This document shows positions 1 through 64,000 of a stretch of DNA of 64,000 nt, in pieces. The notes under the pieces were generated by a model. The model saw only the letters and a program-made list of their open reading frames with translations, searched no databases and was not told the origin of the DNA. Both the position numbers and the translations under genes were made by a program. Position 1 is the stretch's first letter; every line of letters starts with the position of its first letter. Source of the DNA: Cyclobacteriaceae bacterium (GTDB lineage: Bacteria; Bacteroidota; Bacteroidia; Cytophagales; Cyclobacteriaceae); the NCBI GenBank assembly GCA_026129485.1, contig JAHCHY010000001.1, forward strand, positions 124,001 through 188,000, written 5' to 3'.

Positions 1-138
1 TCGGGCGAGCACGGTATTGGTATTGCCAAGCGGCCATACATGCCTATCGCCATGAGCGAAGTGAACCTGAACCTGATGCGTGGCATTAAAAAAGTATTCG
101 ACCCGAATGGTATTCTTAATCCCGGTAAGATCTTTTAA
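1..138 (+). CDS. C-terminal end of FAD-linked oxidase (GlcD/D-lactate dehydrogenase-like), partial
   Basis: Only the last 45 codons are in the window; the reading frame is open from base 1 and stops at 136-138. The visible peptide begins SGEHGIGIAK and ends with a FDPNGILNPGKIF-like tail. This is the characteristic C-terminus of FAD-linked oxidases of the GlcD/lactate dehydrogenase (VAO) superfamily, where the GEHGIG segment belongs to the C-terminal cap domain. The family transfers electrons from 2-hydroxyacids to flavin. The FAD-binding N-terminal domain lies outside the window, so neither substrate nor full architecture can be judged. A 143-bp gap without recognisable genes separates it from the next gene. 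Confidence 0.85.
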   Translation, partial: SGEHGIGIAKRPYMPIAMSEVNLNLMRGIKKVFDPNGILNPGKIF

Positions 139-281
139 CCATAAAGGTTGCAAGGCAGAGCGTGCAGGTTTTATATGTCAATAGTTTTAGTTTGTAATCG
201 CAAAACAGGAAGCAATAGCAATTCTGATCTTAAATTTCTTTGAAAAATCCAATAAGTAACCTTTATCAAACTTTCAAAACA

Positions 282-1034
282 ATGAAAAAAGTACATGCTT
301 TAAGTTTTACACTACTCCTTTTGGTTGCATTAGCAGGTTGCAGCCCAACCAAAACAGAAGAGAAATCAGAGCCGGCCGATATTGACAATCAACTGACTGC
401 CGATGAAGCTGCTGCCGGCTGGAAACTTTTATTTGATGGTAAAACGCTTACCGGCTGGACTATATTTAAAGCTTACCCCAACAACACCTGGGAAGTAACT
501 GACGGAACGCTGCATTGCAAACCTCTTAACGAAGCAACGGGCGATGGCAATGAGCGCTCAGACCTTCGCACAACCGAACAGTTTCAGAACTTTGAACTGG
601 TGTTCGACTGGAAGGTTGCGCCTGAAGCCAACAGTGGTGTGATGTACCGGGTAACGGAAGAATTTGATCAGCCTTATTACTCCGGCCCCGAATACCAGCT
701 TATTGATGACACAGGTTACCCGGGTGATTTAACCGATATGCAAAAGACCGGAAGCAACTACGACATGCATGCTGCGTCCGCAACAAAACCGGTTAAACCT
801 GCCGGTGAATGGAACATATCAAAAATCGTAGTGAACGGAAATCTTGTCGAGCACTGGCTGAACGGAAGCAAGGTTGTGGAATATGAATTGTTGTCGGAAG
901 ACTGGAAACAACGCAAAGATGCCAGCAAATGGAAAGATGCAGCCGGTTATGGTATGGCCCCGGCCGGTTACATCGATTTTCAGGATCATGGCAACGAGGT
1001 GTGGTTTAAGAATATCAAGATCAAGACGCTTTAA
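282..1034 (+). CDS. DUF1080 (3-keto-disaccharide hydrolase domain) lipoprotein
   Basis: A 250-aa protein. The start was placed at ATG 282 because it gives a proper lipoprotein signal: a KK pair, a hydrophobic stretch and the lipobox LAGC at about residues 18-21. A TTG 14 codons upstream would bury it. The rest is one DUF1080 domain, seen as FDGKTLTGW near residue 53, the W-V-DG-L segment, an ERSDL..T..F.NFEL stretch, NSGVMYR, GPEYQLIDD, and a terminal NIKIKTL beta-strand. The fold is concanavalin-like and some members hydrolyse 3-keto-disaccharides. It is probably anchored to the outer membrane or periplasmic face. Substrate is unknown. A palindromic intergenic repeat follows it. Confidence 0.88.
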   Translation: MKKVHALSFTLLLLVALAGCSPTKTEEKSEPADIDNQLTADEAAAGWKLLFDGKTLTGWTIFKAYPNNTWEVTDGTLHCKPLNEATGDGNERSDLRTTEQFQNFELVFDWKVAPEANSGVMYRVTEEFDQPYYSGPEYQLIDDTGYPGDLTDMQKTGSNYDMHAASATKPVKPAGEWNISKIVVNGNLVEHWLNGSKVVEYELLSEDWKQRKDASKWKDAAGYGMAPAGYIDFQDHGNEVWFKNIKIKTL

Positions 1035-1046
1035 CTTTATTTGAAC

Positions 1047-1115
1047 AGTTGGCAATAGGCAAAACCAGTTGGTAAAAGGATGCAGCTTTGTCAACTGCCT
1101 ATTGCTACTGCCAGC
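1047..1115. repeat. Imperfect intergenic palindrome (copy a)
   Basis: The arms GCAATAGGCA (1052-1061) and TGCCTATTGC (1096-1105) are exact reverse complements, with further matching bases on both sides. It lies between the DUF1080 gene and asnB and overlaps the upstream part of the longest asnB reading frame, which supports the downstream asnB start. Similar A/T-rich palindromes occur at 14965-15018, 36398-36465 and 63655-63726. Confidence 0.55.
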
Positions 1116-1125
1116 TACTAAACTT

Positions 1126-3036
1126 ATGTGCGGCATAACCGGGGTATTTGCGTTTAACCTGCTCGGCAAGCTTAACATGATTCATGTTACCTCTGCCACA
1201 CTGGCATTGGAAAAACGCGGCCCCGATGCGCACGATGTGTACACCAATGAGTATGTAGGGCTTGGGCATCGCAGGTTATCCATTATTGATACCAGCGCTG
1301 TGGCCAACCAACCCATGTGGGACGCACAAAAAAGATTTTGCATTGTGTTCAATGGCGAAATCTTTAACTATCGCGAGCTAAGAAGTGAGCTGGAAGCACA
1401 AGGCATTCGGTTTTCATCCTCATCCGACACGGAAGTTTTACTCTATCTCTTCATCCGCGAAAAAGAAAACTGCCTGAACAAGCTCAACGGCTTCTTTGCT
1501 TTTTGCGTGTACGACCGGCAGGAACAAACTTTTTTCCTGGCACGCGATCGTTACGGCATCAAGCCGCTGCTTTATCTTTTCGATGAAGACAAATTCCTGT
1601 TTGCATCCGAAATGAAATCGATGCTGCAATACGGTATCGATAAAGAGCTGGATTATACTTCACTGCAAGCCTATCTGCATCTTAATTACATTCCGGCACC
1701 TCACACCATTTTTACGCAGGTAAAAAAACTTTTACCCGGTCATTATCTTAAAATCAGCAGCAAGAAGCTGGAAAGCGGCCGGTATTACGCCATTGCCGAA
1801 AAAGCAAACCCATCCGCATTAACATACGAACAAGCCACAGTACAATTCAAAGACCTGCTGGAAGATTCCGTAAAGCGCAGGCTGGTTGCCGATGTACCCG
1901 TGGGTGCATTCTTAAGCGGTGGTGTCGACTCCTCTGTGATTACAGCATTAGCCGTAAAGCACAAACCCGACCTGCATACATTTTCTATCGGCTTCCGCGA
2001 TGATAAATTTTTTGATGAAACCACTTATGCAAACGCAGTTGCCAAACATCTTAAAACCAATCATACGGTATTTTCACTTACACACAACGATTTACTGGCG
2101 CATGTGCATCATGTATTGAATTATACTGACGAGCCCTTTGCCGATTCATCCACGCTTAACGTATATATTTTAAGTAAAGAAACCCGTAAGCATGCCACCG
2201 TAGCCCTGTCGGGCGATGGAGCCGATGAATTGCTGGGCGGGTATAACAAGCATGCAGCTTTTAACCGCATCATCCACAAAGGGTGGAAAGAAAATCTTAT
2301 TACCAGCCTGGCACCGGTTTGGAAGCTGATGCCACAATCGCGTAGCGGTAAAGCCGGTAATCTTGCACGGCAGCTCAATCGCTTTGCCGAAGGCATGAAG
2401 CTGGACAGCCGCGAGCGGTACTGGCAATGGGCCGGCTTTACGCAAGGCACTCAAGCCGGTATGTTGTTGCGTGAAACCCGACAAAAACTGAATAAGCAGG
2501 AATTTGAATCCCGTAAGGAAAATTACCTGCGCTATATCTCCTCGCCTGAAACCATGCGCGAAATTTTACTTACCGATATGCACCTGGTTTTACCGGGCGA
2601 TATGCTTACCAAGGTTGACAGCATGAGCATGGCCAACAGCCTGGAAGTACGCGTACCGTTCCTGGACTATCGTGTGGTGGATTTTGTATTCAACCTGCCC
2701 GATGAATTTAAGATCAACCGGTCGATGCGCAAACGCATTTTGCAAGATGCTTTCCGCGATGAGCTGCCCGCTCAATTATATAACCGACCCAAAAAAGGGT
2801 TTGAAGTACCCATGCTCAACTGGCTGCGAAAAGAGCTTAACGCCCTGACAGATGACCTGCTTTCAGAAAAAAATATTTCCGAGCAGGGCATCTTTAACTA
2901 TGCCGAAGTTCAGAAGCTGAAAGCGCAGCTAAACTCCTCCAACCCGCAGGATGTTCATGCACGCCTGTGGGCATTGTTGGTTTTCCAGGCGTGGTATAAA
3001 AAATACATACAGGGATTACCCGTAAATAGTATTTAA
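1126..3036 (+). CDS. asnB: Asparagine synthase (glutamine-hydrolysing)
   Basis: A 636-aa protein that makes L-asparagine from aspartate, ATP and glutamine. Start at ATG 1126 places Cys2 directly after Met (MCGITG); processing exposes the N-terminal nucleophile of class II glutamine amidotransferases. An upstream in-frame extension to 1069 would block this and runs through a palindrome. Visible features: GHRRLSIID, FNGEIFNYRELR, SDTEVLL and ARDRYGIKPL in the glutaminase domain (about 1-210), and the ATP-pyrophosphatase loop FLSGGVDSS near residue 263 with LSGDGADELLGGY in the synthetase domain. The size and style match the AsnB forms often found in polysaccharide loci, although no such genes are adjacent here. 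Its 3' end overlaps the convergent nuclease gene by 21 bp. Confidence 0.95.
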   Translation: MCGITGVFAFNLLGKLNMIHVTSATLALEKRGPDAHDVYTNEYVGLGHRRLSIIDTSAVANQPMWDAQKRFCIVFNGEIFNYRELRSELEAQGIRFSSSSDTEVLLYLFIREKENCLNKLNGFFAFCVYDRQEQTFFLARDRYGIKPLLYLFDEDKFLFASEMKSMLQYGIDKELDYTSLQAYLHLNYIPAPHTIFTQVKKLLPGHYLKISSKKLESGRYYAIAEKANPSALTYEQATVQFKDLLEDSVKRRLVADVPVGAFLSGGVDSSVITALAVKHKPDLHTFSIGFRDDKFFDETTYANAVAKHLKTNHTVFSLTHNDLLAHVHHVLNYTDEPFADSSTLNVYILSKETRKHATVALSGDGADELLGGYNKHAAFNRIIHKGWKENLITSLAPVWKLMPQSRSGKAGNLARQLNRFAEGMKLDSRERYWQWAGFTQGTQAGMLLRETRQKLNKQEFESRKENYLRYISSPETMREILLTDMHLVLPGDMLTKVDSMSMANSLEVRVPFLDYRVVDFVFNLPDEFKINRSMRKRILQDAFRDELPAQLYNRPKKGFEVPMLNWLRKELNALTDDLLSEKNISEQGIFNYAEVQKLKAQLNSSNPQDVHARLWALLVFQAWYKKYIQGLPVNSI

Positions 3037-3777
3037 TAATGCAGCCATCCGGATGCCCGCCTGCAGCATGCGTTCTTTTGCTACCGAAAAATATTTATAG
3101 GAATATCTGTAGCCAAGGGCGCCATCGCCAATATCATATACCTGCTTGCGATAGCTGACCGACTCCATAGCCCAGTCGCGCACGGTACCCTGTTGCCATT
3201 GCGCCAGCTTATCCTTGCCGGGTTTGCCCAATGCATCGGCCAGCTCGGTATAGCTTAGCTTGGTATCGTCAATCATTTCACTGTCCCACACACGGTGCAG
3301 GTTCGAGTCGTTTCGAAACCACTTTACGCGCACATCATTACCCCCGCGATCGCCCGGTTTGCCCACATGCAACGGCTGGTGTAAATCACCGATCATGTGG
3401 ATCAGCATTTTCAGGTACTCCTGTTCCTGTTTTGCAGGCAGACCACCGCGCTTCAGCTCGCCAATAATTTTCTCCAGCATCATCACAATCTTTCCATCCG
3501 GGTTGGCTTCCACATCTTCGTATTTACCGCCATCCGGAATGGTTGTCCAGTGCCAGTCGTTGGTATAATTATAGGTCGAATCCGAGCGGATTTCATCCAT
3601 CCAGTTGCTTACCATCGCAATTGATTCACCTCCCAGGATGGCGTCAATTCTTTTTTTCGCCTTCTTGGAAAGATAACGCTCGGCTACCAACCCAGTGGCA
3701 CGATGGCCCGTTGCGCCCCAGCCAAAACTTTCATTTGCCAGCACTAAAATGAGGCCTGCAACCAATAATTTTTTCAT
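3016..3777 (-). CDS. S1/P1-family secreted nuclease
   Basis: A 253-aa zinc-dependent phosphodiesterase of the S1/P1 family, which cleaves single-stranded DNA/RNA and 3'-nucleotides. The start at 3777 (MKKLLVAG) gives a signal peptide ending before WGATGHR. In this family the mature N-terminal Trp and downstream His bind the trinuclear zinc cluster. Other ligand motifs seen are NDWHWTTIP, HMIGDLHQPLHVG, DRGGNDVRV and NLHRVWDSEMI. It is probably periplasmic or exported and scavenges nucleotides. It is convergent with asnB and shares its last 21 bases with it. A longer start eight codons upstream is possible but would displace the signal peptide. Confidence 0.93.
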   Translation of the reverse strand: MKKLLVAGLILVLANESFGWGATGHRATGLVAERYLSKKAKKRIDAILGGESIAMVSNWMDEIRSDSTYNYTNDWHWTTIPDGGKYEDVEANPDGKIVMMLEKIIGELKRGGLPAKQEQEYLKMLIHMIGDLHQPLHVGKPGDRGGNDVRVKWFRNDSNLHRVWDSEMIDDTKLSYTELADALGKPGKDKLAQWQQGTVRDWAMESVSYRKQVYDIGDGALGYRYSYKYFSVAKERMLQAGIRMAALLNTIYG

Positions 3778-3882
3778 GTATCCCGGTTTTAACGGGTACA
3801 ATATTATGAGTTTAATCCGATCTTAAATTTTCTAAAGATGATAATAAGTTTAAATTTGATATAAGAGGTTTAAACAAAAGAT

Positions 3883-3903
3883 CCCGGCTTTGTCGGGTTA
3901 GCT
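3883..3903. other. Short hairpin upstream of the helix-hairpin-helix gene
   Basis: The bases CCCG-GCTTTGT-CGGG form a small stem-loop just before the ATG at 3912. The divergent intergenic region 3778-3911 must hold promoters for both the nuclease and the HhH gene. I see no convincing TTTG/TAnnTTTG pair in it. Confidence 0.3.
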
Positions 3904-3911
3904 TTAATCTG

Positions 3912-4820
3912 ATGATAAACCGGCTCAGATCCTGGACAAGGGCATTTTTCGGAATCTCAACCCGCGAGGCCAATGGTCTTCTCATCCTGCTTCCAGTACT
4001 GATGAGCAGCGTTTTTGTTATGCCGGCCTACCACCACTGGCAAAGCAAACAACCGGTTGATTTCAGTAAAAACCGGCAAAGCTTAGACAGCCTGCTGGCG
4101 CATTGGCCTGAACCCGATAGTACAGCCTCTCCTTCAGAAAAAACTTTATTCGCCTTTGATCCCAACACGGCAAGCTTACCTGATTTTGACAGCCTCGGGG
4201 TTCCCGGTTTCTTAGCCCAGCGTATTCTGAATTACCGCTCCAGAAATGGTACATTCAGAATCAAATCCGACCTGCTTAAGATATACGGGATGGATACTTT
4301 ATTCTATAACGAGCTTATTCCTTTCATTCAGTTACCGGAACAGGCTGTTGCCGATAAGCCCTCTGCTAAAGCTAAGGAAGAAGCGTACAAGGTTACAAAT
4401 GCAGAAGTTAAGCATGAGCGAACAGACATCAACACGGCAGATTCAACACAACTGAAAAAAGTCTATGGTATTGGTGAAAAATTAAGCGCCCGCATTATCA
4501 GCTACCGTAGCAAGCTGGGCGGCTTTGTTTCCATGCAGCAGCTACAGGAAGTCTACGGATTAGATTCCGCTGTTATCCACCGGCTTGAGAGAAATTATTA
4601 TGTTGATCCTGCATTTCAACCCAGGAAAATAATTCTCAACCAGGCATCTGAAAAAGAGTTGAGTAGCCACCCGTATATAAAATACCCTTTAGCGAAAGCA
4701 ATTGCCACCTATCGGTTTCAGCACGGGAATTTCAATGCGCTTGAAGAGGTTAAGGAAATAGCCGTTGCCGATGAGGCGTTTTATACGAAAATATTACCTT
4801 ACCTTTCATTAAATCCATAG
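3912..4820 (+). CDS. Membrane-anchored protein with three ComEA-type helix-hairpin-helix repeats
   Basis: A 302-aa protein. Residues about 20-40 form one hydrophobic segment (LLILLPVLMSSVFV), so it is probably anchored in the inner membrane with the rest outside. Three tandem HhH modules follow, each with the pattern N.A....L..(Y/V)G(I/V)....A..I..YR...G.F: at about residues 78-138, 175-235 and 240-300. HhH pairs bind DNA backbone non-specifically. Single-module relatives are called ComEA-like, but most Bacteroidota have no proven competence role for them. The stop codon is one base before the GTG start of the helicase gene, so the two are probably co-translated. Confidence 0.82.
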   Translation: MINRLRSWTRAFFGISTREANGLLILLPVLMSSVFVMPAYHHWQSKQPVDFSKNRQSLDSLLAHWPEPDSTASPSEKTLFAFDPNTASLPDFDSLGVPGFLAQRILNYRSRNGTFRIKSDLLKIYGMDTLFYNELIPFIQLPEQAVADKPSAKAKEEAYKVTNAEVKHERTDINTADSTQLKKVYGIGEKLSARIISYRSKLGGFVSMQQLQEVYGLDSAVIHRLERNYYVDPAFQPRKIILNQASEKELSSHPYIKYPLAKAIATYRFQHGNFNALEEVKEIAVADEAFYTKILPYLSLNP

Positions 4821-4821
4821 C

Positions 4822-7800
4822 GTGGCGTTAACTGATCAAACCAAGAAGCTGCTCACCACCTACCTCAGGCGACTTACCAACCTTTCGGGAAACAACCGGT
4901 CGTTGTTCCTGGCGCGCCTTACGGCCGATCAGTTTGTGGATGTGCAGGAACTAAGCCAGCTAAATGGCGAACCGGGCTTTAGCATTATCCGGGCGCTGAT
5001 CGCGGAAAAGCCAAAATTCATTTGCCCGGTATTGGACAGCCGCATGGAGGCCGCCAATGAAGCCAGTAAGAAATTAAAAAAGCTGCAACGCATCGATCAG
5101 TTTATTTTTGATGAGCGCGGTTCCAAAGACCTGCACGTGGGCTGGCCTTTTGTGCAGGGAAAATTTAAAGACGGCACACCCGTACGATGCCCTTTGTTGT
5201 TCTTCCCGGTTTCATTGAGCGTACAAAACAATCAATGGTGGCTTGAGCCGCGCGAAGATGCCGGTATTACGTTCAACAAATCGTTTTTACTGGCCTACGC
5301 ATTTTACAACCAGGTAAAAGCCAGCGAAGCATTGCTGGACGAAACCTTTGAAGATACCGATCGCGACAGCACCGCATTCCGTACCGCCATTTACCAGTTG
5401 CTTCAAAAGAACGAGCTTGAGCTAAACTTTAATTCCGATAACTTTCGCGATGAGCTTACTCCGTTTGTAAACCTGAAGCGCGAAGCGTTTGAAGAAGGAC
5501 TGAAGAATGGTGAATTGAAATTATTTCCCAAAGCCGTGCTTGGAATTTTTCCACAGGCCGGCTCGTTCCTCGTGCCCGATTACCTGCACCTGATTGAGAA
5601 CGATCACGTGTCAGACCTCGAAAGCTTTTTTGAAGCGCGTTCCGTTTCGAATCCCGAAAACAAAAACTTCATTCACCAGGTTAAGGAAGAAAAAATTTAT
5701 TCGGCATTTCCGGCCGATATCTGGCAGGAAAATTCCCTGAAAGCTGTAAAGCTCGGGCATTCCATTGTAGTGCAGGGGCCGCCCGGCACCGGCAAATCGC
5801 AACTGATCTGCAGCCTGGTTGGCGATGCATTGGCAACCGGTAAACGTGTATTGGTGGTTTGCCAGAAACGGGCCGCGCTGGATGTGGTGTATAACCGGCT
5901 GCAAGGCAAACAGCTTACTGATTTTGCTGCATTGGTGCATGACTTTAAAAATGACCGCAAAGAAATCTACGAGAAAATAGCCCGGCAGATCAGCCGGCTG
6001 GATGAATATAAATCGCGTAACATCAGCATTGACTCCATCCAGTTAGACAGGAAGTTTTTACAGCTCAGCCATAGAATCGATCAGGTAACAGAAGACCTGG
6101 AAAGCTTTAAGCAAGCGCTGTATGATGAAAGCGCCTGCGGCACTACCATCAAAGAGCTTTACCTGCAATCCGACCCGGCACAGGAATCGATCAACCTGAA
6201 GCAGGAGTTTTCGCACTTTCGTTATGACAACCTGAACCCGTTTCTGCGCAAGCTTACCACCTATGCCCATTATGCACAAACGCTGCAGCGAAACGATTAC
6301 CCGTGGAAAGACCGGAAATCATTCAGCGCACTCCAGGCAAGTGATGAGGCCCTGATCCGAAAAACCATCCAGGAAACAGGAGCTTACTTTCAGCAATTAA
6401 CCGATGCGCTGGTAGAACAATTAGGCACCCGGCTGGACTGGGAACAATGCGAAAGCCTGGTTGAAAAAAAATCGCTGGTGGAAGAGATCAAGACCCTGCT
6501 TACTAACGATTCTATTTACCGGTACTTTCAAAGCATGGTTATTGAGACCGATGAAGAAACCAGTGCGCTCTGGCTTTCCAACATCGAAAAAAACACCATG
6601 AGCTGCTTTGAACATGAAGGCCCCGAAGTGCACACCGCAGCCAACCAGCTGGGCAGCCTGCAAAAAGCCCTGCACCGCAGCATGAAGGCTCGTAAAGGGC
6701 TGATCGGGCTTATCCGGTGGGAGCTGTTTTCAAAAGATAAATTCCTGATTAAACGCGCGCTGGTACAAAATGAATTAACCGGCAAAAAGTCCGGGTTTAA
6801 AACATTAGAGCGCAGGCTCGACAATCGCTTAAACCTGGAGCACAACCTTTCCAAGCTGAAAGCCAAAACATGGCTTAAGCAGGTTCCGGAATCATTCATT
6901 CAAAAAGAATTTATACAATGGTTTGCCGATCAGCATTTCGCGTTACAGGCCAAGCTTGTTTTTGGGCAGGTACGCGGATTAAAGCACATCATCGACCCGG
7001 CCGCGCTTTCGCGCGAAGAGTTTATTGCGCGGCTTACCCGGCTGTTTGACCTGCTCGATGAAATTCCTGCGCTGAAAGAAAGCTGGACGAAGTACCTTAC
7101 CTCCGCACAGATCAATGCCATTACCGCACAGCCCTGGTTTGGCCAGCAATTGCTGGAAACGCTGAAGGCCGACTTTGATTCGTTGTGTGAGTTTGACAAG
7201 CTGGATGAAGGACTGAATGCTATTGAAAAGCAAGTGCTGGCCAAGCTGCTTGAACTTCACCCTGCGTGGGACGAATACCGGATGAAGAACCTGTTTATGA
7301 ACAGCCTGGCGCTTACGTGGATCGACCACCTGGAAACACGCAGCCCGGAGCTGCGCATGGTGTCGTCCGGTAAAATTGCATTGCTGGAAAACGAATTGCG
7401 CGACCTGATAAATGAAAAACAAAACCTGAGCGAAGAAATTATCCTGTTGCGTGCACGCGAAAAAGTTATTGACGATTTAAAAGTTAACCGGCTCAACAAC
7501 CGCGTATCGTACCGCGACCTGCTGCACCAGGTAACCAAAAAGAAAAAGATCTGGCCCGTACGCAAGCTGGTCGCTTCCTTCGAAGAAGAGCTCTTTAAAG
7601 TTATACCCTGCTGGCTGGCTTCACCTGAATCGGTATCGGCAATCTTTCCGATGGAAGAATTGTTTGACCTCGTAATTTTTGATGAAGCTTCACAATGTTT
7701 TGCCGAACGCGGTATTCCGGCCCTGTATCGCGGCAAGCAGGCCGTTATTGCCGGTGATGCCATGCAGCTTAAGCCCGGTGATTTTTACCAGGCACGCTGG

Positions 7801-8823
7801 CAGGAAGAAGATGAAACACATGCCGATGCCGAAACCGATTCGCTGCTGGATTTATGCACCCGGTACCTGGTTTCAACCACGCTGCAAGGGCATTACCGCA
7901 GCAAGACACTGGAGCTGATTGATTTTTCGAACCGCCATTTTTACAAGGGTTCGCTGCAATTGTTGCCGCACCGGCAAGCCATGATTTCGGATGAGCCCAA
8001 CATTTCGTATGACCACGTTGCCGGGCAATGGCTCAATAATGCAAACCAGGCGGAAGCGGCACGGATTGCAGAGCATGTAGCTGCTATTCTCGCTTCGCAT
8101 CCCGATAAATCCATAGGCATTATTACATTCAATGCACCGCAGCAAAACCTGGTACTTGATACACTGGAAGACGCGATGGGCGCTGTTCCGAAACCGGTAT
8201 TTGTCAAGAACATTGAAAACGTACAGGGCGATGAATGTGATGTGGTCTTGTTTTCGATTGGCTACGCACCCGACAAGCAAAACCGGGTGCCCGCACAATT
8301 CGGAAGCTTAAATATGGCCGGGGGAGAAAACCGGCTGAATGTAGCGGTCAGCCGTGCGCGCGAAAAAATTATCGTGGTGTGCAGCTTCCTGCCCGAGCAA
8401 TTGCACGTAGCGGAAACCCTGCATGCCGGCCCTAAGCTTTTAAAGGCTTACCTCGAATATGCCTGGCAGGTTTCGCACGGTAAGTTTGTGCCCGGTATGG
8501 CAGCCGCATCCGCGCGAAGCAATACCATGCGGCTGAAAGAAGAGATCAAAAAACGGGCTGCGCAAAAATGGGCCGGGTTCGAGCTGGAGGAACATGCTGT
8601 TCCCTTTCATGACCTGACTGTAAAGAAGGAGTCATTGCCATTAGGCGCTATTCTTACCGATGACGGAAATTATTATGCAAGCATGAGCGCACGGGCCGAC
8701 CATGCCCTTACCCCACAGTTACTTGACCTGAAAGCGTGGCCTTATCTGCGGGTGTATAGCCGAAACTTCTGGCAGGATCCGGACAAGTTTCTGAACGAGA
8801 TCGGGAAGTTTATGAATCAGTAG
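4822..8823 (+). CDS. DUF4011-type superfamily 1 DNA/RNA helicase with a degenerate C-terminal nuclease-like domain
   Basis: A 1333-aa protein starting at GTG 4822, one base after the upstream stop. The N-terminus resembles DUF4011 (NLSGNNRSLF near residue 18; CPLLFFPVSL near 130). Helicase motifs: Walker A GPPGTGKSQL near 317, motif II FDEASQ near 953, GDAMQLKP, QGHYRS, VQGDECDVV, and the motif VI region ENRLNVAVSRARE near 1168. Motifs I and II are separated by about 640 mostly helical residues. The last ~60 residues (DDGNYYASMSARAD, then YLRVYSRNFWQDPDKFL) match the tail of the MTES_1575/Vsr-like PD-(D/E)XK domain, but a clear catalytic D...ExK set is not evident. The family (COG1112) belongs to Upf1-like SF1B helicases and occurs both as housekeeping and defence proteins. 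Target unknown. Confidence 0.85.
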   Translation: MALTDQTKKLLTTYLRRLTNLSGNNRSLFLARLTADQFVDVQELSQLNGEPGFSIIRALIAEKPKFICPVLDSRMEAANEASKKLKKLQRIDQFIFDERGSKDLHVGWPFVQGKFKDGTPVRCPLLFFPVSLSVQNNQWWLEPREDAGITFNKSFLLAYAFYNQVKASEALLDETFEDTDRDSTAFRTAIYQLLQKNELELNFNSDNFRDELTPFVNLKREAFEEGLKNGELKLFPKAVLGIFPQAGSFLVPDYLHLIENDHVSDLESFFEARSVSNPENKNFIHQVKEEKIYSAFPADIWQENSLKAVKLGHSIVVQGPPGTGKSQLICSLVGDALATGKRVLVVCQKRAALDVVYNRLQGKQLTDFAALVHDFKNDRKEIYEKIARQISRLDEYKSRNISIDSIQLDRKFLQLSHRIDQVTEDLESFKQALYDESACGTTIKELYLQSDPAQESINLKQEFSHFRYDNLNPFLRKLTTYAHYAQTLQRNDYPWKDRKSFSALQASDEALIRKTIQETGAYFQQLTDALVEQLGTRLDWEQCESLVEKKSLVEEIKTLLTNDSIYRYFQSMVIETDEETSALWLSNIEKNTMSCFEHEGPEVHTAANQLGSLQKALHRSMKARKGLIGLIRWELFSKDKFLIKRALVQNELTGKKSGFKTLERRLDNRLNLEHNLSKLKAKTWLKQVPESFIQKEFIQWFADQHFALQAKLVFGQVRGLKHIIDPAALSREEFIARLTRLFDLLDEIPALKESWTKYLTSAQINAITAQPWFGQQLLETLKADFDSLCEFDKLDEGLNAIEKQVLAKLLELHPAWDEYRMKNLFMNSLALTWIDHLETRSPELRMVSSGKIALLENELRDLINEKQNLSEEIILLRAREKVIDDLKVNRLNNRVSYRDLLHQVTKKKKIWPVRKLVASFEEELFKVIPCWLASPESVSAIFPMEELFDLVIFDEASQCFAERGIPALYRGKQAVIAGDAMQLKPGDFYQARWQEEDETHADAETDSLLDLCTRYLVSTTLQGHYRSKTLELIDFSNRHFYKGSLQLLPHRQAMISDEPNISYDHVAGQWLNNANQAEAARIAEHVAAILASHPDKSIGIITFNAPQQNLVLDTLEDAMGAVPKPVFVKNIENVQGDECDVVLFSIGYAPDKQNRVPAQFGSLNMAGGENRLNVAVSRAREKIIVVCSFLPEQLHVAETLHAGPKLLKAYLEYAWQVSHGKFVPGMAAASARSNTMRLKEEIKKRAAQKWAGFELEEHAVPFHDLTVKKESLPLGAILTDDGNYYASMSARADHALTPQLLDLKAWPYLRVYSRNFWQDPDKFLNEIGKFMNQ

Positions 8824-8829
8824 CGCGTG

Positions 8830-10275
8830 CTACTTCCTGTAATCCAGCGCAGGCTTCCGGTCGCCAATCAATGCTTCGTATTTAAAGCTCTCGCCTGTGC
8901 GGGTACGAAATTCTTTCCAGGCATTTTCGATCAGCACCGGGTTGCTCAACACATCCACCATGCTTAAGGCAAGTGTTTTGGCTGCGAGCATCATGCCTTT
9001 ACTACCGATGGAAGTTCCTCCGGCCGCTACGGCCTGCCAGCTGTGCGCTGCTGTTCCGGGAACCCAGGTGGCCGTTGACAAGCCTGCCGTTGGCACTACC
9101 CAGCTTACATCACCCACATCGGTAGAGCCAAAGCCTGCACCATCCGTAATCTTAAATTCACTTATCGCGCTGGTGCTGCTGAGCGCAGGCGGAATGGTAG
9201 TAAATGTCTTTTGTATTTTTTCAGCGAAAGCTTTTTCCGTTTCATCGTATGTATAACCTCCTACTTTACGCAGGTTGGCATCTACCACGCGTGCAAGCGA
9301 TTCGTTAGGCAGCAAATCATATACACCTCCTATTATCTCCCACTCTACTTTTGTATCGGTACCCAGCGCAGCGCCCTGTGCCGCCCGTGTAATACGCTCC
9401 CACATATCTTTTACTACCGTACGGTTTGGATGGCGTACATAGTAATATACTTCCGCGAAAGCGGGAACCACATTGGGCGCTTCACCACCACGTGTAATTA
9501 CATAGTGCATGCGCGCTTCCTGCGGTACGTGCTCGCGCATCATATTGGCCATATCATTCATCGCCTCCACGCCATCCAAAGCCGAACGGCCCCGGTCGGG
9601 TGCAGCCGCAGCATGAGAAGCTATTCCGTAAAACCTGAACTTACCGGTCTTGTTAGCCAGCGAGCTTCCCGCGCTTGCATTATTTTGCGAGCCGGGATGC
9701 CAGTGAAACACCAGGTCAACATCCTTAAACAAACCTTCGCGCACCATATATACTTTTCCCGAGCCGCCTTCTTCGGCAGGTGTTCCGTAAAAGCGAATCG
9801 TTCCCGATTTATTATTAGCTACCATCCAGTTCTTTACCGCAATAGCAGCAGCCGCTGATGCCGTGCCAAACAAATGATGCCCGCAGGCATGGCCGGCAGG
9901 GCGACCCGGCACTTGCTTTATTTCCGGTACTGCATCTTGCGAAACTCCGGGCAACGCATCGTATTCGCCCAGGATACCGATAACAGGTTTGCCCGATCCG
10001 AATGAAGCCACAAATGCGGTGGGTATTCCGGCTACACCGGCCTCCACTTTAAAGCCAGCTTGTGTTAAGGTCTCCTGCAACAAGGCCGAGCTCTTTACTT
10101 CCTGGTAGCCTACTTCGGCAAACTCCCAGATCTGATGTGCAATACCGGCATACTTCTCATAGCCGGCATCTATCGATTTGATAATCTCCTGCTGTGCTTT
10201 TATAACATCAGCTTTTTTCTTTTGTGCGGATACGGTTCCTGTAAGGAAGATCAGCGCTATGCAGGCATACTTCAT
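8830..10275 (-). CDS. M20 family metallopeptidase/amidohydrolase (AbgB-like), exported
   Basis: A 481-aa protein. Start at 10275 (MKYACIALIFLTGTVSAQ) gives a clear signal peptide; the frame is open further upstream but without signal logic. M20 motifs: GILGEYDALPG, GHACGHHLFG (metal ligands), PAEEGGSGKVYM (catalytic Glu), LVFHWHPG, a lid-domain segment with GIASHAAAAPDRGRSALD, and SSTSAISEFKITDGAGFGSTDVGDVSW. The closest known group is AbgB, the p-aminobenzoyl-glutamate hydrolase subunit; related members are amide hydrolases. The exact substrate is uncertain. The 3' end stops six bases from the convergent helicase stop, so there is no space for an ordinary terminator. Confidence 0.88.
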   Translation of the reverse strand: MKYACIALIFLTGTVSAQKKKADVIKAQQEIIKSIDAGYEKYAGIAHQIWEFAEVGYQEVKSSALLQETLTQAGFKVEAGVAGIPTAFVASFGSGKPVIGILGEYDALPGVSQDAVPEIKQVPGRPAGHACGHHLFGTASAAAAIAVKNWMVANNKSGTIRFYGTPAEEGGSGKVYMVREGLFKDVDLVFHWHPGSQNNASAGSSLANKTGKFRFYGIASHAAAAPDRGRSALDGVEAMNDMANMMREHVPQEARMHYVITRGGEAPNVVPAFAEVYYYVRHPNRTVVKDMWERITRAAQGAALGTDTKVEWEIIGGVYDLLPNESLARVVDANLRKVGGYTYDETEKAFAEKIQKTFTTIPPALSSTSAISEFKITDGAGFGSTDVGDVSWVVPTAGLSTATWVPGTAAHSWQAVAAGGTSIGSKGMMLAAKTLALSMVDVLSNPVLIENAWKEFRTRTGESFKYEALIGDRKPALDYRK

Positions 10276-10367
10276 AAGATCAGGTTTAGATTGAAGTAAA
10301 TGTAACAAGAACCAATCCGGCAGTGCAAAAAATTTTACAATTGGCAGCAACTGCTTTAAGATAAACA

Positions 10368-10410
10368 ATTACCGGGTTGTGCGGCACGTTTGTGCAGGCA
10401 ACCCGGTAAT
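10368..10410 (-). terminator. Hairpin downstream of the ammonium channel gene
   Basis: Perfect 12-bp arms ATTACCGGGTTG (10368-10379) and CAACCCGGTAAT (10399-10410) with a 19-base loop. On the minus strand it sits 24 bases past the amt stop and is followed by a weak T-rich stretch, so it may terminate amt transcription ahead of the M20 gene. Confidence 0.6.
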
Positions 10411-10434
10411 CGGAAAAATTTATCCAGGTAAAAT

Positions 10435-11742
10435 CTACCTGCCGGTGATATTCATTGTCTCGGCATGCTGGCTGATATCAAGACCCAGTTGCTCATCTTC
10501 CGGAGATACACGCAGGCGTGTGATCAAACCGGTGATCTTGTAAATGATATAGGATCCGCCAAAAGCAAATACGCCTACAATCAGCAACGCCAGGAGGTGA
10601 AACTTAAGTGTGGTGAAATCGCCATAGACAGCGCCCACTTCATCGGCAAACACAGCCGTAAGAATCATTCCCACAATACCGCCTAACCCGTGGCTCGGAA
10701 ATACATCTAACGTATCATCCAATGATGATTTCTGACGGTAATAGACAGCAAGGTTACTGATAATGGCCGCTACAAAGCCAATGAAGATACTTTGGCCTAC
10801 ATTTACAAAACCGGCACCCGGTGTGATGGCCACCAGGCCCACTACCGCACCGATGCACGCGCCCATAGCGGTAATTTTTCTTCCGAGGAACGCATCAAAC
10901 ATCACCCAGGTAATCATGGCCGAAGCGGTGGCCATGTTGGTAGTGGCAAATGCCTGCACGGCCAAACCACTGGCTGACAGAGCGGAGCCGGCATTGAAGC
11001 CGAACCAGCCGAACCAGAGCATACCCGTACCGAGAATGATAAACGGAATGTTGGCGGGCTCGTGCGCTTTGTTCTCGCGCTTACCCAATACATAAGCCCC
11101 GGCCAATGCCGCAAAACCTGCTGACATGTGCACTACCGTGCCCCCGGCAAAATCAAGCACGCCCCAGTTGCGCAGGAACCCTTGCGGATGCCACGTCCAG
11201 TGGGCCAGCGGACAATAAATCAATAATGAGAAAAGACACATGAAGATGAGATACGAAGTGAACTTTACCCGCTCGGCAAAGCTTCCGGTGATCAGGGCCG
11301 GGGTGATAATGGCAAACTTAAGCTGGAACAAGGCAAACAGTAAGAACGGAAATGTAGGTGCAAAATCCGGGTGCGGATTAAGGCCTACACCTTTAAAAGC
11401 AAAGAAGGTGGCCGGGTTACCGATAAACCCGTTGTAGCTCTCGCCAAAGGCAAGGCTGAAGCCCACCAGGTACCACAACAAGCTGATCACGCCCAGCGCA
11501 ATAAAGCTCTGCAGCATGGTGGAGATCACATTTTTGATGCTTACCATACCTCCGTAGAAGAACGAAAGGCCGGGTGTCATGAACAGCACAAATGCAGTAG
11601 CTACGATCATCCAGGCCGTATCGGCTTTGTCAATCGTATCGGATGCTTCCGATGCGGGGTTGTTGGCATTGAAAAGAACCAGCAGCTGAAGAACAAAAAG
11701 AATGGAGAAAATAACAATCCAGCGGGTTTTTGGTTTACTCAT
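10435..11742 (-). CDS. amt: Ammonium transporter (Amt/MEP/Rh family)
   Basis: A 435-aa polytopic channel for ammonium across the inner membrane. Start at ATG 11742 (MSKPKTRW); another ATG seven codons upstream is possible. About eleven hydrophobic segments are present. Family motifs: FMTPGLSFFYGGMV early on, the signature DFAGGTVVHMSAG holding the first pore histidine, and FPSHGLGGIVGM holding the second twin histidine. The N-terminus has a signal-like hydrophobic segment (IVIFSILFVLQLLVLF), seen in many bacterial Amt proteins. No glnK/PII gene is adjacent, which is unusual for amt loci but not rare. A hairpin terminator follows. Confidence 0.95.
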   Translation of the reverse strand: MSKPKTRWIVIFSILFVLQLLVLFNANNPASEASDTIDKADTAWMIVATAFVLFMTPGLSFFYGGMVSIKNVISTMLQSFIALGVISLLWYLVGFSLAFGESYNGFIGNPATFFAFKGVGLNPHPDFAPTFPFLLFALFQLKFAIITPALITGSFAERVKFTSYLIFMCLFSLLIYCPLAHWTWHPQGFLRNWGVLDFAGGTVVHMSAGFAALAGAYVLGKRENKAHEPANIPFIILGTGMLWFGWFGFNAGSALSASGLAVQAFATTNMATASAMITWVMFDAFLGRKITAMGACIGAVVGLVAITPGAGFVNVGQSIFIGFVAAIISNLAVYYRQKSSLDDTLDVFPSHGLGGIVGMILTAVFADEVGAVYGDFTTLKFHLLALLIVGVFAFGGSYIIYKITGLITRLRVSPEDEQLGLDISQHAETMNITGR

Positions 11743-11861
11743 ATGCTTAGGTAGTTTGAGCAAATAAAAACAAATAGGGTCATTTATTACCCCATTATTC
11801 TCAAAATATTACTGAAAACGATTTAGACGGGTTAAAATTTAACCTAACATACGTAAAGTAA

Positions 11862-13292
11862 TTACTTCTTTTTTCCTTCCAGGATTTTCTTTTTAAGGGC
11901 AATACCGGCCCGGCCCCGGGCGCGCAGCACCCATTGGATATCGTGCGCGGTAATTAGCGAGGCATGCGAAGTAATGGCCAGCGAATCGACTGTAAGCTTC
12001 AGCTTATTACCCGACTTACCCCGTGCAATGGCCAATTCGATGAGCTGCGGGAGCGCGCTTAGCTCTTCCGTCAGGTCTTTCTTTACGGTATCCGCCAGGA
12101 TGGAAACCAGGTTATCGTGCATCATCCAGTCGGCTGTGTTCAGCAGCGCTTCTTCGGTATTCAGATCATAACGCAGGTTGCCCAGGCCAATTACCTGGTT
12201 GAGGGTATCGTAGTAAGGCAGGGCTTTGAAATAAATTTTACCCCGAAGCGCGCCCCGCACCCGAAGCTCCAACGCCAGCTCCTGTCCGCTGCCATACAGC
12301 TCGGCATGATGAATCTTAAGCACGTAGCTGTTATAATGGAAAGACATCTTATCCAGGTTACGATTGACGAATGTATTGACCTGGTGAAAAGGCAGGCTGG
12401 CATGCACATATAGATCCAGCTCATCTTCTTCGTTGGGCGCATAGCGATGGCGCGGCAACGGGGCCGCCTCCATTACCGGGGGTTGTTCGAACCAACTGTA
12501 CACACGGGCTTTCAGCGTTACCATGCCTGAAATGTTTCCATCCGGGTTGGGGTTCCACCGCGAGCTCAGGGCTTCGGCCTTTGCTACAAGCCCAACCTGC
12601 GGTTCTGTTTTTTTTATGATGATCGGCTTATGAATATCGTTCCATACTTTCTCCACCACCTTTCGGCTGTCAATCACTTCGTGCACCAGGCTATCAAAAC
12701 GATGCGTTAGCTTTTCTTGATTCCGTTGCAGGTATTTATCAGCCAGCCCGCGCAGGTTTACATTCACAAACACTACTTTAAGTGTGGGTTCCATCTTCCA
12801 GATCACGGTGTCTATTTCTGTGGTTGAGCTTAACCCCCACCGGTCGTCCAGCATAACGTTTGATTTCAGGTTAACCAGCACCTCGGCTGTAACCGGCTTA
12901 TCATTCGCAATACGAATGCCCGCTGCCTTTTTCATGAACTTGAATTCTATCCGTAACGGCACAGATGCGGTGAGCAAACCCGGCTTCCAGCCCAGGCGAA
13001 TGGCATCAAAACGTTCGAGGGCAAGGTAAACACTGTCTTTCTTCTTATCGCCTACGGCCATCCACTCCTGCAGAAATACTCCGCTCAGCTTTTTATTCAC
13101 CGTGTTCTCCAGGTCGCGCAGGGAAAAATCGAGCGGAATGCGAAGTGTGGAAACCGGAACCTGCAAGGTAGAATCCAGCACCGAACGCACAGGCGCCACC
13201 GGCTTAACGGACGGATTACGAAAGCTGTAATACCACCACGCACCGGCACCACCCAGCAGCACCAATATGAAAATCAAAACTACCCTGCGCAT
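11862..13292 (-). CDS. DUF4403 family protein, membrane-anchored
   Basis: A 476-aa protein. Start at ATG 13292 (MRRVVLIFILVLLGGAGAWWYY) puts a single transmembrane or signal segment at residues 2-22. The remainder matches DUF4403: STLRIPLDFSLRDLENTVNKKL, LGWKPGLLTASVPLRIEF, a DDRWGL..TTEIDTVIWKMEP stretch, then a second half with HASLPFHQVNTFVN and LGNLRYDLNTEEALLNTADW. The fold is thought to be a duplicated tubular lipid-binding (BPI-like) domain; function is undescribed. It likely sits in the periplasm. An ATG six codons upstream is an alternative start. It stands alone, divergent from the amidohydrolase gene. Confidence 0.85.
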   Translation of the reverse strand: MRRVVLIFILVLLGGAGAWWYYSFRNPSVKPVAPVRSVLDSTLQVPVSTLRIPLDFSLRDLENTVNKKLSGVFLQEWMAVGDKKKDSVYLALERFDAIRLGWKPGLLTASVPLRIEFKFMKKAAGIRIANDKPVTAEVLVNLKSNVMLDDRWGLSSTTEIDTVIWKMEPTLKVVFVNVNLRGLADKYLQRNQEKLTHRFDSLVHEVIDSRKVVEKVWNDIHKPIIIKKTEPQVGLVAKAEALSSRWNPNPDGNISGMVTLKARVYSWFEQPPVMEAAPLPRHRYAPNEEDELDLYVHASLPFHQVNTFVNRNLDKMSFHYNSYVLKIHHAELYGSGQELALELRVRGALRGKIYFKALPYYDTLNQVIGLGNLRYDLNTEEALLNTADWMMHDNLVSILADTVKKDLTEELSALPQLIELAIARGKSGNKLKLTVDSLAITSHASLITAHDIQWVLRARGRAGIALKKKILEGKKK

Positions 13293-13384
13293 TTTACCAT
13301 CGGTAATCAAAAACGGGAATGCTCAACACACATTCGTGGTTTAACTTGCTGAAAATACCTACTTTCCAAAAAAACTTCTAACCT

Positions 13385-14959
13385 ATGCGCAATTTGTTTT
13401 TACTCGCATTGCTGTGCACTCTTATCACATCCCGGGCACAGACGCTGAAAGCACCCGAAGTAAAAGAAGGTGACGGCCCCTACCCCCAGCTGATCATAAG
13501 AGGCGTAACGTTAATCAACGGTACCGGTGCACCACCCATCGGCCCGGTTGATATCGTGGTAAAGCAAAACCGTATTATAAACATCGCCACTGTGGGCTAC
13601 CCCGGTGTTCCGGTCAACGAAAGCCGCAGACCCAAGCTGGAAGCAGGCGGCAAGGAGCTGGACTGTACAGGCATGTACCTGATGCCGGGCTTTATTGATA
13701 TGCACGGGCATATTGGCGGCAGCCAGGCTCCCATTGCCGAATATGTTTTCAAATTGTGGATGGCGCACGGCATCACCACCATTCGTGAGCCGTCATCCGG
13801 TAACGGGTTGGACTGGGTGCTGGAACACAAAACCAAAAGCGCACAGAACAAGATCACCGCTCCGCGCATTTTTGCCTACACCGCTTTTGGCATGGGTGCG
13901 AAAGAACCTATTGCCACAGCCGAGCAGGCCCGTGCGTGGGTAATTGAAAACAAAAACAAAGGCGCTGATGGTATAAAATTTTTCGGTGCTTCGCCCGAAG
14001 TAATGGATGCTGCCTTGCGCAAGAATAAGGAGCTGGGCTTACGTTCGGCTACCCATCATGCCCAGATGAGTGTGGCTCAATGGAATGTAGTACAGTCCGC
14101 ACGTGCCGGGCTTACCAGCATGGAACACTGGTACGGTTTGCCGGAAGCATTATTCACCAATCAAACCGTACAAAACTTTTCACTCGATTATAACTACCAA
14201 AATGAAATGCACCGCTTTGGCGATGCCGGCACGTTATGGAAACAGGCTGCCGCTCCTTACTCCGAACACTGGAACAAAGTAATGAACGAATTGCTTGCGC
14301 TTAACTTCACCCTTGACCCTACCTTTAACATTTACGAAGCCAACCGCGATTTGCACCGTGCACGCAGGGCGGAGTGGCATGAAGATTATACGTTGCCAAA
14401 ATTGTGGGCATTCTACCAGCCCAGTAAAATTTCGCACGGCTCATACTGGCATGCGTGGGGCACCGAGCAGGAAATACAATGGAAAGAAAACTACCGGCTG
14501 TGGATGACATTTGTAAATGAATACAAGAACAGGGGCGGTCGTGTAACTACCGGTTCTGACTCCGGCTTCATTTTCCAGCTGTATGGCTTTGCTTACATAC
14601 GCGAGCTGGAGCTGTTACGCGAAGCAGGCTTCCACCCGCTGGAAGTAATTCGTTCCGCAACCTTGTTTGGCGCACAGGCGCTGGGCGCTGATAAAGACCT
14701 GGGCACGGTAGAGATCGGCAAGCTCGCTGACTTTGTAATTGTGGAAGAAAACCCGTTGGCCAACCTGCAAACGCTTTACGGAACCGGTGCGATTAAATTA
14801 ACGGACGACAATAAAGTAGTACGCGCAGGCGGTGTAAAGTACACGGTTAAAGATGGTATTGTGTACGATGCCAAAAAGCTGCTGGCCGATGTGAAGAAGA
14901 TCGTGGACGAAGAGAAAGCCAAAGCGGGGTTTGTACTGAAACAACCCGGTGTTGATTAA
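13385..14959 (+). CDS. Exported amidohydrolase (imidazolonepropionase-like)
   Basis: A 524-aa metal-dependent hydrolase with a signal peptide (MRNLFLLALLCTLITSRAQ). The amidohydrolase superfamily signature is present: a beta-sandwich N-terminus with IIRGVTLINGTG, then GFIDMHGHIGG with the HxH metal ligands near residue 107. Later come ATHHAQMS, SMEHWYGLPE, the TGSDSGF metal/catalytic Asp region, and the C-terminal GTVEIGKLADFVIVEENPL sandwich. The group includes imidazolonepropionases, prolidases and other cyclic-amide hydrolases; substrate cannot be read from sequence. It is probably periplasmic. A palindromic repeat and a TPR lipoprotein gene follow on the same strand. Confidence 0.88.
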   Translation: MRNLFLLALLCTLITSRAQTLKAPEVKEGDGPYPQLIIRGVTLINGTGAPPIGPVDIVVKQNRIINIATVGYPGVPVNESRRPKLEAGGKELDCTGMYLMPGFIDMHGHIGGSQAPIAEYVFKLWMAHGITTIREPSSGNGLDWVLEHKTKSAQNKITAPRIFAYTAFGMGAKEPIATAEQARAWVIENKNKGADGIKFFGASPEVMDAALRKNKELGLRSATHHAQMSVAQWNVVQSARAGLTSMEHWYGLPEALFTNQTVQNFSLDYNYQNEMHRFGDAGTLWKQAAAPYSEHWNKVMNELLALNFTLDPTFNIYEANRDLHRARRAEWHEDYTLPKLWAFYQPSKISHGSYWHAWGTEQEIQWKENYRLWMTFVNEYKNRGGRVTTGSDSGFIFQLYGFAYIRELELLREAGFHPLEVIRSATLFGAQALGADKDLGTVEIGKLADFVIVEENPLANLQTLYGTGAIKLTDDNKVVRAGGVKYTVKDGIVYDAKKLLADVKKIVDEEKAKAGFVLKQPGVD

Positions 14960-14964
14960 CAGAA

Positions 14965-15018
14965 GTTATTCGTTAATGGTTGTTCGTTAATGGTATAGAT
15001 TAACGAACAACTATTAAC
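14965..15018. repeat. Intergenic palindrome made of direct and inverted units (copy b)
   Basis: The unit GTTATTCGTTAATGGT (14965-14980) is repeated as GTTGTTCGTTAATGGT (14979-14994). The core GTTGTTCGTTAAT (14979-14991) is perfectly inverted at 14999-15011 around a 7-base loop. It may act as a terminator or RNA-stabilising hairpin between the amidohydrolase and the TPR lipoprotein. Copy d at 63655 has a closely similar left arm. Confidence 0.65.
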
Positions 15019-15047
15019 TTATCGGAATAATCAAAGAAAAGACAATT

Positions 15048-15980
15048 ATGAAACGCATTTATATACTCCTCATTATTATCATAGCCGCAGTTGCCTGCAA
15101 AGAGAACAACCCCGAACAAGCCGCAGCAGAAGCTGCCGAAGTTTATTCTTTGTTAGGGCTGGAATACTATGCCCCTGCAGAACCCAATCCCAAATTAGAC
15201 AGCAACCTGGCCGTGGCCCAAAAGAATTTTGATGCCGATCCATCGGAAGAAAATTACATTTGGCTGGGTCGCAGGTTAGCCTACCTCACCCGGTACAACC
15301 GGGCCATTGACGTATTTACCGAAGGAATAGAAAAATATCCCGGTTCATATAAGCTCTATCGTCATCGCGGGCACCGCTACATTTCGCAGCGCAAGCTCGA
15401 TGCAGCCATTGCCGATTTTACCAAAGCCGCAGAGCTGATGCCGGCTGCTCCCCCGGAGATTGAGCCCGATGGCGTTCCCAACAAAATCAATAAACCATTA
15501 TCCACCACGCAATTCAATGTATGGTATCACCTGGGGCTGGCGCATTACCTGAAAGGTGAATGGGATAAAGCCGAGCAAGCTTACCTGGAATGCATGGACG
15601 TAAGCGATAATGATGACCTTATTGCAGCCACTGCAGACTGGCTGTATATGACCTATCGCAGGCAAGGCAAAACGGAAGAAGCAAAGTTGGTATTGGAGAA
15701 GATCACACCCGGCATGACCATTGTTGAAAACAATTCCTACTTTAAACGCCTCAACCTGTACAAAGGCAACCTGCCGGTAGATTCCGTACTGAACGTGAGC
15801 AGCGCTGCGGCTGATGCCGACCTCGCCCTTGCCACGCAAGGGTATGGCGTGGGCAACTGGTATTTATATACAGGCGATACGGCACAAGCCATATCGGTTT
15901 TTGAACGGGTAGTACAGGGAAAACACTTTTCGGCATTTGGCTTTATTGCAGCCGAGGCAGACCTGGCCCGGATGAAGTAG
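15048..15980 (+). CDS. TPR-repeat lipoprotein
   Basis: A 310-aa protein with a lipoprotein signal (KRIYILLIIIIAAVAC; lipobox AVAC, Cys near residue 17). Tetratricopeptide helices are visible at about residues 62-130 (NYIWLGRRLAYLTRYNRAIDVF; LYRHRGHRYISQRKLDAAIADF), at 165-195 (WYHLGLAHYLKGEWDKAEQAY) and at 270-310 (WYLYTGDTAQAISVF). TPRs mediate protein contacts; no partner is evident. It is likely at the periplasmic face of a membrane. It may be co-transcribed with the upstream amidohydrolase, as the gap is 88 bases and mostly palindrome. A strong hairpin follows before the convergent TonB receptor. Confidence 0.88.
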   Translation: MKRIYILLIIIIAAVACKENNPEQAAAEAAEVYSLLGLEYYAPAEPNPKLDSNLAVAQKNFDADPSEENYIWLGRRLAYLTRYNRAIDVFTEGIEKYPGSYKLYRHRGHRYISQRKLDAAIADFTKAAELMPAAPPEIEPDGVPNKINKPLSTTQFNVWYHLGLAHYLKGEWDKAEQAYLECMDVSDNDDLIAATADWLYMTYRRQGKTEEAKLVLEKITPGMTIVENNSYFKRLNLYKGNLPVDSVLNVSSAAADADLALATQGYGVGNWYLYTGDTAQAISVFERVVQGKHFSAFGFIAAEADLARMK

Positions 15981-16004
15981 CTTCTCATACACCGGAGTAA
16001 AAAA

Positions 16005-16052
16005 GGGTTGCTCAAAAACCTGCACGGAACAGGTGCAAGGTTTGAGCAACCT
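16005..16052. terminator. Bidirectional terminator between convergent genes
   Basis: GGTTGCTCAAA (16006-16016) pairs with TTTGAGCAACC (16041-16051), and the inner CCTGCAC/GTGCAAGG bases extend the stem. A-rich bases precede the stem and serve as a T-tract for the minus strand. It separates the plus-strand TPR gene from the minus-strand TonB receptor gene. Confidence 0.75.
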
Positions 16053-16069
16053 CCTTTCATCAAAACCGG

Positions 16070-18241
16070 TTACAACGAGATCTTTATCCCGCCATTTATT
16101 ACAAATCCGTCTACCGGTGCATAGATGTCGCGGAAGACCGGGTTGGTAATGGTACCGGTATAAATGCTATCGAACCGCGATTGGCGGGTGTCCATAAAAT
16201 TTTCGAAGTTGATGTACACCGAAAAACCTTCCCATATTTTTTCCGCCATAAACCCACAGATCCAATACGCTTTTCCGGTGGCGCCATCGCTTAGCTTTTG
16301 TGTGCTGAAGTAATACGCTTCCAATCCAATCTTCCAGCTTTCTTCCCGTTCGTACATCAGCACATTATTAAGCCGGTGCTTTGCTGTAAGCGGATTTTGA
16401 AAAGATGTTCCGTTGTGGTGCACCCGGGTATCGGTATAAGTATACCCCACAAAAAGCTTAAAATCGTTATACTCCAGCTTTACATTGGTTTCCGTTCCCT
16501 TACTGTCGGTGTAGCCGGCCAGGTTCACAAACACCTGATCACCGGAAGGTAAGCCTGAAAGCGTAAGCGGATCATTCAAATAGGTATAAAAGAAAAGATG
16601 GTTGATGCTTAAGCCGATGGCATCGCTGGCAACAGCGGTTTTGTAATTAAAATCCCAGTTGGCCCCGTATGAGCGTTCAAGCTTATTAGCCTGGCTGGAA
16701 ACAGGTAATACATTACGGTATTGAATGCGCTCGCTTTCTTCCGTAAAGATCGTGGGCGCTTTATAGCCCAGCCCGCCACCGAGGCGCGAAGAAAAAGCGT
16801 GCGAAGGCTTATACATCAGCGAAGCACGCGGCAGCAATGCAAACCCATAGCCTGTTACATAATCGCCCCGAAGCCCGCTTTCCAATTGAAATTTTTCCGA
16901 CAGCTCCAGGTTGTTCTGCACAAACGCCCCCAGGGTAGCCTGGTCATAATCGCGCAATGGTGTTGCCGTTAATGGTGCTTCGGTAAATTTATCGGTCCAG
17001 AGGTTTATACCTCCTATCCATTCGGCTGTTTCGTTTTGCATGGCCAGGCTCACTTCCGTGAAGGTACCGTGCTGCACACCATCAAACGTGTAGCCCGGTG
17101 TGTTGATGATGCGTCTGAAGCGGTTCACACTGTTTTTAACGGTAAGCCGGGCTGCTTCGCTGAATGAATGCGTATAAGAAAGCTGGGTGGAGAAACGATC
17201 GGTATTGTTTTTTTCAAAGTAGCTATGCATGGCATCGCCCCGCCCGGCTATGTACAGCATATCGCCACCCATGCGGTTTTCCGTTACAAAGCTCAGCCCG
17301 ATATCCAGCTTATCGCGCCCTGTCAGGTCAATAAACAATTTTGGATTTACCGTGTAGCGATCAAACCGGGGAATGGCGGTTAAATCAAGATCGGCCGGAT
17401 CGTACGCTTCGTTGCTGTTCTTAGATAAAAACAAGGTAACGCCCGTCTTCCCGAATTTCTCCCCGTAAAAGCCATTCAGGTCAAGCCCGCGGGCCGAAGT
17501 TCCGTTCAGCCACAACCGCAGCTCGCGTTCTTCGCCCGGGCGCTTGCTCACCAGGTTAACCATACCGGCAATGGCGCCACCGCCATACAAAGTGGAAGAA
17601 GATCCTTTAATAACTTCAACCTGCTTCAAATCTAACGGTGGCGTTTGCAGCAATCCCAATCCACCGGAAAAGCCGGCATACAAAGGAAAGCCGTCTTTCA
17701 GTATTTGTGTGTAGCGCCCGTCCAAGCCCTGTATGCGGATGGAGGCATTGGCAGAAGTAGCCGATGTTTGCTGCGTTTGTATACCCGTGCTTTCATTCAG
17801 CAACATGCGGATATCGCCCGGCTTCATGTTACCTTTCTCTTCCAGCTCTTCACCGGCTATAAGCTCAACCCGTGTGGGAATATCGGCAATCGTGCGACTG
17901 CTTCGGGTTGACATAACGATTAGCTCTTCCAGCTCTTCGCTGTCTTCTTCCAGCCATATTTCGACAGGCGATTCAATGCTTAGCGGGAATCGCAATACCA
18001 AGCTGTGCGTTTTGTAACCGACAAAGCTAATGCGGATGGTTTGCTCACCGTCCGGCACGTTTTCAACCTGTAACAATCCGTTTTCGTTTGCCGTGGCGCC
18101 CAGCGGGGTTCCCTTTATTAACGCGGTTGCGCCCGGCAGGGGCAATAAGCTTTCTTTGTCTTTAACCACTGCACGAAAGGCGCTTTGTGCAAAAGCAAAG
18201 GATGATATAAAAAATGTTATGATGACACATGTAACTCGCAT
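16070..18241 (-). CDS. TonB-dependent outer-membrane receptor
   Basis: A 723-aa protein with a signal peptide (MRVTCVIITFFISSFAFAQ). Residues about 22-100 form a carboxypeptidase-regulatory-like/SusC-type beta-sandwich (FRAVVKDKESLLPLPGATALIKGT). The TonB plug follows at about 120-225 (VELIAGEELEEKGNM, IRIQGLDGRYTQILKDG, VEVIKGSSSTLYGGGAIAG). The remainder is the 22-strand barrel, ending in a terminal strand FVINGGIKISL. The receptor imports a ligand across the outer membrane using TonB energy. A Cys-rich DUF6660 protein is encoded 41 bases upstream in the same direction. That pairing is seen in metal-related loci of Bacteroidota, so a metal or metal-complex ligand is possible (inference). 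No SusD partner is present. Confidence 0.93.
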   Translation of the reverse strand: MRVTCVIITFFISSFAFAQSAFRAVVKDKESLLPLPGATALIKGTPLGATANENGLLQVENVPDGEQTIRISFVGYKTHSLVLRFPLSIESPVEIWLEEDSEELEELIVMSTRSSRTIADIPTRVELIAGEELEEKGNMKPGDIRMLLNESTGIQTQQTSATSANASIRIQGLDGRYTQILKDGFPLYAGFSGGLGLLQTPPLDLKQVEVIKGSSSTLYGGGAIAGMVNLVSKRPGEERELRLWLNGTSARGLDLNGFYGEKFGKTGVTLFLSKNSNEAYDPADLDLTAIPRFDRYTVNPKLFIDLTGRDKLDIGLSFVTENRMGGDMLYIAGRGDAMHSYFEKNNTDRFSTQLSYTHSFSEAARLTVKNSVNRFRRIINTPGYTFDGVQHGTFTEVSLAMQNETAEWIGGINLWTDKFTEAPLTATPLRDYDQATLGAFVQNNLELSEKFQLESGLRGDYVTGYGFALLPRASLMYKPSHAFSSRLGGGLGYKAPTIFTEESERIQYRNVLPVSSQANKLERSYGANWDFNYKTAVASDAIGLSINHLFFYTYLNDPLTLSGLPSGDQVFVNLAGYTDSKGTETNVKLEYNDFKLFVGYTYTDTRVHHNGTSFQNPLTAKHRLNNVLMYEREESWKIGLEAYYFSTQKLSDGATGKAYWICGFMAEKIWEGFSVYINFENFMDTRQSRFDSIYTGTITNPVFRDIYAPVDGFVINGGIKISL

Positions 18242-18282
18242 AGCTGCCAGGTTTTAAGTGATAAAAAAAGAAAAAACAAATT

Positions 18283-18579
18283 TCACTTAACCCAACGGGG
18301 CGGCTGCCAGATAGACTGGATCACGGTTGCAATAAAAGGATCGGTATAAAAACCGGGATTGGCTTCAGCGGGCAACACGAACACCGTTAGTTGCAGCGCT
18401 GCCGGGTAAACCCGCAAGGCACAGCAGGCGCTGGCACAAAACGGGGAGCACGATTCGGGTTCCGGCTCCCCTTCATCATGGGCAACTGTTTCCGTTGCAC
18501 GCTCCCCGGCACAGGTGCCGTCATAGCAGGGATATACCGACAATGCAGCGATGTAAAGCGCGAGTATGAAGTAATACAT
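18283..18579 (-). CDS. Cys-rich DUF6660-like small protein
   Basis: A 98-aa protein. Start at ATG 18579 (MYYFILALYIAALSVYPC) gives a single hydrophobic N-terminal segment; an ATG 12 codons upstream is possible. Cysteines cluster in YPCYDGTC and again in ESCSPFCASACCA near residue 42, separated by an acidic HDEGEPEPE stretch. The end SIWQPPRWVK matches the SIWQPPK tail typical of DUF6660. Function is undescribed. The paired Cys and acidic residues suggest metal binding or disulfides outside the cytoplasm. It lies directly upstream of the TonB receptor and probably forms an operon with it. Confidence 0.75.
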   Translation of the reverse strand: MYYFILALYIAALSVYPCYDGTCAGERATETVAHDEGEPEPESCSPFCASACCALRVYPAALQLTVFVLPAEANPGFYTDPFIATVIQSIWQPPRWVK

Positions 18580-18758
18580 TTTCAAACCGCCCCAAAAATA
18601 CCGAATGTTAAGCATGGTGCGCACGATCACCCGTTTTTTTAAAGTTGGTATTATGCTGGCGCACCTGATTTTTCTATCTTCGCACCGGCTTACCCGTGTT
18701 GCTGCGGGCCGCCTGGCCTGCATCATGTAAGAGGTGCATTTAATTTTAAGAGCAGTAA

Positions 18759-18781
18759 CTTGTTGGCCAGCGACCAACAAG
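18759..18781. other. Hairpin just upstream of tRNA-Arg
   Basis: CTTGTTGG (18759-18766) and CCAACAAG (18774-18781) form a perfect 8-bp stem with a 7-base loop, nine bases before the tRNA. It may be a 5' leader structure affecting processing. A TAACTTG sequence overlapping its left arm is only a weak -7 candidate. Confidence 0.35.
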
Positions 18782-18789
18782 AACAAAAG

Positions 18790-18864
18790 GGTCTCATAGT
18801 TCAACGGATAGAATAGAAGTTTCCTAAACTTTTGATCTGGGTTCGATTCCCGGTGAGACCACCA
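18790..18864 (+). tRNA. tRNA-Arg (anticodon CCT)
   Basis: The acceptor arms GGTCTCA (18790-18796) and TGAGACC (18854-18860) pair perfectly. The D-arm GTTC/GAAT, anticodon stem GAAGT/ACTTT with loop TTCCTAA (anticodon CCT), and T-arm CTGGG-TTCGATT-CCCGG are all present, and the CCA end is encoded (18862-18864). The AT-rich defence island begins just downstream of its 3' end. tRNA 3' ends are common integration sites, but I found no second copy of the 3' end on the far side. Confidence 0.97.
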
Positions 18865-18997
18865 TTACTATCGGGGATTAATTTCTTGCTGCGGTTTTCC
18901 GCTTCTATTCCTAACGTGGATGGATTAAAGCGTTTTTACAAAGAAAAATCTCGAAAGGAATCTTATTAGCTGTATTGCTAATTAAAAGAGTATGTTC

Positions 18998-19978
18998 TTA
19001 CAAAGAATTAAACAATGATCCGTCAGCCATTAGCTCCATTGGGATTACTGGTTTTAGGCCTGTCAAATCCGATTTAAAACGAACATCAGAAACGAACCTT
19101 GGAATATTTTCAATATCAATTTTTGGAATATCCTCTGTTCTGTAGAACTGCAAAGAATCTTTTGCGTATTCATAATCAAATTTAAGTTTCATGGAATCTC
19201 TAATTGCCTTTCCCAAAGTCAAAGCAATTTGCAATTGAAGCTTTTCTGTTAATTCAGTGTCAGAAAGGCGTTCAGAAATTTCATTTGAAAGTGCCTCAAT
19301 GCTTTTTCCCACGCTTGCTTGCCTTACAAATACAGAAGCAATTAATGTTTGTGTATTTGATGGTGAATTGAGTTGGTCAATTGAGAAGTTGTGAACCCTT
19401 AAGGAGTTTGATGAACTCTTTACCTCAATCCTCTCATCACCATTATTGAAGTCCAATTTTTCTTCCGGTATGCTGTGCCAACACCTGATAAGGTTTGCTG
19501 GCTCTTTGCTTTCAGCAATCAAAAGCAACTCCGCCCAAAGTCCTTGAATGGTTTTTGTCTGAGGCTCTGTTGCTAAACGAAATAACTCAATGAATCTTGT
19601 AATTTCTTTCCTGATTTCATCTTGACTTGGTGAGTTGCCTAAATCTTCTAAAAGTGTTGAGCAAAGTTTGAGAAAATATTTTTTTAAGGAAACATCCTTC
19701 CCGATAAAACAAACCACAGTAAAAGTTTTTTCAAGCAAATTTCCACCTTGGTGAATCTTGCATTTGATGTCAAACAAGACTGAAACATTTTGCAATTTCA
19801 TATTTGCAGCTACGGTTTCTGCTTCTTGACTGGAAGTTGAGAGCAGCAAAGTGGGGTTATTATATTTGTCTTTTGCAATTCTATGGTTGGAATATTCGGG
19901 AATGGGAATAGCAGAGAATTGGAAACTACCATTCTCGCTTGGTTGTTCTATTATATTGAATATTTCAACCAGGTTCAT
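18998..19978 (-). CDS. DUF4420 / PD-(D/E)XK motif protein of the Z1-GHKL defence operon
   Basis: A 326-aa protein, last gene of the five-gene defence operon. Start at ATG 19978 overlaps the Z1 stop as TAATG; a TTG nine bases upstream also exists. A restriction-endonuclease-like core is visible: Glu150 in GLWAELLLI, Asp176 in KLDFNNGDERIEVKSS, then Glu185 and Lys187 of the EVK motif. This agrees with the DUF4420 PD-(D/E)XK family that accompanies Z1 helicases and MutL/MORC-type ATPases. The likely role is DNA cleavage as effector (inference). Codon use is AT-rich relative to flanking core genes. No recognised terminator was seen downstream. Confidence 0.85.
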   Translation of the reverse strand: MNLVEIFNIIEQPSENGSFQFSAIPIPEYSNHRIAKDKYNNPTLLLSTSSQEAETVAANMKLQNVSVLFDIKCKIHQGGNLLEKTFTVVCFIGKDVSLKKYFLKLCSTLLEDLGNSPSQDEIRKEITRFIELFRLATEPQTKTIQGLWAELLLIAESKEPANLIRCWHSIPEEKLDFNNGDERIEVKSSSNSLRVHNFSIDQLNSPSNTQTLIASVFVRQASVGKSIEALSNEISERLSDTELTEKLQLQIALTLGKAIRDSMKLKFDYEYAKDSLQFYRTEDIPKIDIENIPRFVSDVRFKSDLTGLKPVIPMELMADGSLFNSL

Positions 19979-22137
19979 TAAGCCCAACGAATAAATTCTC
20001 TGCCAAGTTCTATAGGGATATGAGTTGCAATAGCAGGGACATTTGAGAATACAATTCTATCTTCTTGAAGCAAGTTTAAAATATGAATTTGAAATGTAAT
20101 CCCATTATCCAATATTGCTCTATCACCTTCATAGTTTGAACTTCTGCCTTGAAAGAGTTGATTGATTTGATTATTCTCTGGATTCAAAGTTCTTTCCCTT
20201 GGGTTTTCAAAGTTACTCATTAAAAACACAGTGCAAGTTTCATCAGGAACTTCTTCTAAATGTCGGCTTAAAGCATAAAGTATAGCTGTATAATCACCAA
20301 CGTCCGCGGGACTTGTGAATCGAAGTAAATTCAACAGTTCATCATAAACAGATGAAAGAGAGGTTCTTAATGTTGGAATTCTACCTGTCCTGTCAAACTG
20401 AGCGTTTGCTATGAAAGTGCTTGCAGCATCCTGATTGCTTGAAACAATTTGCTGTGAGTAATGAGGTATTTTAATCACATTCCATTCGCCACCTGTAATT
20501 GTTCTTTCAAATTCATTTGAGAAAATATTTGTTCTTGCAAGATTTAAGTCGCTTGATAAAAACACTTCACGATACCATTCATTTAAGCTTCTTCCTGATG
20601 CCTCATGCTCTGCCAATCTTCTCCGCATATCTTCTTCATGCTCTACATACTTTATATAAGTATCTCTCGCATCTTGGTCAAGATAAACCCTGCAATAGCC
20701 TAAATAGCTTTGTTTATAACCGAAAAACCTTGCTCGTTGCTGTATCGTGTCCGCATTCCCTACGCCTACGCTTCTTGGCATATATGTAACGGTCAGTCCT
20801 TCAACTGTGAATCCCCTGTCCATTGCTTGTCCACCAATCAAAATAAAAGAATAATTATTTCGCCACTCAACGATTGTTCTATTTCCTCCTCTCGAATTAA
20901 GAGATTGAACAACTGTTGAATTAATTGCATGCCGTAAACGATGTCCTGTAAGTTCTTCAAATTGCGGAATATCAGTAGCTGTTCTTGCTAAATCATTATA
21001 AGCGGCTCTGAATTCGCTAAGCAAATCTTGCTTGTCGGGATTGTCATCTGGTAAGCTAAGAACTTCAACAAAATGGTTTTTAATGTTTGTTACAAATCGG
21101 AAATAGTCTGCATGTGTGTAGGTAAGCTGTGAAGGGTGAATCATCATTGAACGCTTTCTGCCTTCTCTGCTTCTCATTCCCTTAACCACTCCTAAAAAGA
21201 AAACCTGCATCGCAGAAATCAGACTCGCAGGAGGTGAAGCCGGGTCTTCCTCAGGGTCAACGTCAGGGATTACTTCAGTCGACTCAGGTTGTTCTACAAA
21301 GAATTCTCTTCCACCTGTATAAGCAGGCCCTGGGGTAAGCAACTTTATGAAGTTGGGCGAAAGCGAATCCATTAGATCAATGAACAGAGGAGCTTGTGGT
21401 GTTGCTGTGTATTGGATGAATGTATGATGTGGGATTGAGTTTCTCAAATTGATAATTCGATCATTGATAGCGCTTCGTCTGTTGCCTCCTTGTCTTGCAT
21501 TCTGTCTTGCAAAGCGATTCATGCTGTGCTGGTCGCCTTCATCGTCAATTATCAAAGTCGGCACACGTTTTAAATCCAGTGTTTGCAAAAGTTCTTGAAG
21601 GTTCGGCAAATGATTTCTCTGCTTCATTACAGTTATCAAAATTGTTTTCCGTTCTTCTCCTGGAAATGTATCATCTTTGTACTCAGATAAGGCGGTAGCT
21701 ATTTGGTTTCGAGTTGTAATATCATTCAATCTTGGATTTCTGAATGAAAGCCATTGTAAATCTGTTCTGGTGTCAATCCTTAAATCTCTTTCAAGCCGCG
21801 TATATGATTGGGCAACAAGATTTGTAGAAATTCCTGCTATAATGATTACCATTTGATAACTGTTGTCCTTTGCCAAAGCTGTAAGGGTTGTGAATGACAT
21901 TGTCTTTCCGCTTTGAACATAGCCAAAAACTAAACCAATTTCACTATTCGTTTCATTATTTGGATTACCACATTTTGAAAGTATATCAACAGTTTCATCA
22001 ATCAATCTTCCCTCGCTTTCTCTTGGTAGCTGCAAGTGTGCTAAAAGTGATTGGGTTTCAATCCCAACTGACGGCAACCATCGGTTATTGTCTTGTGGTT
22101 CAGCCATTGTAATTTGCTCAGTGTTATCTACTGCCAT
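19978..22137 (-). CDS. Z1 domain-containing superfamily 2-type ATPase/helicase
   Basis: A 719-aa protein. P-loop FGYVQSGKT at residues 71-79, Walker B with IDDEGD at about 197-202, then a YTATPQAP segment resembling helicase motif III. The Z1 domain follows with GGQAMDRGFTVEGLTV and NADTIQQRARFFGY, corresponding to motifs V and VI. Iyer, Abhiman and Aravind described Z1 proteins as helicase-like ATPases found in restriction operons with MutL/MORC-like ATPases, and a Z1 protein is a component of the Mza system. It probably translocates on or remodels DNA. The start overlaps the GHKL gene by 10 bases and the stop overlaps the DUF4420 start by one, which indicates translational coupling. Confidence 0.92.
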   Translation of the reverse strand: MAVDNTEQITMAEPQDNNRWLPSVGIETQSLLAHLQLPRESEGRLIDETVDILSKCGNPNNETNSEIGLVFGYVQSGKTMSFTTLTALAKDNSYQMVIIIAGISTNLVAQSYTRLERDLRIDTRTDLQWLSFRNPRLNDITTRNQIATALSEYKDDTFPGEERKTILITVMKQRNHLPNLQELLQTLDLKRVPTLIIDDEGDQHSMNRFARQNARQGGNRRSAINDRIINLRNSIPHHTFIQYTATPQAPLFIDLMDSLSPNFIKLLTPGPAYTGGREFFVEQPESTEVIPDVDPEEDPASPPASLISAMQVFFLGVVKGMRSREGRKRSMMIHPSQLTYTHADYFRFVTNIKNHFVEVLSLPDDNPDKQDLLSEFRAAYNDLARTATDIPQFEELTGHRLRHAINSTVVQSLNSRGGNRTIVEWRNNYSFILIGGQAMDRGFTVEGLTVTYMPRSVGVGNADTIQQRARFFGYKQSYLGYCRVYLDQDARDTYIKYVEHEEDMRRRLAEHEASGRSLNEWYREVFLSSDLNLARTNIFSNEFERTITGGEWNVIKIPHYSQQIVSSNQDAASTFIANAQFDRTGRIPTLRTSLSSVYDELLNLLRFTSPADVGDYTAILYALSRHLEEVPDETCTVFLMSNFENPRERTLNPENNQINQLFQGRSSNYEGDRAILDNGITFQIHILNLLQEDRIVFSNVPAIATHIPIELGREFIRWA

Positions 22138-23675
22138 AACCTATTTTTTGTGATAGCTGTCAAAAGCTTATTTAAATTCATTCTTACTGTTCCTGCTTGT
22201 TTCACACCCGCTTCTCTTGCTGTTTCTTCTGCAAGCCCGATTGATGCTGCAATTCTTAATATCGGTTCGAGTTTGCTTTTATCTGAACCTGCAAACTGTA
22301 ATACAAACGGATGGTTTAAGCTCATTCTAACTCCAACTTGTCTTAAAGTCTTGTCTGTGCTTTTACTTTTTAAAACATGGCTTCCTATTTCAATCCAATC
22401 GATAATATCATCATCATAAGAAAGCTCAATCGTAACCAGCCATTTTGTATCGTTAAACTCAATTTCAAACTCTCTATTCGCTACTTCATCAGTTTTAGTG
22501 AGTGAAGTTGCTTCGTTTGCTGAAATAGGAGTTGAGCGAATTTCACTTATAGCTGGCTGAACATTGTTTTTGATGTCTTCAACCGTACTTTTTACAACTG
22601 CCTCTGCTGTTTTCTTCAATTCTGCCTTTGGCGGATTCACTCTGTAATCTCTCGCTTGGCGAATAAAGTTTGCAGCAGCCAAATCTTTTTTGAGCAGTTC
22701 CAAAAAAATGTCCATGTTTTCATCCCACTTGATACCTTTCTTAGTGAAGCTAACATTAAAACCTTCTAAATGAAGCTCTCCAAAGATTCTTTTCCATTCA
22801 GGGCTGCCGACTTCTCCCATAATTTCTTTTGGCTTAAACCCTTCATCACAGCTTCCTTCAATTACTCTGCCTCGTCTAAAGAGCGCAAAACCATTTTTCC
22901 CACTTTCCATTGACTCAAGCACTCCTACAAAGCCTTTCACAAACATTTTTCCCTTATCAATATCAAAATCAATTTCTTTCCGCCAATATATCGGAGCTGT
23001 CTTGCTATCGTATGGAAAAGGTGCAGTCAAAATATTTGGGTCTTTGTATTCTAATGGTTCATTGTCAAGGTAAAGCTTTAAGATTCCTTTTCTTGTAAAG
23101 TCGCGGTAAATGCTTGCCAAGTGCTCTTTGATTTTGCCTTTTGTTTTCTTAACAGGCATTTTATTGATGCTGCTTAGCTCAATTACCGTATAATGAGAAT
23201 TTTCGTTTTGCTTCTTAGTTCTTACTTGAAGTTCCTCAATCTTATCATAGAAGATCTTGTTCAGGTCAAATGAAACAGTCTTTTCCACATCTTCGCCAAT
23301 AGCTGTTGTTCTTACACTCCAATAATCGGAAAACCAGCAAGCAGCAGATTTCATTCCCATGCCGAATTCGGAAAGCCCCGAATTGTCAGGCGGAATTTCG
23401 GCAGCCCGAAAAGCTCTTGCATAATCTCGTTGATGTATGCCCGCGGCATTATCACGAATAATAATTTTTTTGTCGGTATCATTAATTTCAATTTTTACCT
23501 CTAACCGAAATCTTTTCCCTTCAATTTCTTTTAGCTGCTTTTCATTTTTCAAATAGCTATCAATTGCATTGTCAACAAATTCAGCTAAAGCGTACCAAGG
23601 GTCATACTGAATGTGCTTGAGCATCGTTAAGATGCTTACACCAGGTCTTATACTAACAGTTTTAGAATGCTTCAT
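22128..23675 (-). CDS. MutL/MORC-like GHKL ATPase of the defence operon
   Basis: A 515-aa protein with a GHKL (gyrase-Hsp90-histidine kinase-MutL) ATP-binding fold. N-box EFVDNAIDSY with Glu32 and Asn36; G1 box DNAAGI (Asp75-Gly79), where Ala-Ala replaces the usual Gly-x of DNGxG; G2 box EFGMGMKSA (Gly105-Lys109). Following residues resemble the S5-like middle domain (VIELSSINKMP). It is not the housekeeping mutL, which lies at 56204-58006. Prokaryotic MORC-like ATPases of this type are known from restriction operons with Z1, methylase and nuclease genes. Likely role: ATP-dependent clamp or DNA-loop sensor (inference). One base separates it from the methyltransferase stop. Confidence 0.9.
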   Translation of the reverse strand: MKHSKTVSIRPGVSILTMLKHIQYDPWYALAEFVDNAIDSYLKNEKQLKEIEGKRFRLEVKIEINDTDKKIIIRDNAAGIHQRDYARAFRAAEIPPDNSGLSEFGMGMKSAACWFSDYWSVRTTAIGEDVEKTVSFDLNKIFYDKIEELQVRTKKQNENSHYTVIELSSINKMPVKKTKGKIKEHLASIYRDFTRKGILKLYLDNEPLEYKDPNILTAPFPYDSKTAPIYWRKEIDFDIDKGKMFVKGFVGVLESMESGKNGFALFRRGRVIEGSCDEGFKPKEIMGEVGSPEWKRIFGELHLEGFNVSFTKKGIKWDENMDIFLELLKKDLAAANFIRQARDYRVNPPKAELKKTAEAVVKSTVEDIKNNVQPAISEIRSTPISANEATSLTKTDEVANREFEIEFNDTKWLVTIELSYDDDIIDWIEIGSHVLKSKSTDKTLRQVGVRMSLNHPFVLQFAGSDKSKLEPILRIAASIGLAEETAREAGVKQAGTVRMNLNKLLTAITKNRLWQ

Positions 23676-23676
23676 A

Positions 23677-25020
23677 TTAGTGCGCTACTAAAGTAGTTTC
23701 TGCTCTTTTTAAGCTGTTTTTTTCTTGTCCATTTTGGTTATGCTTTGGCTGAATATCCAAAAGCCTTTCGGCTATCAGTTTTACAATTTTTGCATTAACC
23801 GCATTGCCTAATGCTCTGAAAGCTGCGTTGTCATTTGCAGGCAACTCTATTCCTTCTAAGGATTGCAACTTTAATCCTTCTTCTCTTGTGATATAGCGGT
23901 TCTGCCAGCCGACAACTGGAATTTGTGTGTTGGTACAGACAAGCGAAGGAAAAAAATCAACGCTTTTTACTCTGATTCCTGATGCTCTGAATTGTATAAT
24001 GTAGTCAGTAATCTTGCGATTACTTTCACCAACGTTCCATTCCAATTTTTGCCAACTTTGAGAGGAGTATTTCGCCATTTCTTTTACGACATCGGCTACA
24101 TACCTTTTATTATCTTGGTAAAATTCTCTGCTTTGCCTTATGTAGCTTCGCTTCCAGTCTGGAAATGTTTTTTCAACTCTTGCATAGCTTGGCAAATTTG
24201 CCCTTTGCTCTTTTTTTATCAATCCTTTCAGGCTACGACCAAAGTTTCCTTTAAACTCCCCCAACTCTTTTGCCGAAAGTTTTAGCGGATAAGATTTCTC
24301 ATAAGGATAAGTTGCTCCAAATTCCATTCCCCAAATAGGAAACCCCGGCAGTTTCGTTTCTTTAGGAATTTGGTCAATGAACCTTTGCCATAACTTTAAG
24401 CACTTTTGGTTTTTTATTGGTAATTCTTTAAACTGGCTCGGATTTTCCTCAATAAATTGATGAATATTTATCAACGATGTTTTTTGCTCATCAATTTCTC
24501 TGAATGAGAAATGTTCAAGTCCTTTCAGCGAACCAATGATAAAAATCCTTTTTCGGTGCTGTGGTATGCCGAAATCCTGTGGTGAATAAACCGCGTGATC
24601 AACATCGTAGCCCAGCTTCGTAAGTTGCTTGTGCATATATTTCCATGTCGCCTCATTGTTGTGCTGACGGATAAAGGGAACATTTTCAAGAATGAAATAC
24701 TTCGGTTTTCTGTATTCAAGTATTTTAACTATTTCACCGAAAAGAGTTCCCCTTTCTTTGTCCTTCCTGCCTTCCTGATTACCCGCCTTCGAAAATGGCT
24801 GACAAGGAAAACCTGCACAAAGAATGTCATGCTTCGGTATGCTATCAATGTCCTTGGCTACAATTTTTCTTATATCACCTTTCGGCTCAATACCCCAATT
24901 AGTTTTATAAACTTCACGTAAAGTTGGGTCAAGCTCGCTCGCGAAAACACAGTCGTGTCCAAGCTCATGTAATGCTTTGTGAAAGCCTCCAAGTCCCGCA
25001 AATAGGTCAATGAATTTCAT
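23677..25020 (-). CDS. DNA (cytosine-5) methyltransferase
   Basis: A 447-aa C5-cytosine methylase that should protect host DNA. Conserved motifs: SAM-binding motif I DLFAGLGGF (5-13), catalytic motif IV GFPCQPFS with Cys73, ENV motif VI (112-114), QHRKRIFIIG motif VIII (154-163), and the motif X-like ALGNAVNAK near the C-terminus. The target-recognition region lies between motif VIII and about residue 350; its recognition sequence cannot be predicted. The start overlaps the Vsr stop as ATGA. It belongs to the Dcm-like group that is commonly paired with Vsr. Confidence 0.95.
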   Translation of the reverse strand: MKFIDLFAGLGGFHKALHELGHDCVFASELDPTLREVYKTNWGIEPKGDIRKIVAKDIDSIPKHDILCAGFPCQPFSKAGNQEGRKDKERGTLFGEIVKILEYRKPKYFILENVPFIRQHNNEATWKYMHKQLTKLGYDVDHAVYSPQDFGIPQHRKRIFIIGSLKGLEHFSFREIDEQKTSLINIHQFIEENPSQFKELPIKNQKCLKLWQRFIDQIPKETKLPGFPIWGMEFGATYPYEKSYPLKLSAKELGEFKGNFGRSLKGLIKKEQRANLPSYARVEKTFPDWKRSYIRQSREFYQDNKRYVADVVKEMAKYSSQSWQKLEWNVGESNRKITDYIIQFRASGIRVKSVDFFPSLVCTNTQIPVVGWQNRYITREEGLKLQSLEGIELPANDNAAFRALGNAVNAKIVKLIAERLLDIQPKHNQNGQEKNSLKRAETTLVAH

Positions 25021-25445
25021 CTAATCTCTGATTCTTTTATTTTTCTGTATAATTTTGTCAATGTCTTTTCTCTTTTCTTACCTCTAAGTTCACATTCCCA
25101 AATTGTGAAAATATTCCAGCCAAGCTTTTTTAGCTCTTTTTTGTTTCTTTTATCTCTTTCAACATTTTTCAAAATTTTCGGTATCCAATAATCGGTATTG
25201 CTTTTAGGCATTCTATTCAGCTTACAGTTCTTATGAGCATGCCAGAAGCAGCCATTTACAAACACTACTGTTTTGTGTTTTGAAAGAACAATATCAGGAT
25301 TCCCGATTAGCTTCTTATTGTATATGCGAAATCTTAGCCCTTTACTAAACAAATATTTGCGAACAAGCAACTCAGGCTTTGTATCTGTCTTCCTGATTTT
25401 ACTCATTATATCGCTTCTTTTCTCTTTTGAGAACTTATCTTTCAT
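25017..25445 (-). CDS. vsr: Very-short-patch-repair (Vsr) family endonuclease
   Basis: A 142-aa protein, first gene of the operon. Its numbering aligns directly with E. coli Vsr: Glu25 (TKPELL), Asp51 (GNPDIVL), Phe67-Trp68-His69 (GCFWH) and WECEL near 115 are kept. Thr63 and His64 of E. coli are Val63 and Asn64 here; such changes occur in other homologues. Classical Vsr nicks at T:G mismatches made by deamination of 5-methylcytosine. In operons with Z1 and MORC-like ATPases it could instead be part of the restriction nuclease. Alternative ATG at residue 14 is less likely because it would remove conserved N-terminal residues. Confidence 0.92.
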   Translation of the reverse strand: MKDKFSKEKRSDIMSKIRKTDTKPELLVRKYLFSKGLRFRIYNKKLIGNPDIVLSKHKTVVFVNGCFWHAHKNCKLNRMPKSNTDYWIPKILKNVERDKRNKKELKKLGWNIFTIWECELRGKKREKTLTKLYRKIKESEIR

Positions 25446-26120
25446 AAACCCTTGCTATGCTCATATCAATTCGATTCTTTAGGTTTCAGGTCGCGTTAGG
25501 GATTGAAACGGAAAGCCCGGCCCCGGTACCACAAAATAAGGAACAAGCGTAGGTCTAAGGACATGCTTATCAATTGGTTAACTGAACATTAATTTCTCAC
25601 AAATTAGCTGATTTTTGGTCAAAATGATAGACCTGCTTGCATGAAATACATTGCTTGTCCCTGTTTTTATGTGCTCTTATAAACCCGCGTACACGCCACG
25701 GGGGTATAAAATTTATGCAACAAGGGGGTGCATAGCGGGTTGTACGGCCATGCTGCTATGCCCCACCGCTACGGGAAACCGCTGAGGAGTTATGAACAAC
25801 GATAAATCACGCCAGCAGAAAGGGAAAAGATTAAGATATTCTTTACAGAGAAAAAAGGAAACCAGTTTTTGCTAAGAAGGTGAGGAAGCAAGAAAAAATC
25901 TCAGGAAGGTTAAGCTGATTTAAGCGATTTTATCAGAAGGCATCTAAGCCTCCGCAACTTAACGAGTTTTCTTCTTTAAAGATTTTCTTAGCTGACCCCT
26001 GTTCTCCGGCTTGTAATCTTTCCGCTCTTCCACCCGTAGGATGGAATGGCATTTACCAATTCCTGCGGTTTTTCAGCTTTCTTTTTTGCTGTCATGCTTG
26101 TTCCTTATCAAAGGATGCGG
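25446..26120. other. Gene-poor decayed segment with hairpin and inverted repeat
   Basis: This 675-bp stretch has no credible intact gene. From left to right: a GCGTTAGGGATTGAAAC motif (25491-25507) followed by a GC-rich run; an inverted pair CAAGCGTAGGTCTA (25544-25557) / TAGACCTGCTTG (25628-25639) with one unpaired base; a hairpin with GCATAG (25730-25735) and CTATGC (25756-25761) arms extended by G/C runs; a 27-codon plus-strand ORF starting ATG 25792, whose RYSLQRKKETSF segment weakly recalls mobilization protein MobC; and a 35-codon minus-strand ORF from 26095 to 25988. Together these suggest remains of a mobile element. Assignment is tentative. Confidence 0.4.
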
Positions 26121-26528
26121 TTAAGGAAAGGGGTTCACAATCTTTAGTTTCTTCTCAATAACCTGACTATTGTTCATATCCTCCGAATATAAAATCACGC
26201 ATTCACATTCCAGGGCAGCCGAGATAATCAGGCTGTCATAAAAGGAAAAACCATAGCGTTCCGCCACTTTACAAGCCTGAACAATCGTGCTTTCTGTGTT
26301 GATATGAAGAATACTATTATCCCTTGACTCATTGATAGCCTTTATCGCGTCAGCAAAGGTAAATTTAAATTTCTTTGTCAGCGTATTGGCAAGCTCCTGC
26401 AATACCTGGGTGCTAATGAATGAAGTATCTCCACTTATAAGTTGCTGCGCAATTCTTTGTTTTTCAGGTTCTGCATAGGAGTAACTGTAAACCAAAAGAT
26501 TGGTGTCAATAAAAACATTACCGTTCAT
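26121..26528 (-). CDS. PIN-domain toxin (VapC-like ribonuclease)
   Basis: A 135-aa PIN domain. The start at ATG 26528 begins MNGNVFIDTNLLVY, the normal PIN N-terminus; upstream in-frame ATGs would overlap the antitoxin further. Acidic active-site residues: Asp8 (FIDTN), Glu45 (LQELAN), Asp98 (FYDSLI) and Asp117 (YSEDM). VapC toxins cleave tRNA or rRNA using Mg2+. The start overlaps the upstream antitoxin-like gene by 11 bases, as usual for toxin-antitoxin pairs. It lies in the accessory segment between the defence operon and the core genes. Confidence 0.88.
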   Translation of the reverse strand: MNGNVFIDTNLLVYSYSYAEPEKQRIAQQLISGDTSFISTQVLQELANTLTKKFKFTFADAIKAINESRDNSILHINTESTIVQACKVAERYGFSFYDSLIISAALECECVILYSEDMNNSQVIEKKLKIVNPFP

Positions 26529-26712
26529 TGGCCTCATCGCGGTTAAACTTATACCCACGGGTATCAATCCTCAAAGCAGTAAAAGAAACTTTCTTTTTGC
26601 CATTGGCCGATCCTTCTTTCTTTTCAGCAATAGAAAAATCGAAATACTTGGCAAGGCTTTTTAAAAGCTCCAGTGTTTTTGAATCCTTGTATTTTATGAT
26701 GGCCTCTTTCAT
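26518..26712 (-). CDS. Putative antitoxin partner of the PIN toxin
   Basis: A 64-aa protein (MKEAIIKYKDSKTLELLKSLAKYFDF...). It is charged, with a predicted strand followed by a helix at residues 1-27 and a Lys-rich middle. The end YKFNRDEANER is typical of the toxin-binding tail of small antitoxins in Bacteroidota. No standard AbrB or RHH signature is certain. Evidence for its role is its size, position directly before the PIN gene and the 11-base overlap. If so, it should bind and block the PIN protein and repress the pair. Confidence 0.7.
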   Translation of the reverse strand: MKEAIIKYKDSKTLELLKSLAKYFDFSIAEKKEGSANGKKKVSFTALRIDTRGYKFNRDEANER

Positions 26713-26785
26713 ACCCGGTTATTTCTGCATTTACAAAAATACGAAAAATCAGGGGTAAAAACCCCAAATGCCGCTTGCACGGCTC

Positions 26786-27060
26786 TTACTTCTTCTTTAG
26801 CTGGTTGCGCAAAAAAGCTACCTCTCTGGCCTGATTTTCAATTTTTCTCAACCTTCCAGCTGCTTAACAATCCAAGATGGACTTAACGTTCAAGGCTTTA
26901 GCAAGGTCAATAGTTAAGGAAGGTTGGCGCAGTCCTCTCTCAAGCATTGAAATATAGGTTCTGTCAAGGTCTGCATCAGTACCGAGCTCAGCTTGGGACA
27001 ACCCTCTTTTCTCACGAAGTTCCTAAGCAAATACCCAAATTTGGATTCCAAGCTCCCCAT
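26786..27060 (-). pseudogene. Broken XRE-family (Cro/CI) transcriptional regulator
   Basis: Reading the minus strand from ATG 27060 gives MGSLESKFGYLLR. After a one-base loss near 27027 the frame continues as an HTH: REKRGLSQAELG, then DRTYISMLERGLRQPSL and LAKALNVKSI. An in-frame TAA at 26864-26866 interrupts it, after which the same frame goes on as AAGRLRKIENQAREVAFL and stops at 26786. The HTH residues are those of standard XRE regulators (SQAEL...RTYISMLERG). Two lesions in one short gene indicate decay, unless the lesions are sequencing errors. It has no other obvious partner and may once have controlled the VapBC-like or defence genes. Confidence 0.72.
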
Positions 27061-27177
27061 TAGCGCCTCACCTTCAATTGAAGAAAGTGAAGCCGGGTCT
27101 GAATGTTCCAGCCTAAACCCTTTCGCTATAATTCGTTACCTTTCACGCCAGGTCATGTAACCACTTAATAGTCCATT

Positions 27178-27807
27178 ATGAAGAAAATCTTAACCTTAAC
27201 AGCACTGGTTTGTTTCCTGTCGGTTGTCCATACAAATGCCCAGGTTGGGCTGCAGGCGGGTGCAGTGGCTGTTCCGGATGAAGCCTTCATTCCTTATGAC
27301 AGCCTGGAAAAAGTGAGCGGGGCTATAGGGTACACCTTTGGGGTGTTCTACAAATACTGGCTAACCGACCATATATCCGTGCAGCCTGCTTTGAATTTAC
27401 TCAACAAGCGCTGGTGGGAGGAGCTGGATGATGGCGGAACTTTTTATATAACCCGTGTTTCCATGAACTACATAGAGCTCCCCGTACAGGTGGTTTATAC
27501 CACAAGCAAAACAAAAGGTCTTTTTGTAGGAGCAGGGCCTTCGTTTATGGTTGGCCTGTCGGGTAAAAGAACTGTAACCGAAGACGGAGATTTGATAGCG
27601 ACTGATAAGATCAGGCTTGGAAGTGAAAACGCCCCGGAAAAGAAGCTGACCATAGCCGTTAATGCGATGGCGGGCTATACGTTCAAGCACATTTCGGTGG
27701 GCCTTAATTATACACGGGGGATTACCAACCAGCCGGTTGCCGATGCCGATCATGGCAATGTAAGCCAGCTAACCCTGAGGGTAAGCTTTTTGTTCGGAGA
27801 GCAATGA
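27178..27807 (+). CDS. Outer-membrane beta-barrel (PorT-like) protein
   Basis: A 209-aa protein with a signal peptide (MKKILTLTALVCFLSVVHTNA). The mature part begins QVGLQAGAV and alternates amphipathic strands separated by short turns: YTFGVFYKYWLTDHISVQPALNLL, YIELPVQVVYTT, LFVGAGPSFMVGLSG, ISVGLNYTRG, and a final strand LTLRVSFLFGEQ. This is the pattern of eight- to ten-stranded outer-membrane barrels common in Bacteroidota. No specific function can be assigned. It marks the return to genes of ordinary composition after the island. A large palindrome lies 3' of it. Confidence 0.82.
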   Translation: MKKILTLTALVCFLSVVHTNAQVGLQAGAVAVPDEAFIPYDSLEKVSGAIGYTFGVFYKYWLTDHISVQPALNLLNKRWWEELDDGGTFYITRVSMNYIELPVQVVYTTSKTKGLFVGAGPSFMVGLSGKRTVTEDGDLIATDKIRLGSENAPEKKLTIAVNAMAGYTFKHISVGLNYTRGITNQPVADADHGNVSQLTLRVSFLFGEQ

Positions 27808-27852
27808 GAAAAGTGCACGAAGCCCGGCAATCGGCTTATCGCGCCAACAATA

Positions 27853-27982
27853 AAAAAAGAGGCTATCTCAAAGTACATCTCACTGTCAGGTTGAGCTTGT
27901 CGAAACCGGTTTTAAGGCTCTAAATAGCCTTCGACAGGCTCAGGCAGACAATGAAGTTAACTTTTGAGATAGCTTCTTTTCC
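27853..27982. repeat. 130-bp nested palindrome between convergent genes
   Basis: Outer arms: AAAAGAGGCTATCTCAAAG (from about 27855) and CTTTTGAGATAGCTTCTTTT (27961-27980) pair with few mismatches. Inner arms: TGTCAGGTTGAGCTTGTCGAA (27884-27904) and TTCGACAGGCTCAGGCAGACA (27930-27950) are a second nested inverted pair. The A-run at the left and T-run at the right would serve as terminators in both directions. The length and two-level structure are also those of a small non-coding mobile (MITE-like) element. Confidence 0.75.
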
Positions 27983-27992
27983 ATTTTAATTC

Positions 27993-29294
27993 TTACAGCT
28001 TACCTGCCTGTATCTTTTTGGCTACAGCCTGCACTTCATCCAGCGCACGCAGCAGGTTGCCGCTCCAAAGCTTGCTGATCTGCGCTTCGGTATAGCCACG
28101 CCTTACCAGCTCCAGCGTAACATTAAACGTTTCAGATGCATCGTTCCAGCCCTCTACGCCACCACCGCCATCAAAGTCGGAGCTGATGCCTACGTGATCG
28201 ATACCGATCTTTTTCACTAAGTAATCAATGTGATCCACAAAGTCGGCCACGTTTACCGGGGGCGCTACCGGGTTCACTTCTTTTTCAATGCGCGGCTTAG
28301 CTTTGGCCGTGATCTCCGTGTATTTTTTAAAATAGGCCTGGCGTTCTTCTGCTGATAAATCTCTCATGGCAGCGCGTTCGATTACAGCAAAGCCTTCTTC
28401 GGCAGCAACCGCCTTTACAATCTCATTTACTTTGGCCGAGTAAGCTTCATTCTTTTTGGTGTTCACATAGCTTTTGAATGCTACGGCCTGCACCACGCCT
28501 TTGTTGGCTTTTATTAATTCCAGTTGCTCATCATCTAAATTACGACTTACATCGTTAAGCGCACGTGCCGATGAGTGCGAAGCAATAACCGGTGCTTTGG
28601 ATAGCTTTATTGCCTCTATGTTGGCCGCTTTTGACGGATGCGAAAGATCGATCATAATTCCCCACTTGTTCAGCTCTTTAATTACTTCGCGCCCAAGCGG
28701 GCTAAGGCCATTGTGCAGCCATACATTATCGCGTTCACCGGTATTGGAATCGGCTAATTGACTATGCCCGTTATGCGCCAGCGACAAATACCGGGCACCG
28801 CGGTCGTAGAATTCTTTTACTCTGCTTATATCCGTACCTATCGGGTAACCGTTTTCTACTCCGATCATCGCTACTTTCTTTCCCGACTTTACAATTCTTC
28901 TTACATCTGCCGAAGTAAGCGCCAGCTCAATTTTACCGGGTGCAATTTCCTTGCACAGCCGGTGAATGGCGTTGAACTTGGCATCCGCATTGGCATACGC
29001 TTTTGCATAACCATCAGGCGTTAATTCGCCCTGGCCGGTGTAAACAATAAACCAGGCCACATCCAGCCCGCCTTCTTCCATCTTGGGAAGGTTAACCTGC
29101 GTATTAAGCCTTTGCGTGTAGTTAACAGCCGTGGTGAAATTGGACACGTCAATGTCATCGTGCGTGTCCAATGTAATTACGCGCTCGTGAATTGCTTTTG
29201 CTTTTTTGACAAGCGCCTCGTCAGCAGCCGGCTGGCCAAATACTGCCAGGGTTGACAAGGTGAGAAAAATTACTGCTGCCAGGGTTGATTTCAT
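27993..29294 (-). CDS. Membrane dipeptidase (M19 family), exported
   Basis: A 433-aa zinc dipeptidase (renal dipeptidase family). Start at 29294 (MKSTLAAVIFLTLSTLAVFG) gives a signal peptide; nine codons upstream is another ATG. Motifs: LDTHDDID with the first metal-binding HxD, GVENGYPIG with the metal Glu, the LSHPSK and ASHSSARAL histidines, and ISSDFDGGGGVEGW. The family hydrolyses dipeptides, including those with D-residues at the C-terminal position. It is longer than minimal M19 enzymes owing to an insert around residues 265-330. A large palindrome separates it from the convergent barrel gene. Confidence 0.93.
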   Translation of the reverse strand: MKSTLAAVIFLTLSTLAVFGQPAADEALVKKAKAIHERVITLDTHDDIDVSNFTTAVNYTQRLNTQVNLPKMEEGGLDVAWFIVYTGQGELTPDGYAKAYANADAKFNAIHRLCKEIAPGKIELALTSADVRRIVKSGKKVAMIGVENGYPIGTDISRVKEFYDRGARYLSLAHNGHSQLADSNTGERDNVWLHNGLSPLGREVIKELNKWGIMIDLSHPSKAANIEAIKLSKAPVIASHSSARALNDVSRNLDDEQLELIKANKGVVQAVAFKSYVNTKKNEAYSAKVNEIVKAVAAEEGFAVIERAAMRDLSAEERQAYFKKYTEITAKAKPRIEKEVNPVAPPVNVADFVDHIDYLVKKIGIDHVGISSDFDGGGGVEGWNDASETFNVTLELVRRGYTEAQISKLWSGNLLRALDEVQAVAKKIQAGKL

Positions 29295-29420
29295 ACCGGT
29301 TACAATTTGATTTATAAACATCTAAATGCCTCCCGGAACGGGAAGCCTCGATAAAAATACGGCAGTGCTGCCGGTTATTAACCAGAAAATATATGAAAGG
29401 TAAATGACTAACAGCTTTAA

Positions 29421-29624
29421 TTAGTCCACCACATCTTTCGGGATACCAAACTCGCCTGCGCTATCCCGGATGATGGAAACCGCTTCTTCATAGGCAGCCT
29501 TGCGGGCTTCGATGTGCGGCAGCTCTTCGGCATCGGCAAAACCTTTACGGTCGCGCAATTCCCGAATGTTGGCATGCAGGGTAGTCAAAACATCCCGGAT
29601 AAATTCTTCATAGCGCGGTACCAT
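29421..29624 (-). CDS. Small helical hypothetical protein
   Basis: A 67-aa protein, entirely predicted helical (YEEFIRDVLTTLHANIRELRDRKG; EARKAAYEEAVSIIRD). No signal peptide or known motif. It has charged residues in helical periodicity and ends PKDVVD. It is 24 bases downstream of the next minus-strand barrel gene and may be co-transcribed with it. Not recognised; it may form a two-helix hairpin. Confidence 0.5.
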   Translation of the reverse strand: MVPRYEEFIRDVLTTLHANIRELRDRKGFADAEELPHIEARKAAYEEAVSIIRDSAGEFGIPKDVVD

Positions 29625-29648
29625 AACCCGGTAAATAGAAGGAAAAAA

Positions 29649-30185
29649 TCATAGTGTAAAGAAAACCCGGAACACCCAGGGAGAGGCAAAGGCACGTTCC
29701 TGGCTATCATATAATACATCGTATAATGCCATCAGGTTAATGGCGCTGCGCGGGCCAATGGGTTGCCTGTAACCTAGTCCCAACAAAAGCCGGTCAAAGT
29801 TCCTTCTTTCAGTTGCGTTGACAAATGTGGGTGTATTAATGAGCATGTATTCGCCATAGGCAAACAACTGGTCGAAGTTATAGCGTACAAACGGGCTTAC
29901 ACCGTATTGATCAATGTTGAGCTTTACGGGTTGAGAATATGCAAAGCGCTGCCATGTAACACCTGTTCCTACCGAGAGCTGGGGGGTAACCATATAACCC
30001 ACTATCGGGTTAACCGCAAAATAGAAATACCGGTTTCCGTAGGCATCGACTCCTCCATTCAGGGCAAAACCACCCCCGGTATAAAGGCGGTCTTTCAACC
30101 CCCAGCCGGTCCGGTCATCCACATTGCGTTGAGCCCATGCGCTGATTGAAACAACCCATAATAAAATTACTCCCGCCTTCTTCAT
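29649..30185 (-). CDS. Small outer-membrane beta-barrel protein
   Basis: A 178-aa protein with a signal peptide ending at SISAWAQ. Amphipathic strands follow (YFYFAVNPIVGYMVTPQLSVG; GVSPFVRYNFDQLFAYGEYML; LLLGLGYRQPIG) and the C-terminus ends with the strand WVFRVFFTL, ending in an aromatic/hydrophobic residue as outer-membrane barrels do. Function is unknown. It lies in a minus-strand run with the DivIC-like, DUF2147-like, eno and carA genes. Confidence 0.75.
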   Translation of the reverse strand: MKKAGVILLWVVSISAWAQRNVDDRTGWGLKDRLYTGGGFALNGGVDAYGNRYFYFAVNPIVGYMVTPQLSVGTGVTWQRFAYSQPVKLNIDQYGVSPFVRYNFDQLFAYGEYMLINTPTFVNATERRNFDRLLLGLGYRQPIGPRSAINLMALYDVLYDSQERAFASPWVFRVFFTL

Positions 30186-30209
30186 CCGTGTTGTGTTTAG
30201 TTCAACAAG

Positions 30210-30500
30210 CTAATTTTCCTGGATAACAAATATGTCCTCTGTTTCTTTTTTCATCAGGTATTTTTCGCGCGCGAATTTTTCCAACAGCTCTTTATTGGTA
30301 AGCAGCTCCTTCCTGTCTTTTTCTACTTCATCAATCTTCTCTAAGTAAAATTCTTTTTCATTCTCCAGGCTGTTTACTTTGGCCGTCATCCTTAAACGCG
30401 AAATCAGGTCATTGGAATCCAGCAACAGCATCCAAACAAAAAATAACACCCCGGTTACAACGTAAAAGTTTCTGAAGGCAGGCGGCAGTTTTTTGAGCAT
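30210..30500 (-). CDS. Septum formation initiator (FtsB/DivIC family)
   Basis: A 96-aa bitopic membrane protein. One transmembrane segment at about residues 12-28 (FYVVTGVLFFVWMLLL) is followed by a coiled coil (SLENEKEFYLEKIDEVEKDRKELL) and the short C-terminal motif EKFAREKYLMKKETEDIFVI, typical of FtsB/DivIC. The family links FtsQ and FtsL in the divisome. It lies near eno in many bacteria, which fits the genes downstream here. Confidence 0.9.
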   Translation of the reverse strand: MLKKLPPAFRNFYVVTGVLFFVWMLLLDSNDLISRLRMTAKVNSLENEKEFYLEKIDEVEKDRKELLTNKELLEKFAREKYLMKKETEDIFVIQEN

Positions 30501-30595
30501 AAGATTAAAAAATGGTTGTACGAAGATAGAGATTTACCTTCTTAAATAGCAAATCGGGCCCGGACCCGGTTTGTAAATACAAGCTTAGTGTGGAT

Positions 30596-31012
30596 TTATG
30601 GCCGTATCAGCTTCCACTCTTGCGCAAAGGCTACCTCATGCGTGTTTTTATGAAAGGTAGTTACCTTCAAAACAGATTTGTTTTTTAGCTGCAGGGTAAC
30701 ATCAAACTCCTTAGCCGAAACCGGGTCTATATAGGAACCTTTGCATTTTTTAAACATCCCGACTTTCAAGTTCTCCAGTACACGGGTGCCCAGTATGGAA
30801 TTATTTGCGCTATCGGCCCACACAACAGATCCCTGAAATACAGAATCGACATCGTAAATCAGCACGCGCACATTCATCTGTTCACTAAACCACACGCCCA
30901 CCAGGCTGTGTTGGAAATCAGCACCCAGAAACTGCTCACGTACAAAAAAAATTACCAGGCCGCTCGCCACCACCAGCAACACAAACGAGACCATCATCAT
31001 ATTAGCTTCCAT
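30596..31012 (-). CDS. DUF2147-like membrane-anchored protein
   Basis: A 138-aa protein. Start at 31012 (MEANMMMVSFVLLVVASGLVIFF) gives one hydrophobic N-terminal helix; the open frame continues upstream without recognisable sequence. The rest resembles DUF2147: GVWFSEQ, then GSVVWADSANN, GTRVLENL, a GSYIDPVSAKEFDVTLQLKNKSVLKV segment and the final FAQEWKLI strand. DUF2147 proteins are small secreted lipocalin-like barrels of unclear role. Start choice is uncertain because another ATG occurs at 31000. Confidence 0.6.
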   Translation of the reverse strand: MEANMMMVSFVLLVVASGLVIFFVREQFLGADFQHSLVGVWFSEQMNVRVLIYDVDSVFQGSVVWADSANNSILGTRVLENLKVGMFKKCKGSYIDPVSAKEFDVTLQLKNKSVLKVTTFHKNTHEVAFAQEWKLIRP

Positions 31013-31182
31013 TGCACAAAAGGCTTCCATTTGTGAACACCTTTCCGGCACAGCTACACAAAAACCAGGGCGATCTACGCAAAACCTCAAAATCAGCCAA
31101 AAAACAACCATTTTAGAGCATGAGGCAAAATAAAAATCCCAAATTAGATCAACATGGGGGCCTGGTATTCCCAATTATGGAA

Positions 31183-31220
31183 ACAAAAAAAAGCCACTAC
31201 CTTAAGGTAGCGGCCTTTTA
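31183..31220 (-). terminator. Rho-independent terminator of eno
   Basis: On the minus strand GCCGCTACCTTAAGGTAGTGGC forms an almost perfect hairpin followed by eight T residues. It starts 19 bases after the eno stop codon. Confidence 0.92.
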
Positions 31221-31238
31221 AGTCAACCCTGCTAAGGC

Positions 31239-32528
<1,290 letters not shown>

Positions 32529-32552
32529 TTAGATTTTTAAGACTATTCCGTT

Positions 32553-33662
32553 TTAAGATTTAATACCTACTAATGAATCCTGCCGAACCATTTCCACAAA
32601 CTGATCAAACAGGTACCGTGAATCGTGCGGGCCGGGTGAAGCTTCCGGGTGATACTGTACTGAAAAAGCTTTCCTGCTTTTCAGTCGTATTCCCATAATG
32701 GTATTGTCGTTCAGATGCAAGTGTGTTACTTCCACTTCCGGGTTCTTTTCAATTCCTTTTTCGCTCACCGCGAAACCGTGATTCTGAGAAGTCATTTCGC
32801 CCAAACCGGTTACCAGGTTTTTTACCGGGTGATTGAGTCCGCGATGGCCGTGGTGCATTTTATAGGTAGTTAACCCGGCAGCCAACGCCAGCAATTGATG
32901 TCCCAGGCAAATACCGAAAACAGGTTTCCCTGAATCTATTGCTTCTTTAACCGTACCGGTTGCATAATCCATTACCGAAGGATCACCGGGCCCGTTGGAA
33001 ATAAAATAGCCGTGCGGGTCCCACTTCTCCATTTCAGCGAATGAAGTTTTTGCCGGAAATACCTGCACATAACAATCGCGCGAAGCGAGGTTGCGCAGGA
33101 TGTTCGTTTTAATGCCCAGGTCGAGCGCGGCTATCCGGAAGGTAGCATTTGCATCTCCGTAAAAGTAGGGCTCTTTTGTGCTTACAACCGAAGATAATTC
33201 AAGGCCATCCATCGAGGGTACTTTCTTTATTTCCTCCCGCATCTGATCGGGAGTAAGCTCAGACGATATCAGTGCATTCATAGCGCCCTTGCTGCGGATG
33301 TAGCGCACCAGCATACGGGTATCCAGGTCAGATATGCCTACCACGCCATGTTTCTCCAGGTAAGCCTGTAAGCTTTCTTTTGCAGTTTTGCGACTGAATT
33401 CTTCCGAAAACTCGTTCACCACAATACCGCTTATCTTAGGCGATGCAGATTCCTGCTCTTCCATAACGGTACCGTAATTGCCAATATGCGCTGTTGTATT
33501 TACGATAATCTGTCCGTAGTAAGACGGGTCTGTGTAAATCTCCTGGTAGCCCGTCATCCCGGTATTGAAGCAAATCTCTCCGCCAGAGGTTCCTTTTTTA
33601 CCTATCGCTTTTCCTTCCAACAGAAGGCCATCGGCCAGGAGCAAGTAAGCTTTAGTGCTCAA
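32553..33662 (-). CDS. carA: Carbamoyl-phosphate synthase small subunit
   Basis: A 369-aa glutaminase subunit that delivers ammonia to CarB for arginine and pyrimidine synthesis. The C-terminal class I amidotransferase domain shows GICLGHQLLALAAG with the nucleophile Cys, and HPEASPGPHDS with the catalytic His. The N-terminal domain shows TGMTGYQEIYTDPSY. There is no ATG near the start. I chose TTG 33662 (then STKAYLLLADG, as in relatives). A TTG 24 bases upstream would lie inside a TATTTTTG promoter-like box. carB is not adjacent. Confidence 0.92.
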   Translation of the reverse strand: MSTKAYLLLADGLLLEGKAIGKKGTSGGEICFNTGMTGYQEIYTDPSYYGQIIVNTTAHIGNYGTVMEEQESASPKISGIVVNEFSEEFSRKTAKESLQAYLEKHGVVGISDLDTRMLVRYIRSKGAMNALISSELTPDQMREEIKKVPSMDGLELSSVVSTKEPYFYGDANATFRIAALDLGIKTNILRNLASRDCYVQVFPAKTSFAEMEKWDPHGYFISNGPGDPSVMDYATGTVKEAIDSGKPVFGICLGHQLLALAAGLTTYKMHHGHRGLNHPVKNLVTGLGEMTSQNHGFAVSEKGIEKNPEVEVTHLHLNDNTIMGIRLKSRKAFSVQYHPEASPGPHDSRYLFDQFVEMVRQDSLVGIKS

Positions 33663-33683
33663 TTCGTTTCGGGTTTTGGTTAG

Positions 33684-33691
33684 CAAAAATA
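33684..33691 (-). promoter_or_regulatory. Putative -7 element of the carA-eno unit
   Basis: Minus-strand TATTTTTG matches the Bacteroidota -7 consensus TAnnTTTG and lies 22 bases before the proposed TTG start of carA. No clear -33 TTTG is present, so this is only a candidate. Confidence 0.4.
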
Positions 33692-33763
33692 ACTGGTATT
33701 AAGCGTTTTGCCGGGTTTAATTTCTTTAAAATTTCGATTACTGTTTCAAACGGTTACGGCAAT

Positions 33764-33798
33764 AAAAAAGGGATTGAATCTGAAATTCAATCCCTTTC
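33764..33798 (-). terminator. Rho-independent terminator of the ribosomal cluster
   Basis: On the minus strand AGGGATTGAAT-TTCAG-ATTCAATCCC forms a strong hairpin followed by TTTTTTATTG. It begins about 22 bases after the rplQ stop and ends the rplC-to-rplQ gene cluster. Confidence 0.93.
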
Positions 33799-33819
33799 GC
33801 TATATGCGGTAAAGCCCAC

Positions 33820-34344
33820 TTATTCTTTCTTCTTAGATTTTTTAGCTGCTTTTTTCGGCTTTTCTTCAGTAGCTGTCGCTTCCACCGGGGTTTCCTCGGC
33901 AGCAGGGGCAGCTTCAGACTTTTTGGTTCTGCGACTTCTGCGGGTCTTGCCTTTCTTCTCAGCGCCATCTTTCTTGTAGATGTCGTTGAAATCCACCAGC
34001 TCCAGCAGGCACATATCAGCGGCATCGCCCAGGCGAGGTGCGCTCAGCTTAATGATTCGTGTATACCCGCCCGGCCGTTCTCCTATTCTGCCCGCCACTT
34101 CCCCAAACAAAGTAGTTACGGATTCTTTGTTTTGCAGGTAAGACATTACTGTTCTGCGTGAGTGAGTCGTATTGTCCTTAGCTTTTGTAATCAAAGGCTC
34201 TACATATTTCTTTAATGCCTTGGCCTTCGCTACTGTAGTCGTTATACGCTTGTTCAAAATAAGCGAAGATGCCAGATTAGAAAGAAGGGCCTCGCGGTGG
34301 GCCGAGGTTCTTCCCAGATGATTAACTTTTTTACCGTGTCTCAT
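33820..34344 (-). CDS. rplQ: 50S ribosomal protein L17 with C-terminal tail
   Basis: A 174-aa protein; the canonical L17 core ([34 protein letters not shown]) occupies about 1-130. It is followed by a Lys/Ala/Glu-rich tail of about 45 residues that E. coli L17 (127 aa) lacks. Such tails are usual in Bacteroidota. Three bases separate it from the rpoA stop, and a strong terminator follows. Confidence 0.97.
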
Positions 34345-34347
34345 GGT

Positions 34348-35337
34348 TTAGTCTTCTTCGAGTTTATACTTGGAGAGATCCATACCAAAGGTCAGGTTCT
34401 TCTCCGCTACCAGTTGCTCCAATTCAGCCAAAGACTTCTTACCGAAGTTCCTGAATTTCATCATGTCCGAAATATCCAACTGAACAAGATCACCCAGCGA
34501 TCTCACATCTGCTGCTTTTAAGCAGTTGTAGGCGCGTACTGAAAGATCAAGATCGTGCAGCTGTGTTTTCAACAGCTTACGCATGTGCAGCATTTCTTCG
34601 TCAACCTGCTCAACTTCACTGTCTTTCCCGGTTTCAAGCTCGATCGACTTGTCAGAGAACAAACGGAAGTGCTGGATCAGAATAAATGCAGCCCCTTCCA
34701 ATGCTTTTTCAGGATGGATCGAACCATCTGTTTCAATATCGATCAACAGCTTTTCATAGTCCGTTTTCTGCTCTACACGTGTGTTTTCCACGCTGTATTT
34801 TACATTTTTAACAGGCGTAAAAATGGCATCAATCGGAATGTAGCCGAAAACCTGCTCGTTAGGCTTGTTTTCTTCCGCAGGCAAATAACCGCGACCTTTC
34901 TCAATTGTCAGCTCAATTTCAAATTGTGCTGTTTCATCCAGGTTGCAGATTACATGCTCACTGTTCAAAATTTCAAATGATGAGGTGAACTTGGCAATAT
35001 CGCCAGCCTTGAATTGCTTTTGTTTCTTGATGCTCACGACAATTTTGTTATCAAAATTGTCGTTAACCTTCTTGAAGCGAACCTGCTTCAGGTTAAGAAT
35101 GATTTCCGCTACATCTTCAACTACACCTTCGATAGTTGAAAACTCATGCAATACTCCGGGAATTTTGATCCCGGTGATCGCGTAACCCTCCAGCGAAGAC
35201 AACAGAATCCGCCTTAAAGCATTACCGATGGTAACCCCGTAGCCTTTTTCCAACGGCTTGAACGTAAAGAGACCATGGAAATCATCTGATTTCTCCATCA
35301 CCACTTTCTCCGGCATTTGAAACGCTAATATTGACAT
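34348..35337 (-). CDS. rpoA: DNA-directed RNA polymerase alpha subunit
   Basis: A 329-aa subunit that nucleates core RNA polymerase assembly and contacts activators. The N-terminal dimerisation domain carries [18 protein letters not shown] and the linker leads to the C-terminal domain with [22 protein letters not shown] and [13 protein letters not shown] (HhH-like DNA contact). The length is normal. Position between rpsD and rplQ is standard. Confidence 0.99.
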
Positions 35338-35363
35338 ATCAAATTTGATTAATGTGTTAAGAA

Positions 35364-35969
35364 TTACTTCGAGTACAATTCCACGATCAACTGCTCGTTG
35401 ATGTTTTCAGGAATATCGGCACGCAAAGGCAGGTTGATCAGCTTTCCTTCCATTTCGCTGTTATCCCATTCCAGCCAGTTGTACTTTTTGGCTCCCTGTA
35501 CCGACAATGAATTGGTGATTGCTTCCAATGACTTGGCCTTTTCACGAACACCGATTTTATCGCCAGGGCGCAGATTTAATGAAGGGATATTTACCACTTC
35601 TCCATTAACGGTAATATGCTTGTGTACCACCAACTGGCGGGCAGCCCTGCGGGTTGGAGCGATACCAAGACGGTACACGGTGTTGTCCAAACGCGACTCT
35701 AACATTTGCAACAATACTTCACCGGTTACACCTTTCTTGCGCGAAGCTTTATCAAAAATGTTTTCAAACTGGCGCTCCAGCACTCCGTAGATATACTTAG
35801 CCTTTTGCTTTTCGGCTAACTGCACGGCATACTCTGATTGCTTACGCTTTTTGCCTTTGCCATGCTGGCCGGGCGCGTAGTTCTTCTTTTGCAGCGCTTT
35901 GTTATCACCAAGAATAGGCTCATTAAATCTTCTGGAGATCCTTGCTTTGGGGCCTGTGTATCTTGCCAT
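35364..35969 (-). CDS. rpsD: 30S ribosomal protein S4
   Basis: A 201-aa primary 16S rRNA binder. [33 protein letters not shown] and the S4 RNA-binding domain [14 protein letters not shown]...[17 protein letters not shown] are evident. The N-terminal zinc-ribbon cysteines are missing, so this is the zinc-independent form. Confidence 0.98.
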
Positions 35970-35994
35970 GTTATTGTTACGTTGTCGTTAATGA

Positions 35995-36396
35995 TTAAAC
36001 TCTTCTTTTCTTGGGCGGACGGCAACCGTTGTGCGGAATCGGGGTCATATCCCTGATCACCATCACTTCAATTCCTGAAGCCTGAATGCTGCGGATAGCA
36101 GACTCGCGGCCGGCACCGGGGCCAACCACAAAAACTTCCACTTTACGCAATCCAAGCTCAAAGGCCTTTGTGGCACACTCCTGCGCAGCTACCTGGGCGG
36201 CATAAGGGGTGTTTTTCTTGGAACCTTTAAAGCCCATCTTTCCTGCAGAAGCCCAGGAGATAACCTGGCCTGTCGAGTTGGTCATGGAAATAATGATATT
36301 GTTAAAGGTAGCGCGCACGTGGGCCTGGCCGATAGCCTCCACCACAACCACTCGCTTTTTACTCTTATCCTTCTTCTTTTCAACTGGTGCTGCCAT
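35995..36396 (-). CDS. rpsK: 30S ribosomal protein S11
   Basis: A 133-aa platform protein. A short Lys-rich N-terminus precedes [18 protein letters not shown]; the C-terminus is [20 protein letters not shown], the universal S11 tail. A repeat-like 74-bp spacer (36397-36470) separates it from rpsM upstream. Confidence 0.98.
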
Positions 36397-36397
36397 A

Positions 36398-36465
36398 TTT
36401 TTAGTCTTTAGTTATTAGTAGTTAGTTTTTAGCAAACTCAATATCATTACTATCTACTCACTACT
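36398..36465. repeat. A/T-rich palindromic spacer in the ribosomal cluster (copy c)
   Basis: Left part TTTAGTTATTAGTAGTTAGTTTT and right part ATTACTATCTACTCACTACT are built of alternating TAG/GTT-type units that can fold back on each other imperfectly. It interrupts the otherwise tight rpsM-rpsK junction and resembles the spacers at 14965 and 63655. Confidence 0.4.
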
Positions 36466-36470
36466 ATACT

Positions 36471-36851
36471 TTATCCTTTAGTTGCTTTCTTCTTATTCGC
36501 TACCGTCTTGCGCTTACCTTTACGGGTACGGGCATTGTTCTTGGTAGTTTGTCCGCGTACCGGTAATCCTTTGCGATGACGGAGGCCACGATAACAGCCA
36601 ATGTCCATCAGGCGCTTGATGCTCAGTTGAACTTCCGATTTGAGGGCGCCCTCAATCTTAAATTCTTCGGCAATAGCGGCACGAATGGCATTTGATTCTT
36701 CATCATTCCATTCTTTCGCTTTCTTATCCCAGTTTACGCCTACTTTCGTAAGAATACGCTGAGCTGATCTGCGGCCAATGCCATAGATGTACGTAAGGGC
36801 GATTTCGCCTCTTTTATTATCCGGAATATCTACACCAGCAATACGTGCCAT
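36471..36851 (-). CDS. rpsM: 30S ribosomal protein S13
   Basis: A 126-aa head protein contacting tRNA and 16S r[28 protein letters not shown] at the start, [17 protein letters not shown]...NARTRKG in the tail. Two bases follow the rpmJ stop. Confidence 0.98.
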
Positions 36852-36853
36852 AA

Positions 36854-36970
36854 TTATCCTTGTCTTTGTTTATACCGTGGATTCTTCTTGTTAATAACAT
36901 ACAGCTTGCCCTTGCGCCTGATGATCTTGCAATCGGCACTGCGTTTTTTTATAGATGCCCTGACTTTCAT
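36854..36970 (-). CDS. rpmJ: 50S ribosomal protein L36
   Basis: A 38-aa protein found by translating the gap between infA and rps[21 protein letters not shown] then [17 protein letters not shown]. Only one Cys remains, so this is the zinc-free (C-minus) form. Gap to infA is six bases. Confidence 0.97.
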
Positions 36971-36976
36971 AGTCTT

Positions 36977-37195
36977 CTATTTATATCTAAACGTTATTCT
37001 TCCTTTTGTCAAATCATAAGGCGACATTTCCAGTCTTACCTTATCGCCAGGCAGAATCCGGATGTAGTGCATCCGCATCTTACCTGAAATATGTGCCAGC
37101 ACTTCGTGGCCATTCTCCAACTGCACCCTGAACATGGCGTTGGAAAGCGCCTCCAAAATGGTTCCGTCCTGCTCTATCGACTTTTGTTTCGCCAC
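36977..37195 (-). CDS. infA: Translation initiation factor IF-1
   Basis: A 72-aa S1/OB-fold protein of exact family length. [40 protein letters not shown], and [21 protein letters not shown] are diagnostic. The start overlaps the map gene's 3' end by 22 bases, implying translational coupling. Confidence 0.99.
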
Positions 37196-37968
37196 TTGAA
37201 CGAATAGTTTTGTTCTATATACTCGTGAGTCGTTAAGACTTCTGTTCTATCCTTATGGATCGCCACCGTATGCTCAAAATGGGCCGAAGGTTTGCGATCT
37301 GTTGTCCGGATTGTCCAACCATCTTTCTCCTGCACCACGCTTTTGGTTCCCAGGTTAATCATGGGCTCTATCGCGAACACCATTCCCGGGGCCAGCTTCA
37401 CGCCTTTTCCGCGTTTTCCGTAGTTGGGAACCTCCGGATCCTCATGCAGATCTTTGCCTACTCCGTGGCCCACCAGCTCGCGAACCACACCGTAGCCAAA
37501 CTGCTCTACATGTTGTTGAATCGCGAAGCTCACATCACCCATCCGGTTGCCCGCACGCGCCTGACCTATTCCGATCATAAGCGATTGATACGTGCGCTCC
37601 AGCAACGTTAACACTTCCTCGCTCACTTTCTCCAACGGATACGTATAAGCCGAATCGCTGTGGAAGCCTTTAAACTTCACCCCGCAATCAATTGAAACCA
37701 CATCGGTTTCTTTCAGCTCGTACTCGCCCGGAAAACCGTGCACCACCACTTCGTTTATCGAGATGCACAAGGCAGCCGGAAACCCGTGGTAATTCTTAAA
37801 TGAAGGCGAGCCTCCATGATCGCGAATAAATTCTTCGGCAAGCTTATCCAGTTCTTTGGTTTTTACCCCCGGTCTTACCCGTTTGGCAACTTCACCATGC
37901 ACTTTTCCTAAGATCTGTGCACTGTCCCTGATTAACTGAATCTCCTCGTCCGTCTTATAGCGAATCAT
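37174..37968 (-). CDS. map: Methionine aminopeptidase type I
   Basis: A 264-aa enzyme removing N-terminal Met from nascent proteins. Five metal ligands are visible: Asp in SIDCG, Asp in HSDSAYT, His in GHGVG, Glu in AIEPM and Glu in FEHTV. Type I lacks the SH3-like extension, as here. It lies between secY and infA, which is the usual place in this phylum. Confidence 0.98.
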
Positions 37969-37974
37969 TCAACT

Positions 37975-39294
37975 TCAAGCCGCAGCAAACTGAGAACGTC
38001 CTTTTACCCTACCCGACTTCATCATGCCTTCGTAATGCCTCATCAACAGGTAGCTTTCAATCTGCTGAAGGGTGTCTAACACAACACCAACCAAAATCAG
38101 AAGTGAAGTACCACCATAGAATTGAGCAAAGTTCTGCGTAATGCCGGCCTTCACTGCAAACGCAGGCAGGATAGCAACCGCAGCCAGGAAGATGGCGCCC
38201 GGTAAAGTTATCTTCGATAAAATACTATCAATAAATTCAGCGGTTTCCTTACCCGGCTTAATACCCGGTATAAAACCTCCATTCCGCTTCAGGTTATCCG
38301 CAATGTCGTTAGATGGCACCGTGATAGCCGTATAGAAGAAAGTGAAAATCAAAATAAGCGTGGCAAACAACAGGTTATACTGCCACGATGTAAAGTCGGC
38401 AAAGGTAGAGCCTACATACGTGCCGATATCGCTGTCCTGCCAGATCTGGGCAACAAGCGGAGGAATGAACATCAGCGCCTGCGCAAAGATGATGGGCATT
38501 ACACCGGCTGAGTTCAGCTTCAACGGAATAAAATCGCGCTTGCCGCCATAAAGCTTATTCCCTACCACCTGCTTGGCATATTGCACCGGGATTCTGCGGG
38601 TTGCCTGTGTAAGCGCAATTACTCCCACTACTACAAAGAACAGGGCCAATACTTCAAGGATAAACAGCAACATACCATTCATTCCTTTGGTGTCAATCTC
38701 CTGGTAGATGGCTACCGGGAAACGGGACACAATACCAATCATAATCAGCATGCTGATACCATTACCAATTCCTTTATCGGTAATACGCTCGCCTAACCAC
38801 ATGCAGAACATGGTGCCCGCAATCAGGATTACAATGGAAGATAAAGTGAAGAACAAGCCGGGATTCACAACAGCCTCATTTGGAATAGTGGCCCGGATAT
38901 AGCCGTATGACTGGGCGGCTGTAATAATGATGGTAAGGATGCGGGTAAACTGGTTAAGGCGCTTACGACCGCTCTCACCTTCTTTCTGCAGCTTGGTAAA
39001 ATGTGGTACAGCCACCGTAAGAAGCTGCACTACGATAGATGCCGAGATGTAAGGCATAATACCCAGGGCAAAAATGGATGCTCTGCTGAATGAGCCCCCC
39101 AAGAAAGTATTTAACAAATCGAAAATTCCACCCTGCGTTCCACCGGTTTGCTCAAGAATTACCGCATCCACACCGGGCAATACAATGTATGAGCCCAAAC
39201 GGAAGATGATCAGAAACCCGATTGTATTCAGAATGCGAATACGAAGGTCTTCGATTGAAAAAATGTTCTTTATGGTCGTAAAGAAACGCTTCAT
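37975..39294 (-). CDS. secY: Protein translocase subunit SecY
   Basis: A 439-aa, ten-helix channel protein. Start MKRFFTTIKNIFSIEDLRIRI; signatures GIMPYISASIVVQLL in TM2 and IPVQYAKQVVGNKLYGG in the large cytoplasmic loop. Its start overlaps the rplO stop as TAATG. SecE/G are not in the window. Confidence 0.98.
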   Translation of the reverse strand: MKRFFTTIKNIFSIEDLRIRILNTIGFLIIFRLGSYIVLPGVDAVILEQTGGTQGGIFDLLNTFLGGSFSRASIFALGIMPYISASIVVQLLTVAVPHFTKLQKEGESGRKRLNQFTRILTIIITAAQSYGYIRATIPNEAVVNPGLFFTLSSIVILIAGTMFCMWLGERITDKGIGNGISMLIMIGIVSRFPVAIYQEIDTKGMNGMLLFILEVLALFFVVVGVIALTQATRRIPVQYAKQVVGNKLYGGKRDFIPLKLNSAGVMPIIFAQALMFIPPLVAQIWQDSDIGTYVGSTFADFTSWQYNLLFATLILIFTFFYTAITVPSNDIADNLKRNGGFIPGIKPGKETAEFIDSILSKITLPGAIFLAAVAILPAFAVKAGITQNFAQFYGGTSLLILVGVVLDTLQQIESYLLMRHYEGMMKSGRVKGRSQFAAA

Positions 39295-39740
39295 TACTTA
39301 ATAGTTGTGGCGGTTCCGCCTACGTTTTCAATTGCTTTGGTGGCTGCTTCCGAGAAGGCATGTGCCTCCACGCTGACTTTTGCCTTCAGCTCGCCACGTC
39401 CTAAAATCTTTACACTGTCTTTTTTACCTACAATCCCGTTATCAATCATCAACTGAATGGTGATGGCAGGCGCTTTTGTTTTCTGAGCAAGATCTTCAAG
39501 CGTATCCAGGTTGATAGCTTTGAAATAAACTTTCTCATTGTTTTTGAAACCGAACTTGGGAATGCGCCTCTGCAAAGGCATCTGGCCACCCTCAAAACCA
39601 AATTTCTTGTGGTAGCCCGAACGTGATTGCGCACCTTTATGTCCGCGACCTGCGGTGCTTCCGCCAGAACCCTGGCCTCTTCCCAGGCGCTTATTTGTCT
39701 TTACCGAACCTTCAGCCGGCTTAAGTGTATGCAGTTTCAT
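39294..39740 (-). CDS. rplO: 50S ribosomal protein L15
   Basis: A 148-aa protein. MKLHTLKPAEGSVKTNKRLGRGQGSG...AGRGHKGAQSRSG is the Gly/Lys-rich N-terminus of L15. RRIPKFGFKN and the C-terminal EAHAFSEAATKAIENVGG follow. It is coupled to secY. Confidence 0.98.
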   Translation of the reverse strand: MKLHTLKPAEGSVKTNKRLGRGQGSGGSTAGRGHKGAQSRSGYHKKFGFEGGQMPLQRRIPKFGFKNNEKVYFKAINLDTLEDLAQKTKAPAITIQLMIDNGIVGKKDSVKILGRGELKAKVSVEAHAFSEAATKAIENVGGTATTIK

Positions 39741-39743
39741 TTC

Positions 39744-39923
39744 TTATAATTCGGTTACTGTCACCAAATGCTTTACTTTTTCCACCATTCCTCTAATCTG
39801 GGGTGTGTACTCTACCTCAACAGAACGGTGAACTTTTCCTAATCCCAAAGATTGAATAGTCCTCAATTGGGTTTCAGGTCTTTTTATCGTACTACGGGTT
39901 TGTGTAATTCTAACTTTTGCCAT
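39744..39923 (-). CDS. rpmD: 50S ribosomal protein L30
   Basis: A 59-aa protein found in the rplO-rpsE gap. [19 protein letters not shown], then [20 protein letters not shown] and [14 protein letters not shown] match L30. Gaps are three bases to rplO and five to rpsE. Confidence 0.97.
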
Positions 39924-39928
39924 GACCC

Positions 39929-40447
39929 TTATCCGTTAAATACTTTTGATAAAGAAACACCGCGGTTGCGGGCAATGCTTTGAGGATCGCGCATGGTGGT
40001 TAAAGCTTTGAAAGTAGCTTTCACCACGTTGTGCGGGTTGGATGATCCTTTGGATTTTGCCAGCACGTTGTGTACACCGGCACTTTCCAGTACGGCACGC
40101 ATGGCGCCACCGGCAATTACGCCTGTACCGGGCGAAGCCGGCTTCAGTAACACAAAGCCACCGCCAAACTTACCAAGCGACTCGTGCGGCACAGTTCCTT
40201 TGATAATCGGAACCTTAACCAGGTGCTTCTTCGCGTCATCAATGCCTTTTGTAATGGCATCGGTTACTTCATTGGCTTTACCCAAACCATAACCTACTAC
40301 CCCATTTCCATCGCCTACTACCACAATGGCAGCAAAGCTGAACCTTCTACCACCTTTTACTACTTTGGCTACACGCTGGATAGCAACCACCTTTTCTTTC
40401 AGGTCGATTTCGCTTGCCTTTACTGCGCTGACGTTACTTTGTGACAT
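39929..40447 (-). CDS. rpsE: 30S ribosomal protein S5
   Basis: A 172-aa protein. The double-stranded RNA-binding domain ([19 protein letters not shown]) and [15 protein letters not shown], then [22 protein letters not shown] in the S5 fold. This is the decoding-centre protein where spectinomycin resistance mutations occur in other bacteria. Confidence 0.98.
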
Positions 40448-40453
40448 GCTGAA

Positions 40454-40801
40454 TTAAAATTTTAAACCTCCTTCTCTGGCTCCTTCAGCCAAAGCTTTGA
40501 TGTTACCATGATAGAGATACCCGTTGCGATCGAACACAATCTCTGTGATGCCCGCGGCAACAGCTTTCTCAGCTACTTTCTTACCCACGCTTTTAGAGAT
40601 GGTAAGATTAACGCCACCTTTCTTATCCAGTTCGATAGAAGATGATGAAGTTACGGTATGTCCCTTCGAGTCGTCTATGACTTGCGCATAGATTACTTTA
40701 TTGCTCCGGAACACAGACAAGCGCGGCCTTGCTGATGTACCTTCCAGCTTCTTACGAATGCCCTTCTTAATGCGGACTCTTCTGTCTTTAATGTTTGCCA
40801 T
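40454..40801 (-). CDS. rplR: 50S ribosomal protein L18
   Basis: A 115-aa 5S rRNA binder. [21 protein letters not shown] and the C-terminal [26 protein letters not shown] are diagnostic. Confidence 0.98.
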
Positions 40802-40809
40802 GCCTGATA

Positions 40810-41367
40810 TTATTTAGCAGCTGCCTTACCAGCTTTTCTACGTACATACTCACCCACAAAGCGGATACCTTTACCTTTATAAGGTTCAACCGGGCGCAAC
40901 GATTTAATCTTAGCTGCTACCTGGCCGATCAATTGCTTATCAATACCTTCCAGCGTAATGGTGGGATTCTGACCTTTCTCCTGGGTAGCCACCACCTTAA
41001 GCTCGGATGGAATACCTACAATAACACTGTGAGAATAACCTAAGCTAAGATCCAGCACATTGCCCTGGGCTGCTGCTTTATAACCTACACCAACCAATTC
41101 AAGCTGTGCTTTGTAACCTTCGCTAACACCTTTTACCATGTTGGCAATAAGCGCACGATACAAACCGTGCATGGCCTTATGGCGCTTTTGCTCGGTAGGA
41201 CGCTTAACTACTACTTCACCTTCTTCCAATGCAATCTGGAAGTCAGGGTCAACGGTTTGCTTTAACTCACCTTTCGGGCCTTTAACGCTAACTACGTGAT
41301 CAGCCTCGCTGAAGGAGAATGTTACTCCTTTCGGAAGTGCTATGGGTAATTTACCTATACGTGACAT
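40810..41367 (-). CDS. rplF: 50S ribosomal protein L6
   Basis: A 185-aa protein with duplicated L6 domains. [17 protein letters not shown] at the start and [25 protein letters not shown] near the end are standard. Confidence 0.98.
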
Positions 41368-41382
41368 GACCTGCTTCTTTTA

Positions 41383-41787
41383 TTAATAGATGTAACACAA
41401 TACTTCACCACCTACATTAAGCGCCTTGGCCTCCTTATCGGTAATAACTCCCTTGGATGTTGAAAGGATAGCAATACCCAATCCATTCAATACACGGGGC
41501 AAATTATCAGACGGCCTGTACTGGCGCAAACCCGGAGTGCTTATCCGCTGAAGGCTGGTAATGGCTGACTCCCTGGTATCAGGATTATACTTCAATGCAA
41601 TCTTGATGCTGCCTTGCTTGTTGGAAGTTTCCTCAAACTTGTAGTTCAGGATGTAGCCCTTATCAAAGAGCACTTTGGTTACTTCCTTTTTGATGTTGGA
41701 AGCAGGAACCTCTACCACGCGATGGCGTGCCTTGATGGCATTGCGTAACCGGGTTAAATAATCTGCTATTGGATCCGTTGTTTTCAT
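41383..41787 (-). CDS. rpsH: 30S ribosomal protein S8
   Basis: A 134-aa 16S rRNA central-domain binder. [18 protein letters not shown] and the C-terminal [19 protein letters not shown]...GGEVLCYIY are diagnostic. It is the first gene after the internal promoter at 41829-41859; in E. coli S8 is the autoregulator of the spc operon. Confidence 0.98.
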
Positions 41788-41803
41788 TTTACTTATTTAA
41801 AAA

Positions 41804-41829
41804 GCAAACCCGTTTTTTGAACGGGCTGC
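41804..41829 (-). terminator. Terminator-like hairpin overlapping the internal ribosomal promoter
   Basis: On the minus strand GCAGCCCGTT (41829-41820) pairs with AACGGGTTTGC (41814-41804), followed by TTTTT. It lies between rpsN and rpsH. The predicted start of transcription from the adjoining promoter falls within the first arm, so only transcripts reading through from rpsN would form the complete hairpin. Confidence 0.65.
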
Positions 41830-41859
41830 AAAGATATATAACAATTTCTGTTATCCAAA
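41829..41859 (-). promoter_or_regulatory. Internal promoter upstream of rpsH
   Basis: Minus-strand TTTG (41859-41856), a 19-base spacer, then TATCTTTG (41836-41829) form a full match to the Bacteroidota -33/-7 promoter consensus. The following bases CAGCCC resemble those after the rplC promoter. It would drive rpsH to rplQ independently of the upstream ribosomal genes. Confidence 0.75.
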
Positions 41860-41872
41860 CTGTTACCCGGTT

Positions 41873-41888
41873 CCCCGATAAATCGGGG
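41873..41888. other. Short hairpin downstream of rpsN
   Basis: CCCCGAT (41873-41879) and ATCGGGG (41882-41888) are reverse complements. Located between the rpsN stop and the internal promoter, it may be a stabilising or pausing stem-loop of the upstream unit. No T-tract follows directly. Confidence 0.4.
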
Positions 41889-41927
41889 CCTTGATACTCA
41901 GCAACCAAATATGTTAAAAAGGCGCTT

Positions 41928-42197
41928 TTACCAGCTTGCCTTGGTCAAACCCGGGATTTTACCCTCGTTTGCCATCTGGCGGAACTGGTTACGGCAAATG
42001 CCGAACTTACCCATGTAGCCGCGCGGGCGGCCGGTAAGTTTGCAGCGTTTGCGCAGGCGCACGGCCGATGAGCTTCTTGGAAGCTTATCCAACCCTGCCC
42101 AATCGCCAGCTTCTTTTAAAGCCTTGCGCTTGGCTGCGTAGCGCGTTACCAGTTTTTCCTTCTTCTTGTCTCTTGCAACAATGGATAGTTTTGCCAT
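41928..42197 (-). CDS. rpsN: 30S ribosomal protein S14 (zinc-independent form)
   Basis: An 89-aa S14. [21 protein letters not shown] then [18 protein letters not shown] is the long form; the two CxxC pairs of the short zinc form are absent. The 140-bp spacer after it holds a hairpin, a promoter and a terminator-like element. Confidence 0.98.
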
Positions 42198-42205
42198 GGA
42201 GTCAA

Positions 42206-42757
42206 TTAGTTTTTATTTACAAATGGCATTCCCAGCGCCTTTAGCAACTCGTAGCTTTCTTCGTCCGAAGCAGCCGATGTTACAAAGGTGATATCCATAC
42301 CATTAATTTTGTTCACTTTATCGATCGAGATCTCGGGGAAGATGATCTGCTCTTTCACACCCAGGGTGTAATTTCCACGACCGTCAAAGCCTTTGTCGCT
42401 CACGCCTTTGAAATCGCGCACGCGGGGCAAAGCCACGTTCATCAATCGGTCCATAAATTCATACATCCGGTCGCCACGCAGGGTAACCTTAGCGCCAATA
42501 GGCTGGTTTCCGCGCAGCTTAAAGTTGGAGATGTCTTTTTTGGAACGGGTGGCTACGGCCTTCTGGCCCGAAATGGTGGATAGTTCTTCCACGCCTACAT
42601 CAATCAGCTTCTTATCGGCAACGGCTGCGCCAATACCTTTGTTGATGCAAATTTTTTCCACTTTGGGTACCTGCATGACTGACTTATACTGAAACTTCTG
42701 CTTCAGGCCAGGAACTACATCCTTCAGGTACTTTTCTTTTAATCTTGGAGTTGCCAT
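42206..42757 (-). CDS. rplE: 50S ribosomal protein L5
   Basis: A 183-aa 5S rRNA binder. [51 protein letters not shown] and [10 protein letters not shown] are diagnostic. The start overlaps the rplX stop by one base (TAATG). Confidence 0.98.
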
Positions 42758-43098
42758 TACTTGATAAATTCTCCTGTTTTCTTTGAAAATCTCTGCAGCT
42801 TACCTTTTTCGTTAAGCTTTCTGCCTGTGCGGGTGGGCTTTCCGGAAGAAGGATCAACCAACATCAGGTTGCTGATGTGAATGGTACCCTCCATCTTTTT
42901 AATTCCACCTTCAGGCTTTCCGGCAGAAGGCTTCTGGTGCTTGGTTACCATATTAATGCCTTCCACAATAGCGCGATTCTTATCGGCTAATACTTCCAGT
43001 ACTTTGCCTTGCTTATCCTTGTCATCACCAGCCAGCACCAGCACCGTATCGCCTTTGCGGATGTGCAGCTTGGGCTGCTTGTTATACTTTCTTTCCAT
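42757..43098 (-). CDS. rplX: 50S ribosomal protein L24
   Basis: A 113-aa KOW-domain assembly initiator. [22 protein letters not shown], then [20 protein letters not shown] slightly longer C-terminal basic tail is present ([15 protein letters not shown]). Confidence 0.98.
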
Positions 43099-43101
43099 AA
43101 C

Positions 43102-43470
43102 TTATAATACTTCAGGTGCCAAAGACACGATTTTCATGAACTGCTTCTCGCGCAACTCGCGGGCTACGGGTCCGAAAATACGGGTACCCCGCGGCTCATC
43201 CTGTGCATTCAGCAATACGGCAGCATTATCTTCAAAGCGAATGTATGAACCGTCTTTTCTGCGAACCTCTTTTTTGGTGCGCACAATCACGGCCCTTGAT
43301 ACTGTTCCTTTTTTGATCTGGCTGGTCGGTATGGCTGACTTAACCGTAACCACGATTTTATCGCCCACGCTGGCCGACTCTCTTCTTGTTCCCCCCAGTA
43401 CGTGTACACAAAGAACTTCTTTGGCACCGCTATTATCGGCTACAACGAGCCTGCTTTCTGTAGATATCAT
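43102..43470 (-). CDS. rplN: 50S ribosomal protein L14
   Basis: A 122-aa protein of exact family length. [38 protein letters not shown], and [15 protein letters not shown]. Two bases follow the rpsQ stop. Confidence 0.99.
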
Positions 43471-43472
43471 GG

Positions 43473-43733
43473 TTACTTCGCTTTTTCAATGATTTCAACC
43501 AATCTCCATCTTTTGTTTTTGCTTAACGGACGGGTTTCCATAATGCGCACAGTGTCGCCTATACCAGCCTCGTTCTTTTCGTCATGGGCCATGAACTTGG
43601 TTGTTTTGTTCATGAACTTGCCGTAGATCGGGTGCTTAACCTTACGGTCAATTGCAATCGTGATGGACTTCTGCATCTTATTGCTTACCACCTTACCGAT
43701 TCTTTCTTTTCTTAAATTCCTTGCCGTCTCCAT
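43473..43733 (-). CDS. rpsQ: 30S ribosomal protein S17
   Basis: An 86-aa OB-fold protein. [40 protein letters not shown], and [18 protein letters not shown] are diagnostic. Confidence 0.98.
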
Positions 43734-43739
43734 GACAAC

Positions 43740-43934
43740 TTATTTTTGAGTTTCTTTTGCTTTCAATTCCGTCTTCAAGCGGGCAATTAACCTGCGGGTT
43801 TCTTTAATGCGCATCGGGTTTTCGATAGCGGAAACCTGGTGCGCAAATTTCAGTTTACGAAGCGCCTCATTCTCGCTGCCGATCTTTTCAGTAAGCTCGG
43901 CCGGTGTTAATCCTTTGATCTCTGCGTTTTTCAT
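43740..43934 (-). CDS. rpmC: 50S ribosomal protein L29
   Basis: A 64-aa two-helix protein near the exit tunnel. [18 protein letters not shown] and the [17 protein letters not shown] helix match. The start overlaps rplP by four bases (ATGA). Confidence 0.97.
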
Positions 43935-44362
43935 TTTGCTGCTTGTTCAACGTAATCTCTTCTTATCGTAAAGCGGGTTTTGATCGGCAACTTACCATCG
44001 GCCAATGCCAATGCTTCTTTAGCAGTTGCCAGGGTAACACCACCGGCTTCAAACAAAATCGTACCGGGTTTGATAACAGCCACCCAGTATTCCGGTGCTC
44101 CTTTACCTTTACCCATACGTACCTCGGCAGGCTTGCGGGTAATCGGCTTATCCGGGAATATGCGAATCCACACCTGACCTTCACGTTTCATGGCACGGGT
44201 TACGGCCACACGGGCAGCTTCCAATTGACGAGCGGTAATCCAACCGGGCTCCAGGGCTTTCAATGCAAATGAACCAAAGGCAATCTGGTGGCCACGTGTA
44301 GCCGATCCCTTTATCTTGCCTTTTTGCATTTTCCTGAATTTCGTCCGTTTAGGCTGTAACAT
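43931..44362 (-). CDS. rplP: 50S ribosomal protein L16
   Basis: A 143-aa protein. [19 protein letters not shown] at the start; [29 protein letters not shown] in the middle, shown in two parts of the aminoacyl-tRNA-binding region. Length is normal. Confidence 0.98.
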
Positions 44363-44391
44363 GATTTCCTAAAATTTTAACTGTCTTAAAA

Positions 44392-45171
44392 TTATTTCTT
44401 TGCTCTTCTTTCTGAACGATCTCCACCGCGCTCATTTCTGCCGCCACGTTCACCGCCTCTTCTTCTTTCGCCACCACCTGTATGGCCAGATTTGTTTTCT
44501 CCACCAGTGTTACTTACCATTCCTATATTAGGCGATAAGTCGCGCTTGCCATAAACCTCACCTTTGAAGATCCAAACTTTGATACCGATTTTACCATACA
44601 CAGTCTGTGCTTCTGAAATTGCATAATCAATATCAGCACGAAGCGTATGCAATGGAATACGTCCTTCCTTATACTGCTCGGTACGCGCCATATCGGCACC
44701 GGCCAAACGGCCAGATAATTTTACTTTGATACCTTCTGCACCTACACGCATGGTAGCGGCAATAGCCTGCTTCATAGCCCTGCGGTAAGAAATACGTGCT
44801 TCCAGCTGCTGAGCGATCGATTCACCTACCAGGCGGGCATCCAGCTCAGGACGCTTGATCTCGTAGATGTTGATCTGTACATCTTTATTGGTAAGCTTCT
44901 TCAGCTCTTCCTTGATTTTATCTACTTCGTTACCGCCTTTACCAATAACCACACCCGGACGGGCCGTGTGAATAGTTAGGGTGATCCTCTTCAGTGTGCG
45001 CTCGATAACTACTTTAGAGATGCCGCCTTTCTGAATACGGGCATCCACATACTTTCTTATTTTCTGGTCTTCAACCAGCTTATCAGAAAATGTATTTCCA
45101 CCGAACCAGCTGGAATCCCAGCCGCGTACTATGCCTAATCTGAAACCTACGGGGTTAATCTTTTGTCCCAT
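44392..45171 (-). CDS. rpsC: 30S ribosomal protein S3 with Gly/Arg-rich tail
   Basis: A 259-aa protein forming the mRNA entry site with S4 and S5. [20 protein letters not shown], the KH motif [17 protein letters not shown] and [17 protein letters not shown] are diagnostic. After about residue 215 a [19 protein letters not shown]-type tail extends beyond the E. coli protein. The start overlaps the rplV stop by one base. Confidence 0.98.
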
Positions 45172-45638
45172 TACTCTTTCGTTTCTTTAGATTCTGATTT
45201 AGCCGCCTCAACCTTTACAGGCATGCGGTCAACTGTTAATGTTACGTGATTTGATCTTTTGCGAATGCGATGCGCACGACCTTGCGGAGCCGGTCTTAAG
45301 CGCTTCAGAATTCTGCCGCCATCTACAAATACCTCTTTTACAAAAAGATCAGCTTCTTCCAGCTTTACATCGCTGTTCTTTGCTTCCCAGCTGCTGATGG
45401 CAGAAAGCAACAGCTTTTCCATTTTGGCAGCCGGATGCTTGGCTTCGTACTTCAGGATATTCAGGGCCTTGCTCACCCGCTCGCCACGGATCAGGTCTGC
45501 AACCAGCCGCATTTTGCGAGGTGAAGAAGGAACATCTTTTAAATATGCGGTAGCAGGGCCTTGCTTGGCAGCTTCTTTCACCGCCTTGATCTTCTCCCTT
45601 TTAACTACCGACCGTTTCTTTTTCTTTTCTGTTTCCAT
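45171..45638 (-). CDS. rplV: 50S ribosomal protein L22 with basic N-terminal extension
   Basis: A 155-aa protein. The conserved core starts around [20 protein letters not shown] (residue 31), preceded by a Lys-rich extension ([16 protein letters not shown]). [20 protein letters not shown] is the exit-tunnel loop where macrolide resistance mutations occur elsewhere. Confidence 0.97.
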
Positions 45639-45670
45639 TGTTCAGGAATCTTTGATGTTTACCTGATTAC

Positions 45671-45943
45671 TTAACCATTCTTATTATTACCGGAGTGTCC
45701 TTTGAACGTGCGGGTGGGTGCAAATTCACCCAGCTTGTGGCCCACCATGTTCTCGGTTACATAAACAGGAATAAACTTGTTACCGTTATGCACGGCAAAA
45801 GTATGCCCGATGCAATCCGGGGTAATGGTAGATCTGCGCGACCAGGTTTTGATAACTGATTTCTTACCTGATTGTTCCATAGCCTGCACTTTTTTGGCGA
45901 GGCGTGCGTCTAAATAAGGACCTTTTTTTACTGACCTTCCCAT
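45671..45943 (-). CDS. rpsS: 30S ribosomal protein S19
   Basis: A 90-aa head protein. [41 protein letters not shown], and [19 protein letters not shown] are diagnostic. Confidence 0.99.
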
Positions 45944-45945
45944 AA

Positions 45946-46770
45946 TTATTTCTTCCTTCTTGCAATGATTAAACCATCAGAATACTTCTTCGGATGACGG
46001 GTTTTCTTTCCTTTGGAAAGCAAGCCCTTGCGTGATCTCGGATGACCGCCTGAAGCGCGACCTTCACCACCACCCATCGGGTGATCTACCGGGTTCATCG
46101 CTACCGGCCGCGTGCGAGGGCGAACACCTCTCCAACGGCTGCGGCCTGCCTTACCCACACTTTCGTTCATGTGCTCTGCATTGGAAACAGCGCCAACCGT
46201 AGCCAGGCAGTTTACCAACACATTACGCATTTCGCCAGAAGGCATTTTTAAAGTTGCATAGCTGCCTTCGCGGGCAACCAACTGAACAAAAGCGCCTGCA
46301 CTGCGTGCAATGGATGCGCCTGTTCCGGGTTTGATTTCTACGTTATGCACGATAGTACCAATCGGAATTTTAGCCAATGGCAATGCATTGCCTACTTCCG
46401 GGGCGATATCTTCACCGGACAATACAGTCTGGCCTACCTTAATTCCCTGCGGAGCAAGGATATAAGACTTGAATCCATCTGCATAGAACAGCTTGGCAAT
46501 ACGTGCTGTACGGGTAGGATCGTATTCAATTGATTTTACTACAGCCGGGATTCCAAAACGGTTACGCTTGAAATCAACCAAACGGATTTTCTGCTTGTGT
46601 CCACCGCCAATGTAGCGCATAGTCATACGGCCAACATTGTTACGGCCACCTGATTTCTTGATGGTTGCCACCAAAGATTTTTCAGGTTTGCTTTCTGTTA
46701 TATCCTCGAAGCCGGGAGACAATCTGTGGCGAGTGCCTGCGGTTACGGGTCTAAGTTTTTTCAACGCCAT
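45946..46770 (-). CDS. rplB: 50S ribosomal protein L2
   Basis: A 274-aa peptidyl-transferase-proximal protein. [53 protein letters not shown] with the conserved functional His, and the basic C-terminus. Length is standard. Confidence 0.99.
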
Positions 46771-46780
46771 TGTTCAGAAA

Positions 46781-47068
46781 TTATACGTTGCTATAAAAAT
46801 CAATTACCTCGCCTGAAGCCAATGTAACAATGGCTTTCTTATAGCTGGGCTTACGTCCTGAAAGAACACCGGCTTTGGTAAAGCGGCTTTTGAACTTGCC
46901 CAACACATTTGTGGTGTTTACGCGCTCCACGTTTACACCATACATTTTCTCTACTGCCTTCTTGATTTCAACCTTGTTGGCAGCGGCATCTACAATAAAG
47001 CCGTACTTGCCTTTTTCATTCAGGGAAGAAACTTTCTCAGTAACCAGGGGTCGTTTTAAGATACTCAT
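46781..47068 (-). CDS. rplW: 50S ribosomal protein L23
   Basis: A 95-aa exit-tunnel rim protein that docks trigger factor and SRP. MSILKRPLVTEKVSSLNEKG, ANKVEIKKAVEKMYGVNVE, then GRKPSYKKAIVTL. Standard length. Confidence 0.98.
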   Translation of the reverse strand: MSILKRPLVTEKVSSLNEKGKYGFIVDAAANKVEIKKAVEKMYGVNVERVNTTNVLGKFKSRFTKAGVLSGRKPSYKKAIVTLASGEVIDFYSNV

Positions 47069-47071
47069 AGA

Positions 47072-47704
47072 TTACTGCTTATTTAAAAGGTTGTCAATCT
47101 TGGAAAGTGAACTCTCGATCAGGATAACCTGGTCAGCATTGATCACATCGTATGTATTGATCTGATCGGCTGTGATAATTTTAGAGTTCTGAATGTTGCG
47201 GCCCGATAACACAACGTTCTTTTGTACTTCAGGCAGCACAACCAGTGTTTTCTTATCCTGAACGGCAAGCGACTTAAGCAAACTTACATACTGCTTTGTC
47301 TTTGGCGCTTCGAAGTTGAAATCTTCTACAATGGCAATCTGGTTGTCTTTTGCCTTATAGGTAAGGGCCGACTTACGCGCCAGATCCTTAACCTTTTTGT
47401 TCAGCTTGAATGAGTAATCGCGCGGGGTGGGTCCGAAAATACGTCCGCCACCTTTGAATTGAGGATTTTTGATGTTACCGGAACGCGCTCCTCCTGTACC
47501 TTTCTGCTTCTTCAGCTTTTTTGAAGAACCGGAAATTTCGTTACGTTGCTTGGACTTGTGCGTTCCCTGGCGTTGGTTAGCCAGAAAGCTTTTCACATCC
47601 AACCATATAGCATGATCGTTAGGCTCAATGCCAAATACCTCCGAGGTAAGGCTTACCTTGCGGCCTGTGCTTTCCCCGCTCTGTTTTACAACTGCTATTT
47701 CCAT
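47072..47704 (-). CDS. rplD: 50S ribosomal protein L4
   Basis: A 210-aa protein. [21 protein letters not shown] and [19 protein letters not shown] form the long loop lining the exit tunnel. [20 protein letters not shown] follows. The start overlaps the rplC stop by one base. Confidence 0.98.
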
Positions 47705-48336
47705 TACTTCTGCAGGATTATGGTTGAATTCTTTGCACCTGGTACTGAGCCGCTAACCAGAATCAGGTTTTTGTCGGCCAGGATTTTTACCACTTTAAGA
47801 TTGGTAACCTTTACACGATCGCTACCCATACGGCCAGGCAAACGCTTGCCCTTGATTACACGGGACGCAAATGATGCGTTACCCATTGAACCGGGAGCTC
47901 TTAAGCGGTTATGCTGACCGTGGGTCTGCCCGCCAACGCCACTAAAGCCGTAGCGCTTTACTACACCCTGAAAGCCTTTACCTTTCGAGGTGCCTACTGC
48001 ATCTACGAAGTCGCCTTCAGCAAATACATCTTGTACTTTTATCTCCTTACCTAATTCTACAATGCCTTCAAACTCCTTGCGGAAGTCTCTGAACTCAACT
48101 GTAGATTTCTTGGGGCTGGTGTTGGCTTTTTTGAAATGACCAACCAGCGGCTTGGGAGTATTCTTTTCCTTTCGCTCAGCGAAGGAAAGCTGCACAGCCC
48201 GGTATCCGTCAGTCTCAGTGTTTTTAACCTGAGTGACAACACAGGGGCCTGCTTCAATGACCGTTACCGCGATATTCTGGCCATCTGCGCCAAAAACGCT
48301 GGTCATTCCTACTTTTCGTCCGATAATTCCAGGCAT
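47704..48336 (-). CDS. rplC: 50S ribosomal protein L3
   Basis: A 210-aa protein, first gene of this cluster. [19 protein letters not shown] and the [20 protein letters not shown] loop, including the Gln methylated in other bacteria, then [17 protein letters not shown]. In many Bacteroidota rpsJ directly precedes rplC; here no S10 gene is present upstream. Confidence 0.98.
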
Positions 48337-48399
48337 GGTTGAAACCTATTTTACTTGTTTTTAATCCGTTTTGCGGGTTTTGCTCTGCAAAAAGGACTG

Positions 48400-48429
48400 C
48401 AAAGATAGGAACTAAAGTGTAGCTACCAA
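48400..48429 (-). promoter_or_regulatory. Promoter of the rplC-led ribosomal operon
   Basis: Minus-strand TTG (48429-48427), 19-base spacer, then TATCTTTG (48407-48400), matching the Bacteroidota consensus. The core TATCTTTGCAGTCC is almost identical to the internal promoter before rpsH (TATCTTTGCAGCCC). The leader to the rplC ATG is about 60 bases. Confidence 0.72.
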
Positions 48430-48481
48430 GAGGGGGTTTCAAAAAAATAAAGGAATCCGGTTTTCGGAACCTGCAAGCCAG

Positions 48482-48503
48482 AAAACCTTACCTGTAAGGT
48501 TTT
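48482..48503. terminator. Hairpin in the divergent rplC-fecCD spacer
   Basis: AAAACCTTAC (48482-48491) and GTAAGGTTTT (48494-48503) are perfect reverse complements with flanking A and T runs. Lying between two divergent genes it is not an obvious terminator of either; it may insulate the two promoters. A further AACCTT/AAGGTT pair is at 48590-48604. Confidence 0.45.
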
Positions 48504-48628
48504 CATTTTCAATACACTAATATCAAACACTTTCCATTATACACGAAATCCCAAAATCCCCGTAAAAGCTTTGTTTCAAGCAACCTTAAAAAGGTTTTAC
48601 TTTCGGCCAATTGTCAAAAAAGCAATTC

Positions 48629-49645
48629 ATGCAAAAATATCCTGCCAGCTTTATTCTACCGCTTCTTGCAGCAGGCATGGGAGTGCTTTTTGTGGTGAAC
48701 ATATCTATCGGAAGTGTGCCCATTCCCGTGCGGGATGTTTTAAAAGCTTTGTTTGCCGATACAGGGACTTACTCAGAAATAGTGTGGCAGTTTCGATTAC
48801 CCAAAGCTATTACCTGCGTGCTGGCCGGGGGAGCATTAGCTACAGGCGGCCTTCTCATGCAAACACTCTTTCGCAATCCCATGGCCGGCCCCGATGTACT
48901 GGGCCTTACCTCCGGATCAAGCCTCCTGGTTGCCATGTTACTAATGGCTGGCCGGTATGGGTCATCTATCGCCAACCTGATCCAAAGCCCCTGGAGCATT
49001 GCTATTGCCGCCAGCCTGGGTGGCGCAATAGTTTTTATGTTGATTATTTCGGTCGCCCGGTATGTACGGGACAACACGGCACTATTAATAATCGGGCTCA
49101 TGATCAGTGCGGCCACCTCTTCTGTTGTAAGTGTGCTTCAGTTTACCAGCCAGGCAGACGATCTGCAAACTTTCATGATCTGGATGCTCGGTAGTGTAGG
49201 CAGTACAGGCTGGTCTGAATTGTCCGTGCTTGCTATTGTAATCCTGGCAGGACTCGCCATCAGCATAAGCCTGGTGAAATCCCTCAACGGCATGTTGCTG
49301 GGCGAAAGTTATGCGCGCAGCCTGGCCATAAATGTGAAGCGTTCGCGCACACTTGTAGTAATCGCTACCGGGCTGATGGTTGGCGCTGTTACTGCTTTCT
49401 GCGGGCCGATCGCCTTTGTCGGGCTGGCCGTTCCGCATTTGGTAAGGCTGCTGCTGCCTGTCAGCAATCACAAGATTTTAATTCCGGGTGTAGCGTTAGG
49501 CGGGGCTATACTATTATTAATGTGCGATATCGTGGCGCAGCTTCCCGGCAGCACGCAGGTTCTTCCGCTTAATGCCATAACCTCGATGATTGGCGCCCCG
49601 GTAGTAATCTGGATGGTAATAAAAGCCAAGAGAATCAGTGTCTGA
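48629..49645 (+). CDS. FecCD/BtuC-family ABC transporter permease
   Basis: A 338-aa inner-membrane permease with about ten hydrophobic helices. Start placed at ATG 48629 (MQKYPASFILPLLAAG); a TTG at 48611 would add six residues. Family marks: FRLPKAITCVLAGGALATGGLLMQTLFRNPMA, GPDVLGLTSGSSLLVAML and FVGLAVPHLVRLL near the C-terminal helices. It imports iron-siderophore, haem or cobalamin-type ligands from the periplasm. It overlaps the ATPase gene by eight bases. No substrate-binding protein or outer-membrane receptor is adjacent. Confidence 0.92.
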   Translation: MQKYPASFILPLLAAGMGVLFVVNISIGSVPIPVRDVLKALFADTGTYSEIVWQFRLPKAITCVLAGGALATGGLLMQTLFRNPMAGPDVLGLTSGSSLLVAMLLMAGRYGSSIANLIQSPWSIAIAASLGGAIVFMLIISVARYVRDNTALLIIGLMISAATSSVVSVLQFTSQADDLQTFMIWMLGSVGSTGWSELSVLAIVILAGLAISISLVKSLNGMLLGESYARSLAINVKRSRTLVVIATGLMVGAVTAFCGPIAFVGLAVPHLVRLLLPVSNHKILIPGVALGGAILLLMCDIVAQLPGSTQVLPLNAITSMIGAPVVIWMVIKAKRISV

Positions 49646-50600
49646 GCCTGGAAACATAGCACTGCAAACAACCAACCTGGTGGTTGGATTTAAGCAAGAC
49701 AAGCTTGAACATGTCCTGTTCGAACCCTTATCACTTGCCTTAAGGCAGGGGGAGTTAGTCTGTTTTATGGGATCGAATGGCGTTGGAAAAACAACACTCA
49801 TTAAAACACTTGCCGGTATACAGCCGTCATTAAGCGGCACGGTAACTACCCACGATGCTGTAGCGCTTGTATTAACAGATAAAATCTCAGGCACATGGAT
49901 GACGGTGCGCGACCTGGTAACGTATGGCCGATATCCATACCTCAACTGGTGGCTCAGCTTAACATCAGAAGATCATCTGATAATTGAAAATGCTATCCGG
50001 CACGTACACCTGCAACTTATTGCCGACAAACAACTGAACCAGTTAAGTGATGGACAATTGCAAATGGCCATGATAGCCCGTGCGCTTGCGCAAAACACCG
50101 GTATTTTACTGCTGGACGAACCTACTGCCCATCTTGATCTTAATAACAGGGTTGAGATCATGAACCTCCTCCGTATGCTTGCACGCGAAACCGGCAAGAC
50201 CATCCTGGTGGCAACTCACGAATTGGACCTGGCTTTACAAACGGCAGATAAAATATGGCTCGCCACACCTGACCGGAAGATCGTGGAAGGTATCCCGGAA
50301 GATCTTGTTCTGAATGGCACATTCGATGACGTGTTTAACCTGAAAGGATTTGATCTGAAAACCGGCAAGATTACGCACACTCCTTACCGAAAAATATCCG
50401 TACAACTGGAAGGTACGGGTGCTGAATATCTTTGGACAAAAAATGCATTGGAACGGAGCGGATATGAAGTTACCGCCCATGCCTCAACTTCAATCCATAT
50501 TTTAATGGATGATAATTCAACCGCCTGGAATCTCGTACGCAACCACGCAAGTTCTCAATACAACTCGCTTCATGACTTGCTGAACGAGCTGAAGCGCTAA
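49638..50600 (+). CDS. ABC transporter ATP-binding protein (FecE-like) with C-terminal extension
   Basis: A 320-aa ATPase starting at GTG 49638 inside the permease gene. Walker A GSNGVGKTT, Q-loop region, signature LSDGQLQMAMIARAL, Walker B ILLLDEPTAHLD and H-loop ATHELD are all present in residues 1-230. The last about 80 residues (from GKITHTPYRKISVQLEG) are an extension not found in minimal FecE proteins, with an RSGYEVTAHASTSIHIL-type alpha/beta segment; role unknown. It powers the permease. Its stop overlaps the stop of the convergent gene by four bases. Confidence 0.92.
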   Translation: MSEPGNIALQTTNLVVGFKQDKLEHVLFEPLSLALRQGELVCFMGSNGVGKTTLIKTLAGIQPSLSGTVTTHDAVALVLTDKISGTWMTVRDLVTYGRYPYLNWWLSLTSEDHLIIENAIRHVHLQLIADKQLNQLSDGQLQMAMIARALAQNTGILLLDEPTAHLDLNNRVEIMNLLRMLARETGKTILVATHELDLALQTADKIWLATPDRKIVEGIPEDLVLNGTFDDVFNLKGFDLKTGKITHTPYRKISVQLEGTGAEYLWTKNALERSGYEVTAHASTSIHILMDDNSTAWNLVRNHASSQYNSLHDLLNELKR

Positions 50601-51664
50601 ACACGCTCCACGCCCAACCCCGGCTTATCCGAGCAATACATAACACCTTCTTTCAGAATAAACCCACCGGTTACTTCATCTTTGGCCAGGTCGAGGCTTC
50701 CATCCAGGTCGATGTATTTCGTGTTGGCGCTGGCAAATGCGGTATGTAAAGCAGCGGTAATGCTTACAATACTTTCATCGTTACAGCCCCAGAACAAATC
50801 AACTCCGGCCTGTTGTGCAATGTCGGCAATTTTCAATGCCTGGCTTACGCCTCCGCATTTCATCAGCTTTATATTGAATATGCCGGTAGCACGAGGCGGC
50901 CTTACTATTTCCAATGCATTTTTGGGGGTGAGCAATGATTCGTCAGCGGCTATTACCTGCCTGATCTCATCCGGCAATTGACGGGTTTCTTCAATCGCTT
51001 TGGCTTTTAAGGGTTGTTCGATCAACTCAATATTCAGCGCTTTAGTGCGATTATAAAACTCAATAGTTTGCGCTGCATTATATCCCTGATTTGCATCAAT
51101 ACGAATCACGAATTTATTGCCAAAGGTCTCTCTTAGCTTAACCATCCGCTCAATATCCTCTTCCAGGTCTTTGCCAAGCTTCACTTTCAATACTTTAAAG
51201 CCACGCTCACCGTATTCCTTCGCTTCCTTTAAAGTTTCCTCCACATTCTTGATACCAATGGTGTTTGATGTAGGCAATGATTGAATTTTCTGCCCTAAAA
51301 ATTTAACCAATGGAACACCGAGGTATTTTGTGAACGCATCATACAGCGCAATATCCAATGCTGCCCGTGCGGCCGGGTTTTCAGGCAGCTTCTGCCAGAC
51401 CTCAAACGTAAGCTGGTTGATTTCGCGGATGTCGCGCCCGACCAAAAACTGGATATTATTTTCCTGAAGCGCCTGCGTGCACTGCTCAAAGCTTTCACCC
51501 GTTACATATTCGCTCGGATTACCTGCACCAATACCGGTTACGCCATTGTCGAGTGTAATTTCAACAAATGCATTCCAGACCTCATCTACAGTTTTAAATG
51601 CAATGGTATAGGGTTTGGTGTTACCCAGGTCTGCCGACCAAACTTTAATGTCTTTGATTTTCAT
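50597..51664 (-). CDS. dgcA: Enolase-superfamily epimerase (DgcA-like N-acetyl-D-Glu racemase or Ala-D/L-Glu epimerase)
   Basis: A 355-aa enolase-superfamily member of the muconate lactonising subgroup. Catalytic and metal residues: Lys160 and Lys162 (LKVKLG), Asp190 (RIDANQG), Glu216 (LIEQPL), Asp241 (AADESL) and Lys266/Lys269 (NIKLMK). That set is shared by dipeptide epimerases and by DgcA. The adjacent upstream gene encodes a DUF1611 protein, and DUF1611 plus epimerase-like pairs are the DgcN-DgcA D-glutamate catabolic module reported in marine Proteobacteria and haloarchaea. I favour DgcA because of that context, but a true L-Ala-D/L-Glu epimerase for murein peptide recycling cannot be excluded. 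Confidence 0.72.
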   Translation of the reverse strand: MKIKDIKVWSADLGNTKPYTIAFKTVDEVWNAFVEITLDNGVTGIGAGNPSEYVTGESFEQCTQALQENNIQFLVGRDIREINQLTFEVWQKLPENPAARAALDIALYDAFTKYLGVPLVKFLGQKIQSLPTSNTIGIKNVEETLKEAKEYGERGFKVLKVKLGKDLEEDIERMVKLRETFGNKFVIRIDANQGYNAAQTIEFYNRTKALNIELIEQPLKAKAIEETRQLPDEIRQVIAADESLLTPKNALEIVRPPRATGIFNIKLMKCGGVSQALKIADIAQQAGVDLFWGCNDESIVSITAALHTAFASANTKYIDLDGSLDLAKDEVTGGFILKEGVMYCSDKPGLGVERV

Positions 51665-51677
51665 GAATTATTCTGAA

Positions 51678-52754
51678 TTAAACCTGGGCTATTGATTTAT
51701 CAATCATGTCTTTGAATATCGGAACAAGCTTCTCCACACCATCTTCCAATGGCAGGATTACCGGGATGCCTAATGCTTTTTCCTGCTCTTCCGCGTAAGC
51801 ACGCGCATCCGCTTCGGTCATTTTATCGGTATTGACTGTTAGTGCAACGGTAGTGGCTCCATAGATTTTTATCAGGTCGATTTCATCTTTTATAGGGGCG
51901 ATATCAGCCGGGTAATCCTCCAGTCCTTTAAATTTTTTTCGAGCAGGGTTGTGCTGCAATACCACTACATTGGCATCGGCCGAAACGATCCACTCGGCAC
52001 CAGCCGGGCCGCTTGGGTTACGCAGCGAGGACTGGCCTTCAATAAAAATAATATCGGGCTTGGCTTCTTCCCAGCATTGCACCACCGCATGTTCCATCTC
52101 ACCCGAAATAAAATCGTTTAGTGTACTGTCAAATACAAAACCATACTTCGCCCCCTGCATCCAGCCGGTTTGCCCGGTATAGATCATCTCAGCCCGGTAG
52201 CCGGCTTTTTTCATAGCCTCTACCAGAAAGCGTGTGGTAGTTCGTTTACCCAGCGCGCAGTCGGTACCCAGCACAGCTACTTTGGGGCAGTGAACACTTT
52301 TTATCTTTCCCGACCAGAAGTGCAGATCTTTAAATTTTTTAGGCTTGCGCACATCTATGATCTCCAGGCCGCGTGCACGGGCAAAATCAGCCAGCTCAGG
52401 TATATCCGAAACATATTCGTGCAACCCGTTCACCAGCCCGTAGCCATGCACAAGGCCATCTTTTAACAGGGCCCGCAACGAATCCGGAATAATTCCTCCT
52501 TTGGTGGCCACACCTATGATGCAATATTTGGCCGGTTGCGTTGAGCTTTTGGCAAAATCCTCGATTGAGGCAAACACGGGAATGTTGCGATGCTTTCCGT
52601 CCAGCACTTCCCCGGCATCTTTACCGGCATGCTTTTGATCAATCACCCCAACAATGTTGTAGCGATCTGTTCCGCGGATCAGCCCATGAGCAGTTTTACC
52701 GTTGTTGCTGTCCAGGTACCCGGCTGTAATAATTATTGCGTTCGTTTTTTCCAT
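51678..52754 (-). CDS. dgcN: DUF1611 P-loop protein (DgcN-like D-glutamate N-acetyltransferase)
   Basis: A 358-aa protein: an N-terminal Rossmann-like region (MEKTNAIIITAGYLD) about 1-155 and a DUF1611 P-loop domain from VAVLGTDCALGKRTTT (P-loop 163-172), with later IYTGQTGWMQG, IIFIEGQSSLRNPSGPAG and VTVALTVNTDKM-like strands. The family was renamed after DgcN, which acetylates D-glutamate before DgcA converts it to the N-acetyl-L form. Thirteen bases separate it from the epimerase-like gene, consistent with an operon. Acceptor specificity is inferred from context only. Confidence 0.72.
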   Translation of the reverse strand: MEKTNAIIITAGYLDSNNGKTAHGLIRGTDRYNIVGVIDQKHAGKDAGEVLDGKHRNIPVFASIEDFAKSSTQPAKYCIIGVATKGGIIPDSLRALLKDGLVHGYGLVNGLHEYVSDIPELADFARARGLEIIDVRKPKKFKDLHFWSGKIKSVHCPKVAVLGTDCALGKRTTTRFLVEAMKKAGYRAEMIYTGQTGWMQGAKYGFVFDSTLNDFISGEMEHAVVQCWEEAKPDIIFIEGQSSLRNPSGPAGAEWIVSADANVVVLQHNPARKKFKGLEDYPADIAPIKDEIDLIKIYGATTVALTVNTDKMTEADARAYAEEQEKALGIPVILPLEDGVEKLVPIFKDMIDKSIAQV

Positions 52755-52860
52755 ACTTAAATAAAGCGTGGCGAAAAATACGGGGATAAAAATCTAAACT
52801 CAAAAAAATTTACAAAGCAGCAGGCACACGCTTGCTTCCGGTTATCCGGCCGATTTACCG

Positions 52861-52868
52861 TAACTTTG
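52861..52868 (+). promoter_or_regulatory. Putative -7 element for rlmN
   Basis: TAACTTTG matches TAnnTTTG and is 14 bases before the rlmN ATG at 52883. A well-spaced -33 TTTG is not obvious, so the transcript would have a very short leader if this is correct. Confidence 0.45.
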
Positions 52869-52882
52869 CTGTTTCTAAGCAC

Positions 52883-53929
52883 ATGAACGCGGTTATAACG
52901 AAACGGGACATCCGGAAGCTCAAATTAGACGAGCTAAAGTCATTCTTTGTTGAAAAGGGCGACAAGGCTTTTCGTGCCCAACAGGTTTACGAATGGCTTT
53001 GGAGGAAATCGGCCAAAACTTTTGACCAGATGACCAACATTTCGCTGGAAACCCGCGAAATGTTGAAGGCCAGCTTCGTGATCAACCACATTAAGGTGGA
53101 CAATATGCAGCGCAGTACCGATGGCACCATTAAAAATGCCGTTACCCTGCACGATGGACTGGTGGTGGAATCTGTTCTTATTCCAACCGAAAAACGGATT
53201 ACCGCCTGTGTATCCTCGCAGGTGGGATGCAGCCTGGCGTGTAAGTTCTGCGCAACCGCTCGTCTTAAAAGGCAACGCAATCTTAGCGTGGATGAAATCT
53301 ATGACCAGGTGGCAGCCATTCGTGAGCAATCGGAACTATTCTTTGGCCGGCCGCTTACCAATATTGTGTTTATGGGTATGGGCGAGCCCATGCTGAATTA
53401 CGCCAACGTAATGGCGGCCATTGAAAAAATCACCTCCCCGAAAGGGCTGAATATGGCCGGCAGGCGGATTACGGTTTCTACGGTTGGTGTAGCCAAGATG
53501 ATAAAAAAGATGGCGGACGATGAACCTAAATTTAACCTTGCTGTTTCGCTGCACGCGGCCTTAAATGAAACACGGTCGTCCATTATGCCGATCAACGATA
53601 CCAACCCGCTGGAAGAGCTGGCCGGGGCGCTGCAATACTGGTATCAAAAAACCAAAAGCAAGGTAACATACGAGTATGTGGTATGGAAAGGCGTAAACGA
53701 CACGCCCGAACATGCGCACGCGCTGTTAAAGTTTGCTAAAATTGTTCCTTCCAAGGTTAACCTGATCGAGTACAACCCGATTGATGACGGGGAGTTTCAG
53801 CAGGCAGACGAAGCCGTGCTGGATATGTATATGGATCTGCTTGAAAAGAACGGTATTACCACGCGCATACGCAAAAGCCGGGGTAAGGATATTGATGCCG
53901 CCTGCGGGCAGCTGGCAAATAAGTCTTAA
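52883..53929 (+). CDS. rlmN: Dual-specificity RNA methyltransferase RlmN
   Basis: A 348-aa radical SAM enzyme that methylates C2 of A2503 in 23S rRNA and A37 in some tRNAs. The radical SAM cluster motif CxxxCxxC is at Cys116, Cys120 and Cys123 (GCSLACKFC). The methyl-carrying Cys341 lies in AACGQLANKS at the C-terminus. FMGMGEPMLN and SLHA are also present. Start at ATG 52883 (MNAVITKRDIRKL); an upstream in-frame ATG at 52832 would place the -7 element inside the gene. Confidence 0.96.
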   Translation: MNAVITKRDIRKLKLDELKSFFVEKGDKAFRAQQVYEWLWRKSAKTFDQMTNISLETREMLKASFVINHIKVDNMQRSTDGTIKNAVTLHDGLVVESVLIPTEKRITACVSSQVGCSLACKFCATARLKRQRNLSVDEIYDQVAAIREQSELFFGRPLTNIVFMGMGEPMLNYANVMAAIEKITSPKGLNMAGRRITVSTVGVAKMIKKMADDEPKFNLAVSLHAALNETRSSIMPINDTNPLEELAGALQYWYQKTKSKVTYEYVVWKGVNDTPEHAHALLKFAKIVPSKVNLIEYNPIDDGEFQQADEAVLDMYMDLLEKNGITTRIRKSRGKDIDAACGQLANKS

Positions 53930-53977
53930 AACTTTTTAACGTGCTGATCCATCTCACTACTCGTTAACCTTCCCTGA

Positions 53978-54667
53978 ATGCGCGTCCTGGTTATACTGTT
54001 TGCATGTTTCTGTTTCTCTGCGCGGGCGCAGGAGATAAGCATATCAGGCACCGTCCTCGATTCGGCCACCTTTCAGCCGCTTCCTTTTGTAGCTGTGCAG
54101 ATTAAGCATAAGCCCATTGGTGTTTCTACAACCGAGAAGGGAGCGTTCCGCATCACCTGCACATTGGGCGATACATTGGTGTTTACGCGCCTGGGGTACA
54201 AACCCTTTCTGTTTAGCGTTACAAAAGCAGACGACCGCTTACGAATTATATTAGCCGAAGACAGCCGCCTGCTTAAAGATGTAACCGTATATGGCGATTA
54301 CACTATTGAAGGAGTGGATGACTGGAAAAAAAATCTGCCCCCCAACACGCAGGTTCAAATGAAAAAGCAAACGCTGGAGCCCGCACCCAACGAGGTTGCC
54401 GTATTTGGTCCCGGCATAACCATTGGCTTTGGCGGAAAAGACAAGACCAAAAACAAACGCGATGAATTAAGTCGCACAGAAACATACCGAAAAACCATCA
54501 GCGACCCTGAAACCAAAAAGCAGCTGATTGAGCTGTATAACCTTTCCGAAGAGCAGTACAACAAAAAATTAGAACGCTTTAATGAAGAAAATCCGGATGC
54601 TTTTTACCTGACCTCGCGTGCGGACATCATGACTTTGTTGATCCAGTTCTTTGCGCTGAAGGATTAA
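53978..54667 (+). CDS. Exported carboxypeptidase-regulatory-like domain protein
   Basis: A 229-aa protein with a signal peptide ending ARAQ. A CarboxypepD_reg-like beta-sandwich follows at about residues 20-100 (SISGTVLDSATFQPLPFVAVQIKHKPIGVSTTEKGAF). The C-terminal half is charged and helical (ETYRKTISDPETKKQLIELYNLSEEQYNKKLERF) and includes GFGGKDKTKN. The type is widespread in Bacteroidota envelopes; function unknown. Its stop codon directly abuts that of the convergent rhomboid gene with no spacer. Confidence 0.8.
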   Translation: MRVLVILFACFCFSARAQEISISGTVLDSATFQPLPFVAVQIKHKPIGVSTTEKGAFRITCTLGDTLVFTRLGYKPFLFSVTKADDRLRIILAEDSRLLKDVTVYGDYTIEGVDDWKKNLPPNTQVQMKKQTLEPAPNEVAVFGPGITIGFGGKDKTKNKRDELSRTETYRKTISDPETKKQLIELYNLSEEQYNKKLERFNEENPDAFYLTSRADIMTLLIQFFALKD

Positions 54668-55558
54668 TTATTTCTTGCTGGCATTAAAGAGCTTTTCCTT
54701 CTCTTCTTTTGTCAGGCTTTCATAACCTCGGTCAGAAATTTTATCCAATATGGCATCAATCTCTTCCTGCGTTGCCTTGCTGGCTCCGGCAGGGGCAGAA
54801 GTTGAGCGGGGTTCCGTTTTACGATAGGTAACTTTTACTTTAGGGCCGGGCGTAAACAGGCTCTTGAACCATCCCAATGTGGCGGTTATCCAGCCGCCCC
54901 AGTTCACACCCGCCTGTAATTGCTTAATATAAATATACCCGATCAACGCACCTCCCAGGTGTGCTATGTTACCACCGGCATTCAGACCCACAGAGCCGAT
55001 AAATGAAATTACAATATAAATGAGCGCGATGTATTTGATTCTTACCGGCCCGATAAACATCAGGAAGAAAGTATAATCAGGAAGAAGCGTAGCCACAGCC
55101 ACCAGCACTGCATACACGGCTGCCGATGCGCCTACCATTCCCAGGACCGGAATTTTGGCCTGGTAAAACGGAATGGTGTTGTACACTAACAAATAGCAAA
55201 TTGCACCGGCAAGCGCGCCCAGCACATAAACAGCGATAAGCTTATCGCTGCCCAGGTACTCGATGAACAATTTGCCAAACCAGTAGAACACCAGCATGTT
55301 GAACAGGATGTGCCAGATGCTGGAAAGATCATGTACAAATGAGTAGGTAATGATTGTCCAGGGCTTTTGAATAAACGCTGTAACCTGGGCCGGAATGGCA
55401 AGCTGCGCATGCAACCAGCTGAATACATAAGGCGACTCCGTTATGTTGGCTATTACCATAACAACCGCCATAATCAAAAACACCACTACGTTGATCAGGA
55501 TTAGCTGAACATGCGCATTATTGTGCCGGCTGAAAGCATTTTTTAATTCGTCAAACAC
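54668..55558 (-). CDS. Rhomboid intramembrane serine protease with DUF6576-like tail
   Basis: A 296-aa protein with about six membrane helices. Catalytic Ser is in GMVGASAAVYA, where the usual GxSG is GASA, and catalytic His in GGNIAHLGGALIG. The WR-type loop is not clear. After about residue 235 a cytoplasmic tail ends with EIDAILDKISDRGYESLTKE, the DUF6576 signature. Rhomboids cleave membrane-protein substrates within the bilayer. It lies in a rhomboid-rhomboid-mutL run typical of this phylum. Confidence 0.92.
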   Translation of the reverse strand: MFDELKNAFSRHNNAHVQLILINVVVFLIMAVVMVIANITESPYVFSWLHAQLAIPAQVTAFIQKPWTIITYSFVHDLSSIWHILFNMLVFYWFGKLFIEYLGSDKLIAVYVLGALAGAICYLLVYNTIPFYQAKIPVLGMVGASAAVYAVLVAVATLLPDYTFFLMFIGPVRIKYIALIYIVISFIGSVGLNAGGNIAHLGGALIGYIYIKQLQAGVNWGGWITATLGWFKSLFTPGPKVKVTYRKTEPRSTSAPAGASKATQEEIDAILDKISDRGYESLTKEEKEKLFNASKK

Positions 55559-55603
55559 AACCAGTCAATTTCTACTTAAGATACTTTTATTTTTAGTGAG
55601 TTA

Positions 55604-56194
55604 CTAACCCCGGTTGCCACCCTGGCTGCGCCAGGTGCTGATAATCATAAATGCCACAAATGCGCCCCCGAAGTGCGCAAGGTGCGCAACGGTGCCGCTG
55701 CTATCCAGCGCATACGTAATAAAGCCAATTACAAATACCATGTATTTTGCTTTGATGGGAATGGGCGGAAACAACAGCATGATTTCCATGTTGGGGAAGC
55801 TCATGCCAAATGCCATCAGGATTCCATAAATGGCACCGGAAGCTCCCAGCATAATACCGGCAGCACCGGTTCCCAGGAAATAATTTACAACACCATAAAT
55901 GATTCCCGCACCAATACCGGTGGCTAAGTAAAAAATCAAAAACTTTTTCTCTCCCCAGTAGCTCTCCAGGATGGGTGCAAATGAAGCTAAGGCCAGCATG
56001 TTAAAGAAAATATGCCCCATACCGCCATGTGCAAACATGTACGTAAAAAACTGGTAGGGTTTAAAAAACGGTGAGTGGATATTCCATAAAGCCAGGTATT
56101 CGGTAACATGAAGGTTGCTTAATAAATTCTGGGCCAGGAAAACCACTATATTAATAATGATCAGGTTTCTGACCAGCGGAGTAACTCGAAACAT
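55604..56194 (-). CDS. Rhomboid family intramembrane serine protease
   Basis: A 196-aa minimal six-helix rhomboid. Start MFRVTPLVRNLIIINIVVFL. HGGMGHIFFNMLAL in the second helix, catalytic Ser in MLGASGAIYG (GASG), and catalytic His in VAHLAHFGGAFV. The gene is nine bases from mutL and 45 bases upstream of the second rhomboid. Native substrates are unknown. Confidence 0.94.
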   Translation of the reverse strand: MFRVTPLVRNLIIINIVVFLAQNLLSNLHVTEYLALWNIHSPFFKPYQFFTYMFAHGGMGHIFFNMLALASFAPILESYWGEKKFLIFYLATGIGAGIIYGVVNYFLGTGAAGIMLGASGAIYGILMAFGMSFPNMEIMLLFPPIPIKAKYMVFVIGFITYALDSSGTVAHLAHFGGAFVAFMIISTWRSQGGNRG

Positions 56195-56203
56195 GCTTGC
56201 AAA

Positions 56204-58006
56204 TTATCGGGTGAAGTAACTTTCTATCTTAGACGTTTCAAATGTAAAAAATGTTGGGCGCCCGTCAGGAGAAAAATTAGGTTTAGCGCAGGCAAACAAG
56301 CCCTCCACTACCGATTTTATTTCTTCAGGCATTAATTTTTGCCCCGATTTTACCGCAGCCCGCCTGGCCAGCGCCAGCGCCAGGTTATCGCGCACGGGCA
56401 ACTGCAATTCGGCCTGGTTTTTCTTAAACTGCTCAATCAATCCTTCAAACAGCTCTTTTTCTGAACCTGTTACACCTGTAGGGATACCCATTACCAACAG
56501 GGCATTTTTGCCAAAAATTTCAAAACGGAAACCAAGCGTAACCAGTTCCTGCTCAATCTCCATAGCTAAGGCATAGTCGGGTGCGGATAGCGTAACCGTT
56601 TGAGGAAATAAGCTTTGCTGACTATTACCCGCGCTGCCTTTCTGGCGGGCAAGGTAACGTTCAAACAATACCCGTTCGTGGGCAGCCTGCTGGTCAATAA
56701 TCATCAGCCCGGTTTTCGATGCGCGCACAATGTATTTCTGCTGAAATTGAAACAACCCCTGCTCCTCACTCACGCTCTCTCCATTGTCTGTTTTGTTCAT
56801 GGCGCTTTCAAAACGCAGCACCGTGCTTTCGGGTTGGTTTTTCTGAAACAGCTTAGAGTCGGGAGCCTCTGCTTCAAACAGCTTTTCCCAGTTCTGCAGG
56901 TTTGAGCGGTTTAACGAAGACGAAAACTGCTCGTCTATATATTGCTCTTTCGTAAGCCTCTGGTTCAGCTTCCCCACTATGTTCACATCCGACTTAAAGT
57001 CGATAGCAGGGGCAAGGTTATGCGCACCCAATGCCTGCTTAACAGCAGCCCACACCACGCCATATACTGCGCGTTCATCATCAAACTTTATTTCGGTTTT
57101 GGTGGGATGCACATTTACGTCAATATGCTTCGGGTCGATCTCAATAAACAGCACATAAAACGGAAAGCTGCCTTCGGGCAACAAACCTTCAAATGCGCTG
57201 GTTACGGCATGGTTCAGGTAATTGTTGCGGATAAAGCGATGGTTCACAAAAATGAATTGCTCGCCCCTGGTTTTACGGGCCGATTCCGGCCTGCCGATGT
57301 AGCCGGTTATTTTCACCAGCGCGGTTTCTTCCCGGCAGGGGGCCAACTGCTCCTGAAAAGATTTTCCGAAGATGGCCACAATGCGCTGGCTCAGCCGGGA
57401 AGGCTGCAAATCATAGATCAGCTCTTCATCGTGGCGAAGCTGAAATGCTGCCTGCGGATGCGCTAACGCCAGCCGTTGAAATTCGTCAATGATGTGGCGC
57501 ATTTCCACCGGGTTCGATTTGAGGAAATTTCTGCGGGCCGGTATGTTAAAGAAAAGATTCTTTACGCTGATACTCGTACCCTTTTCGCACGCAACTGGCG
57601 ATTGACTTCTTATTTCTGAACCCTCTACAATCAGGTGTGTGCCCAGCTCGGACTGTGCCTGGCGGGTTTTCATTTCAAACTGCGATACGGCCGCTATCGA
57701 AGCAAGCGCCTCGCCCCTGAAGCCCATCGTGCGCAGGCGAAACAGGTCATCGGCTGTGCGTATTTTAGAAGTGGCGTGCCGCTCTAAACTCATACGGGCA
57801 TCGGTTTCGCTCATCCCGGTACCATTGTCGATAACCTGGATAAGGGTTTTACCCGCCTCTTTTACAATCAATTTGATTTGTGCTGCACCGGCATCCAAAG
57901 CATTTTCCATTAACTCTTTAACTGCCGATGCCGGGCGCTGCACTACCTCACCGGCCGCAATCTGGTTGGCAATAGAATCCGGAAGTAAATGAATAATATC
58001 TGGCAT
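56204..58006 (-). CDS. mutL: DNA mismatch repair protein MutL
   Basis: A 600-aa protein. The GHKL ATPase domain includes ELMENALDAGA, DNGTGM, RHATSK and GFRGEALASIAA. S5-like domain with HPTKTEIKFDDE. The C-terminal dimerisation domain has DQQAAHERVLFERYL where endonuclease-type MutL has DQHAxxE, and SPDGRPTFF where the metal-binding CPHGRP motif would be. So the latent nickase may be absent. It coordinates MutS-dependent repair. It is distinct from the MORC-like ATPase in the defence operon. Confidence 0.96.
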   Translation of the reverse strand: MPDIIHLLPDSIANQIAAGEVVQRPASAVKELMENALDAGAAQIKLIVKEAGKTLIQVIDNGTGMSETDARMSLERHATSKIRTADDLFRLRTMGFRGEALASIAAVSQFEMKTRQAQSELGTHLIVEGSEIRSQSPVACEKGTSISVKNLFFNIPARRNFLKSNPVEMRHIIDEFQRLALAHPQAAFQLRHDEELIYDLQPSRLSQRIVAIFGKSFQEQLAPCREETALVKITGYIGRPESARKTRGEQFIFVNHRFIRNNYLNHAVTSAFEGLLPEGSFPFYVLFIEIDPKHIDVNVHPTKTEIKFDDERAVYGVVWAAVKQALGAHNLAPAIDFKSDVNIVGKLNQRLTKEQYIDEQFSSSLNRSNLQNWEKLFEAEAPDSKLFQKNQPESTVLRFESAMNKTDNGESVSEEQGLFQFQQKYIVRASKTGLMIIDQQAAHERVLFERYLARQKGSAGNSQQSLFPQTVTLSAPDYALAMEIEQELVTLGFRFEIFGKNALLVMGIPTGVTGSEKELFEGLIEQFKKNQAELQLPVRDNLALALARRAAVKSGQKLMPEEIKSVVEGLFACAKPNFSPDGRPTFFTFETSKIESYFTR

Positions 58007-58022
58007 GAAATTCTTCCGGCAA

Positions 58023-58391
58023 TTACTTGCTTTTGAATTTGAGGTAAAAGTAAACCGGTATAAACAGGAACAGCGAGTACAGCACGGGCCTGCCCCACTC
58101 CAGAAAAGCGATTATAAAAACGGACAGGAATAATAAAACACCTAACCGGATCATAACGGCATTGGCGCCTATTGCCGGCTTACTCCGCTTGCGGGCCGCC
58201 TGGAATGAACCGGCAATACGCGAGCGATAATCGCCCGGTGTTTCACTTACAATACCCTGTTCGCGTTCAATTTCTTTTTTGATCCGGTTCTCGCGTTCCT
58301 GCATTTCTTCTTTCTGCGGATCGTAAAACCGGGGTATATAATTAAACCGCTGGTGTTGCGGGGCTTTGGTGAATAAGGACAAAAACTTCAT
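58023..58391 (-). CDS. Small membrane protein upstream of mutL
   Basis: A 122-aa protein. N-terminal basic/aromatic region (APQHQRFNYIPRFYDPQKEE) followed by a charged helical stretch and a pair of hydrophobic segments at about residues 85-118. The motif FNYIPRFYD is conserved in small proteins next to mutL in many Bacteroidota; some databases mislabel them as riboflavin synthase subunits. Function is unknown. It is probably co-transcribed with mutL (16-bp gap). Confidence 0.72.
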   Translation of the reverse strand: MKFLSLFTKAPQHQRFNYIPRFYDPQKEEMQERENRIKKEIEREQGIVSETPGDYRSRIAGSFQAARKRSKPAIGANAVMIRLGVLLFLSVFIIAFLEWGRPVLYSLFLFIPVYFYLKFKSK

Positions 58392-58504
58392 AGCTTTTCT
58401 TTTAATCTAAACGTAGCTTCGCATCGGATAAACCTTCCTCTTTCGTTATAGTTCAGATTTTAACGTTGAAAAGAAAGGTAAAAGTACAAAAATCGAACGG
58501 GCCG

Positions 58505-61240
58505 ATGCTGAAAAATTTTTTCTTTATTCTCTTCATATTCATTCAGTTAACAACGCTTGCGCAGGATTCAAAAACCCGCTGGGTAGATAGTGTTTTTCAA
58601 ATCCTCAGTCCTTCCGAAAAAATCAGCCAGCTATTTTGGGTACAGCTTCCGGCCGATCCGGGCGAGAATGATTTTTTAAAATACAAGCCCGGTGGTATCC
58701 TGATAACGCAAAGCGGGCCTGTGAGTCACGCAAACCGGTTAAATAAACTGCAACAAAATTCTGATGTGCCGTTGCTGATAACAAGGCGCGGCTGGGAAAC
58801 TGAAATGCAGGTTGATAGTTTATTGCCCTTGCAGGCACCGTGGCTGCTGGGTGCTTCCACGCAGCCCGAACTGGTAGTTAAAGCAGGGGTTGAATCGGCC
58901 CGTCAGCAGCAATTGCTTGGCATCCATGGCAGCCTGCTGCCTGTACCTCTACAAACACACGAAACGTTTCATAGCTACAGGAACGCAAGGTTCAAGGAAA
59001 CTCACCTGAACTACCTGAAAGGGTTGAGTACTGCAAATAGCTTTACGTGGATAACCAGCTCACCCGAAGCTGACACTGCCTTGACCAGGCAGCTATTAAA
59101 GCTTGCCAATGGAGCCGTATCCGCTCATACCCGGATGATGGATTTTGAAGCGGATGAACGCGGCAAGCTGGATGAAGATAGTTTGTTACCCCGTCCGGAT
59201 TACAGCGGGCTTTTAATAGCCGATATTCCATACCTGAAACAATTAGCCGGCAAACAACCCGATGGCGAAGTGGAGCTGGCGGCCATCTACCTCGGGCATG
59301 AAGTGCTCATGGGCAGTGATGATGTTGCTGCCGCTATCCGAAAGATTACAAAAGCCATGCGCAAAGACAAAGAGCTGGTTGCACGTGTTGACGTCTCCGT
59401 TAAAAAGATCTTGGAGCTGAAATACGAAGCGGGACTTGCCCACAATAAAATTATCAACACCGATAACCTGGTGGCCCGGTTGAATAACCCCGAAGCAAAA
59501 TTGCTGCGGCATTCTATTTCGGAAAGCACCATCACCGTATTGAATAACAGGAATCAGGTCTTGCCGGTTGTTCAATTGGAGAACAGAAAGTTTGCTTCGC
59601 TCTCCGTGGGCAATATGGAGCCAAACGAATTTGCCCGTTACCTGAGTAAGTATGCACCCTTCAAGCATTTCAGTCTTGGTAATGGCGGTGATATTGCAAC
59701 GCTGAAACCGGAGCTGCTTCATGCGGATGTGCTGGTGGTGGGATTGTTTGACAGGACGGATGCATCTGTCATTTCATTTCTGCAAAATTTCCCGGCAGAC
59801 AAACAGCTTATTATTTGTCATTTTGGTGATCTGGTTGAACTGGCTCCACTTAAGGATTTTCCTGTATTGTTAACGGGCTATACACCGGCAGCCGAAGTTC
59901 AGAAAATTGCAGCCCAGGTTGTATTTGGCGGTATGCCGGCAAACGGGGTGCTGCCCTTTGCGATACCCGGGGCATTTGAAGCCGGAACGGGCATCCGGAC
60001 TGCTGCGCTTAATCGCCTTTCCTACACCCTTCCTGAAGCAGCCGGGGTTGACAGTAAAACACTGGAGCAAATTGAAACCATTGCCGGAGAAGCTATTCAC
60101 AACGGGGCTACACCCGGCAGCTATGTATTGGTTGTAAAGGACGGGAAAGTAATTTACGATCGCGCCAGCGGCTGGCTGACATACGATAAAACACAGCCTG
60201 TTACAGAAAACACACTATACGACCTGGCTTCAATTACCAAAGTGGCCGCCACCCTGCAAACCGTTATGTTCATACACGAGAAAGGGTTGATTGACGTGAA
60301 CAAAAAAGCATCGGTATATCTGCCGGAGCTGAAAAAATCCAACAAGAAAGATTACACGCTAAAAGATATACTTACCCACCAGGCCGGCTTGTGGCCGTTT
60401 CTTCCGTTCTGGTCAGGCACCATAAAAGACAACCAGCCGCTACCGGAATATTACAACACGTCATTAAGTAATGATTACCCTTTCCCGGTAACGCAAAACA
60501 TGTTCGCCTCCAAAGCTATGAAAGACAGCTTGTGGCAATGGATTATTAAAGCCCGCGTACAGGAAAAACCACCCCGCACGGTTTACAGCTATCGCTACAG
60601 CGATATGGGCTTTTACATTCTGCAGCACCTCGCTGAAAAATTATTAAATCAGCCGATGGAAGATTTTCTGGAACAGAATCTTTATGAACCCCTTGGCGCT
60701 TACACGTTAGGCTATCTGCCTTTGCAACGATTTTCGCCCCAACAGATTGCACCCACCGAAGACGATAAGCTTTTCCGCAAAAGTCTTTTGGTGGGTTATG
60801 TGCATGACCAGGGCGCAGCGATGCATGGCAACATTGCCGGCCATGCCGGCCTGTTTGGCAACGCAAACGACCTGGCCAAGCTCGGCCAGATGCTGCTGCA
60901 AAAAGGAAGCTATGGCGGCCATCAGTTCTATAAGCCCGAAACTGTTGAAAGCTTTACCACCAAACAATATGAAACCAGCAGGCGCGGTTTGGGTTGGGAT
61001 AAGCCCACCGTAAGCGATTGGAACGGCCCCACAACTTTGTTTGCCTCGCCTTTAACCTTTGGCCATACAGGCTTTACCGGAACCTGCATCTGGGTTGACC
61101 CGCAGTTTAACTTAGTATTTATTTATCTCTCCAATCGTGTGCACCCGGATATGACCAACAATAAGCTGCTGAATGCCAACATCCGGCCGCGCGTTCAGGA
61201 AGTGATTTACCGTGCCATTTTCAATTACCGCCAGTATTAA
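58505..61240 (+). CDS. Fusion of a GH3-like domain and a serine beta-lactamase-like hydrolase
   Basis: A 911-aa protein with a signal peptide (MLKNFFFILFIFIQLTTLAQ); start chosen at ATG 58505 rather than TTG 58466. Residues about 30-520 resemble glycoside hydrolase 3: an LLITRRGWETEM strand, then GIHGSLLPVPL. However, the KHFPGHG loop of GH3/NagZ is replaced near residue 178 by TWITSSPEADT, although the Asp of IADIP (near 239) is kept. Residues about 530-911 form a class C beta-lactamase-like domain with the SITK catalytic SxxK near 575, YRYSD near 693 and HTG near 853. The architecture suggests cell-wall recycling or esterase/peptidase action on the outside of the inner membrane. Exact substrate unknown. 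Confidence 0.88.
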   Translation: MLKNFFFILFIFIQLTTLAQDSKTRWVDSVFQILSPSEKISQLFWVQLPADPGENDFLKYKPGGILITQSGPVSHANRLNKLQQNSDVPLLITRRGWETEMQVDSLLPLQAPWLLGASTQPELVVKAGVESARQQQLLGIHGSLLPVPLQTHETFHSYRNARFKETHLNYLKGLSTANSFTWITSSPEADTALTRQLLKLANGAVSAHTRMMDFEADERGKLDEDSLLPRPDYSGLLIADIPYLKQLAGKQPDGEVELAAIYLGHEVLMGSDDVAAAIRKITKAMRKDKELVARVDVSVKKILELKYEAGLAHNKIINTDNLVARLNNPEAKLLRHSISESTITVLNNRNQVLPVVQLENRKFASLSVGNMEPNEFARYLSKYAPFKHFSLGNGGDIATLKPELLHADVLVVGLFDRTDASVISFLQNFPADKQLIICHFGDLVELAPLKDFPVLLTGYTPAAEVQKIAAQVVFGGMPANGVLPFAIPGAFEAGTGIRTAALNRLSYTLPEAAGVDSKTLEQIETIAGEAIHNGATPGSYVLVVKDGKVIYDRASGWLTYDKTQPVTENTLYDLASITKVAATLQTVMFIHEKGLIDVNKKASVYLPELKKSNKKDYTLKDILTHQAGLWPFLPFWSGTIKDNQPLPEYYNTSLSNDYPFPVTQNMFASKAMKDSLWQWIIKARVQEKPPRTVYSYRYSDMGFYILQHLAEKLLNQPMEDFLEQNLYEPLGAYTLGYLPLQRFSPQQIAPTEDDKLFRKSLLVGYVHDQGAAMHGNIAGHAGLFGNANDLAKLGQMLLQKGSYGGHQFYKPETVESFTTKQYETSRRGLGWDKPTVSDWNGPTTLFASPLTFGHTGFTGTCIWVDPQFNLVFIYLSNRVHPDMTNNKLLNANIRPRVQEVIYRAIFNYRQY

Positions 61241-61349
61241 AATAAGTTAATGGCCGCCTTTGTTGAAACTAAATAACCACCTGACGGGTTTTGAAGGGAA
61301 ATTTTAGGATTTTATTTTACCTTCAAACCACGCACTTAACTCTACCTGG

Positions 61350-62498
61350 ATGAAAATTGGCATTGTGTGTTACCCTACCTTTGGCGGTAGCGGTGTTGTT
61401 GCAACAGAATTGGGCAAAGCGCTCGCCAAAGAAGGCCACCCGGTACATTTTATAACTTATAGCCAGCCCAGCCGGCTGGACTTTCTAAACGAAAACCTGT
61501 TCTACCATGAAGTAGAGTTCCGTTCTTACCCGTTGTTTGAATACCCGCCTTATGAACTGGCATTAGCCAGCAAAATGGTAAGCGTAGTTAAAAACGAAGG
61601 GCTTGATCTGCTGCATGTGCATTACGCCATTCCGCATGCTTCGGCCGCCTACATGGCCAAGCAGATTTTGAAATCACACGGCATTTATATTCCGGTAGTA
61701 ACTACCCTGCACGGCACTGATATTACCTTGGTAGGCAAAGATGCAAGCTATGAGCCGGTGGTTACGTTCAGCATCAATCAATCCGATGGCGTTACCAGCG
61801 TATCGGAAGATCTGAAGCGCGAAACATACTACTCGTTTAAAATCACCAACGAGATCGAGGTGATCCCCAACTTCATTGATTTGGAAAAATTCAAGAAGCA
61901 GAAGAAAGATCATTTCAAGAAAGCCATCTGCCCGAACGGTGAAGCATTGATCGTGCACACTTCCAACTTCCGTAAAGTAAAACGGGTAATGGATGTGGTG
62001 CATGTGTTTAACAACATCCACAAGGTAGTACCCTCTAAGCTGCTGATGATTGGCGATGGCCCCGAACGCCAGCCGGCCGAAACATTAGCACGCGAGTTAG
62101 GCATTAACGATGCCGTAAGGTTTTTGGGAAAGCTGGAAGCTGTTGAAGAAGTGCTTTCCGTGGCCGATCTGTTTTTGATGCCTTCCGAAAAAGAAAGCTT
62201 TGGGTTGGCTGCCTTGGAAGCGATGGCTTGTGAAGTACCTGTAATCTCGACTAACACCGGTGGGTTGCCCGAACTGAATATCCAGGGCGTAACCGGATTC
62301 TTAAGTAATGTAGGCGATGTGGAAGACATGACCCGCAAGGCGCTGTTTATTCTGGATAAGAACAACCTGCCGCAGTTCAAAACCAATGCGCTGGCACGCG
62401 CGCGCGAGTTTGACATTACCCGTATATTGCCATTGTACGAAAAATATTACGAGCGCGTGCTGGAAAAAGCGCATGCTTACAAGGTTGACAACCTTTAA
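61350..62498 (+). CDS. bshA: N-acetyl-alpha-D-glucosaminyl L-malate synthase BshA
   Basis: A 382-aa GT4 glycosyltransferase starting MKIGIVCYPTFGGSGVVATELG, the specific BshA N-terminus. HVHYAIPHASAAYMA and TLHGTDITLVG follow, with the nucleotide-sugar-binding SEKESFGLAALEAMACEVP near residue 280. It catalyses the first step of bacillithiol synthesis from UDP-GlcNAc and L-malate. Bacillithiol is the main low-molecular-weight thiol in many Bacteroidota and Firmicutes. bshB and bshC are not in this window. A palindromic terminator overlaps its stop. Confidence 0.96.
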   Translation: MKIGIVCYPTFGGSGVVATELGKALAKEGHPVHFITYSQPSRLDFLNENLFYHEVEFRSYPLFEYPPYELALASKMVSVVKNEGLDLLHVHYAIPHASAAYMAKQILKSHGIYIPVVTTLHGTDITLVGKDASYEPVVTFSINQSDGVTSVSEDLKRETYYSFKITNEIEVIPNFIDLEKFKKQKKDHFKKAICPNGEALIVHTSNFRKVKRVMDVVHVFNNIHKVVPSKLLMIGDGPERQPAETLARELGINDAVRFLGKLEAVEEVLSVADLFLMPSEKESFGLAALEAMACEVPVISTNTGGLPELNIQGVTGFLSNVGDVEDMTRKALFILDKNNLPQFKTNALARAREFDITRILPLYEKYYERVLEKAHAYKVDNL

Positions 62499-62513
62499 AA
62501 GGTTGTCAACCTT
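62481..62513 (+). terminator. Palindromic terminator overlapping the bshA stop codon
   Basis: AAGGTTGACAACCT (62481-62494) and AGGTTGTCAACCTT (62500-62513) are perfect 14-base complements around a five-base loop, followed by TATT. The 5' arm encodes the last codons KVDNL and the stop TAA (62496-62498) is in the loop. Each arm is also nearly self-complementary, so alternative folds are possible. Confidence 0.75.
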
Positions 62514-62556
62514 TATTGCCCGAACAGTTTACCTGTCTTACTTGTTATAAGTCAAT

Positions 62557-63654
62557 ATGCTCGGTCATCGATTCTCAAAATATACACCACCGCCCGATAG
62601 CGCCAGAAGCGACTTCGAAAAGCTGCTTAAAATTTTCATGCAGTTGCTGCTGATCACATCGGGCAATGTAGGCGAAGCATTGGAGTGGCTTACCGAAGTG
62701 GACAAGCAATACAATCTAACAAACAAAAATTACGGCATTGGTGATTTTATCGAAGACCTGAAACGCAACGGCTATATCACCGATGACGGGCCCAACGGAG
62801 AGTTTCGCCTGAAAGCCAAAGCCGAGCAAAACCTGCGGCAGTCAGCCCTTGAAGAAATTTTCGGCAGGCTGAAAAAAACCAAATCGGGCGACCACAAAAC
62901 ACTTCACAACGGCCGGGGCGATGAGCCCACTACCGACAAAAGAGATTACGAGTTTGGCGATACGCTGGAACAAATTTCGATGACGGATTCATTGCGCAAC
63001 GCCCAGATCAATCACGGTGTGGAAGATTTTTTCATGACGGAAGAAGACTTAGAGGTGATGGAGCACGAATTTAAAACACAGACCTCTACCGTGCTGATGA
63101 TCGACATTTCGCACTCCATGATTTTGTATGGCGAAGACCGTATTACACCTGCCAAAAAAGTAGCTATGGCATTAGCTGAGCTTATCACCAAAAAATATCC
63201 CAAAGACACGCTTGATATTCTGGTGTTTGGTGATGATGCCTGGCAAATTGAGATCAAAGATCTGCCTTACCTGCAAGTGGGGCCTTATCATACCAATACC
63301 GTAGCCGGGCTGGAATTGGCGATGGATATTTTAAGACGCAGAAAAAATTCCAACAAGCAGATTTTTATGATTACTGATGGGAAGCCCACATGCATCAGGC
63401 AGGGAATCAAATACTATAAGAACAGCTTTGGGTTAGATCAGAAGATTTTAAATAAAACACTTGACCTGGCAACCCAGCTACGCAAACTAAAAATACCAGT
63501 TACTACGTTTATGATTGCCACCGATCCGTACCTGAAAGCTTTTGTACGCGAGTTTACGAAGGCCAATAACGGCAATGCGTATTACAGCAACTTGCAAGGG
63601 TTGGGTAACTTAGTGTTTGAAGACTTTAAGAGAAACAGAACGAAGAATTTATAA
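62557..63654 (+). CDS. VWA-domain protein paired with an AAA ATPase
   Basis: A 365-aa protein. The N-terminal about 170 residues are helical and charged; the VWA domain begins at STVLMIDISHSMI with the MIDAS motif DxSxS (near residue 183), then later a Thr region and FMITDGKPT with the MIDAS Asp. The C-terminus ends FEDFKRNRTKNL. Such VWA proteins are cofactors of MoxR/ChlI-like ATPases; the start of such an ATPase gene follows 72 bases downstream. Likely role: metal-dependent protein binding in a chaperone or chelatase-like complex. Confidence 0.88.
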   Translation: MLGHRFSKYTPPPDSARSDFEKLLKIFMQLLLITSGNVGEALEWLTEVDKQYNLTNKNYGIGDFIEDLKRNGYITDDGPNGEFRLKAKAEQNLRQSALEEIFGRLKKTKSGDHKTLHNGRGDEPTTDKRDYEFGDTLEQISMTDSLRNAQINHGVEDFFMTEEDLEVMEHEFKTQTSTVLMIDISHSMILYGEDRITPAKKVAMALAELITKKYPKDTLDILVFGDDAWQIEIKDLPYLQVGPYHTNTVAGLELAMDILRRRKNSNKQIFMITDGKPTCIRQGIKYYKNSFGLDQKILNKTLDLATQLRKLKIPVTTFMIATDPYLKAFVREFTKANNGNAYYSNLQGLGNLVFEDFKRNRTKNL

Positions 63655-63726
63655 ACTAGTTGTTCGTTGATGGTTGTTTGCTGTTCATAAACCTTCTATC
63701 AACTAATAACTGCCAACCAACAACCA
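63655..63726. repeat. A/T-rich palindromic spacer (copy d)
   Basis: The left arm GTTGTTCGTTGATGGTTGTT resembles copy b at 14965 (GTTATTCGTTAATGGTTGTT). The right side (ACTAATAACTGCCAACCAAC) is its imperfect inverted counterpart. It fills the gap between the VWA and ATPase genes. Confidence 0.55.
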
Positions 63727-64000
63727 ATGCAAAACATAAAAACACTGGGTCAACTTAAGAGTGCCGGATATACTTTCAAGACCATTAAAGAAGAGCTTCG
63801 TCAAAACCTGATTGCCAGATTGCGTAATCGCGAAAACGTATTTGCCGGTATCTGGGGTTATGAAGAAACTGTAATACCCGATATGGAACGCGCTATCCTG
63901 GCCGGGCATGACATCAACCTGCTGGGTTTACGCGGGCAGGCCAAAACGAGGCTTGCACGATTAATGGTAAACCTGCTGGATGAGCACATTCCCGTTATAG
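63727..64000 (+). CDS. MoxR/ChlI-like AAA ATPase, 5' part (truncated by window end)
   Basis: 91 codons are visible from ATG 63727, running off the window. The start MQNIKTLGQLKSAGY, a basic helix, then GIWGYEETVIPDMERAILAGHDINLLGLRGQAKTRLARL, split here by position: Walker A-like GLRGQAKTR lies near residue 67-75. This matches magnesium-chelatase/sigma-54-interacting type AAA ATPases. It is the probable partner of the upstream VWA protein. C-terminal motifs are outside the window. Confidence 0.8.
   Translation, partial: MQNIKTLGQLKSAGYTFKTIKEELRQNLIARLRNRENVFAGIWGYEETVIPDMERAILAGHDINLLGLRGQAKTRLARLMVNLLDEHIPVI

Follow-up and report, generated by a model that had tools for sequence, protein, structure and literature searches.

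A MORC/Z1 operon with a cytosine methylase and Vsr in a Cyclobacteriaceae genome, probably an ATP-dependent restriction-modification system

Five adjacent genes on the minus strand of the window (the whole stretch of 64,000 nucleotides analysed here) raise the question of whether they belong to a known defence system and how their products might act together. The genes span 18998-25445 and were identified from the ORF list and Pfam:

18998..19978, minus strand: DUF4420, putative PD-(D/E)XK nuclease, 326 aa from ATG 19978 (329 aa from TTG 19987); PF14390, E 2.4e-42
19978..22137, minus strand: Z1-domain SF2-type ATPase, 719 aa; PF10593, E 3.8e-37
22128..23675, minus strand: MORC-type GHKL ATPase, 515 aa; HATPase_c_3, PF13589, E 6.1e-16
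23677..25020, minus strand: m5C DNA methylase (Dcm type), 447 aa, PCQ at 24799-24807; PF00145, E 4.6e-67
25017..25445, minus strand: Vsr-family mismatch nickase, 142 aa; PF03852, E 1.1e-30

A preliminary description had proposed a row of five genes from these families, and the operon is real. Its coordinates and junctions were confirmed from the bases, all five profile matches are strong, and the key motifs are unbroken in every protein. The Vsr and methylase genes overlap in ATGA, one base lies between the methylase and GHKL genes, the GHKL and Z1 genes overlap by ten bases, and the Z1/DUF4420 junction is TAATG. Due to this last junction, the likely start of DUF4420 is ATG 19978 and not the listed TTG. 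The GC content of the operon is low (37.7% versus 46.3%), and no stretch of equal length in the window is lower. A search of the window with up to three mismatches allowed gave no further copy of the tRNA-Arg 3' end, and no convincing repeat flanks the island. An empty site was not found among the relatives, which have the right flank but never beside the left flank. The minus strand of 25446-25700 contains no TAnnTTTG site. PADLOC 2.0 gave no match for the MORC and DUF4420 proteins of the operon, which represents an annotation gap.

One named candidate was the Mza system. MzaB, MzaC and MzaD are distantly related to the GHKL, Z1 and DUF4420 proteins, respectively: the MzaB model gave 18.7 bits (cut-off 850; E 4.5e-4), the NCBIfam MzaC model 111.4 bits (cut-off 1500; E 3.3e-32) and the MzaD model 22.5 bits (cut-off 420; E 5.6e-5). 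Unlike Mza, the operon has a methylase and Vsr, its scores are far below the cut-offs, and AIPR (PF10592), which we take to be MzaE, had no match in the genome from which the window comes (completeness 97.96%; the search control matched in 1 of 14 named genomes). An AIPR gene linked outside the window would have made this an ordinary Mza locus; the genome search found none, and ordinary Mza was rejected. Among 49 searched genomes bearing the cassette, which cover 50 of the 80 genome loci in our survey, 44 had no AIPR match, though some of these assemblies are incomplete. The other five held seven matches, and in none of them was AIPR seen beside the cassette. In L022, L064, L066 and L088, the matching place of the locus holds no ORF whose length and strand would fit, and in L077 the match lies about 2.5 Mb away, assuming that C1 is its chromosome.

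The combination had been described before. In 2008, a third type of prokaryotic MORC operon was predicted from genomes, consisting of a MORC GHKL protein, an SFII helicase with a C-terminal DThhQXuRhFG motif and a restriction endonuclease (RE)-fold protein with E-D-ExK residues, often with cytosine methylases and Vsr (Iyer, Abhiman and Aravind 2008, PMC2292703). The same work placed bacterial MORCs in restriction operons and proposed that they are related to the chromatin MORC ATPases found in animals and plants (PMC2292703). The window operon matches this set in the MORC S5 motif, the Z1 helicase, E-D-ExK, the methylase and Vsr, and no essential difference is apparent from the text description in PMC2292703; in the Z1 motif, the window's DTIQQRARFFG has Q at the second hydrophobic position of the published pattern. 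It is thus a fresh example of the 2008 set, in the form that lacks AIPR and includes a methylase and Vsr. The preliminary description was correct that AIPR is absent while strong methylase and Vsr matches are present. Its view that this makes a new variant did not hold, given the 2008 set and the 44 of 49 cassette genomes without an AIPR match. "Incompletely described" was only half right, as the 2008 set already covers this combination. Among the papers searched, none turned up that tests a MORC-Z1-DUF4420-Dcm operon experimentally, and this counts against the restriction-modification reading given below.

Several other systems share parts of the operon. E. coli Dcm-Vsr pairs an m5C methylase with a Vsr-type enzyme; that methylase is solitary and has no restriction core. 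Caulobacter ScmA-VsrA has the same pairing, again with a solitary methylase and no restriction core (PMC12907096). CglI/NgoAVII systems combine a methylase with a Z1-domain ATPase, which in CglI is methylation-sensitive (PMC4267653). In contrast to the window operon, they comprise three genes without MORC or Vsr, with an R-protein carrying PLD and B3 domains instead of DUF4420; Pfam found neither domain in the five window proteins at E≤1. In paraMORC-like HEF_HK/Response_reg_2 pairs, HATPase_c_3 proteins likewise have C5 methylases and Vsr next to them (PMC8011034). The window GHKL has no HEF_HK match at E≤1, none of the five proteins matches a response-regulator family in Pfam, and the text of PMC8011034 mentions neither PF10593 nor PF14390. 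An island of C. diphtheriae BH8 also brings together a Z1 helicase, a Dcm-like methylase and DUF4420; it has an EcoRII-like nuclease, and the available text names neither GHKL nor Vsr (PMC5379612).

With a probability of roughly 70%, we read the operon as an ATP-dependent restriction-modification system of the MORC/Z1 type, with DUF4420 as the cutter and Vsr as a repair enzyme. It probably methylates the DNA of the host cell and destroys incoming DNA that lacks this mark. The methylase would place 5mC at a fixed host sequence. We infer that MORC, Z1 and DUF4420 would form a complex that engages DNA lacking the host 5mC mark, with Z1 as a DNA-stimulated motor that may translocate, MORC as a dimeric clamp that is driven by ATP and may loop or entrap DNA, and DUF4420 as the subunit whose cutting would be methylation-sensitive. 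Vsr would not be an effector; it would nick the T:G mismatches that 5mC deamination leaves where the methylase has acted, which would keep modification from mutating the host. The families and motifs, including the E-D-ExK of DUF4420, support this reading. On these points the preliminary idea of a modification-restriction variant stood: a compact operon, two ATPases and a putative PD-(D/E)XK nuclease, distinct from ordinary Mza.

Precedents exist for both the Z1 and the GHKL protein. The N-protein of CglI, a DEAD-Z1 ATPase, is active on DNA whose sites are unmethylated, and its dimerisation through Z1 has been proposed (PMC4267653). The GHKL-Shedu fusion VcSduA loses anti-phage activity in both ATPase and nuclease mutants (PMC12137116). 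The window Z1 protein carries Walker A GYVQSGKT (21901-21924) and DTIQQRARFFG (20719-20751); G72, Q75-T79, D198-E200 and T244-Q248 are invariant in 33/33 rows, and a PDB sequence search gave no meaningful relatives. The GHKL protein carries the MORC S5 motif GFALFRRGRVI (22860-22892). Of the relatives' 87 ORFs with a length of 300 aa or more, 86 contain this GhXhhpXXRhl motif, and the one without it is a split ORF. E32, D35, N36, D75, G79, G105 and K109 are invariant (33/33 rows). The AF2 model of GHKL (pLDDT 84.4) resembles Hsp90/TRAP1, MORC2 (9cdj) and MORC3 (5ix2), and the PDB sequence search with this protein gave only marginal MutL and Hsp90-type relatives.

In DUF4420, numbered from the TTG, E153 is at 19529-19531, D179 at 19451-19453 and ExK at 19418-19426. 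E153, D179 and K190 are invariant (33/33), and position 188 is E in 27 rows and D in the other 6. These residues sit on one helix and at two strands of the AF2 model (pLDDT 90.3). The model matched no PDB fold at E≤0.001 and no solved nuclease, which leaves the RE fold putative and weighs against the restriction-modification reading; the PDB sequence search likewise gave no meaningful relatives.

The gene order recurs. Our survey comprised 87 related loci, of which 80 are from genomes distributed over 17 named phyla. The methylase adjoins GHKL in 82/86 testable loci, Z1 is adjacent in 83/86, and DUF4420 follows Z1 in 72/78. The stable unit is Dcm-MORC-Z1-DUF4420, and because the adjacency recurs across the loci, the grouping is not due to chance. 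Vsr is optional (13/87 loci). It was found in none of the 39 Bacteroidota loci, at least eight of which end less than 600 bases upstream of the methylase. The compact window copy and the relatives in so many phyla make the 2008 prediction directly testable. In seven genomes whose locus lacks DUF4420, no match was found genome-wide in a run in which no control matched, another observation against the restriction-modification reading; in a second run the control matched in 5 of 6 genomes, and the one without a match belongs to the seven. In such loci Dcm-MORC-Z1 may work alone, the locus may have decayed, or a divergent nuclease may have been missed. One of them has a Z1 of 323 aa.

The role of Vsr can be explained in another way. 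ATPase-directed Vsr could act as a second restriction nuclease, its nicks on one strand and cuts by DUF4420 on the opposite one adding up to double-strand breaks in unmethylated DNA. The overlap of vsr with the methylase gene would fit, as would L054 and L082, which have Vsr and no DUF4420; in L082, Vsr overlaps the Z1 end. Loss of an m5C methylase in Caulobacter also triggers an SOS response that requires VsrA, a DUF559-type relative (PMC12907096). We consider this second-nuclease role doubtful since Vsr is so sparsely distributed and the nearest relative (L012) has a Septu pair upstream of the methylase where the window has Vsr. The window protein also keeps the residues of repair Vsr enzymes: it scores 150.2 bits with TIGR00632 (cut-off 97.85), its profile matches the solved Vsr 1cw0 (E 1.8e-40), and E25, D51 (25293-25295) and H69 (25239-25241) are kept in 14/14 aligned rows, leaving the catalytic residues intact. 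Cys66, His71 and Cys74, presumably part of a metal site, are retained as well. The repair role is supported by a statement in PMC8011034 and by the Caulobacter result. Of the "one or two" gated nucleases proposed earlier, DUF4420 is therefore the stronger candidate and Vsr the weaker.

The methylase could instead be an anti-suicide or regulatory addition to an Mza-like core whose sensing of phage DNA or structure does not depend on methylation. The MzaB, MzaC and MzaD models do match the right proteins, weakly, Mza is reportedly defensive without a methylase, and three relatives lack a close family methylase. This is unlikely given the methylase's adjacency in 82 of 86 loci, which is expected if modification is obligatory, and the conservation of its presumed target region. 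A modification-dependent, type IV-like core attacking DNA with foreign 5mC patterns is highly improbable, since a resident m5C methylase beside it would probably expose the host's own DNA to attack.

In the methylase, P72, C73, Q74, E112, N113, V114, Q154, R156 and R158 are invariant (32/32 aligned rows). The solved relatives include M.HhaI and M.HaeIII; the best stretches with these and other solved methylases stop at query residues 164-218. The presumed target region (206-335, our delimitation) has a mean identity of 51%, versus 61 and 63% in the two catalytic parts (32 aligned members; L028, L043 and L079 left out). This conservation suggests that the methylases of the related loci share one target sequence, in line with the restriction-modification reading.

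Under the restriction-modification reading, it can be asked which part reads the target. We compared pairwise identities of core segments with those of methylase 206-335, with core divergence regressed out, in 63 rows, one for the window and 62 for loci, which gave 1953 pairs. Loci without all four genes at full enough length were left out, as were L016, L028, L043, L044, L070, L078, L079, L089 and L092 (split, truncated or methylase-swapped). No core segment emerged as a target reader: the top values were 0.35 and 0.33, versus 0.36 and 0.38 for the catalytic part of the methylase. That no recognition subunit was found counts against the reading. The Z1 C-terminus had been suspected because it is the most divergent part between the window and L012 and between L028 and its relatives; this was not supported, as Z1 segments from 521 to 719 gave -0.13 to 0.16.

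The window core is 74-90% identical to that of one relative, and the window methylase is of another lineage. In three relatives (L028, L043 and L079), the core lies beside unrelated methylases, and the best family-methylase identities are 35, 32 and 33%; the L074 genome has no family methylase match. These four loci are a further observation against the restriction-modification reading. The lineage of the window methylase and the three unrelated pairings indicate that the two halves are exchangeable. It is conceivable, if improbable, that MORC, Z1 and DUF4420 together form a portable restriction engine with no fixed target reader of its own, taking its specificity from the paired methylase. 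The exchanges would fit this. The L028 core is 92/89/83% identical to that of L017; L017 has the family methylase, and in L028 its place is taken by an unrelated pair of methylases, with an NsnA protein after them. L043 has the same unrelated pairing on a more distant core, and with such natural methylase exchanges, the part that reads the target could readily be sought by experiment.

The window carries five consecutive minus-strand genes, whose proteins all have strong Pfam matches. The feature and its neighbor are as follows:

Window 18998-25445, minus strand: operon transcribed in the order Vsr, m5C methylase, GHKL ATPase, Z1 ATPase and DUF4420.
Window 18790-18864: tRNA-Arg(CCT) gene, adjoining the low-GC operon.

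The preliminary description had named the Z1, DUF4420 and GHKL families from sequence alone and proposed a profile search; each was strongly matched in Pfam. The gene junctions it described (ATGA, one base, a ten-base overlap and TAATG) were confirmed from the bases. Since TAATG forms the Z1/DUF4420 junction, the DUF4420 start is probably the ATG at 19978; residues of this protein are numbered here from the TTG at 19987.

The operon is real and well conserved, and its kind was already predicted in 2008. As outlined by Iyer, Abhiman and Aravind (PMC2292703), the third type of MORC operon has a helicase with the DThhQXuRhFG motif and a conserved restriction endonuclease-fold protein with E-D-ExK residues, and its neighborhoods often include cytosine methylases and Vsr. 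The window agrees with every point of that outline, apart from a single residue at which its Z1 motif departs from the pattern. The NCBIfam models for Mza, an anti-phage system, match the correct three window proteins but far under cut-off. AIPR, whose absence had been claimed earlier, gave no match in the operon's own genome and none in 44 of the 49 relatives' genomes searched. Taken together, these results place the operon among the MORC-Z1 restriction operons rather than in Mza. Related gene sets have been reported: a C. diphtheriae island contains Z1, Dcm and DUF4420 (PMC5379612), and a 2021 study tied other GHKL proteins to C5 methylases and Vsr (PMC8011034). Among the papers listed for DUF4420 or the Z1 domain, the C. 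diphtheriae study alone named DUF4420. No experimental test of such an operon was found in the literature searched. The operon is an ordinary discovery, useful for first experiments on bacterial MORC.

For four of the window proteins, conserved residues were identified in alignments that included 31 or 32 relatives. The following were invariant: in Z1, the Walker A residues G72 and Q75-T79, together with D198-E200 and T244-Q248; in GHKL, E32, D35, N36, D75, G79, G105 and K109; in DUF4420, E153, D179 and K190; and in the methylase, the PCQ and ENV residues. The Vsr alignment had 14 rows, made up of the window gene and those of 13 relatives, with a short fragment omitted; position 66 is Cys in nine rows, including the window, and Asp in five. 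The S5 motif GhXhhpXXRhl, which Iyer et al. give as dividing MORC from paraMORC (PMC2292703), is present in the window GHKL. It was found in 86 of 87 GHKL ORFs of at least 300 aa, with one shorter fragment left out; the sole miss is a split ORF. The AlphaFold model of GHKL (mean pLDDT 84.4) is nearest to Hsp90/TRAP1 structures, with the MORC2 and MORC3 ATPases within the best 50, and by itself Foldseek cannot tell MORC from Hsp90. For DUF4420, the model has high confidence (pLDDT 90.3) but no match to solved folds at E≤0.001, so the term nuclease comes from the E-D-ExK residues and from how Pfam describes the family.

The proposed neighborhood survey was conducted by scanning a five-sequence GHKL alignment against a genome collection (described as covering 84,980 species), from which the best 80 of 279 relatives were kept, and against viral contigs, which gave nine more. 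A GHKL ORF was present in 87 of these 89 loci, which are counted as loci and not as independent events since some are near-duplicates. The same gene order recurred in these best-matching loci: the methylase immediately precedes GHKL in 82 of 86 testable loci, Z1 immediately follows GHKL in 83 of 86, and DUF4420 comes next after Z1 in 72 of 78 testable, being absent in six. Seventeen named phyla are represented among the best 80 genome loci; Bacteroidota accounts for 39 loci, and two have no phylum. Vsr occurs in 13 of the 87 loci; in 11 of these it is on the same strand, about 320 bases or less from a cassette gene, ahead of the methylase or behind the last gene. Vsr was found in none of the 39 Bacteroidota loci, but at least eight of them stop no more than 600 bases ahead of the methylase. 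Six contigs of the viral collection (L093-L098) hold the cassette, and the upstream gene in five (L093, L095-L098) was read as a putative serine recombinase. The window GHKL had no match in 50,697 phage records.

The methylase and the core have different closest relatives, which indicates that the modification half and the restriction half of such operons can be swapped. Identity to L012 (Chitinophagaceae UBA4857) is 90% for the window GHKL, 86% for Z1 and 74% for DUF4420, while the window methylase is 70% identical to that of L012 and 81-83% identical to those of L015 and L059. The window and L012 are sisters in the GHKL tree (support 100), their grouping is rejected in the methylase tree (AU p 3.5e-7), and grouping the window with L015 and L059 is rejected in the GHKL tree (p 2.3e-7); these were quick 35-row trees, with long branches included and groups picked after the identities were known. 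Where the window has Vsr, L012 has a Septu PtuA-PtuB pair upstream of its methylase. The L028 core is 92, 89 and 83% identical (GHKL, Z1, DUF4420) to that of L017, and the L028 genome has no close methylase of the family, the best match being 35% over residues 1-184. Instead, downstream of the L028 core lie an unrelated pair of m5C methylases and an NsnA protein (L028:14293-18528). The same pair (73 and 68% identical), NsnA and NsnB follow the L043 core (L043:13977-19389), so this combination occurs in two lineages. The NsnA protein has MTaX1, Mrr_N and GmrSD_N domains. L079 has a different methylase of 655 aa on the opposite strand. Either these three cores use another modification, or they lost their own and another system is merely adjacent.

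Other loci depart from the usual content. Seven Dcm-MORC-Z1 loci (L010, L054, L057, L076, L081, L082 and L083) had no DUF4420 match anywhere in their genomes; Z1 is short in L076, and the downstream genes tested in L054, L057 and L076 gave no convincing family. A two-gene block recurs at varying places within 5 kb of the cassette or inside it, twice between MORC and Z1, its genes being found in 15 and 14 of 87 loci. Examples, among others, are:

L031:5669-7684, two-gene block.
L032:10549-12539, two-gene block.
L046:10540-12554, two-gene block.

The first protein is similar to PADLOC PD-Lambda-5_A (E 9.3e-17) and was read as ParB-like, a call that Pfam does not give. The second (263-332 aa) had no Pfam match in the two members tested. 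Neither gene was seen beside the window operon.

Published systems offer parallels for how the proteins might work together. In CglI, a Z1-domain ATPase partners a nuclease and ATP is hydrolyzed on DNA with unmethylated sites, as described in PMC4267653; VcSduA is a GHKL ATPase-nuclease fusion for which phage defense is reported to require both activities (PMC12137116). In the window operon, Z1 would be the motor, MORC an ATP clamp and DUF4420 the blade that cuts DNA, while the methylase would act as guard and Vsr would repair deaminated 5mC. The presumed target region of the methylase (residues 206-335, as we delimited it) averages 51% identity across phyla, compared to 61-63% for the catalytic parts, and this good conservation suggests that the methylases recognize a shared sequence. 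The Druantia DruM model PDLC00034 covers almost the full length of the window methylase (23677-25020; residues 2-414, E 6e-69), the presumed target region included, so this family may share that region with others. Co-variation across the restriction subunits did not single out one that reads the target.

The operon looks like an acquired block. Its GC content is 37.7% compared to 46.3% for the window, it is the lowest-GC stretch of its length (scanned in 500-base steps), and the tRNA-Arg gene ends 133 bases past its 3' end. Att repeats and, among relatives, an empty site were searched for and neither was found. The spread is patchy: apart from its own genome, four of 95 related genomes have a close GHKL match and one has a weak match. 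In G009, G013 and G023, three related genomes, the tRNA lies no more than about 210 bases after the homologue of window 15048-15980, so 16070-18804 was gained here or lost there. A string at 25493-25523 (GCGTTAGGGATTGAAACGG...) had a CRISPR-repeat appearance to us; it is single copy in the window and its 26-base core is single copy in the genome, so there is no array. A PIN-domain protein, perhaps a toxin, is encoded at 26121-26567 (PF01850, E 5.1e-9). An intergenic element of about 130 bases (27852-27984) has four other matches in its own genome and is repeated in genomes of the same genus.
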